From positions 1 to 43,449 of the IMG/VR virus record IMGVR_UViG_3300043436_001759: a DNA stretch of 43,449 bases; one strand, 5' to 3'. The stretch is from a virus. This document shows positions 1 to 43,449 of the stretch, one piece after another (position 1 is the stretch's first letter; each line of letters starts with the position of its first letter). The position numbers and the translations under genes are program-made. The notes under the pieces were generated by a model. The model made no database searches. It was not told the DNA's origin and worked only from the letters and a program-made list of their open reading frames with translations.

Positions 1-127
1 GACATTAGATGTAGTCGTCTGGGTCAGGCAGCAGTTGCTGGTATAAATCGGTCTGAGATAAAGTATCCTTTAGATTTAGCCTGTCTAGTCCTTCCCTGAA
101 TTGACCTAGCTTGTAAGCTGCTGCGGA
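1..127. repeat. Terminal direct repeat, left copy (assembly overlap of a circular genome)
   Basis: Bases 1-127 are identical to 43323-43449. The length of 127 is a common assembler k-mer, so this is most likely the overlap of a circular assembly and not a physical terminal repeat. The start codon of the tail hub gene (43325-43327) corresponds to bases 3-5 and forms a TAATG overlap with the stop of the adaptor gene, which shows that the join is biologically continuous. Confidence 0.95.
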
Positions 128-667
128 GTAGTTTTCGTCCATTTCAAGAGCCTGGGAGATTACGTAGTTAGTCAGCTCGTTGAAGTATCTGTCTGGGATG
201 CCGAGGGTCTGAGTCAGTAGGGTCAGAGGGGTTGGGTTCTTTACGTACTCAAGCTTGATGGCGTTAGGGATGCTGACTGACGGCACTGGGTAAAACGTAA
301 TAACGCCAGCTCGTTCATACCAGACCTCTGGACGCTCGGCATTTAAGATGTTAGTTGGGTCAAGGGCGATGATGTATTCACGTGCTGCCTGTGGCGAGAT
401 GTTCTGAATAGGGTAGCCACTTACGTAGACAGCCTCAATAGCTAGAACCTTGTCATCTGGGAAGCTGTAGTCCTGCTGACCGCCAACTAGGTTTGTAATC
501 TTAGTTGCACGAAGAATAGGGTTGCTGTTGACGATTTCACGCTGACCGTCGTTAATCCAGGAAAGGATTGCTGGGTCACCTAGCTGGGCACCAGACTGGT
601 CTCCGAACTGAGACCTGACCCTGAAGGAAACGTCGTTTCCTGTGTAATTAAACTCTTCAGCTGGCAT
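5..667 (-). CDS. Head-tail adaptor (connector) protein
   Basis: 220 residues. It lies in the late operon between the capsid genes and the tail hub, where podoviruses encode the gp4-like adaptor that docks under the portal. The protein is mainly alpha-helical at the ends (DPAILSWINDGQREIV near residues 31-46; YFNELTNYVISQALEMDEN near 162-180) with a beta-rich middle, as in the P22 gp4/gp6-like adaptor fold. Its TAA stop at 5-7 overlaps the ATG of the next operon gene when the molecule is circularised. The start ATG at 667 follows the upstream gene closely (stop at 670). Assignment rests on context and sequence feel; a small tail accessory protein is the alternative. Confidence 0.7.
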   Translation of the reverse strand: MPAEEFNYTGNDVSFRVRSQFGDQSGAQLGDPAILSWINDGQREIVNSNPILRATKITNLVGGQQDYSFPDDKVLAIEAVYVSGYPIQNISPQAAREYIIALDPTNILNAERPEVWYERAGVITFYPVPSVSIPNAIKLEYVKNPTPLTLLTQTLGIPDRYFNELTNYVISQALEMDENYSAAAYKLGQFREGLDRLNLKDTLSQTDLYQQLLPDPDDYI

Positions 668-669
668 CG

Positions 670-1086
670 TTACTTCCTAAGGGTCTTGCCGTTGTGAGTC
701 CAAGTGTGCTTCTTAGAAGCCATTGCACTCTTCATGAGGTCTTTGCGCTCTTCTAGGTACTCTTGCTCTTCTTTTGCCCTAAGCAAGGCGTTAGACATCT
801 CTAACAATTGTAGCTTATTGACCTGTGAATTTGGGTCATGGGTGTTGTTTTGTGCAAGCCAAGCTACCAACCTAGCGTCAATTTCAGACTCTGCCATGTT
901 TCTAATGTGGTAGGGCGGTGCCAAGTTTGGTTCGTCTACAAGAGCGAATGGTCTCTCTGGGTCAAAAGCTGGGTGACCTGGCTCCATACGAATCAATCGC
1001 ACGGTAGGGAATAGGTCGCTGATTACACGGGCAACTCGTCGTTGCTCTTCGGTGTAGAGTCCGTCAATTCTAGCAAAGTTAATCAT
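670..1086 (-). CDS. Hypothetical structural/connector protein
   Basis: 138 residues that I do not recognise. It starts at ATG 1086 after an ideal ribosome site (AGGAGG, 4 bases from ATG) and ends 2 bases before the adaptor gene. The N-terminal half is proline-rich and mixed. The C-terminal half (about 70-125) is a charged helix rich in E, L, K and R, likely coiled coil, ending in a basic tail. It is the first gene after the terminator hairpin that follows the capsid gene, so its expression needs read-through or its own promoter. Position suggests a virion connector or capsid-associated protein, but nothing in the sequence proves that. Confidence 0.55.
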   Translation of the reverse strand: MINFARIDGLYTEEQRRVARVISDLFPTVRLIRMEPGHPAFDPERPFALVDEPNLAPPYHIRNMAESEIDARLVAWLAQNNTHDPNSQVNKLQLLEMSNALLRAKEEQEYLEERKDLMKSAMASKKHTWTHNGKTLRK

Positions 1087-1099
1087 TAAATCCTCCTAT

Positions 1100-1144
1100 G
1101 AAAAAACCCAGAGGAGTAGGCGAGACGGACCCACTCCTCTGGGA
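1100..1144 (-). terminator. Rho-independent terminator after the capsid gene
   Basis: Read on the minus strand, an 11-bp perfect stem CCCAGAGGAGT / ACTCCTCTGGG (plus 1108-1118 and 1133-1143) with a 14-base loop is followed at once by TTTTTT. It sits 13 bases after the capsid stop codon and inside the late operon, so it probably attenuates transcription to keep capsid mRNA above the connector and tail mRNAs. Confidence 0.85.
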
Positions 1145-1156
1145 GTTTATCATTTT

Positions 1157-2386
1157 TTACAGTTCAGCGATGTTGCTCAACTTAGCGTGAGCGTTACGAC
1201 GGTAGGTACCGATTTCACTGTACTGGTAAATGCGAGCCTCGTAGGCGTCAGTGTCTGCAACACGTGACCACATAGAGCCATCACGGTCCATCCATGACCA
1301 GTCCTTCTTGCGGTTGATAACCAGTTCCTTGGAGGACAATGCGTACAATGTTCCCTTTGGAGCTGCGTAGTCAGACACGAAGCGGATTGGCTTACCTAGA
1401 GCCTCGAAGGTGAAGGAACGCTGTCCACCAGTTAGGCCAGCGCCGTTGGTGAACTGACGGAATCCCTGTAGTAGGTTCCAGTAAGCGTTGTAAACACCAG
1501 GAGAAGCGAGGAATACGTCAACGTCTCCACCCTTCTTGTCAACACTCTGAACTAGGTTGATAAGGTTCAACTCAGTTAGGGTGCCTGGGGTTCCTACGCT
1601 TCCAAGAGCAACCTCAGTAGCTGCCCACACTGGGGTAGTTGCTGGGTCAATCTCGTGTAGTTCTCCAGTAGCCTTAACAATTGCACCTAGACCAGTTAGT
1701 TCCTTGCCAAAGCTGTTTACTCCGTTTGAAGAGCGAACAATGATGTCGTTAGCGCTGATGTTGGTGTTGAAGGTTCCAAGGGTACCAGTGATGGTAATTA
1801 CCTTGGTGGACTCGTTGATTGACACGATTTCGATAGACGATGCTGCGCCAGACTGCTGCTTTACACCAGTGGTTGGGTCAACTACGTCGATAACCATGCC
1901 CTCTTCGAGCCAGTCAGTTGCATCTACGGTTAGAGTGGTAGAAGAAGGCTGAGCTGTAACAACTGCTAGCTTTCCGCTTCCATCACCGTAAATCTGACGG
2001 TTTAGGTCCTTTGAAAGGTCTCTCTTAAGACCCTTGATTTCCATGTCAACTACGTTGATGAATGCATTGTAGTCGTCTGCTGCCTGCTCAAATAGCTGAC
2101 CGTCAACCTCGATAGCACCGTATAGGTTCTTGAGGTATAGGTGAGCCTGCTTGTACTTCTGAGCTCCAGCAATAGGTAGCTTCTCACGCACACCACGAGC
2201 ACCAATTCCTTGGTTTCGTCCGATGTGGGTGTCGAAGATTACTTCTTTACCGTTGCGGGTAATGTTCTGCGCTGAAGCCTCAATGAACTCAAGCGCTGGG
2301 TTCTTGTCACGTAGCTGCTCGTGAAGGTCGCCGTAGACGAGCTTTAGAGCCTCTGACGCAAAAGTCAGAATTCCCTGACCTGCCAT
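1157..2386 (-). CDS. Major capsid protein, HK97 fold, P22/phi29-like podovirus group
   Basis: 409 residues, right after the scaffold gene and followed by a strong terminator, the usual signature of the most abundant virion protein. The N-terminal part (MAGQGILTFASEALKLVYGD) and a long spine-helix region (about 95-135) fit an HK97-fold capsid protein. Residues about 140-220 form a beta-rich, Thr/Val/Ile-rich block that looks like an inserted I-domain as in P22 gp5. The C-terminal part contains a ...VFLASPGVYNAYW... segment typical of the A-domain. No separate protease gene is present, so maturation probably uses a scaffold without proteolysis. The start ATG 2386 has AGGAG about 8 bases upstream. 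Confidence 0.85.
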   Translation of the reverse strand: MAGQGILTFASEALKLVYGDLHEQLRDKNPALEFIEASAQNITRNGKEVIFDTHIGRNQGIGARGVREKLPIAGAQKYKQAHLYLKNLYGAIEVDGQLFEQAADDYNAFINVVDMEIKGLKRDLSKDLNRQIYGDGSGKLAVVTAQPSSTTLTVDATDWLEEGMVIDVVDPTTGVKQQSGAASSIEIVSINESTKVITITGTLGTFNTNISANDIIVRSSNGVNSFGKELTGLGAIVKATGELHEIDPATTPVWAATEVALGSVGTPGTLTELNLINLVQSVDKKGGDVDVFLASPGVYNAYWNLLQGFRQFTNGAGLTGGQRSFTFEALGKPIRFVSDYAAPKGTLYALSSKELVINRKKDWSWMDRDGSMWSRVADTDAYEARIYQYSEIGTYRRNAHAKLSNIAEL

Positions 2387-2503
2387 TTTTCACTCTCCTA
2401 AGAGTATAAGTTAAACGAATAATTTCTAATCGTCACTTGCCCTGACCCTCTTAGGGGCTGTACATCGGACTAATCTATAGTATCACGTCGGGTAATACTA
2501 CGA
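2387..2503 (-). promoter_or_regulatory. Leader/possible promoter region of the capsid gene
   Basis: A 117-base gap separates scaffold and capsid genes, the largest gap in this part of the operon. Read on the minus strand it has two direct copies of ATACTATAG (plus 2475-2483 and 2504-2512, the latter including the scaffold stop codon), each resembling a -10 box, and a small hairpin around CCCCTAAGAGGG. A strong -35 is not obvious. An internal promoter or a processing site for capsid mRNA is plausible; evidence is weak. Confidence 0.35.
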
Positions 2504-3376
2504 CTATAGTATACCTTGGTTTGCCTTCTGATAGTCCTTAAAAAGTTGTTCCATCATAGCTCTTTTTCCCTTGTCATCTTTAGGGACTTCAAGGTTTTGA
2601 GCCTGCACACCAGCACCGCCAGCTGAACCAATAACCATTGGAGCATCCTCAGCTGGAACTGCGCCAGCTCGCTGGAATGTGCCAACCATGCCCTGAAGTT
2701 GCTTAGCTGCATCTGCAACTGAGATTTCACGACCAGCGTTTAGGGCTGCGTTCATTAAGTCGTAAATAGCCATTTCATGAGCTTCGGTAATGTTGTACTG
2801 GCTACGTAGAGTGCCCATTTCGGCCTCAAGCTCTACAGTGTACTCAGCCGTAGCTTTTTCTAGCTCTTGAGACTGGATGTAGCTGGACTGCTCTTCCTGA
2901 AGGCTTCTTAGCTCCTGTAGCTCCTTCTTTAGAGCTGAAGGAATGTCAGAGTCGTCAAACATGTCGTCAAAGTCTTCACCAGACTCTTCTTCCATAATGG
3001 TCTTTGCAGCCTGCTTGGCGTCTTCTTCAAGAAGGCCTTGGCTTAGTAGGTAATCCTTTAGGGATGCGTAAACCTCAGTTGGCTGGGTTTCGATAGCACG
3101 GGCGAGGTTAATTCCGCCAAGAATGACCTCAGGTGATACACCCTGGTCTACGTATTCCTTGAACGGAGTGAACTTCTCCATTTGCTGCTGGTAATACTTG
3201 TCCTGCTCTTGTAGGTGCGGTATTACCTTCTGGTGCCAAGCTTCTGGCAACTCAGATAGAAGTTTTTCGTGGGCTGGGTGTGCCTTGTATTCTGGCTCTC
3301 CAGATGGTGCTGGTTCTACTACGTTGGTCTCGGCCTCTGTAGTCTGGTCAGGGGTTACCTGCGTCTCTTCAGACAT
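2504..3376 (-). CDS. Capsid scaffolding protein
   Basis: 290 residues, strongly acidic, with no cysteine, predicted mostly helical, lying between portal and capsid genes as scaffold genes do. The N-terminus is disordered and acidic (E, T, P-rich, residues 1-35). The middle (about 110-190) has long E/L/Q-rich coiled-coil stretches (LKKELQELRSLQEEQ). The C-terminus ends in a basic patch (KDDKGKRAMMEQLFKDYQKA), matching known scaffolds that bind capsid protein through a basic C-terminal helix-turn-helix. It acts during procapsid assembly and is expected to leave on DNA packaging. Confidence 0.8.
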   Translation of the reverse strand: MSEETQVTPDQTTEAETNVVEPAPSGEPEYKAHPAHEKLLSELPEAWHQKVIPHLQEQDKYYQQQMEKFTPFKEYVDQGVSPEVILGGINLARAIETQPTEVYASLKDYLLSQGLLEEDAKQAAKTIMEEESGEDFDDMFDDSDIPSALKKELQELRSLQEEQSSYIQSQELEKATAEYTVELEAEMGTLRSQYNITEAHEMAIYDLMNAALNAGREISVADAAKQLQGMVGTFQRAGAVPAEDAPMVIGSAGGAGVQAQNLEVPKDDKGKRAMMEQLFKDYQKANQGIL

Positions 3377-3385
3377 ATTGTTTCC

Positions 3386-5557
3386 TTACTGTAGTTGTTC
3401 AGATGTTTGTCCAGCCTGCTGAGGCATCTGCCCAGCTTGCTCAGACGGTAGAGCTGTTGGTTGTCCTGGAGCTGCTCCCTCTCCCATCATTCCCATCATA
3501 GCCTGTTCCATCATCTTTTGCTGTAGTGCTGCTTCGTGCATAGAGATGTGCTTCTGGAACTCAGCCTTTACAACGTCAGGCAGAATCTCGAAGGATTGGC
3601 TCTTACGGAATCTGTTGTGAACTTCGATGTGGACAGCGTGGTTGTCGTAGTCGTGAACTGGGATAACCGCTGGGACTTCGAGGGCGATTGGGTTGCCTTC
3701 TGCGTCGGTCTGTCCAGGAACGGTCTTGTCTGGGTCGCCGTTTGATGCGCCCATCTCCCAGTTCATCTGGAACTGCTGCACAGCTTCGTCGGTTAGACGC
3801 TTCATCATCAAGTTCTCTCGCTGAGACTGGTTCTCGTCTAGCTTGAGCAAGTTGTAGTATTGCTTCAGCATTCCCATGTCTAGGATGCGTAGACCGTCCT
3901 GTGGAGAGATAAAGCCCATCTTCATCCACTCGGTAATAAGTGCCTGGCGAGCTGACTTTGAAGTTGGAAGCGCCGAGCCTGACTCTACTCGTATGTCGTT
4001 TCCTGATGCGATATCAGCACCTGATAGGACGGTTGCGTCGAATGCGCCGTCGCTTCCAACAGTCTTTATCAATCTAGGCTGAGTGACGTACTGGATAAAC
4101 AAAGCAATGGAGTGCTTTGCAATCTTTTCTACGGCAGCTTCGATTGCAGAGAATACGGTTGTTAGGTAGGCGTCGTCTCTTTCCTGTAGGTAGTTAATCG
4201 CAGTAGCAGCGGTTACTCCGCCACTTTCACCACGAGAAACTGCGTGCTGACCTGATAGGTCCTCAAAGTCCATTTCAAGTTGCTTGACTTCGTTGATTAC
4301 ATACTGAGGTAGTGGCTGGATTGGTACAGGCGTAGGGTATTGGAAGCCTGGACGAATAGGCACCCAGATACCAGCACGTGCTGTAATCTTGCGAGGGTCC
4401 ACTGAGCCCTCTTGGAACATCATTTGAGGCTTAGCCATCAAGTTCTTGGCGTGAATAATCTGAGAACGAAGCCTATTGTACTCACGCTGGATTGGGATAA
4501 GAGTTTTTACTGTGCCACGACGGTAGAATTTTCCAGTCGGAATGGTTCCAACGTGAGCGAATGGGTACTGCTTGTGAGAGTAAGGAATGCCATTCTCAGC
4601 CATCTGGACAATCTCGTTGTCGACGATGGTGACAAGGCCACCCTTTGGTAGGTAAGGGCAACCGTTTGGCTTAGCCCACATCTCAATAACCAAGATTGCA
4701 TCTGGCTTTGAGTTGTCTACGTTTCTCATGTCCATCAAAGCAGCGTCAAGCAACTCAGATGTAGAAACCTTTGCTGGCTTAAAGTCTTTAGGTAGAACTG
4801 AGCCAAAGTTGGAACGTACCCACTCTTCGCTCTTTGTGTAAACGTTGAAGATGTATGGCTGTGATTCTAGGTCTTCTTCGGATAGGTCAGGCACGAACAA
4901 ATGGAAAGGTGATACTACCTCAAACTTGACGTCGCCCTGTGAGGCAACCTGCTGGATGACCTTCTTCTCGCCAGTGTATGGGTCAACAACTGGGGTTGGA
5001 ACGATTTCCTTGATGGATGGGTCCCAGTAAGTCTTGATAAATGCGTTACCAGTAGTAGCTCTCCAGAACTCAGCCTTCTGAAGAATGCGGGTCTGGAAAC
5101 TTTCACGGTCATAAAGTGACTGCCAGACCTGTTCGGCTGCGCTAGCTGCCATTAAGTCATCGTCATCGTTAGACGCAGGGATTACAGTGGCTGATGGGTG
5201 GCCTGAAGTTGTCTTAGCAATCTCTGTGCGTACAACTGGCTCAATGCGGTTTACTGTTACACGAGGCAAGCCCTGTGGGTTTGGCTCTTCGGCAAGGACC
5301 TGACCGTTTCCTAGTCTGCGCCAGGAGTGGTACTGGTTGCCGTTGTAGAAAGATAGCTGGAGATACCAGTCTTGCTCTTCGGTCTTGCGGGACTGCTTGC
5401 ACTTCTCGTATTCAGACTTGACCCAAGCGACTAGCTTCTTGGCTTCTTCCTTCTTCTTGAAACGGTTGATAATGTCACTATCAGCCATCTCGCCTTCAAG
5501 TGCGTTGCCAGACAGGTAGTTGCCGTCCATGCCCTCAAAAAATTGCTCAGTTGCCAT
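3386..5557 (-). CDS. Portal protein, P22-type
   Basis: 723 residues, the length of P22-like portals, against about 400-550 for most other families. The N-terminal region has the characteristic pattern of helices followed by WYLQLSFYNGNQY (about 65-77) and PRVTVNRIEPVVRTEIAK (about 98-115), a wing domain with beta-rich repeats, and a stem/tunnel region containing a Q-rich helix. The C-terminal 70 residues are Met/Gln-rich (QQKMMEQAMMGMMGEG) and low complexity, resembling the barrel of P22 portal. The dodecameric ring sits at one capsid vertex as the DNA entry and exit channel. ATG 5557 overlaps the end of the membrane-protein gene (ATGGCAACTGA), indicating translational coupling. Confidence 0.88.
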   Translation of the reverse strand: MATEQFFEGMDGNYLSGNALEGEMADSDIINRFKKKEEAKKLVAWVKSEYEKCKQSRKTEEQDWYLQLSFYNGNQYHSWRRLGNGQVLAEEPNPQGLPRVTVNRIEPVVRTEIAKTTSGHPSATVIPASNDDDDLMAASAAEQVWQSLYDRESFQTRILQKAEFWRATTGNAFIKTYWDPSIKEIVPTPVVDPYTGEKKVIQQVASQGDVKFEVVSPFHLFVPDLSEEDLESQPYIFNVYTKSEEWVRSNFGSVLPKDFKPAKVSTSELLDAALMDMRNVDNSKPDAILVIEMWAKPNGCPYLPKGGLVTIVDNEIVQMAENGIPYSHKQYPFAHVGTIPTGKFYRRGTVKTLIPIQREYNRLRSQIIHAKNLMAKPQMMFQEGSVDPRKITARAGIWVPIRPGFQYPTPVPIQPLPQYVINEVKQLEMDFEDLSGQHAVSRGESGGVTAATAINYLQERDDAYLTTVFSAIEAAVEKIAKHSIALFIQYVTQPRLIKTVGSDGAFDATVLSGADIASGNDIRVESGSALPTSKSARQALITEWMKMGFISPQDGLRILDMGMLKQYYNLLKLDENQSQRENLMMKRLTDEAVQQFQMNWEMGASNGDPDKTVPGQTDAEGNPIALEVPAVIPVHDYDNHAVHIEVHNRFRKSQSFEILPDVVKAEFQKHISMHEAALQQKMMEQAMMGMMGEGAAPGQPTALPSEQAGQMPQQAGQTSEQLQ

Positions 5558-5888
5558 CGTCCAAATCCGAATCGTCCATTAACCGCTTCCAGGCCTCCGT
5601 CATCTCTCGCTCCTGTTGTTCAAAGAGCTCAATTTCGTCACCTGATAGATATGGTCCAGTATACCTTGTTTCTGGCTCAACTGTCACTGTTTGGAGCTGC
5701 TGGAACGTCATGGGTTCCTTCGACGCTAGCAGATTCATTGCGTGCTTTATCGTCGCTGCTCTTTGCTTTTCCAGATTTACCATTTCCTGCATTGCCACTT
5801 TTAGGCCTCTGAACAGGTACACTGCTGCTGTCGTCACTGCTGCTAGAAACAGTAAGAATAAAATCAGTGACACTACTACGTATTCCAT
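5547..5888 (-). CDS. Small single-span membrane protein (overlaps neighbour in another frame)
   Basis: 113 residues: an N-terminal hydrophobic span (VVVSLILFLLFLAAVTTAAV, about residues 4-23) followed by a charged helical domain ending in acidic residues. The start ATG 5888 has a good ribosome site (GAGGAG, about 7 bases upstream). Its first 212 bases lie inside the zinc-protein gene 5677-6165, read in a different frame. Its end overlaps the portal start. The function is unknown; with an N-terminal anchor and cytoplasmic coiled coil it might be a spanin-like or membrane-assembly factor, but this is speculation. Confidence 0.65.
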   Translation of the reverse strand: MEYVVVSLILFLLFLAAVTTAAVYLFRGLKVAMQEMVNLEKQRAATIKHAMNLLASKEPMTFQQLQTVTVEPETRYTGPYLSGDEIELFEQQEREMTEAWKRLMDDSDLDDGN

Positions 5889-6165
5889 TGATGAGCTCCT
5901 CTACGTGGTCTGGAATCTTGGTGATGGTGTTTTCACGGGAAGCAATTTCCTGCTCCAATTCGGCTATCTTAGCCAGTAGTGGGGCCTCTGGGGCATACCC
6001 ATTGAATACAGCTAGGTCCATTACACACTGCTTACAAAGCATGGCATTTCCACCACTTAGCAGGTCTGCGCCTAGGTCGTGTAGCTCGATGTTGCTACGG
6101 CATCCGACGCAAGTACCTGGGAAAGGTGCGCCGTTTGCAAATACTACGAAATGCCTCTTACTCAT
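5677..6165 (-). CDS. Zinc-finger-like protein with disordered tail
   Basis: 162 residues. CVGC (19-22) and CKQC (about 44-47) form a four-cysteine zinc site in the N-terminal 55 residues; a short coiled coil follows (AKIAELEQEIASRENTI). From about residue 95 the protein is Ser/Gly/Lys/Asp-rich and low complexity, which is exactly the stretch overlapped by the membrane-protein gene in another frame. The start ATG 6165 overlaps the TerL stop (stop at 6162). It may be a packaging or regulatory accessory factor. No family recognised. Confidence 0.65.
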   Translation of the reverse strand: MSKRHFVVFANGAPFPGTCVGCRSNIELHDLGADLLSGGNAMLCKQCVMDLAVFNGYAPEAPLLAKIAELEQEIASRENTITKIPDHVEELINGIRSSVTDFILTVSSSSDDSSSVPVQRPKSGNAGNGKSGKAKSSDDKARNESASVEGTHDVPAAPNSDS

Positions 6166-7697
6166 CCTTCTAACTCTCTAACTGAGGACACGCCTCGCCA
6201 TTGGTCTCCCCACTCATCTTGGTCGTCATATTCGGAGAACTTATCGCTCGCTCCGAAATGCTCCCTAAACTCTGAGTGGAACTTTTCTCTTGTTCTGTTG
6301 CCTGAAAGCTGCTCTGGCGTCAAGTCATCCATGAAAGTCATGGCGTACTTAAGAGCATCATAGCAGTGATTATCTTTATCTCTAATGTCTTCCAGCTTAT
6401 TATTTTGCTCGGCTACCTTGGGGCTAGCCCACTTCTTCCATTTTAGCTTAGGTAACTCAGCAATAAGATGTGGGCAGTCGTCGGTGACCATCAAGAAGGG
6501 CTTCTTGGTCCTAGGATTCATCTTGAGATACTGCCTAATCTTCTCAAGCCCAATTCGCCTGTCCTTTGGGATGGAATCTACGGAGATGAAGATGCCAGCC
6601 TTCTGGTATTCCTGCAGAATCGAGGTTCCAGTATGCTCTTTAGTCTGCTTGATAGCGGGGTCCCCCGTAGTCAGGTAGAGCTCAGCCCCTGTTTCAGCGA
6701 TAATCTGGCTGGTTTTGCGGTTCACAATCTCAGCATGTTCGGCAACATTCAGCTTTGCCTGATAATGCTCGTCAAAAACAATCATTGTGCCGTCAGACGA
6801 GACAGCTATCCACAGCCAAACCGTGGGATTGGCGTAACCTGAGTCCATGGTCCTGATAATGCGATGTTCTGGGCCTGGCTTGAAAGTGCCACGTGGGATG
6901 CAGTGGGTTACTGGGTTGAAATCAGGGAATACGGCACCACCAAGGTGGACATATTGACCCTTGCTACGGATGATTCGCTCTTCTTCGGGCAGCATGTCCA
7001 GGAACTCCTGGATAGCCTCACGGGATAGGGTGGGGTTGTCAGCCATTTCAGCCTCGACAATGCCGATTGGCTTAGTGCCTTCCTTAGCTGGTATGTAGAT
7101 ATCCTCAAAAATCCACTCCATACCTTGGACTGGAGTCTGAGACATCCACCAAACACCAGCCGTATCGACCAGACGTGCCAGACACTCACGAAATACTGTC
7201 TGAGGACACTCCTCATCGAAGTGGATAAAGTGCCTGGAGGAACCAGCAAACTTGTCTAGGTCCTGGTCTTGAGACATGAACTCCACAAAGCTGCCATTGT
7301 TTAGGGTAAGTACGTGGCGTTCCTTAGAGTAGCTGTCTTCCCAGCTACCATTTATCAGGAATTTCTTAGGAAGCCATTGCTTATATAAAGGCAAGATAAT
7401 CTTGTCCACACCGTTCAAGAAGTCAACGGCGACCACACGGCCTCGAATAGGGCCTTCTGGGGTCTTGCGGAATGGGTGGCTGTGGGTCAGCCACCAGATA
7501 GCCTCGATAGTGGAGCCTAAGGATTTACCTGAACGGTTACCTCCAATGTAAAGCCTATTTTTTTGGGGCATCTTATGGAAGATTGCCTGCTTCTCTGACG
7601 GGGTATAGTCGTACAGATTAGGCACATGGCTAGCCTCATTTAGTCCTTCGCCTAGCTGGAGAAGGACTGTCTGGAGGTCGTAGGTTTCTTTAGCCAT
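6162..7697 (-). CDS. terL: Terminase large subunit (packaging ATPase and nuclease)
   Basis: 511 residues, normal for TerL. Walker A GGNRSGKS at 52-59; Walker B with acidic pair HFDEE near 157-161; the C-terminal RNase H-like nuclease has acidic motifs DSGYANPT (about 283-290), TTGDPA (about 343-348) and DNHCYDALKYA (about 438-448). It pumps DNA into the procapsid through the portal and cuts the concatemer. It is second in the late operon, overlapping the upstream nuclease by 8 bases. The partner small subunit is not next door but about 22 kb away on the other strand (30071-30799). Confidence 0.95.
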   Translation of the reverse strand: MAKETYDLQTVLLQLGEGLNEASHVPNLYDYTPSEKQAIFHKMPQKNRLYIGGNRSGKSLGSTIEAIWWLTHSHPFRKTPEGPIRGRVVAVDFLNGVDKIILPLYKQWLPKKFLINGSWEDSYSKERHVLTLNNGSFVEFMSQDQDLDKFAGSSRHFIHFDEECPQTVFRECLARLVDTAGVWWMSQTPVQGMEWIFEDIYIPAKEGTKPIGIVEAEMADNPTLSREAIQEFLDMLPEEERIIRSKGQYVHLGGAVFPDFNPVTHCIPRGTFKPGPEHRIIRTMDSGYANPTVWLWIAVSSDGTMIVFDEHYQAKLNVAEHAEIVNRKTSQIIAETGAELYLTTGDPAIKQTKEHTGTSILQEYQKAGIFISVDSIPKDRRIGLEKIRQYLKMNPRTKKPFLMVTDDCPHLIAELPKLKWKKWASPKVAEQNNKLEDIRDKDNHCYDALKYAMTFMDDLTPEQLSGNRTREKFHSEFREHFGASDKFSEYDDQDEWGDQWRGVSSVRELEG

Positions 7698-8121
7698 GAA
7701 TTAGTTTTACCAAGTCAGATAGCGTCATCCGCACAACTGTTTGGTCAATGCTATCCAGGTGAGTCCTTAGGTAGAAGATATCTCCAAGTCTAGCGTATGC
7801 CCACCATTCCCCAGCTCTGGGGTAGCCTACCCCTGCACGCTGGGTAACTAAGAAGCCAAACCTGCCTTCGGCATTGTCTCTTTCAAGCTCAGCTTCGGCA
7901 AGCCATTTCTTGCACTGTTCGTAGCTGGCATCCTTAGCCATCTTGCCACCCTTGACCTCAAAGACGATTAGGCCGTAGGTCTCACGCAGCCAGACATCGC
8001 CCTCATCGTCGCTGCCCTTTAGGACATTGCGGTGGGCTTCTAGTGGGCTGTACCCAGTAGATAGTAGATAGTTCCGCACCGCTGTTTCAGCTTTGGTGCC
8101 AATTGATTTAGCTTTACTCAT
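7690..8121 (-). CDS. PDDEXK nuclease, Holliday-junction-resolvase-like
   Basis: 143 residues. The N-terminal pattern GTKAETAVRNYL (8-19), then GSDDEGDVWL (about 36-45) and FEVKGGK (about 54-60) matches the E...D...ExK active site of archaeal Hjc-like and related PDDEXK nucleases. Being first in the structural operon and coupled to TerL by overlap, it may resolve branched concatemers before packaging. The start ATG 8121 has an AAGGAG ribosome site 7 bases upstream and lies only 29 bases from the divergent fibre gene start. Confidence 0.75.
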   Translation of the reverse strand: MSKAKSIGTKAETAVRNYLLSTGYSPLEAHRNVLKGSDDEGDVWLRETYGLIVFEVKGGKMAKDASYEQCKKWLAEAELERDNAEGRFGFLVTQRAGVGYPRAGEWWAYARLGDIFYLRTHLDSIDQTVVRMTLSDLVKLIHG

Positions 8122-8150
8122 TGTCGTCTCCTTACGGCTATAATACCATT
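8122..8150. promoter_or_regulatory. Divergent late promoter region between structural and fibre operons
   Basis: Only 29 bases separate the two divergent start codons. A perfect -10 box TATAAT at 8139-8144 lies 6 bases before ATG 8151 on the plus strand, giving a leaderless transcript. The same bases read on the minus strand contain TATTAT, a near-consensus -10 that could serve the structural operon, whose ribosome site (AAGGAG) is also here. A clear -35 is absent on either strand, suggesting an activator. Confidence 0.6.
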
Positions 8151-8753
8151 ATGGTCCAAATAAATCCCAGGGCGTCGGTTCCCGCTGAAGAAGTAAACCT
8201 TTTTCACCTGAACTCAGATAGGGATGCTGGGCCTACTGCTCAACATCATACACTGGGCCTAGGACCCTCACAGGCCTCTCCTGGCAATCACACCCATGAT
8301 GGCAGAAACTCTAAGCGCCTTGACCTGAAGGAGCTAACTAGCAGCTCAATCCCATTTACCGTAGTAGGCGGTACTACTGGCACTCAGCCGACCTTTAACG
8401 GAGCCCCTTTATTTACTGGTAGTTACACCCGTTGGGGAAACATGTGCCATTTTCAAATTGACGTAGATATGGACAACATTACAAATTTTGGAACTGGGGA
8501 ATATTACGTAGATTTGCCATTTAACGTTTCCCATCCTTACCAATTTAGAGACGGGTGCTTGCATGATATAAGCACTGGGAGAAATTACTTAATTTCTGGT
8601 CACGTTGCAATAGGACAAAAAAGACTCTATTTATTTACTACCGATTCTCAAGGTAACAGGGCTTTTGATGCTGCCTTTACTTCTACCGTGCCAGTGACTC
8701 TTGCCGTGGCAGATAACTTTCACGTTGCGGGAACGTACGAAATACAACAATAA
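8151..8753 (+). CDS. Minor tail/fibre protein with HTHDG motif
   Basis: 200 residues from ATG 8151. An in-frame TTG at 8121 would add 10 residues, but it lies upstream of a perfect -10 box 6 bases before ATG 8151, so ATG is chosen. The N-terminal region carries QHHTLGLG...PGNHTHDG...SKRL, a His-rich motif seen in actinophage minor tail and tail-spike proteins near the virion attachment domain. The C-terminal two thirds is beta-rich, likely a receptor-facing or chaperone-like sandwich. It opens the plus-strand fibre operon. Confidence 0.65.
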   Translation: MVQINPRASVPAEEVNLFHLNSDRDAGPTAQHHTLGLGPSQASPGNHTHDGRNSKRLDLKELTSSSIPFTVVGGTTGTQPTFNGAPLFTGSYTRWGNMCHFQIDVDMDNITNFGTGEYYVDLPFNVSHPYQFRDGCLHDISTGRNYLISGHVAIGQKRLYLFTTDSQGNRAFDAAFTSTVPVTLAVADNFHVAGTYEIQQ

Positions 8754-8758
8754 TAGTG

Positions 8759-8771
8759 TAGAATAGGGACT
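8759..8771 (+). promoter_or_regulatory. -10 box adjacent to start codon (leaderless promoter), fibre cassette 1
   Basis: TAGAAT at 8759-8764 lies 7 bases before ATG 8772. That is the usual distance from a -10 box to the transcription start, so the mRNA would begin at or next to ATG. The AGGGA between them is too close to the ATG to be a normal ribosome site. The paralogous cassette has TACAAT at the same distance. Confidence 0.5.
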
Positions 8772-9185
8772 ATGCCTGTAGTCAATCTAATCCAACTTAG
8801 ACGTGGTACCGCTGCACAGTGGACCTCTACAAACCCAACTCTTGCAGCTGGTGAAACTGGCTTTGAGACTGACACTGGTAAATTCAAGCTAGGAAATGGC
8901 AGCCAGAGCTGGACCGCACTAAAGTACGCTGGCGGTGGTGGCATTGAAGTATCCGAGACTGCACCAGCTAGCCCTGACCAAGGTGCTCTTTGGTTCAACT
9001 CAACAAACGGAATCACCTACATCCGCTACGATTCTTACTGGATTGAGCTAAGCCCAGCAATCACTGGACCAGCGGGAGCAACTGGAGCAACTGGAGCAAC
9101 TGGAGCAACAGGCGCAACAGGGCCAGCAGGGTCTGATGCCAACACAGATGAACTATACGCAATTACACTCATGGGAGCTATCTAA
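8772..9185 (+). CDS. Fibre stub: Mtd-N-like domain plus collagen-like repeat
   Basis: 137 residues. The N-terminus (IQLRRGTAAQWTSTNPTL then GETGFETDTGKFKLGNG, about residues 6-43) is the small trimerising domain found at the N-terminus of the Bordetella phage Mtd receptor protein and many fibres. A collagen-like run of Gly-Ala-Thr triplets follows (about 99-117). The C-terminus ends ...ITLMGAI. The stop overlaps the next ATG (TAATG). It probably forms a trimeric fibre shaft that carries the products of the next two genes. Confidence 0.7.
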   Translation: MPVVNLIQLRRGTAAQWTSTNPTLAAGETGFETDTGKFKLGNGSQSWTALKYAGGGGIEVSETAPASPDQGALWFNSTNGITYIRYDSYWIELSPAITGPAGATGATGATGATGATGPAGSDANTDELYAITLMGAI

Positions 9186-9490
9186 TGCCGTCAACACCAA
9201 AAACTTTATTCCGTGGAGCAGCCACTACAACAGTAGGTACTACGCTTTACACGGTCCCCTCTGCAACTACTACCGTAGTGACCAGCATCGTCGTGACTAA
9301 CACTGCAAGCTCTTCAGGAACCTTTACAATAGCTCTTGGTGGGACTAACTTTGCAACTACTGTTTTAGTGGGAGCACTTGATTCAACAATTATTGATATT
9401 AAGCAAGTATTGACCGCTGCACAGACAATCACAGGCGGTGCTTCTGCTACCACAATCAACTTCCACATCGGAGGAGTTGAGATTTCCTAA
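9185..9490 (+). CDS. Small beta-sandwich fibre-associated protein, copy 1
   Basis: 101 residues, Thr/Val/Ile/Ala-rich with alternating hydrophobic pattern, predicted all-beta. It is a diverged paralogue of 11001-11333: both have TTLYTVP near residue 20-30, a VVTSIVVTN/VVSTLVIAN strand, and end with a G-(V/S)-E-I segment. It starts by TAATG overlap with the stub gene and ends the same way into the glycine-rich gene. Likely an adaptor or cap between fibre shaft and tip; the specific role is inferred from gene order only. Confidence 0.6.
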   Translation: MPSTPKTLFRGAATTTVGTTLYTVPSATTTVVTSIVVTNTASSSGTFTIALGGTNFATTVLVGALDSTIIDIKQVLTAAQTITGGASATTINFHIGGVEIS

Positions 9491-10374
9491 TGGGCGTTTA
9501 TAGACTTAGGGACGGTAGTTCACTAAACTCAAGTAGAACAATCTACAAATCAATGAAATTTGTACCACCTACTTTATCTATAAAATACTTAGTAGTTGCT
9601 GGTGGCGGAGGTGGCGGTCAAGTTGGTGGAGGTGGAGGAGCTGGTGGTTTTCGCACAAGTGTTCCTGGGCAAACCTCTGGAGGAGGCGCATCTGCTGAAT
9701 CGCCAGTAATTTTAACAGCTGGCCCCACTTACACAGTAACAGTAGGCGCTGGTGGTGCTGGTGCTAACGGCGGTGACGGCGCTGCTGGAGGCTCTGGATT
9801 TAACAGTGTGTTTGCCACAGTAACTTCTGTCGGTGGTGGTTTTGGAGTTGGTGGGTCTACTTCTGGTTCTGGTGGTTCAAGCGGTGGTTCAAGAGGTGCA
9901 GGAATTGGTGCTGCAACCGCAGGTCAGGGCTTTGTTGGTAGCAACAACACCTCAGTATCAGTAGGCGGTGGAGGCGGTGGCGCTGGTGCTGCTGCAACTA
10001 ACGCCAATGGTGGTGCTGGGGTTTCTTCCAACATTACTGGGACAGCAGTAATACGTGGCGGTGGAGGAGGTGGAGGCTCGACAAGCGGGACTTTCGGTAT
10101 TGGCGGTACTGGCGGTGGCGGTTCTGGTGGCGGTCCTGGCAATAATGGTACAGAGGGTACTGTCAATACTGGTGGTGGTGGTGGTGCTGGTGGGTTTGCT
10201 GCGCCTCCTGGTTTTCCAGGAAAACAAGGCGGTTCTGGTATTGTGATATTGCGCTACCCATTTGATTACACAATTACAATAGGCGCAGGTCTAACGGGCA
10301 CTACTACTTTGGACGGACAAGAGAGAGTAACTATAATCACTCAAGGCACTGGCAACGTAAGCTGGGCAGCATAA
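9490..10374 (+). CDS. Glycine-rich receptor-binding tip protein, copy 1
   Basis: 294 residues. Residues about 36-250 contain many poly-Gly runs (GGGGGG, GGGGGAGG) alternating with short beta motifs (TYTVTVGAGG, NSVFATVTSVGGG) and a closing GGSGIVILRYP motif. This architecture resembles polyglycine-sandwich adhesins such as T4-like gp38 and other glycine-rich phage tips, whose loops bind cell-surface receptors. The C-terminal approximately 40 residues (TITIGAGLTGTTTLDG...) form a beta domain shared with copy 2 at 11342-12235. Variation is concentrated in loops between Gly runs, as expected for host-range determinants. Confidence 0.72.
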   Translation: MGVYRLRDGSSLNSSRTIYKSMKFVPPTLSIKYLVVAGGGGGGQVGGGGGAGGFRTSVPGQTSGGGASAESPVILTAGPTYTVTVGAGGAGANGGDGAAGGSGFNSVFATVTSVGGGFGVGGSTSGSGGSSGGSRGAGIGAATAGQGFVGSNNTSVSVGGGGGGAGAAATNANGGAGVSSNITGTAVIRGGGGGGGSTSGTFGIGGTGGGGSGGGPGNNGTEGTVNTGGGGGAGGFAAPPGFPGKQGGSGIVILRYPFDYTITIGAGLTGTTTLDGQERVTIITQGTGNVSWAA

Positions 10375-10390
10375 TGGAAGGTAGCAAATA

Positions 10391-10756
10391 ATGGCACACT
10401 ACGCATTTTTAGATGAAAACAACATTGTCACCGAGGTAATTGTCGGCATTGACGAGACTGAGCTAATTGAAGGACTTGACACAGAAACCTGGTACGGCAA
10501 CTTCCGTGGTCAAGTTTGTAAGCGAACCAGCTACAACGGTAACTACCGTAAAAACTACGCTGGACTTGGCTTTACTTACGATGCTGAGCTTGACGCATTT
10601 ATCCCACCTAAACCATTTGCGTCTTGGGTACTTGACGAAGAAACTGCTAATTGGGAAGCCCCAGTTGCTTACCCAACTGATGGTTTAACTTATGCTTGGG
10701 ACGAAGAAGTAGGCAACTGGGTAATCGTAGACTTTTCCGAAACCCCAGCAGAGTAA
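10391..10756 (+). CDS. Virion protein of the MAHYAFLDENN family (often near fibres)
   Basis: 121 residues starting MAHYAFLDENNIVTEVIVG, with RTSYNGNYRKNYAGLGFTYD (about 46-65) and DAFIPPKPFASWVLDEETANW (about 68-88). I recognise this pattern from marine and freshwater phage proteins, including cyanophage myoviruses, where it sits near structural genes. The biochemical role is unknown. GGAAGG about 9 bases before ATG serves as ribosome site. It lies between the two copies of the fibre cassette, perhaps as a shared structural or assembly part. Confidence 0.65.
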   Translation: MAHYAFLDENNIVTEVIVGIDETELIEGLDTETWYGNFRGQVCKRTSYNGNYRKNYAGLGFTYDAELDAFIPPKPFASWVLDEETANWEAPVAYPTDGLTYAWDEEVGNWVIVDFSETPAE

Positions 10757-10758
10757 GG

Positions 10759-10771
10759 TACAATAGTAGCT
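10759..10771 (+). promoter_or_regulatory. -10 box adjacent to start codon (leaderless promoter), fibre cassette 2
   Basis: TACAAT at 10759-10764 is exactly 7 bases before ATG 10772, the same geometry as in front of cassette 1 at 8759. No ribosome site is visible. The match suggests that the promoter was duplicated together with the cassette or is kept by selection. Confidence 0.5.
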
Positions 10772-10999
10772 ATGCCAGCAATTGATTTCCCAAACAGCCC
10801 AGCCGTCAATGACACCTTTACAGTAGGCAGCATTACATGGAAGTGGAACGGCTCTACTTGGCAAAGTCAGGGTATTTCTGTAGCTGGACCAGCTGGTCCA
10901 GCTGGGACTAACGGTACAAATGGTACCAATGGTACTAATGGTGCACCAGGTGCACCTGGCGAAGCAAACTTTAGTTCATTCTTATTGATGGGAGCCTAA
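10772..10999 (+). CDS. Fibre stub with collagen-like repeat, cassette 2
   Basis: 75 residues. It begins with a short DFPNSPAVNDTF...WKWNGSTWQ segment, a beta motif common at phage fibre N-termini, then a collagen-like Gly-X-Y region (GPAGPAGTNG... GAPGAPGE, about 40-64), and ends FLLMGA. The ending and collagen region mirror the C-terminus of 8772-9185, but the N-terminal domain differs, so the cassettes share the shaft and not the attachment part. Stop TAA is one base before the next ATG. Confidence 0.65.
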   Translation: MPAIDFPNSPAVNDTFTVGSITWKWNGSTWQSQGISVAGPAGPAGTNGTNGTNGTNGAPGAPGEANFSSFLLMGA

Positions 11000-11000
11000 A

Positions 11001-11333
11001 ATGGCAACAAGGTACAAAGTTCTAGGACAGGTAGCTCCTAGCGCAACTACGAACACTACTCTTTATACCGTACCAGCGCTAAAAGAAACAGTTGTTTCTA
11101 CTTTAGTGATTGCCAATAGGTCGGGTGCAAATGCGTCCTACAGAGTAGCCGTACGACCCGCTGCAGCAACTTTAGCAAATGAGCACTATGTAGCTTATGA
11201 CGTAGCTGTTGGTGGTGGGGACTCGACAACCCTAACTTTGGGTTTGACCCTTGCAACAACAGATGTAATAACAATTTATGGAAGCACAGCAAATCTGTCT
11301 TTTTCTTTGTTCGGTAGCGAAATAGACCTTTAG
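11001..11333 (+). CDS. Small beta-sandwich fibre-associated protein, copy 2
   Basis: 110 residues, predicted all-beta, paralogue of 9185-9490. Shared features are an N-terminal T-T-L-Y-T-V-P segment (about 20-26), alternating hydrophobic strands, a D-S-T-(T/I) segment and a C-terminal G-x-E-I-x end. It is located in the same relative place, between a collagen-like stub and a glycine-rich tip gene. Function is inferred from this arrangement alone. Confidence 0.6.
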   Translation: MATRYKVLGQVAPSATTNTTLYTVPALKETVVSTLVIANRSGANASYRVAVRPAAATLANEHYVAYDVAVGGGDSTTLTLGLTLATTDVITIYGSTANLSFSLFGSEIDL

Positions 11334-11341
11334 GACTAATT

Positions 11342-12235
11342 ATGGCTAATCAAAGCCTAAAAATGGCGGGCATTGCAAATAACAGAAAATACAATACGAT
11401 GCTTGCTGGCAACGCAAGTGCCGTTGAGCTTTCCGTTGACCTTCTTGTAATCGGTGGCGGTGGCGGTGGCGGTTACTCTGCTAGCGGTGGCGGTGGCGGT
11501 GGCGGTGGCGCTGGCGGATACCGAGCATTCTCAGGTTCAATTATAAACCCAGCTTCTACTTTTGCTGTATCAATTGGGGCAGGCGGAGTCGCACAGAGCA
11601 CTAGCGGTGTTAATTCAGTATTTCACACTTTTACAAGTGCTGGTGGCGGTAGAGGTGGAAACGGAGCTGAAAACGGTATTGCTGGTGGTTCTGGTGGTGG
11701 TGGAGGCTCGAACCCTGCTGTGAATGGTGGAGCTGGAAACACTCCTGCAACTACACCAAGTCAAGGAAACAATGGTGGAAGTGGTGGCGCTGGGGGAGGC
11801 TTCATTCCTGGCGGTGGTGGTGGTGGTGGTGCTAGTGCCGTTGGACAGCCTAACGATAACCTAATTGGTGGCAACGGCGGAAATGGAACAGCTTCTTCTA
11901 TAACTGGAACGTCTGTTACTCGTGCTGGTGGTGGTGGTGGCGGTGGTCGCTACACTCCTGGTACTGGTGGTACTGGTGGTGGTGGTGGTGGTGCGACCGA
12001 CGGCCCTGGTGCATCTACGCCTGGAACTGCTAACACAGGTGGTGGTGGTGGTGGTGGTTTTAGAGTAAACAACAATGTGTTGCCTTCAAACGGTGGCTCT
12101 GGCATTGTAATCATAAGATACCCGAATCTATACACAGCACAAATTGGAGCTGGCCTGACAGGAACGACAGCAAATGACGGTAGCTTCAGGGTTACTTCAA
12201 TTACTGCAGGAGCAGGCAACATAACCTGGGCATAA
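11342..12235 (+). CDS. Glycine-rich receptor-binding tip protein, copy 2
   Basis: 297 residues. Same architecture as 9490-10374: a short N-terminal part, LLVIGGGGGGG start, poly-Gly runs separated by beta motifs (TFAVSIGAGG, NSVFHTFTSAGGG), GGSGIVIIRYP, and a C-terminal AQIGAGLTGTTANDG... domain ending GNITWA. Sequence between Gly runs differs from copy 1, consistent with a second receptor specificity or a hetero-tip. AGGA about 7 bases upstream of ATG. Confidence 0.72.
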   Translation: MANQSLKMAGIANNRKYNTMLAGNASAVELSVDLLVIGGGGGGGYSASGGGGGGGGAGGYRAFSGSIINPASTFAVSIGAGGVAQSTSGVNSVFHTFTSAGGGRGGNGAENGIAGGSGGGGGSNPAVNGGAGNTPATTPSQGNNGGSGGAGGGFIPGGGGGGGASAVGQPNDNLIGGNGGNGTASSITGTSVTRAGGGGGGGRYTPGTGGTGGGGGGATDGPGASTPGTANTGGGGGGGFRVNNNVLPSNGGSGIVIIRYPNLYTAQIGAGLTGTTANDGSFRVTSITAGAGNITWA

Positions 12236-12254
12236 CCACTTTGCTGTAGTCTGG

Positions 12255-12266
12255 TACAATAGGGGT
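12255..12266 (+). promoter_or_regulatory. Extended -10 promoter of the lysis genes (leaderless)
   Basis: TGGTACAAT (12252-12260) contains an extended -10 (TGn plus TACAAT at 12255-12260), and ATG 12267 follows after 6 bases. Transcription would start about at the ATG. It would give the endolysin gene its own promoter after the fibre cassettes. Confidence 0.5.
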
Positions 12267-12890
12267 ATGCAAACTAAACCTCAGATGCCCCTTGACGGCG
12301 TATTCAAGAAAGACTGGAAGGTCACGAGTCCTTTTGGATGGAGAATACATCCTATAGAAAAGTACAAAAAGCATCATAACGGCTGTGACCTTTGGGGCCC
12401 TAAGGCCAAGATTTGGAACGAAGCCTGGCACGATGGCACTGTCGTTGCAGCTGGCACCTCTAAACTAAAGAACCCAGATGGCTCCCTTGGTGGGGTTGGA
12501 TGGTATGTTGATATCCGCTCCAAGATTAACGGCGAATGGTACACATCTCGCTATGCCCACATGGTTGAGAACTCTTTGACCGTTACCAAGGGCGAGAAGG
12601 TCAAGGCTGGAACCCGACTTGGCATCATGGGAAATACTGGCGCATCTGCTGGTCGCCACCTACATTTCGAGATTTGCAAGGGCAAGGTTCACCGTTGGAC
12701 ATCAGACGGTAAGGGCTTTGTAGACCCGCTAAAGTTTGTTAGAGCAACCATTGAACAATGGGAGCTAAAGCAATCAGTAAACCTGGCAACTCCTGACACT
12801 GGCGAGGTAGCCCCTGCACCAGTGCACGAACCAGTCAAAAAAGTAGAGACAGCTAAGCCAACTGTTAACACTAAAAAGACAAGGAAATAA
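12267..12890 (+). CDS. Endolysin: M23 family zinc metallopeptidase
   Basis: 207 residues. The LytM/M23 fold is clear: TSPFGWRIHPI (20-30), the first zinc motif H-x3-D at His37-Asp41, His98 in RYAHM, a GNTGASAGRHLHFEI block with His131 and His133. All ligands and the catalytic histidine are present. M23 enzymes cut peptide cross-bridges in peptidoglycan, which suits host lysis of a Gram-positive cell or wall penetration. The last about 40 residues are a Pro/Val/Lys linker without a recognised wall-binding domain. A putative holin follows 3 bases later. Confidence 0.85.
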   Translation: MQTKPQMPLDGVFKKDWKVTSPFGWRIHPIEKYKKHHNGCDLWGPKAKIWNEAWHDGTVVAAGTSKLKNPDGSLGGVGWYVDIRSKINGEWYTSRYAHMVENSLTVTKGEKVKAGTRLGIMGNTGASAGRHLHFEICKGKVHRWTSDGKGFVDPLKFVRATIEQWELKQSVNLATPDTGEVAPAPVHEPVKKVETAKPTVNTKKTRK

Positions 12891-12893
12891 GCC

Positions 12894-13145
12894 ATGTGGT
12901 TAGACATCGCTCGTAGAACATTTGCAGTAATCGTGCTGAAGGTCACTGGTATCTTCGTAGGTGGAGCCGTAATCGGCCTAGAGGTAGCTCAGGCTGTCGC
13001 TATGGCTGCATTTGCTGGAATCATCGACGTTGCCCAGGAGCTATCTAGGTCCTACCTAGCAGACGGCAGGATTGACGCTGATGAAATCAACAAGAGCTTT
13101 GGTAAGATTGCTGACAAGGACTCAAAGCCTAGCAAAAGGGACTAA
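12894..13145 (+). CDS. Putative holin (membrane protein next to endolysin)
   Basis: 83 residues. One or two hydrophobic segments at about 8-28 (TFAVIVLKVTGIFVGGAVIG) and 31-45 (AQAVAMAAFAGIIDV), then a hydrophilic C-terminus. Small size, short gap to the endolysin and AAGGAA ribosome site 8 bases before ATG fit a holin that permeabilises the cytoplasmic membrane. No family-specific motif is seen, and 31339-31590 is a second holin-like candidate. Confidence 0.55.
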   Translation: MWLDIARRTFAVIVLKVTGIFVGGAVIGLEVAQAVAMAAFAGIIDVAQELSRSYLADGRIDADEINKSFGKIADKDSKPSKRD

Positions 13146-13165
13146 AACTCACCCCTTTAGAGTGC

Positions 13166-13195
13166 TTGACATGCCTTTGCAGGGGCCACTAAGCT
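13166..13195 (+). promoter_or_regulatory. Promoter for HTH protein and phosphoesterase
   Basis: A perfect -35 TTGACA (13166-13171) is followed after 18 bases by TAAGCT (13190-13195), which fits the TAnnnT -10 of actinobacterial promoters. The mRNA would begin about 13202, shortly before the AAGGAG ribosome site of the gene at 13222. Confidence 0.6.
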
Positions 13196-13221
13196 TCAAG
13201 TAATACATGAAGGAGACGACC

Positions 13222-13443
13222 ATGTTAGAAGGCCTCACCCCGCCTCAAAGAGAAGCCATTTGCGCTTTCTATAAAAGCGCTAGGGATACCCTATCTGCTA
13301 AAGACCTCAAGATACTTGACGAAAGCCTGGCGGATTCTCGCTGGCAAAATGTAGGGCTAGCTAAAGCTCTCACTGAGCGTGGCCTCAAGTGTTATGATGA
13401 GCAAGTGAGATTACACAGGTCAAGAAAGTGCGCTTGTGCTTGA
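13222..13443 (+). CDS. Small HTH DNA-binding protein of actinobacteriophage type
   Basis: 73 residues from ATG 13222, preferred over the in-frame ATG 13207 because AAGGAG lies 7 bases upstream. The pattern ESLADSRWQNVGLAKALTERGL followed by basic LHRSRKCACA at the C-terminus resembles the compact HTH proteins common in actinobacteriophages, which end in a (R/H)R-x-x-C-x-C tail. It probably binds DNA as a regulator or packaging/replication cofactor. It is translationally coupled to the metallophosphoesterase by an 8-base overlap. Confidence 0.6.
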   Translation: MLEGLTPPQREAICAFYKSARDTLSAKDLKILDESLADSRWQNVGLAKALTERGLKCYDEQVRLHRSRKCACA

Positions 13444-14404
13444 GAGACTACAGCCTCAGCCAGAGTGGAACTTAGTACAGCCAGCTAAGCCTGTCTACAT
13501 CAACAACCCCAAAGAGCCTAAAAAGGTAAAGAGCAAGCATAAAGTTTGGTCTATCCTGCCTGACCCACAGATTGGGTATCGCCACATTGATGGCAAGTGG
13601 CTATCTTTCCATGACGAGAAGGCAATGGATGTTGCCCTACAAATCACCAACTGGCTTTACCACAATGACCGCATCGACGGCGTAATCAACTTAGGGGATT
13701 TCCTAGACCTACCTAGCCAAGGGCGCTTCGAGCAGGAAGCTGCCTTTGCTGGCACTACCCAGTCTGCTTTTGACAGGGGCCATAAGTTCTTGCAGGAGCA
13801 GCGTGCAGCTGCAGGGCCAAATGCCCACATCGTCCTTATCGAAGGAAATCATGACCGCCGTATGGAGAAATTCATTATGATTAATACGGCTAGTGCATGG
13901 GGACTAAAGCGTGCCAATGCTGAGGAACTGCCAGTAATGAGCATTCCTTACCTTCTACGACTTGATGAAATTGGGGTTGAGTACATTGACGCTTACCCAG
14001 CGGGTGCTTACTGGCTTAGCGAAACCCTTCGTGCGATTCATGGCACTAAGGTACGGAGCAATGGTTCCACCGCTGCAGCCTATACAAACGACACCCCTCA
14101 CATCTCCACAATCTTCGGACACGTCCACAGACAAGAGCTACAAAGCCGAACAGTCTTTGATAGAAGTGGACCAATCAAATCAATCGCAGTTAGTCCAGGA
14201 TGTCTTTGCAAAGTGGATGGGTCAGTACCCAGTGTCAACGGAAGCACAAAGATTGATGGAACAGCAGCTAAGCATTACGAGAACTGGCAACAGGGAGTCA
14301 CAGTAGTCACCATCGATGACGACGGTAAAGAGTTCTTTGAGTTAGTGCAAATTAATGATGGCGTTGCTTACTTCCGAGGACAGAAGTTTGTAGCCAAGGG
14401 CTAG
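13436..14404 (+). CDS. Metallophosphoesterase (calcineurin-like)
   Basis: 322 residues from GTG 13436, 8 bases inside the preceding gene. The five metallophosphoesterase motifs are visible: DPQIG (43-47), GDFLD (87-91), GNHDR (137-141), IHG (about 197-199) and GHVHR (about 226-230). The family hydrolyses phosphodiester or phosphomonoester bonds using two metal ions. Phage members include nucleases and 2',3'-cyclic phosphodiesterases; which applies here is not visible. It converges tail-to-tail on the HNH gene with a 4-base stop overlap (CTAG). Confidence 0.85.
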   Translation: MLERLQPQPEWNLVQPAKPVYINNPKEPKKVKSKHKVWSILPDPQIGYRHIDGKWLSFHDEKAMDVALQITNWLYHNDRIDGVINLGDFLDLPSQGRFEQEAAFAGTTQSAFDRGHKFLQEQRAAAGPNAHIVLIEGNHDRRMEKFIMINTASAWGLKRANAEELPVMSIPYLLRLDEIGVEYIDAYPAGAYWLSETLRAIHGTKVRSNGSTAAAYTNDTPHISTIFGHVHRQELQSRTVFDRSGPIKSIAVSPGCLCKVDGSVPSVNGSTKIDGTAAKHYENWQQGVTVVTIDDDGKEFFELVQINDGVAYFRGQKFVAKG

Positions 14405-15048
14405 CCCATCTCTTCAACACGTTTAGCTTCTGCCTCAAGTATTTCCGCAGTGGTCGCCTTCGTAACTGAATCGTGTAAAAACCAATCATCGCCTTGTTTC
14501 CCCTTTGGAATAAACGGCTGAGTATGTTCTGGGCGCTCGCCATAGAATGGGTCATTGGCAGCGTGCCAAGTGTTGTGGCAGTAATCGCAAATCCTGTGCA
14601 TGTTCGATGGTGCATTGTTCATTGTGTTTTTGTCAGGCCCATGATGCCTGTCTGATGCTGGTCTGCCTACACAGCCAACAATGGGAACAACACCACCACC
14701 AGCGAACTTAAGACCAGCCCACTCACAAACCATGCCAGCTTGGATAGGGTACATTTCCGCTGCACGTTTTCTACCCGTGGAGATGGGGTCTTTGTAGTCA
14801 GCCAGTGACTTGTTTCCATCGTATCCATCTGAGATATAGCCCGTATCAATTCCTTCTGATGACGAGCTATGTCCCTGTATTCCTTCATCTTGCCCATTGT
14901 CCTTAACTTCCCCTGTTGCCGTGAACTTTACTTCACCACCGCAACAGCAGTCAACATCCTCAAATTTCCAAACCATTTCGCATTCGTTATGGTATCCAGC
15001 CCTGCAACTAAAGCAAGGGTCAGCGCCAGTATTTGTCGGGCTCATCAT
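14401..15048 (-). CDS. HNH endonuclease
   Basis: 215 residues. The N-terminal part has a cysteine cluster (CFSC at 13-16, C23, CCC near 34-36) that may bind zinc. The HNH core is DRHHGPDKN...NMHRICDYCHNTWHA (about 130-165), giving the His-Asn-His and CxxCH pattern. The upstream ISTGRKRAAEMYPIQAGM segment is typical of phage HNH proteins found near packaging or replication genes. It may nick DNA during replication or packaging, or be a free-standing homing enzyme. It overlaps the primase-helicase gene by 29 bases. Confidence 0.8.
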   Translation of the reverse strand: MMSPTNTGADPCFSCRAGYHNECEMVWKFEDVDCCCGGEVKFTATGEVKDNGQDEGIQGHSSSSEGIDTGYISDGYDGNKSLADYKDPISTGRKRAAEMYPIQAGMVCEWAGLKFAGGGVVPIVGCVGRPASDRHHGPDKNTMNNAPSNMHRICDYCHNTWHAANDPFYGERPEHTQPFIPKGKQGDDWFLHDSVTKATTAEILEAEAKRVEEMG

Positions 15049-17530
15049 CCAGCGTTCCCATCATTTCCTGTACAGCCATTTCGTTGCTTATTGAGTCTAT
15101 CTTGAGAAGCTCAATTCCTACAAACATTTTGTAGCCAACAGATTCAGATTCGCTGATGCCTAAGCGAGAACGAAGCTCTCTGGCGAAGCTATTCTGGGTG
15201 ATTGGGCGCTCGCCGTTATCTGAACACCAGTCTCGGTAAGCGTTGAATACGGCTGTCTTGGTGACTGAGGAAGTGTCTGATACCAAAATCTTCTCGTCGA
15301 TGAACTTGGCAATGTGGTCTTCTTCATGGCGGTAAGACTGAGTAGCCAGGCGAATTGACTCAGGCTCTGTCATGCCCTGGTTGGTGATGCGTACAGCGCC
15401 TTGGACCATCCAATGCAGGATTCCTGGGCCCTCTTGCTCAACCAGCGTCTCAGCTAGGTTCTCTTTACGCTTCTCAACTGGCACTGTCTTGCGGAAATCA
15501 AACTTACGGAGTCTTCTCCAGAAGCCATCGCCACCAGACTTTACTTCTGGCAAGTGGTTTACTGCCAAGAACAAAGTATGAGTTGGCTTGAAGTCAAAGA
15601 AGTTCTGGTTCATGAAGCGTGCTGAAAGCATGTCGCCACCAGTAAGCATCTTCACACGAGACTCGTTGAACTTGCCGTCAGGTCTGGTCTCAGAGGCTAC
15701 AGCTAGCCTAACTCCACGAAGACGTGCAATCTCAGTTGGGTGAGCTGTGCTACTTGTATCAAGCAAGAAGTTTTCTGGCATCGATGCAGAGTAGTCGCCA
15801 AGGATGCCTGACACTACATCAAGCAGTGTGGATTTACCGTTAGCTCCAGTTCCGACTAGAACAGGAAGAACGTGATACCGTGAATCCCCGAACAGCGTCG
15901 CCCCGAACAGTTCTTGCAGGTACGCAATCCTATCCTCATCTTCAACCACTTCCCTGAGGAACTCGTTCCAAAGCGGAGTAGGAATATCTCTGGCAGGGAC
16001 AGCCGTCTGCCGAGTGTTGAGGTCAACACCCTTGACTGCATCCCTAATCTCACCTGTTCGGAGATTGACAATCCCGCTAGGAGTACAGAGAGCATTCGCC
16101 TCCGCATCCAGTTCGACTGCATGGACAAGGACTTCATCGTCGGTCCCAGCAATGATAATGGCATTTTGTATCCTGTCTCTATTGGTTGATGCCTCAGCCC
16201 ATTTCATCTGGTCTGGGGGTGGTGCAGTTTCTTGTACAAACTCAGCTGCATCAATAGCAGTCTGCATGATTGCCTTTTCCTTGTCAAGCACATACCTAGT
16301 GCCGTCCCAGCGGTGCCATCCGACATCTGTCACGTACTTGTAATCGCCACGCATAAAGTAGACCAGCCTGCGAGCGTTAGCAGCGTCAGTCTTGCCGTAG
16401 GTTCCGTAGCTATCCTTGTAAATCTGGGCTAGCTCGTCATCATCGTACTGACCATCTGCTGGGCGCTCGAAGAGGGCGTCTTCTGGGCTACCTGTGAATA
16501 AATCCTTGTGCTCGTGACCACGAAGCTCTTCTTTTAGCTTGGCTTCGCTCATCGTTTCAATCTTGGCAATAGCCCACTTGTTAGCGCCAGCTATCTCACC
16601 TTGGTTGATTTGTCGGGAAGGTGCTTGGGTCAAGAAGAACTTGAATCGCTCTGTAAGAACTTCAAGCATCAAGTTGGCTGACGCTTCAGTAATGCATCCG
16701 TTGCGGTGAGCTGCATTTATCTTGACAAGTTGCTGAAGCAACCAGCCGTGACGAGACTTAGGCACACCGTTGGATGGCTTTACTGAGCTGAATAAGTTTC
16801 CAACCCAGTGGCAGTCTTGAGTAGCGAACTCCCACTCGTTGTGTTCCGAAATCTTATCAAAGCTATCAGGCATAGTGACAACGCTTGCAAAGCCGTGAGC
16901 AATTAGAATCTCGTGAATCTCTTCGTAGCTAAGCGGTCTCCAGTTGTCTGGGAAATCTACACGTACTTGTACTGGATTAGCCACATCCTTGTGGTTAACG
17001 CTGCCAGGCGCTCTGAAGATACGGGGCAAGTCGAACACCGAGTCAATCTGCCCGCCTTGCGAAGCAGCCAACCACCGAACGAATGCACCCCAGCGCTGAA
17101 TAAGCCCCGCTGACTGCTCTTGGGTAAGTTCTTCTTCGGGGTCAATCGCCCAGTACGGCTGTAGCCCATGCCCCGAATGTACAACAGCAGTAGGAGAGAC
17201 ACCAATGAGACTTGTAAGCAAGTTGATAAGTTCTTTAGCTGATGCTTCATTCTGGATACCACCTTGCTTGTAGTCAATGTCAATCCATACTGCAGCGAGC
17301 CTTGTGATGTCCTCAGCACGTGCTCGAAGTTCTGCATCGGATGGGTTTATCTCAAACCATACGTTTGCGTTGAGGTCGTTCAGTGCCTCGACAACTATGT
17401 CGGCGTGCTGAACCTTAGTCTTCTTGACTCTGAAGCCCTGGGTCGCTGACTGATAGCAGACCGCTAGTGATTCATCGGAGTCTCTTCCAAGTCGCTCTAG
17501 TAGCTCTTGGAATGGCTTGGTGATAGCCAT
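15020..17530 (-). CDS. PrimPol-type primase fused to SF3 (D5/P4-like) helicase
   Basis: 836 residues. N-terminal AEP primase-polymerase domain: catalytic D-x-D in VWIDIDYK (Asp84, Asp86), SGHG (119-122) and FDLPRIFRAPGSVNHK (166-181). A D5_N-like linker follows. SF3 helicase domain: Walker A GTGANGKST near 553-561, Walker B-like LAVASET near 610, sensor AVNHLP near 645 and arginine-finger region FWRRLRKF near 655-662. Such fusions unwind and prime at phage and plasmid origins. As no DNA polymerase gene is present, it probably loads the host replicase, though the PrimPol domain may itself extend DNA. A hairpin separates it from the OB-fold gene downstream. Confidence 0.9.
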   Translation of the reverse strand: MAITKPFQELLERLGRDSDESLAVCYQSATQGFRVKKTKVQHADIVVEALNDLNANVWFEINPSDAELRARAEDITRLAAVWIDIDYKQGGIQNEASAKELINLLTSLIGVSPTAVVHSGHGLQPYWAIDPEEELTQEQSAGLIQRWGAFVRWLAASQGGQIDSVFDLPRIFRAPGSVNHKDVANPVQVRVDFPDNWRPLSYEEIHEILIAHGFASVVTMPDSFDKISEHNEWEFATQDCHWVGNLFSSVKPSNGVPKSRHGWLLQQLVKINAAHRNGCITEASANLMLEVLTERFKFFLTQAPSRQINQGEIAGANKWAIAKIETMSEAKLKEELRGHEHKDLFTGSPEDALFERPADGQYDDDELAQIYKDSYGTYGKTDAANARRLVYFMRGDYKYVTDVGWHRWDGTRYVLDKEKAIMQTAIDAAEFVQETAPPPDQMKWAEASTNRDRIQNAIIIAGTDDEVLVHAVELDAEANALCTPSGIVNLRTGEIRDAVKGVDLNTRQTAVPARDIPTPLWNEFLREVVEDEDRIAYLQELFGATLFGDSRYHVLPVLVGTGANGKSTLLDVVSGILGDYSASMPENFLLDTSSTAHPTEIARLRGVRLAVASETRPDGKFNESRVKMLTGGDMLSARFMNQNFFDFKPTHTLFLAVNHLPEVKSGGDGFWRRLRKFDFRKTVPVEKRKENLAETLVEQEGPGILHWMVQGAVRITNQGMTEPESIRLATQSYRHEEDHIAKFIDEKILVSDTSSVTKTAVFNAYRDWCSDNGERPITQNSFARELRSRLGISESESVGYKMFVGIELLKIDSISNEMAVQEMMGTLDDEPDKYWR

Positions 17531-17553
17531 GTCATCCTTTCGTAAAGATTGGT

Positions 17554-17591
17554 GGGAGCCCAGTATTATCCGTTCATAACGCTGGGCTCCC
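17554..17591. terminator. Hairpin between OB-fold and primase genes
   Basis: A perfect 10-bp stem GGGAGCCCAG / CTGGGCTCCC (17554-17563 and 17582-17591) with an 18-base loop. On the minus strand it follows the OB-fold gene stop and is followed by ACCAATCTTT, a weak T tract, so it may terminate or attenuate before the primase gene. Confidence 0.6.
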
Positions 17592-17604
17592 TGTGGGGGT
17601 GGAC

Positions 17605-18246
17605 CTAGAAGGTATCGAGCACTGAGGCTACGGAGTCTTCAGAGACTCCCATTGTCTCAGCAATCTCGCTAGCCACAAAACCAGCTGATGCTAGCTTCTG
17701 GGCCTTCTCTACCTGTGCTGCAGATAGTTTAGCACCAGATGCTTTACCTGCCGATGCGACAGGCTTAGCGCCCATGTCACCTAGCAATGCGTCTACATCA
17801 GGGTTTGATTTTGAGGGGGTGACCTCAATAGCGTACAGCTTTACGTCGTTGTAGCGCTTGTTGCTGGATGGCTTGGTGCCAGTGAACTCAATAGCGAACT
17901 TGAATCCCTTCTCCAGCTTGTCGATACCCTTGGCTTTCATCTCAGCCTTTGCAGCCTGAAGTTTCTGACCAAATAGATAGACACGGCGAGTGCCGTCATC
18001 TTCATCTAGTGATGGGTCGTTGTAGTCGGTAGCAATCGTGACTTCAATCTGAAGCTTTGGCTTGCCATCGTCCCAGAACTCTAGTTTGTTCGGGTCGTCA
18101 TAGTTTCTGACCTGAACAGTTCTCAGGTCGGTGATAACACCCTCGAAGCGGGTGCCAACTTCAACATCCTTGAAGGATAGTGAAGGAACAGACTTAGAAC
18201 CTAGTAGTGAGTTCGGGTCTGGTAGTGCCTCATTGTATTCAACCAT
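17605..18246 (-). CDS. OB-fold single-stranded DNA-binding-like protein with C-terminal HTH
   Basis: 213 residues. Residues about 20-140 are beta-rich with an OB-fold-like pattern (SFKDVEVGTRFEGVI, then LQIEVTIATDY and a R-R-V-Y-L-F strand), similar to phage ssDNA-binding proteins found in actinophages. The C-terminal about 45 residues contain a helix-turn-helix of resolvase/Hin type (QVEKAQKLASAGFVASEIAE then MGVSEDSVASVL). Placed between exonuclease and primase genes, it likely protects ssDNA and recruits replication proteins. The HTH could add sequence-specific binding, for instance to the origin; this is inference. Confidence 0.6.
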   Translation of the reverse strand: MVEYNEALPDPNSLLGSKSVPSLSFKDVEVGTRFEGVITDLRTVQVRNYDDPNKLEFWDDGKPKLQIEVTIATDYNDPSLDEDDGTRRVYLFGQKLQAAKAEMKAKGIDKLEKGFKFAIEFTGTKPSSNKRYNDVKLYAIEVTPSKSNPDVDALLGDMGAKPVASAGKASGAKLSAAQVEKAQKLASAGFVASEIAETMGVSEDSVASVLDTF

Positions 18247-18282
18247 GTGATTTATTTACCTTATCTTGTTTTTTAGTGTTTA

Positions 18283-19023
18283 TTAGATTAGCGATGATAC
18301 ATCGCCTTCATCCTGCTGTTCATACTTTTTGCAATCCCAGCAGAAGGAAGCTTTTGGTTGTTTCTCGATTACTGCATCCCAGCCAACTAGCTCAGCTGCA
18401 TCAATCATTATCTCTAGCTCTGCTAGAGCTTTCATAGCCAGCTCTTCATCGTAGCGAAGCATCACTACTTGGGCTTCTGGCAAATCTTTATCTCTTGGCA
18501 GGAACGACAATGCGACATGAGTCACATCGAAGCCTTTCTTTTTCCATCCGAGACCGTAAAGCATCGCCTGGATGCGATACTGGTTCTTTATCTTGCCCTG
18601 CGCTGCTTCTTTGATAGCACGCTCGCCAACAACCTTCCAATCGTTGACAACACCAGCGTTGTAAGCAAACATGTCGCATGAGCCAGCAAGTTTTAGGTTC
18701 TTGTATTCGTGGACAAACAATCTCTCTTCGAGTTTGTAGTCATCAGCCCAGCGTGCAAAGCCAAGCTCTAGCTGTTCGTGGACGGCGGTGCCAATAAAAG
18801 GAAACCATGAGCCATCTGGCGTGCGAGGTTTCTCAGCGAGCTTACGAGCTACACATTTACGGCAATCCATACCAACCTCGCTGATACCGATAACGGTTTG
18901 TCTAGCTCTGTCGGTGATGAATAGTTCTGGTATGCGTTTGAGCCACTGCTGTGCAGCATCATAGGCTTGCTTGTCATTTGGATTGTAGTCACTAGGGGCT
19001 ACATCAAGAATCTTTACTGGCAT
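18283..19023 (-). CDS. Cas4-like PDDEXK exonuclease with four cysteines
   Basis: 246 residues. Motif order: CRKC (Cys54, Cys57), GTAVHEQLE (His82), GSCD (Asp117), NDWK (Asp128, Lys130), QYRIQAMLYGLG (about 148-159), and a second pair CWDC (Cys228, Cys231). These match the RecB/Cas4 nuclease fold in which two cysteines on each side of the nuclease core bind a [4Fe-4S] cluster. It would resect DNA ends, working with the OB-fold protein and SNF2 helicase in phage recombination. Start ATG 19023 has AGGAG about 6 bases upstream. No Cas1 or Cas2 is nearby, so this is not a CRISPR gene. Confidence 0.82.
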   Translation of the reverse strand: MPVKILDVAPSDYNPNDKQAYDAAQQWLKRIPELFITDRARQTVIGISEVGMDCRKCVARKLAEKPRTPDGSWFPFIGTAVHEQLELGFARWADDYKLEERLFVHEYKNLKLAGSCDMFAYNAGVVNDWKVVGERAIKEAAQGKIKNQYRIQAMLYGLGWKKKGFDVTHVALSFLPRDKDLPEAQVVMLRYDEELAMKALAELEIMIDAAELVGWDAVIEKQPKASFCWDCKKYEQQDEGDVSSLI

Positions 19024-19052
19024 TACGTCTCCTTAGGTAAATCACTATACTA

Positions 19053-19295
19053 CTACCCACCGACATTCTCGATGGTAAATACTCCAATAACCGACTTGGA
19101 GGCGTGCCTGAGCAGGTAGTTTTTGCCGTCGCCCATAGGGTCCCAACGGTAGTCAATTAGCCCTAGATTGATGCCTTCCTTGGTTGCCTCGGTCTCGATA
19201 ACTTTGACAACATCGAAGATGCTATCGCCGTAAAACTGAATCGTTGGAATCTTAGTGTTAGCTCCCAGCCGTTCAAACTTAATTTTCGTTATCAT
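19053..19295 (-). CDS. Hypothetical small protein
   Basis: 80 residues from ATG 19295, chosen over ATG 19301 because AAAGG is 6 bases before it and would overlap the earlier ATG. The sequence is mixed alpha/beta, with a KIKFERLG start and VVKVIETEATKEG helix. It overlaps the SNF2 gene end by 17 bases. No family recognised; genes in this spot next to a helicase are often accessory. Confidence 0.55.
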   Translation of the reverse strand: MITKIKFERLGANTKIPTIQFYGDSIFDVVKVIETEATKEGINLGLIDYRWDPMGDGKNYLLRHASKSVIGVFTIENVGG

Positions 19296-20811
19296 CTTCA
19301 TCCTTTCTTATTAGGTTTATTATGTTGCGTGCAAAGTCAACTCCACGGGTGCCGTCCATCATCGCTCTTGTAATCTTGTAGCGTTCTGATACTCGTTCAG
19401 CGATTGCTTGGTCAATCGTGTCCTTGGCGATTAGATTCCAAATCGTGACATGGTGCATGTTTGATGCACGGTGTACACGGTCTTCAATCTGTTCAACTCT
19501 GTCGGGGTCATAAGGTGAATCCAACATAATCAAATCGTCTGCAGCGTCGAGCGTGATGCCGACACCCATGGAGCCTGATAACAACACTATGCGAAGTGGT
19601 GATGTTTTGTCTTGGAAGACTCGCTGTATCTCATCACGCTTAGCCGATGGCACGCTACCGTCAAGGATTGCTGACTTGATTCCCTGGAGAGCTAGCTCCT
19701 GGTGAAGCCAGTGCAACACCATCGAGAACTGTGAAACGATTACAACCTTTGCTTGATTGTCAGCCATCTCATCATGCTCGATAAAGCCACGCTCACTTAG
19801 CCACTCCATCAACCACTCAAGCTTCGATGACTCGCCACCAATCAGCGGTGTCATTGTGTCATCGGCGGGCACCCAACTACATGTAGCCAACTGACGGGCA
19901 CGGATAGCAAACACCATAGCCTCAGAGTTATCTCGCTCCTCGACCTGAGCATCAAATACTGCACGCTTAGTTTCTGCTTGCTTGTCGAAGTATGCAGTCT
20001 TCTGTGCCTTGGACAGCTCAAGCTCAACATCGATGTATCGCTTAGGCGGTAGCTGTGGCAATACTTCTTGCTTGGTGCGACGAATCATCATCTGCTTGTC
20101 CTTCTCGGTCCAAGTAGTTCGTGAACGCAATGCACCCACCATCTTGACTGTGCGATTGCGAGCAACCTTCTGCTCATACATCACGAAGTTCTTCTCCAAC
20201 CAATCCCACTTGCTTGTCTCGGTCTTCCAAGGGTCAAGGAACAGCCATGTGCCGTATCTGTTCTCCAGCTTGCCCCTGTCAGGGGTTCCTGAGATTGCGA
20301 TACGAATTGCATCTGAGTTGTATGGTATGCGCTTCAATCCTCGCCAGAAGTTAGTCATGCTTCTTGGATTCTTGATTGGCAAAACCATGTGCGACTCGTC
20401 AATGATTACAGCGTCGTAGTCAATGTCAACAATGTTAGAAACTCTAAGCTCTTCCTTCGGTCTATCGATTGCGTTGTGGTTAGCAAGCACAATGTTTACC
20501 CCCTCGGATACCTGCCCCATAGCCTTTATCTTCTGAGGTGCTGTGCCCTTGGATACATCAATCAGATTGACTTCATGGCGAGGCATAACAAATCGTTCGA
20601 TGCTGTCTCGCCAAGTTGTCTGAGCGTTGATGATAGGAGTCAGGATAAGTATGTTGCTGGGCTTGCTAAGTAATCCTACAAGCTCCAATGCTCCCAATAC
20701 TTCTAGTGTCTTACCTAGTCCTGGTTGGTCTGCTAATAAGATGCGTCGCTGTTCAGCTATCCGTTTGGAAGCTTGCTTTTGATAGTCAAACAGCACATCG
20801 TCATACAGCAC
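19279..20811 (-). CDS. SNF2/DEAD-like superfamily 2 helicase
   Basis: About 510 residues when started at GTG 20811, which has AAGGA 5 bases upstream; an in-frame TTG at 20835 would add 8. Motif I ADQPGLGKT (about 28-36), motif II DESH (about 136-139), motif III SGTP (about 165-168), QFSMVLHW helicase-C start and a conserved IEDRVHRAS motif VI near 455. This SNF2-like ATPase family in phages probably translocates on dsDNA to clear roadblocks, remodel forks or support recombination. It overlaps the following small gene and the preceding zinc ribbon, showing tight coupling. Confidence 0.88.
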   Translation of the reverse strand: MLYDDVLFDYQKQASKRIAEQRRILLADQPGLGKTLEVLGALELVGLLSKPSNILILTPIINAQTTWRDSIERFVMPRHEVNLIDVSKGTAPQKIKAMGQVSEGVNIVLANHNAIDRPKEELRVSNIVDIDYDAVIIDESHMVLPIKNPRSMTNFWRGLKRIPYNSDAIRIAISGTPDRGKLENRYGTWLFLDPWKTETSKWDWLEKNFVMYEQKVARNRTVKMVGALRSRTTWTEKDKQMMIRRTKQEVLPQLPPKRYIDVELELSKAQKTAYFDKQAETKRAVFDAQVEERDNSEAMVFAIRARQLATCSWVPADDTMTPLIGGESSKLEWLMEWLSERGFIEHDEMADNQAKVVIVSQFSMVLHWLHQELALQGIKSAILDGSVPSAKRDEIQRVFQDKTSPLRIVLLSGSMGVGITLDAADDLIMLDSPYDPDRVEQIEDRVHRASNMHHVTIWNLIAKDTIDQAIAERVSERYKITRAMMDGTRGVDFARNIINLIRKDEDDNEN

Positions 20812-20896
20812 CACAGTCCTTGCAAGTTGGTGCAACTAATTCTTCATCACGCTCGGAGTCGTCATACCAAGCGTCGCAAATCTCGCATCTGAACAT
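20801..20896 (-). CDS. 31-residue zinc-ribbon mini-protein
   Basis: ATG 20896 overlaps the stop of the upstream gene (TAATG). The product begins MFRCEICDAWYDD and ends TCKDCGAV, giving CxxC at 4-7 and CxxC at 25-28, a typical zinc ribbon with an acidic linker. Its end overlaps the SNF2 start. Such knuckles in phages are often regulatory or protein-docking. Evidence is the start/stop coupling and paired cysteines. Confidence 0.6.
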   Translation of the reverse strand: MFRCEICDAWYDDSERDEELVAPTCKDCGAV

Positions 20897-21129
20897 TAGC
20901 TGTCGTCTCCCCAGTCCTGAGCTTCTTCATTCTCTTTCTCACGCATACGGTCATACTCGTAATCGCAACGGCAGTCGCCATTACATGAGGCACACATGTT
21001 GTTCTCTTCTTTTGGTTCATTGCAGGTGCAAGTACTTACACGCTCACCGCAAGTGTTGCAAGGTGGTAGGTGTATGTCATCTACATACCGCAATGAGCCC
21101 TCGCTCTGCTTTATCCATACATAGGTCAT
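20896..21129 (-). CDS. Cysteine-rich acidic protein
   Basis: 77 residues. Several cysteine pairs: CNTC (24-27), CTC (34-36), CASC (46-49) and CRC near 53-55, suggesting two zinc sites. The C-terminus is very acidic (MREKENEEAQDWGDDS). It starts by overlap with the upstream stop (21129) and ends by overlap with the mini-protein start. Role unknown. Confidence 0.6.
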   Translation of the reverse strand: MTYVWIKQSEGSLRYVDDIHLPPCNTCGERVSTCTCNEPKEENNMCASCNGDCRCDYEYDRMREKENEEAQDWGDDS

Positions 21130-21365
21130 TAGTTTCTCCTGTCATCAAATGGGTCGTATTCTTTTGCTGGGTGTTCGCTTGGTGCAAATCCGATTGCTCT
21201 GTCTAAGTCTCCTGGGCTACCATGTATCGCTTGTATCTCCTTCTCAGGTGGATTACAAAGGTGATTGGTTCGCCATGACTTGACAGATGCGAGTGCGTTA
21301 GGAAGAGGTGCGTCGGTTATTTCCATCTCAGCACCACAACTACACCTCTCCCTAACACTTGGCAT
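21129..21365 (-). CDS. Small cysteine-containing protein
   Basis: 78 residues. CSCG near 8-11 and a single Cys near 37 could form part of a zinc site with His35. The rest is hydrophilic, ending DPFDDRRN. It is coupled to neighbours at both ends by one-base start/stop overlaps. No family recognised. Confidence 0.55.
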   Translation of the reverse strand: MPSVRERCSCGAEMEITDAPLPNALASVKSWRTNHLCNPPEKEIQAIHGSPGDLDRAIGFAPSEHPAKEYDPFDDRRN

Positions 21366-21739
21366 TAGTGAATCGTCAGCCTTGTCTTGCTACTACGCTT
21401 GTAAAGCTCTGGGTAATCAACAAGCGGGAAAGTTTCTTTGACAACATCGGTTTGCACCGCTGTTTCACGCCAGCGAGCAATGCTCGCAACTTTCGCACCG
21501 TGAATGTGTAGCTCGTCCTTAGCACCGATGGCATCTTTGATGATGTCCTCGATAGCAGTCTTACGAGAGGTGAGCATCTTGATTTCATCAACGATGCCCT
21601 GTCGCTCTGCTAACAATTCGTTAGCGAGAATCGGGTCTGTTGCTTCAATAGCGTTCTTGTTCTCTTTAGTTGCTTTCGGGGCTCCCGTAATCAACTTAGC
21701 TTTAGCATCTGCTACAAGCTGTTCATACTTATCTGACAT
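21365..21739 (-). CDS. Coiled-coil protein likely partnered with phage exonuclease
   Basis: 124 residues. A helical N-terminal two-thirds (ANELLAERQGIVDEIKML then SRKTAIEDIIKDAIG) is followed by a small beta unit with IHGAKVASIARW and a C-terminal ...PELYKRSSKTRLTIH. This layout resembles small proteins encoded with YqaJ/lambda-type exonucleases in phages, which bear a helical bundle and an R-x-L-x-I ending. I therefore guess a recombination accessory role with the Cas4-like nuclease, which is 2.3 kb away in the same direction. Confidence 0.55.
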   Translation of the reverse strand: MSDKYEQLVADAKAKLITGAPKATKENKNAIEATDPILANELLAERQGIVDEIKMLTSRKTAIEDIIKDAIGAKDELHIHGAKVASIARWRETAVQTDVVKETFPLVDYPELYKRSSKTRLTIH

Positions 21740-21956
21740 TTGGTTTCTCCATTCCTTCGATTATTTTGGTTAGCCTGTCAATGTGAACTAAATCATTGCC
21801 AGACTTTGTTGCTGTTTCATACTCTACTTTATACATACGACCCATACTTGAGGGGTAGATACTTAGTAGGATTCCATCTTTGACCCAATCATTAGTGCCT
21901 TCCTTGAGCCACTTGTTATAGGTCAAGCTATCCGTAAGGTGCTTAGGAAGCTTCAA
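21729..21956 (-). CDS. Hypothetical small protein
   Basis: 75 residues, basic and aromatic-rich, with YNKWLKEGTNDWVKDGILLS in the N-terminal half and a VHIDRLTKIIEGM helix near the end. Overlaps both neighbours (11 bases downstream, 4 bases upstream), so it belongs to the coupled early cluster. No family recognised. Confidence 0.55.
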   Translation of the reverse strand: MKLPKHLTDSLTYNKWLKEGTNDWVKDGILLSIYPSSMGRMYKVEYETATKSGNDLVHIDRLTKIIEGMEKPNVR

Positions 21957-22237
21957 AATAGGTCATCTTCAGGCACATGATGCCCCATAAAGTCGCCAGC
22001 CCATAAGGCATGGACAAACTCATCAAGGGGCTCCATACTGCCTTGGAAGTCCTGTAAGGCGTTGGCAATCATTGCTTCCTTGCCCTCCTCGCTGTGCCAC
22101 TTGTAGACATTGCCTAGTCCTGTGCCGTAGTTCATGACATCACAGATAAGGTTCTGGTGATTATCAAAAACCTGTGCCGTCCAAGCAACACCATCAAAGG
22201 TCATCATCTCGTCCACATGCTTGTATTCGTAGCTCAT
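21953..22237 (-). CDS. Hypothetical acidic small protein
   Basis: 94 residues, acidic, with a central KWHSEEGKEAMIANALQDF helix and an aromatic C-terminus (FVHALWAGDFMGHHVPEDDLF). Coupled to neighbours by 4-base overlaps. No cysteine or signal seen; no family recognised. Confidence 0.55.
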   Translation of the reverse strand: MSYEYKHVDEMMTFDGVAWTAQVFDNHQNLICDVMNYGTGLGNVYKWHSEEGKEAMIANALQDFQGSMEPLDEFVHALWAGDFMGHHVPEDDLF

Positions 22238-22506
22238 TTGAGTATCTCTCTCATCTCGTTAGCGAATAGGTTGAATGTGGTTGATGTGGTAAAGGTTGTC
22301 AGCACAGCTAGGAATAGCCTATCCTGCTCAACAAATTGGTGTGCCATTGGGCTAAATAGCACAGCCATCATGGCTCCAGCTGAGCCAAGGAAAGCCAGAC
22401 CAAAGGCATACAAACCTAGCGTGTCGGGATACTTTAGTGGCAAAGCAGGTTTATTCTGATACGGCAGGGGTGGTTCCCTGTATTCATGATGTGTTCTCAT
22501 ACTCAT
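22234..22506 (-). CDS. Small integral membrane protein
   Basis: 90 residues with two hydrophobic spans, about 31-50 (LYAFGLAFLGSAGAMMAVLF) and 64-80 (LFLAVLTTFTTSTTFNLF), separated by a short polar turn, and a Pro/Tyr-rich N-terminus (YREPPLPYQNKPALPLKYP). AGGAG 7 bases before ATG and the conserved CCGAAAGGAG context. It might modify the host envelope or block superinfection; this is only a position-based guess. Confidence 0.6.
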   Translation of the reverse strand: MSMRTHHEYREPPLPYQNKPALPLKYPDTLGLYAFGLAFLGSAGAMMAVLFSPMAHQFVEQDRLFLAVLTTFTTSTTFNLFANEMREILK

Positions 22507-22527
22507 TATGTTTCTCCTTTCGGTGAG

Positions 22528-22551
22528 GGGGGCTGGGTTTTCTCAGCCCCC
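22528..22551. repeat. Strong GC hairpin between early genes
   Basis: Perfect 8-bp stem GGGGGCTG / CAGCCCCC (22528-22535 and 22544-22551) with loop GGTTTTCT. Read on the plus strand it is followed by TTTATTATTT; on the minus strand, where genes run, it lies just after the stop of 22556-22828 and before the ribosome site of 22234-22506. It may stabilise or attenuate the early mRNA, or terminate antisense transcription. Confidence 0.55.
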
Positions 22552-22555
22552 TTTA

Positions 22556-22828
22556 TTATTTGATTTCTTCTACGCCATCGCTGTCAATGATGAACACTCT
22601 GACATCAATGCGATTCAGTTTCTCTTGGGTCATTCGCCTTGATAGGCGTTTGTGGATACGCATAGCCGTTTCAAGCTTCTCGCTCTCAGGGGCTTCATCA
22701 AGCTCGTTGAACTCTTTGCCTGTCCAATCTTCGGTGCTAAAGAAAGCAATGTCGCCTGAGCCGTATGAGCCATCTTCGCTCACCCACAAATCAACATTGT
22801 TCATTTCGTATTCTGTCTTTCTATACAT
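22556..22828 (-). CDS. Hypothetical acidic small protein
   Basis: 90 residues, acidic (many D and E), with DGSYGSGDIAFFSTEDWTGK in the first half, a helix rich in E/K/R, and a C-terminal beta strand (RVFIIDSDGVEEIK). It overlaps the next gene upstream by 8 bases. No family recognised. Confidence 0.55.
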   Translation of the reverse strand: MYRKTEYEMNNVDLWVSEDGSYGSGDIAFFSTEDWTGKEFNELDEAPESEKLETAMRIHKRLSRRMTQEKLNRIDVRVFIIDSDGVEEIK

Positions 22829-23165
22829 ACGCTTCTATCTCCTGTTTCGCTAATTCCCACGCTTCTTTACAAGCATGGCGGTGGTTGTCAAATACTGGTG
22901 AATCTGGTGAAAGTTCTTGGCTATCCCAAACCTCAAACCAAGGGTTGTCAATGATTTCTAATTCGCCATTGTCAATCTCCTCAGCTAGCAAGATGTCATC
23001 GGTGTAGCCAGCTTTCTCTAAATCACTGGTGTATCGGTAAACATCACCAGTAGTCATGTTGTTTATTCTCATGTAGCCGTTCCTAACAACTTCATAGCGA
23101 CCATACTTGGCAACTACCTCAAAGCTAGGTGTGTTTACATAGAACATAGCGTCCTGCCTATACAA
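22821..23165 (-). CDS. Conserved phage early protein (GYMRI/RYTSDL type)
   Basis: 114 residues with the pattern RYEVVRNGYMRINN...TGDVYRYTSDL (about 23-50), a block NPWFEVWDSQ (about 74-83) and a C-terminal helix with Cys98. I have seen this arrangement in small unannotated proteins of several phages, so it is a conserved phage family without a known function. It overlaps neighbours by 8 bases on each side. Confidence 0.6.
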   Translation of the reverse strand: MYRQDAMFYVNTPSFEVVAKYGRYEVVRNGYMRINNMTTGDVYRYTSDLEKAGYTDDILLAEEIDNGELEIIDNPWFEVWDSQELSPDSPVFDNHRHACKEAWELAKQEIEAYV

Positions 23166-23355
23166 AAGTCATCTCCAGCTCTTCCTTGTAAAGCACAGAC
23201 CAGACAACGCCGTTAGCATTTCTGATTTCCACTCGGCTGACACTTGGAGTCTGAGCTAAGTCTTTCTTGAATACTTGCCAAGCAAGCTCAGTCATGCCAC
23301 ATTTCATTTCAGCACCGCTATCAAAGACGATGTTCACTTCTAACTCATTCATCAT
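23158..23355 (-). CDS. Hypothetical small protein
   Basis: 65 residues with EVNIVFDSGAEMKCGMTELA and a C-terminal ...SVLYKEELEMTFV strand, so alpha/beta. It starts ATG 23355, overlapping a short unlisted gene (23345-23488), and overlaps the downstream gene by 8 bases. No family recognised. Confidence 0.5.
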   Translation of the reverse strand: MMNELEVNIVFDSGAEMKCGMTELAWQVFKKDLAQTPSVSRVEIRNANGVVWSVLYKEELEMTFV

Positions 23356-23488
23356 CGCCTACCAATGCTTTGACTCTCAGCTCAATGTCCTGTGCTACTT
23401 CAGCTAAAACTTTTAGCTCAATGCTTATCAGGTCAAGTGATTCCATGATTCTGTCTAGCTCTGTGTTGCTGTCATCTAAATTACACAT
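23345..23488 (-). CDS. Short helical protein, 47 residues
   Basis: ATG 23488 has a strong GGAGG ribosome site 7 bases upstream, located in the end of the preceding gene. The product MCNLDDSNTELDRIMESLDL... is an amphipathic, acidic helix-rich protein ending ALVGDDE. The stop overlaps the next ATG by 11 bases. The spacing and the ribosome site support a real gene; no function known. Confidence 0.55.
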   Translation of the reverse strand: MCNLDDSNTELDRIMESLDLISIELKVLAEVAQDIELRVKALVGDDE

Positions 23489-23490
23489 TG

Positions 23491-23697
23491 TTATGCCTCC
23501 ACTTTTGGTCGTCTGTCAATGTTGATTAGGTATCCCATAATCATGTGTCCTGTTGCGATGTCTAGTGTGCGGTCAAGCACCATAGCGTTTAGTAATGACT
23601 CAAAGGCATACTGTTCATCACGTCTGCCCTTGGCATAGGCACTAAGCCTGTCCTGTGGTATCTGTCGTTCTGCTATCTGGTATCCGATGTCAAACAT
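23491..23697 (-). CDS. Hypothetical small protein
   Basis: 68 residues, helical, with a basic segment (YAKGRRDEQYAFESLLNAM) and a hydrophobic region (TGHMIMGYLINIDRR). It starts 8 bases inside the preceding gene. No family recognised. Confidence 0.5.
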   Translation of the reverse strand: MFDIGYQIAERQIPQDRLSAYAKGRRDEQYAFESLLNAMVLDRTLDIATGHMIMGYLINIDRRPKVEA

Positions 23698-23893
23698 AGC
23701 TAACCTCGCTTAGTATGCGGAAATCTTCAATGCCCTCAGGTCGCTTAGCTAATTCAAGCTCTTCTTCGTTGGTGAAGTAAAAGAACACTCGTTCATCATC
23801 TTCTTCCTCAACCCACTCACCAATGCCAACTAAGGCTGTGAAAGTGCGTTCTGGCATGTCATGCCATTGGAGCTCTACATTTGTGTATCTCAT
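23690..23893 (-). CDS. Hypothetical acidic small protein
   Basis: 67 residues, acidic, beta-rich, with VGIGEWVEEEDDERVFFYF in the middle. A TAAGGAG ribosome site lies at the end of the preceding short gene. No family recognised. Confidence 0.5.
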   Translation of the reverse strand: MRYTNVELQWHDMPERTFTALVGIGEWVEEEDDERVFFYFTNEEELELAKRPEGIEDFRILSEVSYV

Positions 23894-23902
23894 TTGTTCT
23901 CC

Positions 23903-24031
23903 TTACATCTTCTCTAGTCTGTTTTCAATGGTTTCTAGTGTGTTGTCATCATAGTTTCCAGACTCACGCATTTCGGCAATGATGTCTAAGATGTCGCTGA
24001 TGATTGTTAGGTAGGTTTTGCTATCTATCAT
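23903..24031 (-). CDS. Short acidic helical protein, 42 residues
   Basis: ATG 24031 overlaps the TAA of the upstream gene (TAATG). The product starts MIDSKTYLTIISDILDIIAE and ends ...IENRLEKM, an amphipathic helix pair. Its stop is followed by the ribosome site of the next gene. The coupling makes it likely to be translated. Confidence 0.55.
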   Translation of the reverse strand: MIDSKTYLTIISDILDIIAEMRESGNYDDNTLETIENRLEKM

Positions 24032-24237
24032 TAGTTCTCCTCAATTTTGCTGATTGTTGATAGCTCTATTTCTAGGTGGTAGCCCTTGTCCTTTGATTGA
24101 AAGTCTTTCAGGCTGTCCCACTCAGCTTCAGCTTCCTCAATTTCGTTGAGTAGCTCTCTTGCGTGTTCTTCGCTGTCGGCTGTGAACCAAGCCTTGTAGG
24201 TGTATGTTTCGTCATACCAGATTTCATAGGTGGGCAT
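24031..24237 (-). CDS. Hypothetical acidic protein
   Basis: 68 residues, strongly acidic, with a YEIWYDETYTYKAWFTADS N-terminal strand pair and a ARELLNEIEEAEAEWDSL helix. This beta-beta-alpha plan (sandwich start then helix) recurs in phage ADDs with acidic helices. Starts by TAATG overlap with its upstream neighbour. No function visible. Confidence 0.55.
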   Translation of the reverse strand: MPTYEIWYDETYTYKAWFTADSEEHARELLNEIEEAEAEWDSLKDFQSKDKGYHLEIELSTISKIEEN

Positions 24238-24473
24238 TATGCGTCCTCTTTTTCTTCCTCGTTCACAATGTCGCTAGCTTCAGTAATCCAACCTCTGAAT
24301 AGGTCGGTAGCGTCCTCGGCAAAGTTGTCGTTGTCCATTAGGTAATCAGCAACCTCACCGAACTCTTGTTCGTCTAGGTCGGTGTGTTCTGCCACGAAAT
24401 ACTGAAACACGATTGGTTCATCTAAATCGTGGTGGCTTTTCAGTTGGTTGATGAGGCTTTTTACTGTTGCCAT
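24237..24473 (-). CDS. Conserved acidic early protein
   Basis: 78 residues from ATG 24473, taken instead of an upstream in-frame start because the ATG overlaps the stop of the neighbour (TAATG). The pattern LINQLKSHHDLDEPIVFQYF then DLDEQEFGEVADYLMDNDNF is familiar from small proteins of other phages. Strongly acidic. Function unknown; acidic proteins of this size include DNA mimics, but there is no direct evidence. Confidence 0.58.
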   Translation of the reverse strand: MATVKSLINQLKSHHDLDEPIVFQYFVAEHTDLDEQEFGEVADYLMDNDNFAEDATDLFRGWITEASDIVNEEEKEDA

Positions 24474-24679
24474 TATGCGTTCTCCATTTCTTGGTTTAGT
24501 TTGTCCCATAGTGCTTCTTGGGCTTTGGTGTATTCCTGTGCGTGTTCATAATTTGCTTCCCAGTCCTCAATCTCGGTGTTCCAAACCGAGCCCTCATAGA
24601 ACTTGTGGTCAGTTGTGTCATAGTCAATAAACATCTTGCCGTCCTCTACAACGACAACAAAGTGGTGCTGTAATGCCAT
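24473..24679 (-). CDS. Hypothetical acidic protein
   Basis: 68 residues beginning MALQHHFVVVVEDGKMFIDY and ending in ...LNQEMENA. The end is repeated in the next gene upstream (...LEMENA), with the DNA around the start and stop also repeated. It overlaps by TAATG at both ends. No family recognised. Confidence 0.55.
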   Translation of the reverse strand: MALQHHFVVVVEDGKMFIDYDTTDHKFYEGSVWNTEIEDWEANYEHAQEYTKAQEALWDKLNQEMENA

Positions 24680-25026
24680 TATGCGTTCTCCATTTCTAGT
24701 TTGTTTTCTGGTAGTGATAGTAGGAAATCTGTTATGACATCAGGGCAGTCCTCAGGCATAGCCGTAGCGTCTAGCCAGTCATCATAATCAGTTAGGGGGT
24801 AGTGGTTGATGTATAGGTCATCAAGCAGGTATTCCATAGCCTTTAGGTCTTTTGGAAAGGTAAGGCGTAGGACGTGTGAGGTAGCCTCGCTGTAATCACA
24901 GGTCAGCTTGACATTGTTGTCATAATCGGTGTCGGTTTCATACACCAATGGATAGGCAACAAGGGCAAGGGTAGCCTCGCTCTCGCCCCATACATTGAAC
25001 TCATAGTTCATAATCGGATTGCTCAT
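24679..25026 (-). CDS. Hypothetical acidic protein
   Basis: 115 residues from ATG 25026, chosen because it overlaps the stop of the upstream gene (TGATG); a longer reading from 25044 is possible. The middle is rich in beta strands with two cysteines (Cys43, Cys94 approx.), then DLYINHYPLTDYDDWLDA. It ends LEMENA like its neighbour. No family recognised. Confidence 0.55.
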   Translation of the reverse strand: MSNPIMNYEFNVWGESEATLALVAYPLVYETDTDYDNNVKLTCDYSEATSHVLRLTFPKDLKAMEYLLDDLYINHYPLTDYDDWLDATAMPEDCPDVITDFLLSLPENKLEMENA

Positions 25027-25268
25027 CAGGCATACACCCCGCAAAGCTCAACATCTATCTCATCAGGGCTGTTGATTACAATGGTTTCAAGCCCTAGCTG
25101 GTCAGATACTTCTGTTTCAGCAAAGCGAATAGCTTGTTCTTTGCTACCCGCTATAACGCTTGTTGAAACGATTGTCTTGCCAAAGTAGAACTTGACAACC
25201 CAATCGCCGTCAATGTGGCAAGTTTCTAGGTGGTCGCCCTCACATAGAGGGCATAGCTCTTGAATCAT
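25026..25268 (-). CDS. Small CxxC-containing protein
   Basis: 80 residues. CPLC (6-9) and Cys17 near the N-terminus could bind zinc with His20-like residues; the rest is alpha/beta with an acidic C-terminus ending VELCGVYA. It starts after the conserved AACCGAAAGGAG leader and the promoter at 25297-25324, so it opens an early transcription unit that runs to the replication genes. Confidence 0.55.
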   Translation of the reverse strand: MIQELCPLCEGDHLETCHIDGDWVVKFYFGKTIVSTSVIAGSKEQAIRFAETEVSDQLGLETIVINSPDEIDVELCGVYA

Positions 25269-25296
25269 TTGTTTCTCCTTTCGGTTGGTTATTCCT

Positions 25297-25324
25297 ATTC
25301 TTGCCTAGTGGTTGGCTAGGTCAA
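25297..25324 (-). promoter_or_regulatory. Early promoter upstream of 25026-25268 (repeated cassette)
   Basis: Minus-strand -35 TTGACC (plus 25319-25324), 16-base spacer, -10 AAGAAT (plus 25297-25302). The region from about 25301 to 25352 is a diverged copy of the region in front of 26726-27094, including TTGCCTAGTG, GTCAAGCACATTT and two CGTTAT copies. The common upstream block suggests a common regulator. Confidence 0.55.
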
Positions 25325-25352
25325 GCACATTTGCCGTTTCGTTATCTAATCG

Positions 25353-25970
25353 TTATGAAGTTTCTTTTAGGGGTGGGACATCTCCAGCAGGTAGGTCAAG
25401 TATCTCCTGATTGGAAACATCAAGGTTATAGACATCTGCGTAGGCTTTACGCATAGCCCAAGTCCAACCAAGCCAGTAGTGCTCAGGCTGTTCGCCTCGC
25501 TGTTTTCTGGTAGGGAACTTGCTGATTTGGTCAAGCGGTAGCCCTGTATGTAATGACCAGAGTTCCTTTTGCCATTGTTCTACCTTGTTGCTAGCCTCGC
25601 TAAAGGTCAAGCCAGAGCTGTCGCAATACCACTGATACCATTTCAGGTAGGCGTTGGCTGTTGTAATGCCTTGTAGCTTTTTGAGGTTCTCTACCTTGTC
25701 CCTGTCGGTTGCGAGTTCTCGCTCAATAGGGAATCGCTTGTCTAGGTCTGACATGACATACTCAGCGATACCGCCGTCATTTTCTTCAAGCCAAGCATCA
25801 ACAACAACCTTTCTGTAAAAGCTTGTCCCGCCTTGTCTAATGAATCCAAAAGGCATGGTTTCACCTTGTCGCTGTCGCCAGTTGCGTAGTTGGTTGGCAG
25901 TAAAACCTGTAAGGTCTGCTACCTCTTTGGGGCTGTAAAGCTCCCCAAACTTTGGGTGGTAAGTGGTCAA
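25353..25970 (-). CDS. MerR/excisionase-type HTH protein next to candidate origin
   Basis: 205 residues from TTG 25970 (AAAGGA about 7 bases upstream). The N-terminus carries a winged-helix signature (LYSPKEVADLTGFTANQLRN then WRQRQG and SFYRKVVVDAWLE), similar to MerR/excisionase-type DNA-binding domains. The rest (about 80-205) is helical, Trp/Tyr-rich and unknown. It borders the DnaA-box region. It could act as an origin-binding initiator, a loader for the PrimPol-helicase, or an early transcription regulator. There is no integrase, so an excisionase role is unlikely. Confidence 0.6.
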   Translation of the reverse strand: MTTYHPKFGELYSPKEVADLTGFTANQLRNWRQRQGETMPFGFIRQGGTSFYRKVVVDAWLEENDGGIAEYVMSDLDKRFPIERELATDRDKVENLKKLQGITTANAYLKWYQWYCDSSGLTFSEASNKVEQWQKELWSLHTGLPLDQISKFPTRKQRGEQPEHYWLGWTWAMRKAYADVYNLDVSNQEILDLPAGDVPPLKETS

Positions 25971-25979
25971 TTTTGGTTC

Positions 25980-26280
25980 CTTTCTAGTTTTCTGAGCTAA
26001 TGAGTATCTGAGTAGGTAAATCTACACATCTGCTCAGTTTATAGCGATTTTTAGGATTGTGGGGATTGTGGGGCAAATTGGGCAAAAATCACCCGCTAAA
26101 AATCAAGGGTTTTTTTAGTTTTTTTGTTCTCCTATTGAAGTCTTAAGAAGATAGGCGTTGCTTACTAATCTGCTCATGAGTAGATGAGTAGTGAGCAGGT
26201 ATCACTTAAGGCTACCGACTTGGATTCCGTAAAAAGTTATACACAACTAGCGTTTACGGCTGTGGATAACTTTATCTATT
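25980..26280. other. Candidate replication origin with DnaA boxes and iterons
   Basis: Two perfect DnaA boxes face each other: TTATACACA (26237-26245, plus) and TGTGGATAA (26261-26269, i.e. TTATCCACA on minus). Upstream are repeated TGAGTA and CTGCTCA hexamer/heptamer elements (about 26000-26040 and 26170-26200), including a CTGCTCA ... TGAGCAG inverted pair (26170-26176, 26192-26198), a tandem ATTGTGGGG repeat near 26060, and an AT-rich stretch with TTTTTTT runs near 26110-26130. The 5' end of a mini-gene (26247-26348) overlaps the second box. This layout is typical of a bacterial-style origin. Confidence 0.65.
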
Positions 26281-26348
26281 CCGCATTTTGGGCAGAAAGC
26301 TAGTTTGGACACATTGGGGCTGTTCCACCCGCAACATTGGCATTTCAT
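26247..26348 (-). CDS. 33-residue zinc-ribbon mini-protein
   Basis: ATG 26348 overlaps the stop of the upstream mini-gene (ATGA). Product starts MKCQCCGWN and contains CPKCG; cysteines at 3, 5, 6 and the 19/22 pair form a probable zinc ribbon. It overlaps the second DnaA box of the candidate origin. Small size makes translation uncertain, but the coupling and the paired cysteines argue for it. Confidence 0.5.
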   Translation of the reverse strand: MKCQCCGWNSPNVSKLAFCPKCGIDKVIHSRKR

Positions 26349-26458
26349 CACGCCTCACCGCCCTCAGGGTCATGGAATCCGCAAAAGGCTAATCCGTCCC
26401 AGATGAAACCGCCCTCGTCCCAGTCAATAGGGGCGTGGCAGTCTTGGCATTTGCTCAT
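26348..26458 (-). CDS. 36-residue zinc-binding mini-protein
   Basis: ATG 26458 lies 3 bases after the stop of the upstream gene. Product begins MSKCQDCHAPIDWDEGG and contains CGFHD, so Cys4, Cys7, His8, Cys26 and His29 could chelate zinc. It ends GGEA and overlaps the next mini-gene start. Ribosome site is weak (TATAGCG), so moderate confidence. Confidence 0.5.
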   Translation of the reverse strand: MSKCQDCHAPIDWDEGGFIWDGLAFCGFHDPEGGEA

Positions 26459-26460
26459 CG

Positions 26461-26733
26461 CTATACCCCCTGTCCAACCAAGACGGCTATTCCGTCTTTT
26501 GATGAACAAGTGTCAATGAATCTCAGCTCGCAAGACTCACGATACCAAGCCAACACCTGCCAAGTCATTTGTTCAGGGGTCATCTCATCGGCAGAGATTA
26601 GGCAGTCATAGCCATAACCCCGCATTTTCTCCATTTCTTCATCGTCAAGGATTATGTAGATTTTGTGGCAAGTATCCCAAGCGATACCCCTAGCGTTGCG
26701 GGTCATTTCGTCAATTTCGAGTCTGTTAGGCAT
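26461..26733 (-). CDS. Hypothetical acidic protein
   Basis: 90 residues, acidic, with three cysteines (Cys22, Cys44, Cys68 and Cys76 approx.). AAAGGA ribosome site about 9 bases before ATG with the CCGAAAGGAT leader. Overlaps the upstream gene by 8 bases. No family recognised. Confidence 0.5.
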   Translation of the reverse strand: MPNRLEIDEMTRNARGIAWDTCHKIYIILDDEEMEKMRGYGYDCLISADEMTPEQMTWQVLAWYRESCELRFIDTCSSKDGIAVLVGQGV

Positions 26734-27094
26734 TTTGGTATCCTTTCGGGCTGGTTGGGTTGGTTATGTCAATTTCTAGCTCTTCTTCGGTTTCTTCTTC
26801 TTCGGTGTAGTTGTTCATGAGTTTTTCAACAAAAGCGTAAACATCATTTGGACGGCTGGCGTATTCGGTCATGGCTTTAGCTAACATGTCAATTTCAAGG
26901 TAGCCAAGGTTAGGCATTTTTTGGGCTGTTAGGTTCATGCCGTGTTCTTCCTCGCTGTATCCAATCATGTCAAGAAACAAGCTGGAGGGGGCGGGAAAAT
27001 TGTAGTTCCCTTCACACCAACTAAACAGATGGGCGGTGCTTTCGGCGTATTCTGGGGCGTTGTCGCATAGGTCATAGAATCGTTGCGTTGTCAT
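26726..27094 (-). CDS. Hypothetical acidic protein
   Basis: 122 residues, acidic, aromatic-rich N-terminal half (RFYDLCDNAPEYAESTAHLF) and a very acidic helix near 100-112 (TEEEETEEELEID). It is the first gene after the promoter at 27135-27162 and the conserved AACCGAAAGGA leader. No family recognised. Confidence 0.55.
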   Translation of the reverse strand: MTTQRFYDLCDNAPEYAESTAHLFSWCEGNYNFPAPSSLFLDMIGYSEEEHGMNLTAQKMPNLGYLEIDMLAKAMTEYASRPNDVYAFVEKLMNNYTEEEETEEELEIDITNPTSPKGYQNA

Positions 27095-27134
27095 TTGTTG
27101 CTGTCCTTTCGGTTGGTTGGGTGTTGCTGTTCTA

Positions 27135-27162
27135 ATTGTTGCCTAGTGTTTAGGCGTGTCAA
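27135..27162 (-). promoter_or_regulatory. Early promoter upstream of 26726-27094 (repeated cassette)
   Basis: Minus-strand -35 TTGACA (plus 27157-27162, perfect), 16-base spacer, -10 AACAAT (plus 27135-27140). The block from 27139 to about 27194 is a diverged copy of 25301-25356, including TTGCCTAGTG, GTCAAGCACATTT and a TCGTTAT element. The two copies mark two early transcription starts with shared control. Confidence 0.6.
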
Positions 27163-27190
27163 GCACATTTAGGGCTTTGTTATCAAATCG

Positions 27191-27433
27191 TTATTCTTCG
27201 TCATCTGGCAAGGTAATGCCCCATTTGTTTACCTGCCAATCGGCGGTTTCCCAATCAAAACCAGACTCTACTAATGCGTCTGTTATTGCCTCATACCAAC
27301 TGTCGGCAATTACGAACTGTTCGTATTTGATGATGAAATCCTCACCGTCCCAAAAGCTCACTTGAACCTCCAAGCCATTTGGGCGAGGGTTCACGCTTAC
27401 TTGGTAAGTGTCATTTTCTGTTTTGTAAATCAT
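27191..27433 (-). CDS. Hypothetical small protein
   Basis: 80 residues, beta-rich N-terminal half (TYQVSVNPRPNGLEVQVSFW), then a helix and WETADWQVNKWGITLPDDEE. The start ATG 27433 follows an ACCGAAAGG leader. No family recognised. A 259-base non-coding leader (27434-27692) lies upstream. Confidence 0.55.
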   Translation of the reverse strand: MIYKTENDTYQVSVNPRPNGLEVQVSFWDGEDFIIKYEQFVIADSWYEAITDALVESGFDWETADWQVNKWGITLPDDEE

Positions 27434-27541
27434 TTTTCTGCCTTTCGGTTAGTTATCGGTTTTTAGCTAGCCAAGCCCGCCCCACAATTCACAAAAATTG
27501 AGAATCAACAGGGCTTGCTATGTCTAGCAGTAATGCGGTGC

Positions 27542-27562
27542 TAGCTATGTCTGTCATAGCTA
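27542..27562. repeat. Perfect 8-bp inverted repeat (operator or hairpin)
   Basis: TAGCTATG at 27542-27549 and CATAGCTA at 27555-27562 with TCTGT between. It could be an operator for a dimeric regulator or a hairpin in the leader. The 9-mer GCTATGTCT occurs again about 27 bases to the left. Confidence 0.6.
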
Positions 27563-27585
27563 ACCCTGCCAACATTACCAACAGG

Positions 27586-27614
27586 GCACGCAACGCACCT
27601 TTCCAGCCGTCCCC
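27586..27614 (-). repeat. Leader motif, copy 1 (core CTTTCCAGCCGTCCCC)
   Basis: 29-base stretch identical to 27993-28021. The 16-base core at 27599-27614 occurs in all four copies. Minus-strand core is GGGGACGGCTGGAAAG. It sits between a terminator-like hairpin and the start of 27191-27433. Confidence 0.85.
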
Positions 27615-27644
27615 AGAGGGCCCGCCAGCCCCGCAGATAGGGAA

Positions 27645-27673
27645 AGACCCCGCCAGCGGGGCTAGCGGGGTCT
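27645..27673 (-). terminator. Terminator-like hairpin after 27693-27935
   Basis: 9-bp stem AGACCCCGC / GCGGGGTCT (27645-27653 and 27665-27673). Read on the minus strand it follows the stop of 27693-27935 and is followed by TTTCCC. A moderate rho-independent terminator. Confidence 0.6.
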
Positions 27674-27692
27674 ACGGGGCTTACAGGGCTGT

Positions 27693-27935
27693 TTAGGCGG
27701 TAGTCAACCCCCATGCCCGCTTGATTAGGTTCTGGGCTCTGCTGGTTGTGTTGCTGTATCGCTCAGGGCTCACCCAAGCGTTGTCTAGGTGCTTGCTTCG
27801 AGCAATTACGGTGTTATAGCTAATGACTTGGTATTCATGCCCGCCGTCAACACTCACCCAGTAAGCCTTGAGGCTGTTGCCTGTAAAAGGCTCCCTGTTG
27901 GCTAGCTTGGTTGCTATTGCCTTGTAGTTGTCCAT
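27693..27935 (-). CDS. Conserved phage small protein (YSNTTSR type)
   Basis: 80 residues. The pattern FTGNSLKAYW (about 17-26), YQVISYNTVIARS (about 35-47) and ERYSNTTSRAQNLIKRAW (about 58-75) is one I recognise from small proteins of many actinophages and other phages, with unknown function. AGGAG 10 bases before ATG in the same GGAGCAAACATCATG context as the gene at 28089-28433. Confidence 0.62.
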   Translation of the reverse strand: MDNYKAIATKLANREPFTGNSLKAYWVSVDGGHEYQVISYNTVIARSKHLDNAWVSPERYSNTTSRAQNLIKRAWGLTTA

Positions 27936-27992
27936 GATGTTTGCTCCTATCGTTTCTGCCAGTTTGGCATTACGGCTAATTTATCAGGCACC

Positions 27993-28029
27993 GCACGCAA
28001 CGCACCTTTCCAGCCGTCCCCTGTAGGCG
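27993..28029 (-). repeat. Leader motif, copy 2
   Basis: Core CTTTCCAGCCGTCCCC at 28006-28021; shares 29 bases with copy 1 on the left (27993-28021) and 29 bases with copy 3 on the right (28001-28029, ending TGTAGGCG). Lies between a strong terminator and the start of 27693-27935. Confidence 0.85.
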
Positions 28030-28041
28030 ATTTTGGGCAAA

Positions 28042-28077
28042 GAAATACCCTGCCAGGGGGAGCTGGCAGGGTATTTC
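28042..28077 (-). terminator. Very strong hairpin after 28089-28433
   Basis: A perfect 15-bp stem GAAATACCCTGCCAG / CTGGCAGGGTATTTC (28042-28056 and 28063-28077), with a 6-base loop. Read on the minus strand it is just after the stop at 28089 and is followed by TTTG. It ends the transcript of 28089-28433 before the next leader motif. Confidence 0.75.
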
Positions 28078-28088
28078 GGCTAGTGGGG

Positions 28089-28433
28089 CTACTTCACAAC
28101 GATTACCTGGAAGTGGTCGTCAATGAACTTTTCAGCCTGAGTCTTGGCTTCGCCACGAGGCAAGTCCCTGATTTTGTTCTCTTCAGGTAGCTCACGAGTA
28201 GACCAGGCTCTGCCGTCCAGGTTGTAGTGCTTAATGAACGCTGGTGCGTCCTGGTCCTCCTCCAGGTAGACAATGCCACAGAAATTGTTGCCTGCGTAGT
28301 CCATGTAAGAGAAGTTGGAAGCGAATCGCTCGGCATCAGGGAAGCCTGCCTCCTCGTCCAGGTCGACTGCTAGCCAACCATGACTAGCGTCCTGGACCCA
28401 ACCAATTACTGCGTTTTGTGCTCTTTCGTTCAT
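28089..28433 (-). CDS. Conserved phage small protein (HGWL/LEED type)
   Basis: 114 residues. DASHGWLAVDLDEE (about 15-28) and YLEEDQDAPAF (about 56-66) with a C-terminal ...FIDDHFQVIVVK strand. This HGWL...VYLEED pattern is common in small proteins of other phages, function unknown. AAGGAG 10 bases before ATG. Confidence 0.62.
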   Translation of the reverse strand: MNERAQNAVIGWVQDASHGWLAVDLDEEAGFPDAERFASNFSYMDYAGNNFCGIVYLEEDQDAPAFIKHYNLDGRAWSTRELPEENKIRDLPRGEAKTQAEKFIDDHFQVIVVK

Positions 28434-28509
28434 GATGTTTGCTCCTTAGGTTGCCAGGCTTGCCTTGTGCTACCTGGTCTAGGTCAAATCTACAAGGCAC
28501 CACACACAT

Positions 28510-28538
28510 CGCACCTTTCCAGCCGTCCCCTGTAGGCG
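28510..28538 (-). repeat. Leader motif, copy 3
   Basis: 29 bases identical to 28001-28029, including core 28515-28530 and TGTAGGCG. It lies between the stop of 28594-28860 and the start of 28089-28433. Confidence 0.85.
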
Positions 28539-28593
28539 GGCATGTTTATAGAGCCTTTTATCGTCATGCTCAGGACGCTTGGGGGAGCAAGTA

Positions 28594-28860
28594 TTAGTTA
28601 AGGACGTATCCTGCTAGCTTTAGGTGTTGCTTCAGCTCTAGCTTGACTTGCTTCGCAACGTCGCCCCTCCAGTACTGGAGGTTGCTCAGTGCGTACAGGA
28701 CCACGCTGGTACCACTGTCGTGGTAGTAGTTTTGCTTAGCATCGGTCATGCTAAACATTGGCTCAACGTAGTGCTTGGCGATATTGAACCATGACTTGCC
28801 TCTGCCATCCTTGAAGATAATCTCGGCTAGCTCGTTCAGCGGTCTTGGTGTTGTATTCAT
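28594..28860 (-). CDS. Conserved phage small protein (RPLNELA type)
   Basis: 88 residues. RPLNELAEIIFKDGRGK (about 6-22), AKHYVEPM (28-35) and the helical end VVLYALSNLQYWRGDVAKQV then ELKQHLKLAGY. I recognise this pattern from small phage proteins without function. AAGGGAG about 8 bases before ATG. Confidence 0.6.
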   Translation of the reverse strand: MNTTPRPLNELAEIIFKDGRGKSWFNIAKHYVEPMFSMTDAKQNYYHDSGTSVVLYALSNLQYWRGDVAKQVKLELKQHLKLAGYVLN

Positions 28861-28908
28861 TGTGGTGCTCCCTTCGGTTTAGTTATGACCAGTCTAGTTG
28901 ACTAATCG

Positions 28909-28950
28909 TGCCTGCTGGGGACTCGAACCCCAGTGTCTGCCAGTCAGGCG
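28909..28950 (-). other. tRNA-like mini-helix (T-arm plus acceptor-like stem)
   Basis: Read on the minus strand, a perfect T-arm is present: a 6-bp stem CTGGGG / CCCCAG closing the canonical 7-base loop TTCGAGT (plus 28915-28933). It is flanked by a 5-bp acceptor-like stem GCCTG / CAGGC (plus 28910-28914 and 28945-28949). D-arm and anticodon arm are missing, only 11 bases lie between acceptor strand and T-arm, and no CCA is encoded. It is in the 97-base gap between two early genes. It might be a degenerate tRNA, an attachment-site relic or a functional tRNA mimic. Confidence 0.55.
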
Positions 28951-28957
28951 GTGGTGC

Positions 28958-29392
28958 TTAGGCTTCGGTAACCTCGAAGCTTCTCTCGTACACATCACTC
29001 AAGTCGCCTGAGCTGAATCGTGACATGCTCGGCTCATCAACCGAGATGTCTAGGTCATCAACGTCCTGACCCCGCTTTATCTTCACGGATGCTGACCACT
29101 CGGCTGTGATGAGGATTTCAACAATCTTGGTGATTTCTAGGTCAAGCATTTCGGATAGCTCTTCCCAGAAGATTTCGTCAAGCTCCTCATCGGTCCAGTT
29201 ATCGTTGTCAATACTGTTCTGGATGTATACCTTGACTTTGGTGTACATGTCTTGGTAGCTGTCCCTACTGTTTCGCATACTGGCTAGCTGTTGCTCCTTC
29301 ACCATTAGCTCACCCCTCAGGGTTGCCAGTGCAATCACCAGCTCCTCGTGGGTCTGTGGGTTTGACACTGCGTTCTCTGTGTTCTCAATCAT
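28958..29392 (-). CDS. Coiled-coil acidic early protein
   Basis: 144 residues, acidic. Residues about 15-60 are a coiled-coil helix (ELVIALATLRGELMVKEQQL), then an acidic helical segment (NDNWTDEELDEIFWEELSEM) and a beta-rich C-terminus. AAGGGAG precedes the ATG. First gene of the early minus-strand cluster and thus probably among the first phage proteins made. No family recognised. Confidence 0.6.
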   Translation of the reverse strand: MIENTENAVSNPQTHEELVIALATLRGELMVKEQQLASMRNSRDSYQDMYTKVKVYIQNSIDNDNWTDEELDEIFWEELSEMLDLEITKIVEILITAEWSASVKIKRGQDVDDLDISVDEPSMSRFSSGDLSDVYERSFEVTEA

Positions 29393-29416
29393 GTTGCTCC
29401 CTTGTTTATTTTGCTA

Positions 29417-29432
29417 TCCCCCCTAGGGGGGA
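29417..29432. repeat. Perfect 16-base GC palindrome (possible operator)
   Basis: TCCCCCCTAGGGGGGA is its own reverse complement. It lies about 25 bases before the first early gene start (29392), between the early promoter and the ATG. A dimeric repressor such as the XRE protein encoded opposite might bind it; as RNA it would have too small a loop for a normal hairpin. Confidence 0.6.
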
Positions 29433-29486
29433 GTGCCAGCGGTGTTGCTGACATGACCAAGTTAGCACTGCCGATGTTGTGAGCAA

Positions 29487-29503
29487 CTTTCCAGCCGTCC
29501 CCT
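29487..29503 (-). repeat. Leader motif, copy 4
   Basis: Core CTTTCCAGCCGTCCCC at 29487-29502. The flanks differ from the other copies except for a GCA/GCAA step on the left. It lies just downstream of the early promoter and about 95 bases before the first early gene ATG. Confidence 0.85.
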
Positions 29504-29520
29504 ATATCTAGCTAACAACC

Positions 29521-29549
29521 TCTATACAAGCCTCACAAAACTATGTCTA
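29521..29549 (-). promoter_or_regulatory. Early minus-strand promoter
   Basis: Minus-strand -35 TAGACA (plus 29544-29549, one mismatch to TTGACA), 17-base spacer, -10 TATAGA (plus 29521-29526). Transcription would start about 29513 and run through the leader motif copy 4 and palindrome into 28958-29392. Confidence 0.6.
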
Positions 29550-29564
29550 CTAGGAATGCATTGC

Positions 29565-29577
29565 TATACTAAATAGC
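29565..29577 (+). promoter_or_regulatory. Extended -10 promoter of the XRE operon (leaderless)
   Basis: TTGCTATACT provides the TGn extension and TATACT -10 (29565-29570), 7 bases before ATG 29578. The mRNA would be leaderless. It lies back to back with the early promoter, so a regulator binding here could switch both directions. Confidence 0.55.
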
Positions 29578-30078
29578 ATGGCAAGAATTGCAGACCACCC
29601 ACTTCGCATCGCTCGCTTGAAGGCAGGGCTATCTCAGCTTGAGTTAGCCAAGCGTGCAAGCGTACAGCGCAGCGCTGTCTCGGCCATAGAGGATGGCAGA
29701 ACGAGACGGCCTACCGAGAGACTTATCGGTACCCTAGCTAATCACCTCGGCATGGCAGCCGAAGAACTCGACCAGGAGATAAAGACATGGTTAGACAAGC
29801 CATTGGCCCCAGACTTGAGACCCGCTGCGGAGAACTTAATGCTCATACCGCCATATACCTTGCAACAGTATTACCGCAGCTTTTCACAGTGGCGTGCGGA
29901 GATTGCACCGACCCAGACTGCGTTCGCATCTATGTTACGCATGAACCCAGCTATAGTGAGGGACTACGAGAATGGAAAATTGCAAAGAATGCCAGACGGT
30001 CTATCAGCAAAGTTAATGGAAGCATTCAAGCTCAGTCCTGAATACCTAGTTGCACTGGAAGGGTTGCCTCGTGGATGA
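29578..30078 (+). CDS. XRE-family transcription regulator with two HTH domains
   Basis: 166 residues. The N-terminal HTH_3 domain spans about 8-63 with LRIARLKAGLSQLELAKRAS, VQRSAVSAIEDGRTRRP. A second, more divergent Cro-like unit at about 103-150 reads TQTAFASMLRMNPAIVRDYENGK. A tandem HTH of this type suggests cooperative operator binding. It sits in the divergent region between the early minus-strand genes and its own operon, so it is the best candidate for the early/late switch. The next gene (TerS) starts within its last bases. Confidence 0.8.
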   Translation: MARIADHPLRIARLKAGLSQLELAKRASVQRSAVSAIEDGRTRRPTERLIGTLANHLGMAAEELDQEIKTWLDKPLAPDLRPAAENLMLIPPYTLQQYYRSFSQWRAEIAPTQTAFASMLRMNPAIVRDYENGKLQRMPDGLSAKLMEAFKLSPEYLVALEGLPRG

Positions 30079-30799
30079 GTTCGACTTACTGAAGTTCGAG
30101 ACCAAGCTTTACACCCCTAAGCCAACTAAAGAACAAGCGCTATTTGAGAAAGTCCTAGCTGCTGCGGTTGCTGCTGACAGGCAGGGCATGTTCTTGGAGA
30201 CCCAGGTTATCCTGGACCAGGATGCCAGCCTGACAAAAGAGCAGGTGGAGCTGGTATGGCCTACATCGAAGTTCCAGAAGTCCCTAGATGACCGTGGCAT
30301 AAAAACCACGTCAAACCCCAACCTAACCTTGCGACAAGAGACCTTCTTGCAGGCTTATCTAAACCCTCTGAATCTGCTTACTCCGCAGGTGCTGGCTAAG
30401 CGCATGAAGATTAGCCTGACAGAGCTAGATGGTTGGATGAGGCAGAAAGAGTTTGGCAATGCCTTCGCTACCAAGGCTGAAGAGAATCTAAAGAAGTTTA
30501 TCCCGATGGCTGACCAGGCTTTGGGGCAGTTAGTGCAAAACGGCGATATGAAGGCTATTACCTTTGTCAACCAGCTAACTGGACGATACGACCCGAATGC
30601 CAGGGTAAACCTTGATGTGCCATCGTTGCTTATGCAAGTGCAAGATATCATTTTGAGGCATGTAAAAGACCCTATTACCAAGCGTAATATCGCTAGAGAA
30701 CTGATTGCGCTAGCTAACGGACAGAGCCATTTATCCACAATTCCAGAGCCCGATGATGCTACAATAGAGGTCGAGGCGACCATTATTTCTGAACAGTAG
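30071..30799 (+). CDS. terS: Terminase small subunit
   Basis: 242 residues from GTG 30071 (GGAAGGG ribosome site 7 bases upstream), overlapping the XRE stop by 8 bases; a TTG start at 30050 is less likely. The middle has the terS pattern LTLRQETFLQAYLNPLN (about 88-104) with a HTH-like segment LAKRMKISLTELDGWMRQ and an oligomerisation-type helix, then FVNQLTGRYDP (about 170-180). It recognises phage DNA and stimulates TerL. Separation from TerL by about 22 kb on the other strand is unusual. Confidence 0.72.
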   Translation: MDEFDLLKFETKLYTPKPTKEQALFEKVLAAAVAADRQGMFLETQVILDQDASLTKEQVELVWPTSKFQKSLDDRGIKTTSNPNLTLRQETFLQAYLNPLNLLTPQVLAKRMKISLTELDGWMRQKEFGNAFATKAEENLKKFIPMADQALGQLVQNGDMKAITFVNQLTGRYDPNARVNLDVPSLLMQVQDIILRHVKDPITKRNIARELIALANGQSHLSTIPEPDDATIEVEATIISEQ

Positions 30800-30808
30800 G
30801 ATTTAGCT

Positions 30809-31339
30809 ATGGCTTATACCAATACTACTCGCCTCTTGCTCAAGAAGGCTGTCGTTGGAACCAACCAACCATTTGAGACCACAGTTATCAACGCCAACTG
30901 GGACAAGGTTGACGCTGAGGCAGTCGCAGCTGACGCTCGCCTAGACACCGCTGAGGCAGCACTTATATCGCTCGACACCAGACTAGATACCGCTGAAGCT
31001 GAGCTCATCACACTTGATACTCGTGCTGACAACAATGACACTTTAAACACAACTCAAAACAACCGCCTGACGGCGGTGGAGGGTGTAAACACCACCCAGA
31101 ACGGCAGACTTACCACTCTTGAGGGATTTGATGCTGGCACTCGCCTTACGGCTATTGAGGGCGTAAACACTACTCAGACTTCTCGCTTAGATGGCATCGA
31201 CTCTTTAAACACCACTCAGAACAACAGGCTTACTGCCATTGAGGGTGTGAACACTACTCAGAACACTAGGTTGAACACTGTTGAAACTGCCCTTGGTTTT
31301 CCTCCTGTAAACTTCGCTGTTGACGGTGGAACTCCATAA
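30809..31339 (+). CDS. Trimeric coiled-coil fibre/whisker-like protein
   Basis: 176 residues. The N-terminus (NTTRLLLKKAVVGTNQPFET then WDKVDA) is a globular motif found in fibre proteins. From about residue 40 to 165 it is a perfect 14-residue (two-heptad) repeat, about eight copies, of the type RLTAIEGVNTTQN, which would form a parallel coiled coil. It ends with a short Pro/Gly tail. Possibly a neck whisker, tail-fibre shaft or adapter. TAGGA about 9 bases before ATG. Confidence 0.65.
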   Translation: MAYTNTTRLLLKKAVVGTNQPFETTVINANWDKVDAEAVAADARLDTAEAALISLDTRLDTAEAELITLDTRADNNDTLNTTQNNRLTAVEGVNTTQNGRLTTLEGFDAGTRLTAIEGVNTTQTSRLDGIDSLNTTQNNRLTAIEGVNTTQNTRLNTVETALGFPPVNFAVDGGTP

Positions 31340-31590
31340 TGTCTGCAGATGCCACTCAGGGCAGTCATGTCAAAGTCACCATCAACGACCTTTACAAAGA
31401 GCAGCAGGAGACCAACAAACTTCTAATTCAGCTTGCCAGCGAGCTCAAAGGCCTATCCGACTTGCCTGATAGAGTGCGTAGTGTCGAGATTCAGCAGGCT
31501 CGTATGGAGTGGATTGATAGGATTGCTAAGACAGCGCTAGGTGGCGCAATTGTCTCATTTTTAGCCTCAATATTTACAATTATCAGATAG
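31339..31590 (+). CDS. Holin-like protein with N-terminal coiled coil and C-terminal membrane span (XhlA-like)
   Basis: 83 residues. An N-terminal helical region (YKEQQETNKLLIQLASELKG) precedes EIQQARMEWIDRIAKT, then a hydrophobic C-terminal span (ALGGAIVSFLASIFTII, about 66-82). This coiled coil plus C-terminal anchor plan is typical of the XhlA/hemolysin-like holin family. It overlaps the end of the fibre gene. A second holin candidate lies beside the endolysin at 12894-13145. Confidence 0.6.
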   Translation: MSADATQGSHVKVTINDLYKEQQETNKLLIQLASELKGLSDLPDRVRSVEIQQARMEWIDRIAKTALGGAIVSFLASIFTIIR

Positions 31591-31602
31591 AATAGGAACA
31601 CT

Positions 31603-31785
31603 ATGTACAAAGATAAAGACGACAAGAAGCCAGGCGCACTAAAAATGCTTGCCAAGGCTAAGGCTATGAAGAAGATGTCAAAGACCTCTAAGGTCGGCAA
31701 AATGCTAGATGACAAAGAGATGATGAATGCACCTCGCAGGTCATTCCTTGAGTCACTAAAGCCTATGAAGAAGGGTAAGAAATAA
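31603..31785 (+). CDS. Small highly basic protein
   Basis: 60 residues with about 20 Lys/Arg, containing LAKAKAMKKMSKTSKVGKML and ending PMKKGKK. AGGA 5 bases before ATG; a possible -10 TAGAAT lies at 31588-31593. Likely binds nucleic acid or is packaged in the virion. Confidence 0.6.
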   Translation: MYKDKDDKKPGALKMLAKAKAMKKMSKTSKVGKMLDDKEMMNAPRRSFLESLKPMKKGKK

Positions 31786-31919
31786 TGCCAATGGTAAACG
31801 GTAAGAAGTATCCTTACACCAAAGAAGGCAAGATGGAAGCCAAGAAGGCTGCTGTCTCCAAGATGCGTGACAAGACTAAGAAGAAGTTCTCTGGCGTAAA
31901 GTCCCAGCTAGGCTACTAA
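31785..31919 (+). CDS. 44-residue basic protein (KKYPYTKEGK type)
   Basis: ATG 31785 overlaps the preceding stop by one base (TAATG). The product begins MPMVNGKKYPYTKEGKMEAK and is very basic. I recognise the GKKYPYTKEGK-x-x-A-K-K start from short basic proteins in podoviruses. Probably DNA-binding or an internal virion component. Converges on 31916-32125 with overlapping stop codons. Confidence 0.6.
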   Translation: MPMVNGKKYPYTKEGKMEAKKAAVSKMRDKTKKKFSGVKSQLGY

Positions 31920-32125
31920 GCTTCGTCTTCACCAATAAAGTCGTTAAACAAAATCTGCACAGTCGGGCAAGGGTAAGCTACATTGCCATCGGCAAGCTTG
32001 CTGCAGTGTCTGCAAACAGAACCCTCTACTAGCGCTGTCTCTTCGTGTAGCTGGTAAATAGAATTTAGTGCTGCGTACATTACAGCAGCTCCAGCTTTTA
32101 CCGCTTCCATTTCATTCTCGTCCAT
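31916..32125 (-). CDS. Small cysteine-containing protein, last gene of late operon
   Basis: 69 residues with CRHC (38-41) and Cys53 near CPT; a zinc site is possible with His40. The N-terminal half is an acidic helix. ATG 32125 overlaps the stop of the giant gene (TAATG). Overlaps the basic mini-gene on the other strand by 4 bases at its end. Confidence 0.55.
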   Translation of the reverse strand: MDENEMEAVKAGAAVMYAALNSIYQLHEETALVEGSVCRHCSKLADGNVAYPCPTVQILFNDFIGEDEA

Positions 32126-35100
32126 TACTTTTGCCTCTCTTGATTAACCATTTCTTGAATGCGCTTTTCAAACTCTCTTAGCCTAGCATTGTTTTCCCGC
32201 TGTGCGTTCTTTATGTTCTGCGGGTCATTTGGTAGCGTTAGTTTGGAGTTCAATAAAGCGTTTCTAAGCTGAATTAATCTGTCATCTTCGGTCAGGAAGT
32301 TAGTTTCATTGTTTTGCTCTTGTTGCAAGAATGGAGTATAAACCCCGAATCCTTTTAGTAGTTGAGTTTGACCAATAAAGCTCATTAGGTAATCAATAAA
32401 TCCAGCAGCACCTTCAGTGTTAATAGGCTTCCCTGTAGATGGGTCACGACCAGTTAAGGCTGCATAGAATGGCTCTCCAAATAGAGATATGTTTTTACCA
32501 AAGTTTTCTGTTACTTGACCTAGTAGACCTGGCATTTGAGTGAAGTCTCTACCACCTATATTTAGGATATTTTCATCAAGAGGGCGAGATGGGTCAACCC
32601 TTAGGTTCCAGAAGTTAATAACATCATAAATTGGAATCATCAATTGCGACATTCCTACCTGACCCACTGGTATTGCTCCGCCAAAAAATGCGTCCCTGCC
32701 AAGCTGGCCTCCGCCACCAGTACCGCTAACAAGACCGCCAACAACTGGAGACCTGTCTGTAATTACTGCGCCACCTACCCTTGCCGATAAATAGCTAGGT
32801 ACTGCAGATGTATTGCTGTAACTCACACCTCGGTTTTGTGGCTGGTATCCTTGTGCGGTATTCCATGTGTATAGCAAGCTGTTTACTGCAGAGATATTTC
32901 TGTGATTCTCAAGGAACTGCCTAGTCACTGCAATGTGAGCCTGTCGCATCCATGTGTAGTAAGTCAAGAACGCTACACGGCCCCATTTACGCTCTGTAGA
33001 GGCAAGGCCTTTAGGTGTTGGGTGGTACACCGCAAGCTCCTGTGCGATTGCCTCCATTGCCTCATCGAGGCTCTTCCAAGACCTGCTGTTTAGAATCTTG
33101 TTAGCGTGAGCTACACGAGAAACGTTGGATACAGATGCGTTGACATCTCCAGGCATTTTGGTTACAGCACGCTGAGTTTGTCTTAGTCTGGCACTAAGTT
33201 TTTTAAATACGCTGTTAGTTGCAATGTTATCGCTAGCTAGGTAAATATCATCTTTTAATGTTCCAAGGTCTTCTTGGAAATATGACTCTTCGATAATTCC
33301 ATTATCTTTGTAAAGCACCCGCAAATCATCTTCACGGACTTTAATAGTCTTTTTGTTGTCGCCTAAACCAATTGTGACTTGACGGTATGGTTCAAGTTTT
33401 GTAGCTTTAATTTTCGTACCGTCAGGTCGAGTAAGCTCATCCCCACGCTTCAACGGCGGTAGCAGCCTTCTTTCTTCAAATCCCGCAGCACGAAGCGCAA
33501 GCTCTAGTTTTGTACCGTCAACATCGGCACCCAAGCTCTGCCTAAATCGCTTGAAGTAGTCAGCGCCAAAAACTTCTTCAGCATCCTTGTAAGACATTCT
33601 GGCTGCAGAGCCCCAGTCTCCAGGCGAGAATACGTTTCTCATTAAAGCCATCATGCTGTCGCCAACAAAGTTACCTTGAAGGTGCCTTGGCATGAGAATT
33701 GTTTGAGTTGCCTTTAGGAACTGTACAACCTGAGAGGCTGAGGTAAGTGCTGGGCCTAGTGGTTTATTCGCAGAAAAATCAAGTTCTCTTGCTACAGAAG
33801 CAAACTGGTCTAAAGCAGCCTCAGGGTAAAGACCGCCATTCTCTGGTTCTGGCAGGTACTTGAGCCACATCTCGTCGCCTAGTCGCTTTACTGGCCTTAC
33901 GTAGCCCTCTGCAATTGCCCTGTCGACTGAAGTGATACCGTTGGATTTGTAGCTGAACTTTGCGTCAAAGTTTCTTATTATGCCGATTTTAAATCTAGCA
34001 TTTGCTGCTGCCTGTGCGATTCTGTTCATAACCAAGAAAGGGTTAGAGTTCGATGATTCAAACTTCATTCTTCTAGTATCAAAGCCAGCAATAAATTCGT
34101 CGGTGTTTGCCCCCATTGTTTCTGGCTTTCCGCCAAAAGGCAGACCCTTTGCCCAATCGGACATACCAGTAGCTCTTACGGATTTAGGTATCTCGATACC
34201 CAGCGATGTTGAGTCAATTAGATTGTCGAGCTCTTTCATGAACAAATCTGGGTCAATTCCCTTGAGAATAAAGTCATTGCCCTTTTCGTCAAAAAGAACA
34301 TCCCAAATTGGCTTAATCAAAGAATATGCTTCTTTAGTAACTTCTGAGGCATCCGCTGCTGGTTGTGTATTGCTCTTCATGTGTGCAAAGGCTTCATCTA
34401 CTTGGGCAACACGTTCTTTTAGCTGCTCAGGTGCTTGTTTACTCAGTGCCTGCCTCATACCAGGCAATACTCTGTCCCCATAGTAAACTTTGCGGAATAC
34501 ATAATCCGTGTAGCTGGAGAAGTCAGAAACAATTCTTGATGCCTTGGTCTCAAGACCAATCATTGCACCCTTCATGTCCTCACGACCAAAGCTTCCGTGC
34601 CAGCGCTCTGGTATTGACTTTATAAACGCCCCAACGCCACCTTGGAAATCCTTGTACCTTAAATCAACTTCATAATTTTTTATGTAGTCTGCAAAGTTTG
34701 GATTGTGTATTTCAATGTCGGACATCTTTGTTGCAGCATAAATTTGCCTTGCTTCAAATTGTTGGGCATAAACACTTGTGGCTTCTTCAGTCGAAAGGCC
34801 AGCTTTCTCAAGCACATTGTCATCAATCTCACGCAACATTTGCTCTGCGATATCAGTTTCCTGACCTTTCATAATCTCACGCTGAGCATCGTTCATCGCT
34901 AGATTTTCTCGCTTTAGCAAATCTGCTTTTTGTTTTGCTGTAAGCTTTTTACCCTTTGGTATAACTGGAGTCGAATCAACAAGTGCAACTCGCATTTCCT
35001 GACCAGCTTTGCCCTCAAGATATACAGCGTTTTGTTGCTCTGCAATTTTTATCGCATTAGCGTGGTTGTACTTTTCGCTAGGCACCCATTTGCCATCAAA

Positions 35101-38100
35101 GAAATGCTCTGTGTCAGCGCCTTTTTTCCATGCGTCATCGCGAGCTCTATCAAGTTTTGATTGTGCTGCTGCTAAGTCTTTCTTCCATTGTCTTGCCACT
35201 TCAGTAGTTCCGTCGAGCACTTCTGCCCTGCGGTCCATTACATTCTGGTAGAGGCCCTTTGCTTCCTCAAACTTAAGGGCAGCTGCCTCACGCTCAGCAT
35301 CAGTGTAGAACTTACCACCCTCCCGCCCAGGCCTTGCAGCTGCAGTTGGGTTTTCGTAGAGGTAAAGCTGGTTTAACATGGTGCGGAAATCACGGAATTC
35401 GTTTTCGTCAACAAGCCTGAGGAACTCGTTGCTCTCGGAAACAACTCGACCACGCTGAGTCAAGACTAGAGCCCACGAACGGAATGCAGCTTCCGCTAAT
35501 GGACCACTGGACATCCTGAAGAAGTCGGCGGTGTATGCAATTTTGCGAAGGTGGCTTCTTAAGGTTCTAACCATTTCAGCCTTGCTCAAGTTGCCTGACA
35601 TGTAGTTAGTTTGCATGGCATCTAGCAAAATCTTGTGAATGTCGCTAGCAACATTGCGAGCGCTTTGAATAACTCTGTTTGCAAGTCCAATTGACTTTAC
35701 TAAGTGAGTCTCTTTCATTGCGTTTATCACAGCAGGGTTGATAAGCTGCGTTGCCAGCTCAGTTGCTATAGTAGGCATTGCTTTTTTGAAAGCCTCTGTT
35801 GGCGTTTCGGTCATCTTGGCGTTACCCTTTAGGATTCTGTCCACGATTACCTTGATTTCAATAGGCTTGCCCTTGGCATCCATCTCCAAGACATAGCGAG
35901 CTGCATCGCCAAAGTTCTGTATTGAAAGGGAATTCTTTTTGTAGCTCTCTCTATTCTCTACTGAGAAAAAAGCCTTGATAAGAGAGTTCCTGTCGCCATT
36001 TTGTGAAATAGCCTTAAAAATGTCACCAGTGTGCAAATAAGCAAAGTGGTTATCTTGCTTACGGTCAAACTTTACTGGTCGACCTTCTTCTTTTGCTGCT
36101 ACCTGTTCCGCCTTGTATGCAGCGTCAAATGCTGGGTCTTTTACCTGCTTCTTGCGAATAATGCGTAGGCCAGCTAGACCAAGAAGTGCATCTGCTTCTT
36201 CAAAGTCTGCAATGGTTTGGTTGACCATGTAGTCGCCAAAACCTACATCCCGCTTACCTGTTTTTTGCTTAAAGCGAGTGCGACGGATACCAGCGATACT
36301 GCTAAAGACGGCCTGGTCAAATACCTCATTAATCTCTTCAGCCAAGAACGCTTTACCCAAGTAAGGTGTCTTTGAGCTAGCTTCAAATACATCACCAAGC
36401 GAAGATATGCTTTCAATTGGATTTTCGGCTGCTCTTACTTCTTGAACGACATCAAAACGCTTTTTGAATGCAGTGTTTAAAGCTTCGGCTGCGACGTTTC
36501 CAGTGTCGCTTTCCCCTATTCGGGTAGCAACAATTCTTGCGAAGTTGTCTGGTGTTTCTTCAATCTCTGCTCTTGCAATAATCTCTGGGTTAATCGCAGG
36601 CGAAATATTTGGTTTAGATACTGGGGCCTTCGCCTTGTCTGACATCAAGCTAGACAGAATATCGTTATAGGCAATACCGCTAGTCTCTAGCAGGTTATCA
36701 AAATCGCTAGAGAAACGCAGTTTCTCCTGGATTCCGTTCATTGTCTGAATACCTTCGCCTACAAAAATTTCAGTTAAGAATTCAACATTCTTTTTGTCAG
36801 CTTTGGTCTTTAGCTTGCTAGTTAGTTTTCCAGATGGGTCTAAAGCGTTTATAACGTTTAGTAGAGATTCAGGCGACACCATATCGCCTCTTCTAAGACC
36901 TTCAGCCAAGTCCTCAACGCCCTTATAAAAGACTTCTTGAGTTCTGCCTAGAATCTGGCTTTCGGCAGCCCTATAGGCCTTTTGAGCAGCGTCTGGGACC
37001 TTACCGCTTGCATCTCTCGTTAGTACTCCAGTTGCCAAAATCTCGTCGGCAATAGGTTTACCGAATCTATCGGAGATTAGGTCGTACTTGGCTTTTTCGT
37101 CGTCAATCTTGTCGATGGCCTTAGGGTCCCGAATGTAAAGATTGATTTCATCGCTATACCTCCTAATGACACCTACGAGCTTTGTCTTAATCTCCTGCGT
37201 AGGGTGGTCAGCAGCCCAAACTTTTCCCTCTGCAATTTCCCACAGTTTCTTTATCTCGCCACGCTCGGTTCTAACTGCGATGTTTCTAAATACGTTCGCA
37301 AATGCTTTTAGTTCGGCTGGCGAGTTTTCAGTGAGCTTTAAAATGATATTAATAAGAGAGAACGGGTTTGAGCCCTTTAGGTTTCCAGCTTTTTCTATTT
37401 CATCTGCAAAACGCTTGGCAGTTGGGCTAGCCAGTACTCTTGCAATTTGCTTTTTACCCGCCGAGCCAATGATTGCTAGCAATTCATTTCTACTTGCTAC
37501 CGTACTGGCTACACGAGTACCGCTTGTCTTCTTCACTTCGTTTAGGACATTTTGCAAAATGGACTTTGCTTCTTTTGCTTCAGCCGTCGATGGCTTTAGG
37601 TTTGGCAAGTCTGTTACTGATGCACCTAATCTTGCAGGAGAGTCCACAATTGGAACGCCACCCCTGGTTGGAACAGCCTGGCTTATTTCACCGCTATTGA
37701 CGCCTTTTGCATACGCTTTTGCAGCTGCCTCACTTGATTTTTCAATTAGCTGGTCATTGACACGAACAAAGAATTTATTTTTTTGTTTTACGACTTGAGC
37801 CTTAACCGCAGGAGGCTTAGCCATTCCAGCATTTGCAACATAAGTCTGGGCATCCTCAAGTGAGTCAAACATTCTAATGTTTTCGCCATCGCTGAGGTAT
37901 GTGAATCCATCGTTAGCTTCGTGCGGGACGCCAGGCTCCATGACAATTGGCTCACCCTCTACAGTGTCATACTTTGTCTTTACGGCACCTTCTGAAATCT
38001 TGTTTGCTGTTTCTAGGTCAGCGTTGTCCACTGCAGCATCCCTGGCATCGATATCTCCAGGAAGTTTTGCGCCACCGACTATAATTCCATCAGGGTTCTG

Positions 38101-39489
38101 AGGTGAGCGAAGTTTCTTGGCTATTTCAATTGCTTCTTTACGAGTAGGAGCTGAGGCTAGAACCTCATAGTTCCCACTGAGTACGTTGTAGCCACCGTTC
38201 TTTACGTCGATTGCCACATTTACTGCACGCTGCTTCTGCCCAAAAGCGTTCTTGTATTCGCCCTTAGAAATGCGAGATATTCTTTCCCCTAGGGTTAGGC
38301 TAGAAATGTCCCGCTTGGCATAGTTACGAAGGAATGCAGCAGTGTTTTCTGAAAGCAACACTGCTCTTAATTGCTTATACCCCGCCTCAAGGCCAGAAGG
38401 CACGGCATCCTTGAAGAAACTAACATCGCTAGGGTCGAGTGTGCCACGGCGGTAGGTGTAGTCTTTGGCAATCTTTTCTGCAGCAGCTAGCTCCCTTTCG
38501 GTTGCCTTACCGCCTAAGCCCTTGAGGTTCTCTCTTATTTTTGGTGCACGTGCTGGTGGGTTTAGCGTAGCCATACCCTTTTTGGCCTCTTCTACTCTTA
38601 CAGAAGGAGCGCCTTTGCGAGCTGCATTTATCTCTTTAATACCAGTCGTAGTTCCAGATGTAACAGCTTTAATTGTTCTGGCGATAGAACCAAATGGCAG
38701 GAAGAAGAAAGCATCGTTAGTTACGTCGTAGCGTAGACCTTCAATGGCTGCGTCGACTGGGGCAATAGACGGGTCCCTAGCTGCGATAACGTCAGCGCCA
38801 TAAACGGTCTTCTCGTTGGTAACCCAAGCGTTAGCGTTTTTCCACATGAAGTCACGACGGTTTTTTTCATTCTCTTCGATAGCGTTTCCGTCAGTCAGTG
38901 TAGGCTTGATATTATAAATTGGCTGCCGATTTGTGTCGTAGCCAATTACCTTTACCTGTTTGCCGTTTATTTTGCCTTCAGTGAGGGAAAGTTTGAGTAA
39001 GTCGTCAGGAGTAATGATTCCGTTCCTGTTGTCCATTGCCTGAGAGTAGGCATAGCCAGCCTGTCTTGCGTTATCCCACGAGAGAGCGTTTAAAACGGCT
39101 GAGCCAAGGCTGACTACAGGAGCTAATGCGGTCTTTGCAATTGTGCCTACCACATCACCTACTGGCGATTCTGCGACTGCTTTTACTGCTTTGCCGACAT
39201 CCGTTTTAGCAATGCCAGCAATAGCGTTTTCGATGCCCTCTGCTGCACCAGTGATTGTGTCCTGTACAACTTGACCACCAGGGCTAGGCGCACGCTGAAC
39301 TGGAGGTGTGATAGTGGCGGAGGGCGGAGTAGCGCCAGTCCTTCTTTGACTAACCGCAGCAGCAAATCCGCCTTTTTTAGAAGGTAGTTTTATAGCAGGG
39401 GCACTAGGGATGCTAGGAGTGGCTGGACTACCCGATTGCCGACGCTTAACTGCGTCAGCAAAACTGTCTTTTTTCTTTTCGTCAGCCAC
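32125..39489 (-). CDS. Giant virion protein (probable DNA-ejection/internal protein)
   Basis: About 2,454 residues from GTG 39489 (AGGGA 6 bases upstream; TTG 39492 is less likely). Over one sixth of the genome. N-terminus: two copies of an (S/G)FA(D/A)AV(K/S)(R/Q)R motif within the first 52 residues, then Pro/Ser-rich linker. Three beta-beta-alpha modules in tandem at about 420-600. Many helical regions; a Gly-rich loop near 2235; the Q/N-rich C-terminus contains an E/R/Q coiled-coil. Late-operon location before the end, adjacent to two other internal virion proteins, matches podovirus ejection proteins. No catalytic motif identified. Confidence 0.72.
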   Translation of the reverse strand: MADEKKKDSFADAVKRRQSGSPATPSIPSAPAIKLPSKKGGFAAAVSQRRTGATPPSATITPPVQRAPSPGGQVVQDTITGAAEGIENAIAGIAKTDVGKAVKAVAESPVGDVVGTIAKTALAPVVSLGSAVLNALSWDNARQAGYAYSQAMDNRNGIITPDDLLKLSLTEGKINGKQVKVIGYDTNRQPIYNIKPTLTDGNAIEENEKNRRDFMWKNANAWVTNEKTVYGADVIAARDPSIAPVDAAIEGLRYDVTNDAFFFLPFGSIARTIKAVTSGTTTGIKEINAARKGAPSVRVEEAKKGMATLNPPARAPKIRENLKGLGGKATERELAAAEKIAKDYTYRRGTLDPSDVSFFKDAVPSGLEAGYKQLRAVLLSENTAAFLRNYAKRDISSLTLGERISRISKGEYKNAFGQKQRAVNVAIDVKNGGYNVLSGNYEVLASAPTRKEAIEIAKKLRSPQNPDGIIVGGAKLPGDIDARDAAVDNADLETANKISEGAVKTKYDTVEGEPIVMEPGVPHEANDGFTYLSDGENIRMFDSLEDAQTYVANAGMAKPPAVKAQVVKQKNKFFVRVNDQLIEKSSEAAAKAYAKGVNSGEISQAVPTRGGVPIVDSPARLGASVTDLPNLKPSTAEAKEAKSILQNVLNEVKKTSGTRVASTVASRNELLAIIGSAGKKQIARVLASPTAKRFADEIEKAGNLKGSNPFSLINIILKLTENSPAELKAFANVFRNIAVRTERGEIKKLWEIAEGKVWAADHPTQEIKTKLVGVIRRYSDEINLYIRDPKAIDKIDDEKAKYDLISDRFGKPIADEILATGVLTRDASGKVPDAAQKAYRAAESQILGRTQEVFYKGVEDLAEGLRRGDMVSPESLLNVINALDPSGKLTSKLKTKADKKNVEFLTEIFVGEGIQTMNGIQEKLRFSSDFDNLLETSGIAYNDILSSLMSDKAKAPVSKPNISPAINPEIIARAEIEETPDNFARIVATRIGESDTGNVAAEALNTAFKKRFDVVQEVRAAENPIESISSLGDVFEASSKTPYLGKAFLAEEINEVFDQAVFSSIAGIRRTRFKQKTGKRDVGFGDYMVNQTIADFEEADALLGLAGLRIIRKKQVKDPAFDAAYKAEQVAAKEEGRPVKFDRKQDNHFAYLHTGDIFKAISQNGDRNSLIKAFFSVENRESYKKNSLSIQNFGDAARYVLEMDAKGKPIEIKVIVDRILKGNAKMTETPTEAFKKAMPTIATELATQLINPAVINAMKETHLVKSIGLANRVIQSARNVASDIHKILLDAMQTNYMSGNLSKAEMVRTLRSHLRKIAYTADFFRMSSGPLAEAAFRSWALVLTQRGRVVSESNEFLRLVDENEFRDFRTMLNQLYLYENPTAAARPGREGGKFYTDAEREAAALKFEEAKGLYQNVMDRRAEVLDGTTEVARQWKKDLAAAQSKLDRARDDAWKKGADTEHFFDGKWVPSEKYNHANAIKIAEQQNAVYLEGKAGQEMRVALVDSTPVIPKGKKLTAKQKADLLKRENLAMNDAQREIMKGQETDIAEQMLREIDDNVLEKAGLSTEEATSVYAQQFEARQIYAATKMSDIEIHNPNFADYIKNYEVDLRYKDFQGGVGAFIKSIPERWHGSFGREDMKGAMIGLETKASRIVSDFSSYTDYVFRKVYYGDRVLPGMRQALSKQAPEQLKERVAQVDEAFAHMKSNTQPAADASEVTKEAYSLIKPIWDVLFDEKGNDFILKGIDPDLFMKELDNLIDSTSLGIEIPKSVRATGMSDWAKGLPFGGKPETMGANTDEFIAGFDTRRMKFESSNSNPFLVMNRIAQAAANARFKIGIIRNFDAKFSYKSNGITSVDRAIAEGYVRPVKRLGDEMWLKYLPEPENGGLYPEAALDQFASVARELDFSANKPLGPALTSASQVVQFLKATQTILMPRHLQGNFVGDSMMALMRNVFSPGDWGSAARMSYKDAEEVFGADYFKRFRQSLGADVDGTKLELALRAAGFEERRLLPPLKRGDELTRPDGTKIKATKLEPYRQVTIGLGDNKKTIKVREDDLRVLYKDNGIIEESYFQEDLGTLKDDIYLASDNIATNSVFKKLSARLRQTQRAVTKMPGDVNASVSNVSRVAHANKILNSRSWKSLDEAMEAIAQELAVYHPTPKGLASTERKWGRVAFLTYYTWMRQAHIAVTRQFLENHRNISAVNSLLYTWNTAQGYQPQNRGVSYSNTSAVPSYLSARVGGAVITDRSPVVGGLVSGTGGGGQLGRDAFFGGAIPVGQVGMSQLMIPIYDVINFWNLRVDPSRPLDENILNIGGRDFTQMPGLLGQVTENFGKNISLFGEPFYAALTGRDPSTGKPINTEGAAGFIDYLMSFIGQTQLLKGFGVYTPFLQQEQNNETNFLTEDDRLIQLRNALLNSKLTLPNDPQNIKNAQRENNARLREFEKRIQEMVNQERQK

Positions 39490-39527
39490 CAAAAATCCCT
39501 ATCTTAAGGTATTAGAGCAAGTATAGT

Positions 39528-40673
39528 CTATTGGCCTGGCTTCACGGGCTGTAAACCAGGGAGCATACCAGTGCCTGAGTTACCTGTAGTTCCTCTAGGT
39601 TCGTTAATTGATGGCCTGCTGTACATGTTATCGAAGTAGTCCCTAGCTGCTCTTGCTAATCTTGGCGTAGCAATCTCTCCATTAAGCGCCATCCAGGAGT
39701 TGTAAGCTGTAACTGAATCTCGTGGTGATTGCGCCTCAACCTCGGTAAGGGTACTAAAGAAGGCATCTCTTGTATCCTTATCTACTCCCATACCCTTTAG
39801 GTTCTGGTTTAGAATTTCTGAAAACTGATTTGAGGAAACCCTGGGTTCGTTACCACCTGCAGCTCTAGCCTGAGCAGCACGAAGTGCAGCTTCCTGCGCT
39901 TTGCGAGCCTGAATCTCATCGTAGTTAGCCTTCATTACACCTTGGCGTCCTTGTAGCTGAGCGCCAGCTAGCTGTGACTGTACATCAACCTGCTGACCCT
40001 CAAGACCAGATAGTCTTTGCTCTAGGTTATTGCGAAGTTGTTCAAGAGCTGAAGCCTGCTGGTAGTCATAGCCACGAACTGCAGCATTGACATCATTTTG
40101 AGCCTGCTGGCTCATCACGTTCTGTAGAGCTGCCCAAGTCTGCTGGTATTCGTTTGAGCGAGCGATGCCTTCTTCGGCAGCTAGCTGTACTGGGCTTGAG
40201 GCTGGCATTGGGCCCTGACCACGCTCACCAGCGGTCACCGCCAGTTGCTCTGCGCCAGCCTGAGAACCTGCACGAGCTTCGGCGGTTCTGTTAGCAAGGG
40301 CTAACTGCTGGTCAGCAATTGACTTAGTGAACTGCTCCTGAATCTTTAGCTTGTCTGCAGCACGAACAGTTGTAAGGTTTCCGAAGATAGATTTGATGTC
40401 AGCCTGGTTAGCAGCGTAGCGAGTGTTAGCTGCACCCATCTGCTTGTTGATAAAGTCCATCGCTGGCTGATACATCGGAGTAGGGTCAACGTAGAGTGAC
40501 TCTGCAGTTCTTGACGGAGTTACTGGACCGACGCCCTTACCTAACCTTACGGTTCCTGAAATCTTCTCGCCCTTGTCAAGCTTGTTTAGTTCACGAATGC
40601 TGGCAGCGGTGGTTCCATACTGCTGAGCAATCTGCTTAGCGTTTTGAGGTGTAGTTACCTTTACCTTAGCCAT
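39528..40673 (-). CDS. Internal virion protein with degenerate LysM-like N-terminus
   Basis: 381 residues. Residues 1-48 match a LysM-like pattern: NAKQIAQQYGTTAASIRELN and a KISGTVRLG end, with the N-terminal MAKVKVT shared with the adjacent gene. LysM modules bind peptidoglycan, but here the YxV/GDTL start is missing. The rest is Ala/Gln-rich helix (about 60-280) typical of ejection or core proteins that unfold through the tail. C-terminus is Gly/Pro-rich. Adjacent to the giant protein. Confidence 0.65.
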   Translation of the reverse strand: MAKVKVTTPQNAKQIAQQYGTTAASIRELNKLDKGEKISGTVRLGKGVGPVTPSRTAESLYVDPTPMYQPAMDFINKQMGAANTRYAANQADIKSIFGNLTTVRAADKLKIQEQFTKSIADQQLALANRTAEARAGSQAGAEQLAVTAGERGQGPMPASSPVQLAAEEGIARSNEYQQTWAALQNVMSQQAQNDVNAAVRGYDYQQASALEQLRNNLEQRLSGLEGQQVDVQSQLAGAQLQGRQGVMKANYDEIQARKAQEAALRAAQARAAGGNEPRVSSNQFSEILNQNLKGMGVDKDTRDAFFSTLTEVEAQSPRDSVTAYNSWMALNGEIATPRLARAARDYFDNMYSRPSINEPRGTTGNSGTGMLPGLQPVKPGQ

Positions 40674-40674
40674 C

Positions 40675-41433
40675 TTAGACTCCTGTATATCTAGGCATAA
40701 TAGAACTTAGCGCCTGTTGAATTGCTTGGTTTCTGTAGTCCTGACCAACTAGGGTGCCAGTCCAATCGGTGCCAGTAGCTCCGAAGTTAGATAGATACTG
40801 CTGACTTACTGCAGCCATCTGGTCCTTGATGCTAGTCTGAGCTGCAACCTGGCGAGCGTTCGCCTCAGCCTCAGCACGAGTTAGAGCTCCGTATGCTCCA
40901 CCAGCCATGCCACGTGCAGCGTAGTTTCCAGCAAGTCTTTCACGGGAAGATGCTGCGCTCTTGTTGATGTCTTTTTCAGCCTGAGCTGCTTCGGTCTGCT
41001 GGTTCTGCATGTTAGCCAAAGCCTGCGCTCTTGCTACGTTGAATGCACTCTGACCACCAGCAATAGCCTGCTGGTAGATTGGGTCGCTCTCTAGGCTCCA
41101 CTGATTAGCAGATGTGGATGAGCCTGATGTACCTTCTGAAATTCCGCCAGTAACTGCAGCAGGAGTAGCTGTATCTGTAAATACTTGACCCATTGGGTCA
41201 GCGTTGGCAGGGCTACCTAGTCTTACGTCATCAGCCATTCCCTGACCAGGAATGCTAATACCTTGCCCAAGTCTGACGGTAGAGCCAGCTCCGAAAGCCT
41301 GCCCCCTTGTTTGCTTGTTTAGCTTAAGAATGTTGTCTGCAATAGCACGCTGTTGTGCTGTAGTGGCAGTAGGTGAAGCTTGCCTAGCAAGCCCGATAGC
41401 TTTTACAGGTTCTGTGACCTTTACTTTTGCCAT
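40675..41433 (-). CDS. Internal virion protein, paralogous N-terminus
   Basis: 252 residues. Begins MAKVKVTEPVKAI and contains NILKLNKQTRGQAFGAGSTV then RLGQG, paralleling the MAKVKVT / LNKLDKG / TVRLGKG spacing of the neighbour. The rest is a helical Ala/Gln-rich region (about 120-240). Probably a second ejection or core protein derived from a common ancestor module. Confidence 0.65.
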   Translation of the reverse strand: MAKVKVTEPVKAIGLARQASPTATTAQQRAIADNILKLNKQTRGQAFGAGSTVRLGQGISIPGQGMADDVRLGSPANADPMGQVFTDTATPAAVTGGISEGTSGSSTSANQWSLESDPIYQQAIAGGQSAFNVARAQALANMQNQQTEAAQAEKDINKSAASSRERLAGNYAARGMAGGAYGALTRAEAEANARQVAAQTSIKDQMAAVSQQYLSNFGATGTDWTGTLVGQDYRNQAIQQALSSIMPRYTGV

Positions 41434-41669
41434 TATCTACTAAACCTTAAAAAGTTAGGGCTGGCGTAAGCACCAGCATTACCAGCTTTCATTTTACCAA
41501 GAATTGCGTTTCTTCGGGCCTTCATCTTCAAATCCCTTGCTTTGTAGCCTGTCTTGTCAACTGGGCCAGATGTAGGGGATTTCATGCCCTGTCCGTAAGT
41601 TTTGGAGCCAGCAGCGTAAGGGTTGAACTCAAAGGTTCCAAGGATGCGGTTGCGCTCTGCACCAGCCAT
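41433..41669 (-). CDS. Small basic virion-associated protein
   Basis: 78 residues, basic, with an N-terminal ERNRILGTFEFNPYAAGSKT and a central KARDLKMKARRNAILGKMKA helix. ATG 41669 overlaps the stop of the hub gene (TAATG), and its stop overlaps the next gene. Located among tail and internal virion genes; the role is unknown. Confidence 0.6.
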   Translation of the reverse strand: MAGAERNRILGTFEFNPYAAGSKTYGQGMKSPTSGPVDKTGYKARDLKMKARRNAILGKMKAGNAGAYASPNFLRFSR

Positions 41670-43327
41670 TAGTTAGCTTCCCTAGCAATCTTAGCTTTAG
41701 CGCCCACCATTGGGATGATGCTAAAGACCTGAACAGGAGATGTGGCAGCCGTCCCGTCACAGGATAAGTATAGCTCAAAATAGATGCGTCTGAAGCGAAG
41801 CGAGTTGTCCAGCTTTGTTTCCATGCGGATTAGCTGCCCCTGCGGGAAATCCTCGATAACGGTTTCAATGGTCCCTGGAGTTTTAGGCCTATCCCAAGTA
41901 CCAAAGCGGTCATCGAATTCGTCTTCTTTTGATAGCTCATCCCAGGTGTAGAAGCTGTTATCGTAAGCGCCGTCGCTAGATAGCTCATCCCAGTGAACAG
42001 CCAGGGCTTCTTCACGGATAGCAACTGGCACGGCAACTGCACGAACGATGCGGGCAGTTGTGATGTCTGCGGTCCAGAAGTAAAGCCTCTTCCATTCCAC
42101 AGGTGTCTGGAAATCGTAAATCTTTGTTCTTAGCGAGCAGGTCATCTCCTCTGAGCCAACAGAGCTAGTTGGGTCATCTTCGATGCGGTAGATGGAATAG
42201 TCAGTTATACCTGGGGCATCTACTTCAGCCGAACCAGAGATTCCGTAGTAGCGTTCCTCTTCTTCGTCTTCGTATCCACGAGGGATTGTGACAAAATATC
42301 CGATTCTTGATGCGCTAGTCCACTGCGACCAAGTTCTGGTATCCATGTCATAGCTATAGATAGCACCATTGTGAAATACGACACAGCGACTTCCAACCAT
42401 GCTGATTGCGTGCTCGAATCGTCTTTCGTAAGTGTTGTCTGGCGTAAACTTTACCTTCTCAGAGTTGAGTGGGTAGTAGAGATAGTTCTGGTATAGGTAC
42501 AAGGTCTGACCAGATAGGACTAGGTGGGCGTTCTCAAACTTTACAACGCTTCGTCTAGTCTCAGCTCCAATGTCCTGCTGCATAACCTGCATGGTACCTT
42601 CTTCAGGTAGCTCGCCGTAGCTATAGCGGTAGGTTGAGCGGTTTCTGAAGATTACGATGTCGTTGTATCCTTGAGCCATTGCTGTAATCCACTGACCGTC
42701 ACCGCCACCAATCTCTACGTAGAGTTTTGCGTCAAACTCATCTTCCCAGTCAAACACGCTAGTGGATACCCCAGAAGGCCCAGCAGTAGAAATGTTTGAC
42801 CAGTAAACGATGTTTGCAGTTGGAGTGCCCTGTACACCAAAGCCAAAGAATCTAGTCTGGAATAGCTCAATACCGCCAAGGTATGGCATGGTAGGGGTCG
42901 ATGTGAATGTGCCAGCTTCCCAGTATCCGCCAGCCTGAGTCTCTGAGCAAAGCACAACCTTGTTTAGGTACTGAGTGCAGTCAGAAGCCCTGAAGGTTGC
43001 AATCTGTGTCCAGGTTTTTGCTGTGACGTTGTAAATCCAAGTTTTGTCATCGGTAACTCCAACAAGAAAGCGAACACCATCTTGTCTGATGTAAGTACCA
43101 ATGATGTCAAGTGGCTCAGAGGCTACTGGAGTTTTGATTACTACGTTGGAGGAGTTCTTCTCAAGGTAGATTGGCGGGCGTGAAGTCAGGGCACCGTTAG
43201 ATGTAAACTCAAAGTTGATTACGCTAGCTAGCTCGGAATCCTCAATGCTGGACTGGTCCCAATAGTTATTAAGCCCTCCAGTGAATCTCTGTAAGGGTGC
43301 TGAGCGTTCTCTGATTATCTGGGACAT
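41669..43327 (-). CDS. Tail hub/stabilisation protein, P22 gp10-like beta-propeller
   Basis: 552 residues. A mostly beta protein with repeated blade-like segments (GVTDDKTWIYNVTAKTWTQI near 90-110; RCVVFHNGAIYSYDMDTRTW near 307-326), matching beta-propeller tail stabilisation proteins. GGLNNYWDQSSIEDSELAS at the N-terminus (17-35) is typical of this family in podoviruses. It caps the tail below the adaptor and connects fibres. The start overlaps the adaptor stop only when the genome is circularised. Confidence 0.75.
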   Translation of the reverse strand: MSQIIRERSAPLQRFTGGLNNYWDQSSIEDSELASVINFEFTSNGALTSRPPIYLEKNSSNVVIKTPVASEPLDIIGTYIRQDGVRFLVGVTDDKTWIYNVTAKTWTQIATFRASDCTQYLNKVVLCSETQAGGYWEAGTFTSTPTMPYLGGIELFQTRFFGFGVQGTPTANIVYWSNISTAGPSGVSTSVFDWEDEFDAKLYVEIGGGDGQWITAMAQGYNDIVIFRNRSTYRYSYGELPEEGTMQVMQQDIGAETRRSVVKFENAHLVLSGQTLYLYQNYLYYPLNSEKVKFTPDNTYERRFEHAISMVGSRCVVFHNGAIYSYDMDTRTWSQWTSASRIGYFVTIPRGYEDEEEERYYGISGSAEVDAPGITDYSIYRIEDDPTSSVGSEEMTCSLRTKIYDFQTPVEWKRLYFWTADITTARIVRAVAVPVAIREEALAVHWDELSSDGAYDNSFYTWDELSKEDEFDDRFGTWDRPKTPGTIETVIEDFPQGQLIRMETKLDNSLRFRRIYFELYLSCDGTAATSPVQVFSIIPMVGAKAKIAREAN

Positions 43328-43449
43328 TAGATGTAGTCGTCTGGGTCAGGCAGCAGTTGCTGGTATAAATCGGTCTGAGATAAAGTATCCTTTAGATTTA
43401 GCCTGTCTAGTCCTTCCCTGAATTGACCTAGCTTGTAAGCTGCTGCGGA
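43323..43449. repeat. Terminal direct repeat, right copy
   Basis: Identical to bases 1-127. The part 43327-43449 is the 3' end of the adaptor gene repeated (partial duplicate), not a second gene. Confidence 0.95.

Follow-up and report, generated by a model that had tools for sequence, protein, structure and literature searches.

A 16-base core that recurs four times in front of the early genes of a virus genome probably represents the operators of a phage-encoded regulator with two predicted helix-turn-helix (HTH) domains in tandem, controlling early promoters; this grading covers the operator reading and not the sign of the effect. That the regulator is what binds the sites is likely, and we conclude that through them it jointly adjusts how active the early promoters are. 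Between activation and repression by the regulator, activation is slightly favoured. We infer that this protein is the binder, which of its domains reads which half of the site, that it binds as a monomer, and the sign of its effect. The window (the whole stretch of DNA that was analysed, 43,449 nucleotides) is a 43.4 kb virus record with portal, terminase, head, primase/polymerase and helicase genes.

The core, CTTTCCAGCCGTCCCC, reads GGGGACGGCTGGAAAG on the minus strand, which is the early-gene strand. It matches exactly at 27599-27614, 28006-28021, 28515-28530 and 29487-29502, and no fifth match was found in the window, even at up to three mismatches. The four exact copies claimed in a sequence-only reading of this DNA were thus recovered, and none of 100 dinucleotide shuffles reached four copies (mean 0.27). 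The 29-base sharing described there was confirmed as well: copies 1 and 2 have in common GCACGCAACGCAC plus the core (29 nt), and copies 2 and 3 have in common CGCAC, the core and TGTAGGCG (29 nt). The placement had also been read correctly, copies 1-3 lying between successive early genes, each 5' of a minus-strand gene start. Copy 4 lies between the divergent regulator gene (29578-30078, plus strand) and the first early gene. The core is located upstream of the start codons at a distance of about 85-180 nt. The core copies and the genes they serve are as follows.

29487 to 29502, minus strand: core copy 4, the proximal site, with left hexamer GGGACG at 29496-29501 and right hexamer GGAAAG at 29487-29492; kept in relatives
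28515 to 28530, minus strand: core copy 3, a distal site; exact match, conserved in relatives
28006 to 28021, minus strand: core copy 2, a distal site; exact match, conserved in relatives
27599 to 27614, minus strand: core copy 1, a distal site; exact match, conserved in relatives
28958 to 29392, minus strand: early gene fronted by copy 4; its 144-aa product matches no family
28089 to 28433, minus strand: early gene fronted by copy 3; its 114-aa product matches no family
27693 to 27935, minus strand: early gene fronted by copy 2; its 80-aa product matches no family
27191 to 27433, minus strand: first gene of the early run served by copy 1, 80 aa

Searches recovered homologs of the regulator at 46 loci of uncultivated viruses. 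A search of 84,980 bacterial genomes by two peptide patterns found no relative or prophage, and 50,697 phage records held no relative beyond the common HTH. An exact scan for the 16-mer in 2.9 million viral contigs gave 19 matches, in which the only relatives were L006, L007, L013 and L018; the remaining matches were single copies in unrelated contigs. The motif itself is present at all 44 loci (window included) that have at least about 150 nt of DNA upstream of the regulator gene. These loci carry 1-5 sites each, within about 2.7 kb upstream of the regulator gene, and every site is on the early strand. The sequence-only reading had made much depend on whether the leaders of homologous genes in relatives carry the motif, and they do. 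In a pattern search of 19 long contigs most of the matches to the motif fell upstream of the regulator gene, and few lay elsewhere.

Loci typically have a single proximal copy, most often 70-240 nt upstream of the ATG of the regulator, and 1-4 distal copies fronting early cassettes. Conserved sequence specific to the proximal copy flanks it on both sides, TAGCTAnnTATA-like before and TCACAACAT after, and distal copies are followed by GTGYGNTG-like sequence. At the distal sites of L057, L064 and L075, runs of GATGATGATG follow the core instead of GTGYGNTG, at the -35 position of the promoters. Two conserved boxes lie between the regulator and the first early gene, and their distance to the core varies.

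29474 to 29482, plus strand: conserved box ATGTTGTGA (minus-strand TCACAACAT), beside the proximal site only
29544 to 29552, plus strand: conserved box TGTCTACTA (or TGTCTATCA in relatives), conserved upstream of the regulator start

The box ATGTTGTGA was considered as the -35 element of the regulator and rejected, as its spacing differs among clades. Helical phasing from the proximal ACAACAT element was likewise dropped, as the distances (5-9 vs 14-15) are not a full turn apart.

Comparison among relatives resolves the site into two hexamers repeated directly at an offset of 9 bp, GNRAYG-N3-GGAAWG, with a unit of 15-16 bp. The match between half-sites as direct repeats is 4.29 of 6 at offset 9, the next best offset reaching 2.71, and in the GGGAATG clade the repeat becomes perfect (GGAATG-N3-GGAATG). 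Such a repeat would suit a single chain whose two HTH domains point the same way. The right half hardly varies, partly because the broad site search demanded TGGA (scans without that limit gave few exceptions), and the left half varies between relatives, with the copies of any one genome shifting alike. From clade to clade the motif drifts through GGGGACGGCTGGAA, GGTGACGGMTGGAA, GGGGACGAATGGAA, GGGAATGAATGGAATG, AGCAACGAATGGAATG and GGGAACGGCTGGAA. At the variable core positions of distal sites, identity is 95% within a genome and 70% between genomes; the corresponding values for the two flanks are 42/31% and 55/30%.

The regulator is the gene that adjoins the proximal site, and its own promoter lies close to its start codon.

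29578 to 30078, plus strand: regulator gene, 166 aa, predicted tandem XRE-type HTH (N-HTH about 8-56, C-HTH about 102-150)
29565 to 29570, plus strand: extended -10 of the regulator (TGC-TATACT; TGCTATACT), 7 nt before the ATG

The N-terminal half places the protein with the XRE/HTH_3 regulators by Pfam matches above the cut-off (HTH_31, 60.3 bits; HTH_3, 56.6 bits). The C-terminal stretch alone gives a weak HTH_3 match below the cut-off (E=0.001). An AlphaFold2 model built with 38 relatives (mean pLDDT 91.3) has two helical HTH units, with helices at 8-15/20-26/31-38 and 102-109/113-120/124-131. No solved structure matched convincingly over the whole chain, the best matches being single XRE domains, and the best PHROG matches are general transcriptional regulators. 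A strong extended -10 is found 6-7 nt before the regulator ATG in many loci, and in another clade it lies 23-25 nt before the ATG, with a ribosome site. The short distance of 6-7 nt points to a leaderless message, and the regulator mRNA in the window is therefore probably leaderless.

Variation in the regulator was compared with variation in the site. Alignment to 434 repressor places residues 128-129 at base-contacting positions of the second recognition helix. RD, RN or RK at these residues pair with GGGACG half-sites, KS pairs with GTGACG, and SR pairs with GGAATG, GGAACG, GCAACG and part of the GGGACG sites. In a tree of residues 1-111, from which the C-terminal HTH was left out, a single well-supported branch carries the origin of both KS and GTGACG, and SR traces to one deeper fork. 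Among 117 columns, residue 128 comes 4th to 10th in covariation with the site, and many other columns covary with it too because of common descent. The covariation reflects two or three independent changes only. In L051 and L052 the central A of the sites has changed while the recognition helix is the same, and the clade of L057, L064 and L075 has SR yet mostly GGGACG. That residues 128-129 track the left half-site is therefore supportive, not conclusive, given the few independent changes and the shared-descent covariation of other columns. The site most likely evolved together with the DNA-reading helix of the regulator.

The sequence-only reading had also noted that a strong hairpin often lies upstream of the copies. 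This holds for copies 1 and 2, which have perfect or near-perfect hairpins with T-rich tails, and fails for copy 3, where a candidate pseudoknot and no simple hairpin is found.

28043 to 28076, minus strand: intrinsic-terminator-like hairpin between gene 28089 (minus) and copy 2
27645 to 27673, minus strand: terminator-like hairpin between gene 27693 (minus) and copy 1
28551 to 28591, minus strand: hairpin and candidate H-type pseudoknot just upstream of copy 3, in the position that a terminator takes at other sites

Upstream of 69 distal sites, the detector used found a T-tailed hairpin at 42, a pseudoknot at 16, both at 5 and neither at 6. Most cassettes are thus insulated, and each therefore needs its own promoter.

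The element at 28551-28591 (minus strand) was detected again in front of about 19 distal sites, and its stems appear to covary, though the search, by demanding pairing, may have contributed to this; shuffled DNA matched at only 1.2%. Over 20 further copies were seen, e.g. at L031:4323-, L047:4642- and L055:4960-. The element comprises a hairpin with a C-rich loop, then an H-type pseudoknot with a CGNC/GNCG stem and second stems such as GAGC, TGAGCA, GAGCCA and TAGGCC, each with a matching partner. It sits after stop codons, where other early genes have a T-tailed terminator, and is possibly an unusual 3'-end or terminator element. The pseudoknot region had no Rfam match at E<=5. A further structured RNA candidate, a tRNA-like leader, lies at 28910-28949 (minus strand) shortly before an early gene starts and was also seen in L024, L025, L085, L086, L087 and L089. 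Its outer 5-bp stem covaries (GCCTG/CAGGC, GCGTG/CACGC, GCGCG/CGCGC, GGGTG/CACCC), and it has a constant ACYGGCAGACA joint and a T-arm-like hairpin with a TTCGAGT loop. Similar DNA occurs at 415 places in 156 phage records (E up to 1), with at most 7 in a listed genome. The records are mostly of Streptomyces, Mycobacterium and Gordonia phages, and nearly all of the listed places are unannotated. The leader belongs to no Rfam family, and a tRNA search found none.

Promoter signals lie downstream of the core. Distal sites are enriched for a -10-like hexamer 20-28 nt beyond the core (z about 5-6), the commonest distance being 24, and proximal sites for a -35/-10 pair in the same position (z 5.3). 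With the -10 taken at -12, the core falls at about -50 to -37. The distal promoters have no clear -35 signal (z 1.6), and some are without a convincing -10, e.g. in L037, L047 and L061. The predicted elements in the window are listed below.

29459 to 29464, minus strand: predicted -10-like TAACTT of copy 4, 24 nt after GGAA
28487 to 28492, minus strand: predicted -10-like TAGATT of copy 3, 24 nt after GGAA
27978 to 27983, minus strand: predicted -10-like TAAATT of copy 2, 24 nt after GGAA
27572 to 27577, minus strand: predicted -10-like TAATGT of copy 1, 23 nt after GGAA; assigned by inspection, the enrichment being class-wide

A placement of the core downstream of the start site was rejected, since at distal sites the -10 signals upstream of the core are weak, and T-runs of terminators confound them. 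A sigma-54 reading of GG...GC was also rejected by inspection, the spacing being unfit and copy 4 being without the pattern.

The proposed mechanism begins with the regulator, which would be made first, from its own extended -10 promoter and probably as a leaderless mRNA. One molecule would read the two direct half-sites 9 bp apart, the N-terminal HTH probably reading the constant half GGAAWG and the C-terminal HTH the variable half GNRAYG. Each of the four sites would occupy about -50 to -37 of its own early-strand promoter, and each promoter would drive an early cassette of small genes that a terminator or pseudoknot would insulate from the preceding one. Insulated cassettes with separate promoters, each with a site, suggest that one protein controls the cassettes together. 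Docked just upstream of the -35 position, the regulator would aid the host RNA polymerase at these promoters, the distal ones of which have no recognisable -35, and an occupied proximal site may also affect the regulator's own upstream region.

The sequence-only reading had offered a regulatory RNA element, a phage-protein binding site or a promoter part acting on a small regulon. A phage-protein binding site at a small set of early promoters is the part that stands, since the site is conserved with the adjacent regulator, changes in concert, faces a protein with two predicted HTHs and has a -10-like element at a roughly fixed distance. The RNA option did not survive for the core. A leader element working post-transcriptionally would agree with the position of the core in intergenic leaders and with the other structured RNAs of the region; it is nevertheless extremely improbable, as the whole window, core included, had no Rfam match at gathering score, direct-repeat half-sites cannot self-pair, and the predicted start sites are downstream of the core. 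Hardly more credible are a role as a repeat in replication or packaging, or the maintenance of the core at cassette boundaries to allow gene shuffling by homologous recombination. The sites do stand at the front of small-gene cassettes and copies have 29-bp blocks in common, but it is the two half-sites that are conserved most strongly while the flanks diverge, the sites are 400-1000 bp apart and tied to -10 elements, and site variation tracks a DNA-binding protein. A different binder is unlikely, be it a host factor or another phage regulator such as the 205-aa protein at 25353-25970 (minus strand). This protein has an HTH_17/excisionase-like DNA-binding domain at its N-terminus and is conserved in 17 of 19 contigs although integrase is absent. 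It is undetectable in G005 and G006, however, which both bear the motif; a single HTH was matched in it, against a bipartite direct-repeat site; and changes in the left half-site follow the second recognition helix of the 29578 protein. The clade-specific concerted change is hard to explain by a host factor.

Repression by the same protein at the same sites is a serious contender, at somewhat less than an even chance. The regulator would then be an immunity-type repressor or an early shut-off factor that blocks initiation and possibly elongation, as at cluster A stoperators. It is favoured by the gene layout, a divergent XRE gene beside an early operon being the classic arrangement of immunity regions, and by the closest characterised analog, which is a repressor (PMC9283540). 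The sites point in the direction of transcription, as those of cluster A do (PMC6550527). Because the footprint of RNA polymerase includes -50 to -37, an occupied site could exclude the enzyme, and the proximal site also adjoins a -10-like element reading towards the regulator. Against repression, the sites hold a roughly constant place upstream of the -10 rather than covering it, and they are few, without scatter across late genes. A lysogenic role is made doubtful by the want of relatives in bacterial genomes and by the gene content of 19 contigs (the window and 18 related ones, which may be incomplete), where no tyrosine or serine integrase and no ParA were found (PF00589, PF00239, PF13614; controls positive). 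Despite the divergent XRE regulator, the viruses of this group are probably lytic. Four points tip the balance slightly towards activation: the sites keep a roughly constant distance just upstream of the -35 position, the distal promoters lack a -35, the regulator's own promoter looks strongest, and integrase and ParA were not found in the 19 contigs. The missing -35 is a weak argument, as -35 elements of actinobacterial promoters are often weak anyway. Elsewhere in the window, two neighbouring genes at 9490-10374 and 11342-12235 (both plus strand) match PHROG 2295 of unknown function and are likely a duplication.

As an activator, the regulator would be a master switch for the early genes of viruses that have no recognisable lysogeny module. 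The larger proposal, held tentatively and at rather less than even confidence, is a new family of activators with tandem HTHs in a single chain, belonging to lytic actinophage-like viruses. Such activators would recognise a direct repeat with 9-bp spacing where a -35 would otherwise stand and would turn on insulated early cassettes, with co-evolution of site and protein providing a natural series of altered DNA specificities. Phage regulators that read non-palindromic DNA by one chain are rare, the cluster A repressor being a solved example. Dozens of natural protein/site pairs with altered half-sites make a recognition code for the second HTH directly testable. The site marks each early cassette, and early-gene regulons of uncultivated phages can thus be found by sequence alone.

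By analogy, the system would work like the cluster A repressor and its stoperators, of which it is neither a demonstrated member nor a detectable homolog. The repressor of cluster A phages (L5, TipsytheTRex) is small, with an N-terminal HTH and a second DNA-binding domain, and reads non-palindromic sites of 13-16 bp (PMC9283540, PMC6550527). Both systems have two DNA-reading domains in one chain (predicted here), asymmetric sites oriented with transcription, a variable middle of the site, and site sequences that diverge between phage groups along with the protein. The cluster A protein is a monomer with two DNA-binding domains on an asymmetric site; here two HTH units are predicted and the site is bipartite and asymmetric. 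The second domain here is an ordinary HTH with XRE helix order (predicted) rather than the Stoperator fold. The sites number 1-5, mostly only upstream of the regulator gene, in contrast to 20-30 genome-wide in cluster A, most of them off promoters. Cluster A has integrase or parABS for prophage maintenance, neither integrase nor ParA having been found in the 19, maybe incomplete, contigs here. Against cluster A Rep, BLASTP matched a 36-aa HTH only (E=0.005) and hhalign 23 columns (probability 37%), and 7TZ1/7R6R were outside the top 50 matches of the regulator model in a Foldseek search of the PDB. The sequence GACGGCTGGAAAG agrees at 9 of 13 positions with the L5 stoperator consensus; this likeness was set aside because no homology was detected between the proteins.

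Several phage activators take over the role of a -35, among them lambda CII, T4 MotA, P2 Ogr and Mu Mor/C, and lambda CII reads a direct repeat as a tetramer of single HTH units. The present sites resemble those of CII-type activators in lying just upstream of a -10 without a -35, and in the case of CII also in the direct repeat, but both HTHs are in one chain here (predicted). Membership in any of these activator families was not found, the PHROG CII-like match (E=1e-4) spanning the common HTH only. The SAS/ESAS of cluster K phages place GGGATAGGAGCCC (13-bp) at translation starts in 11-19 copies (PMC3203893). They share with the core a short asymmetric repeat before a subset of early genes, mostly in one orientation, in actinophages; the core differs from them in sequence, in its position about 85-180 nt upstream of start codons and in being a direct repeat. 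The lytic Gordonia phage Vardy, which has no integrase or partition genes, carries a 50-bp intergenic promoter motif with a -10 to which no regulator has been linked (PMC9671010). The likeness drawn to the present system is one of layout, both having a repeated intergenic promoter unit with a -10.
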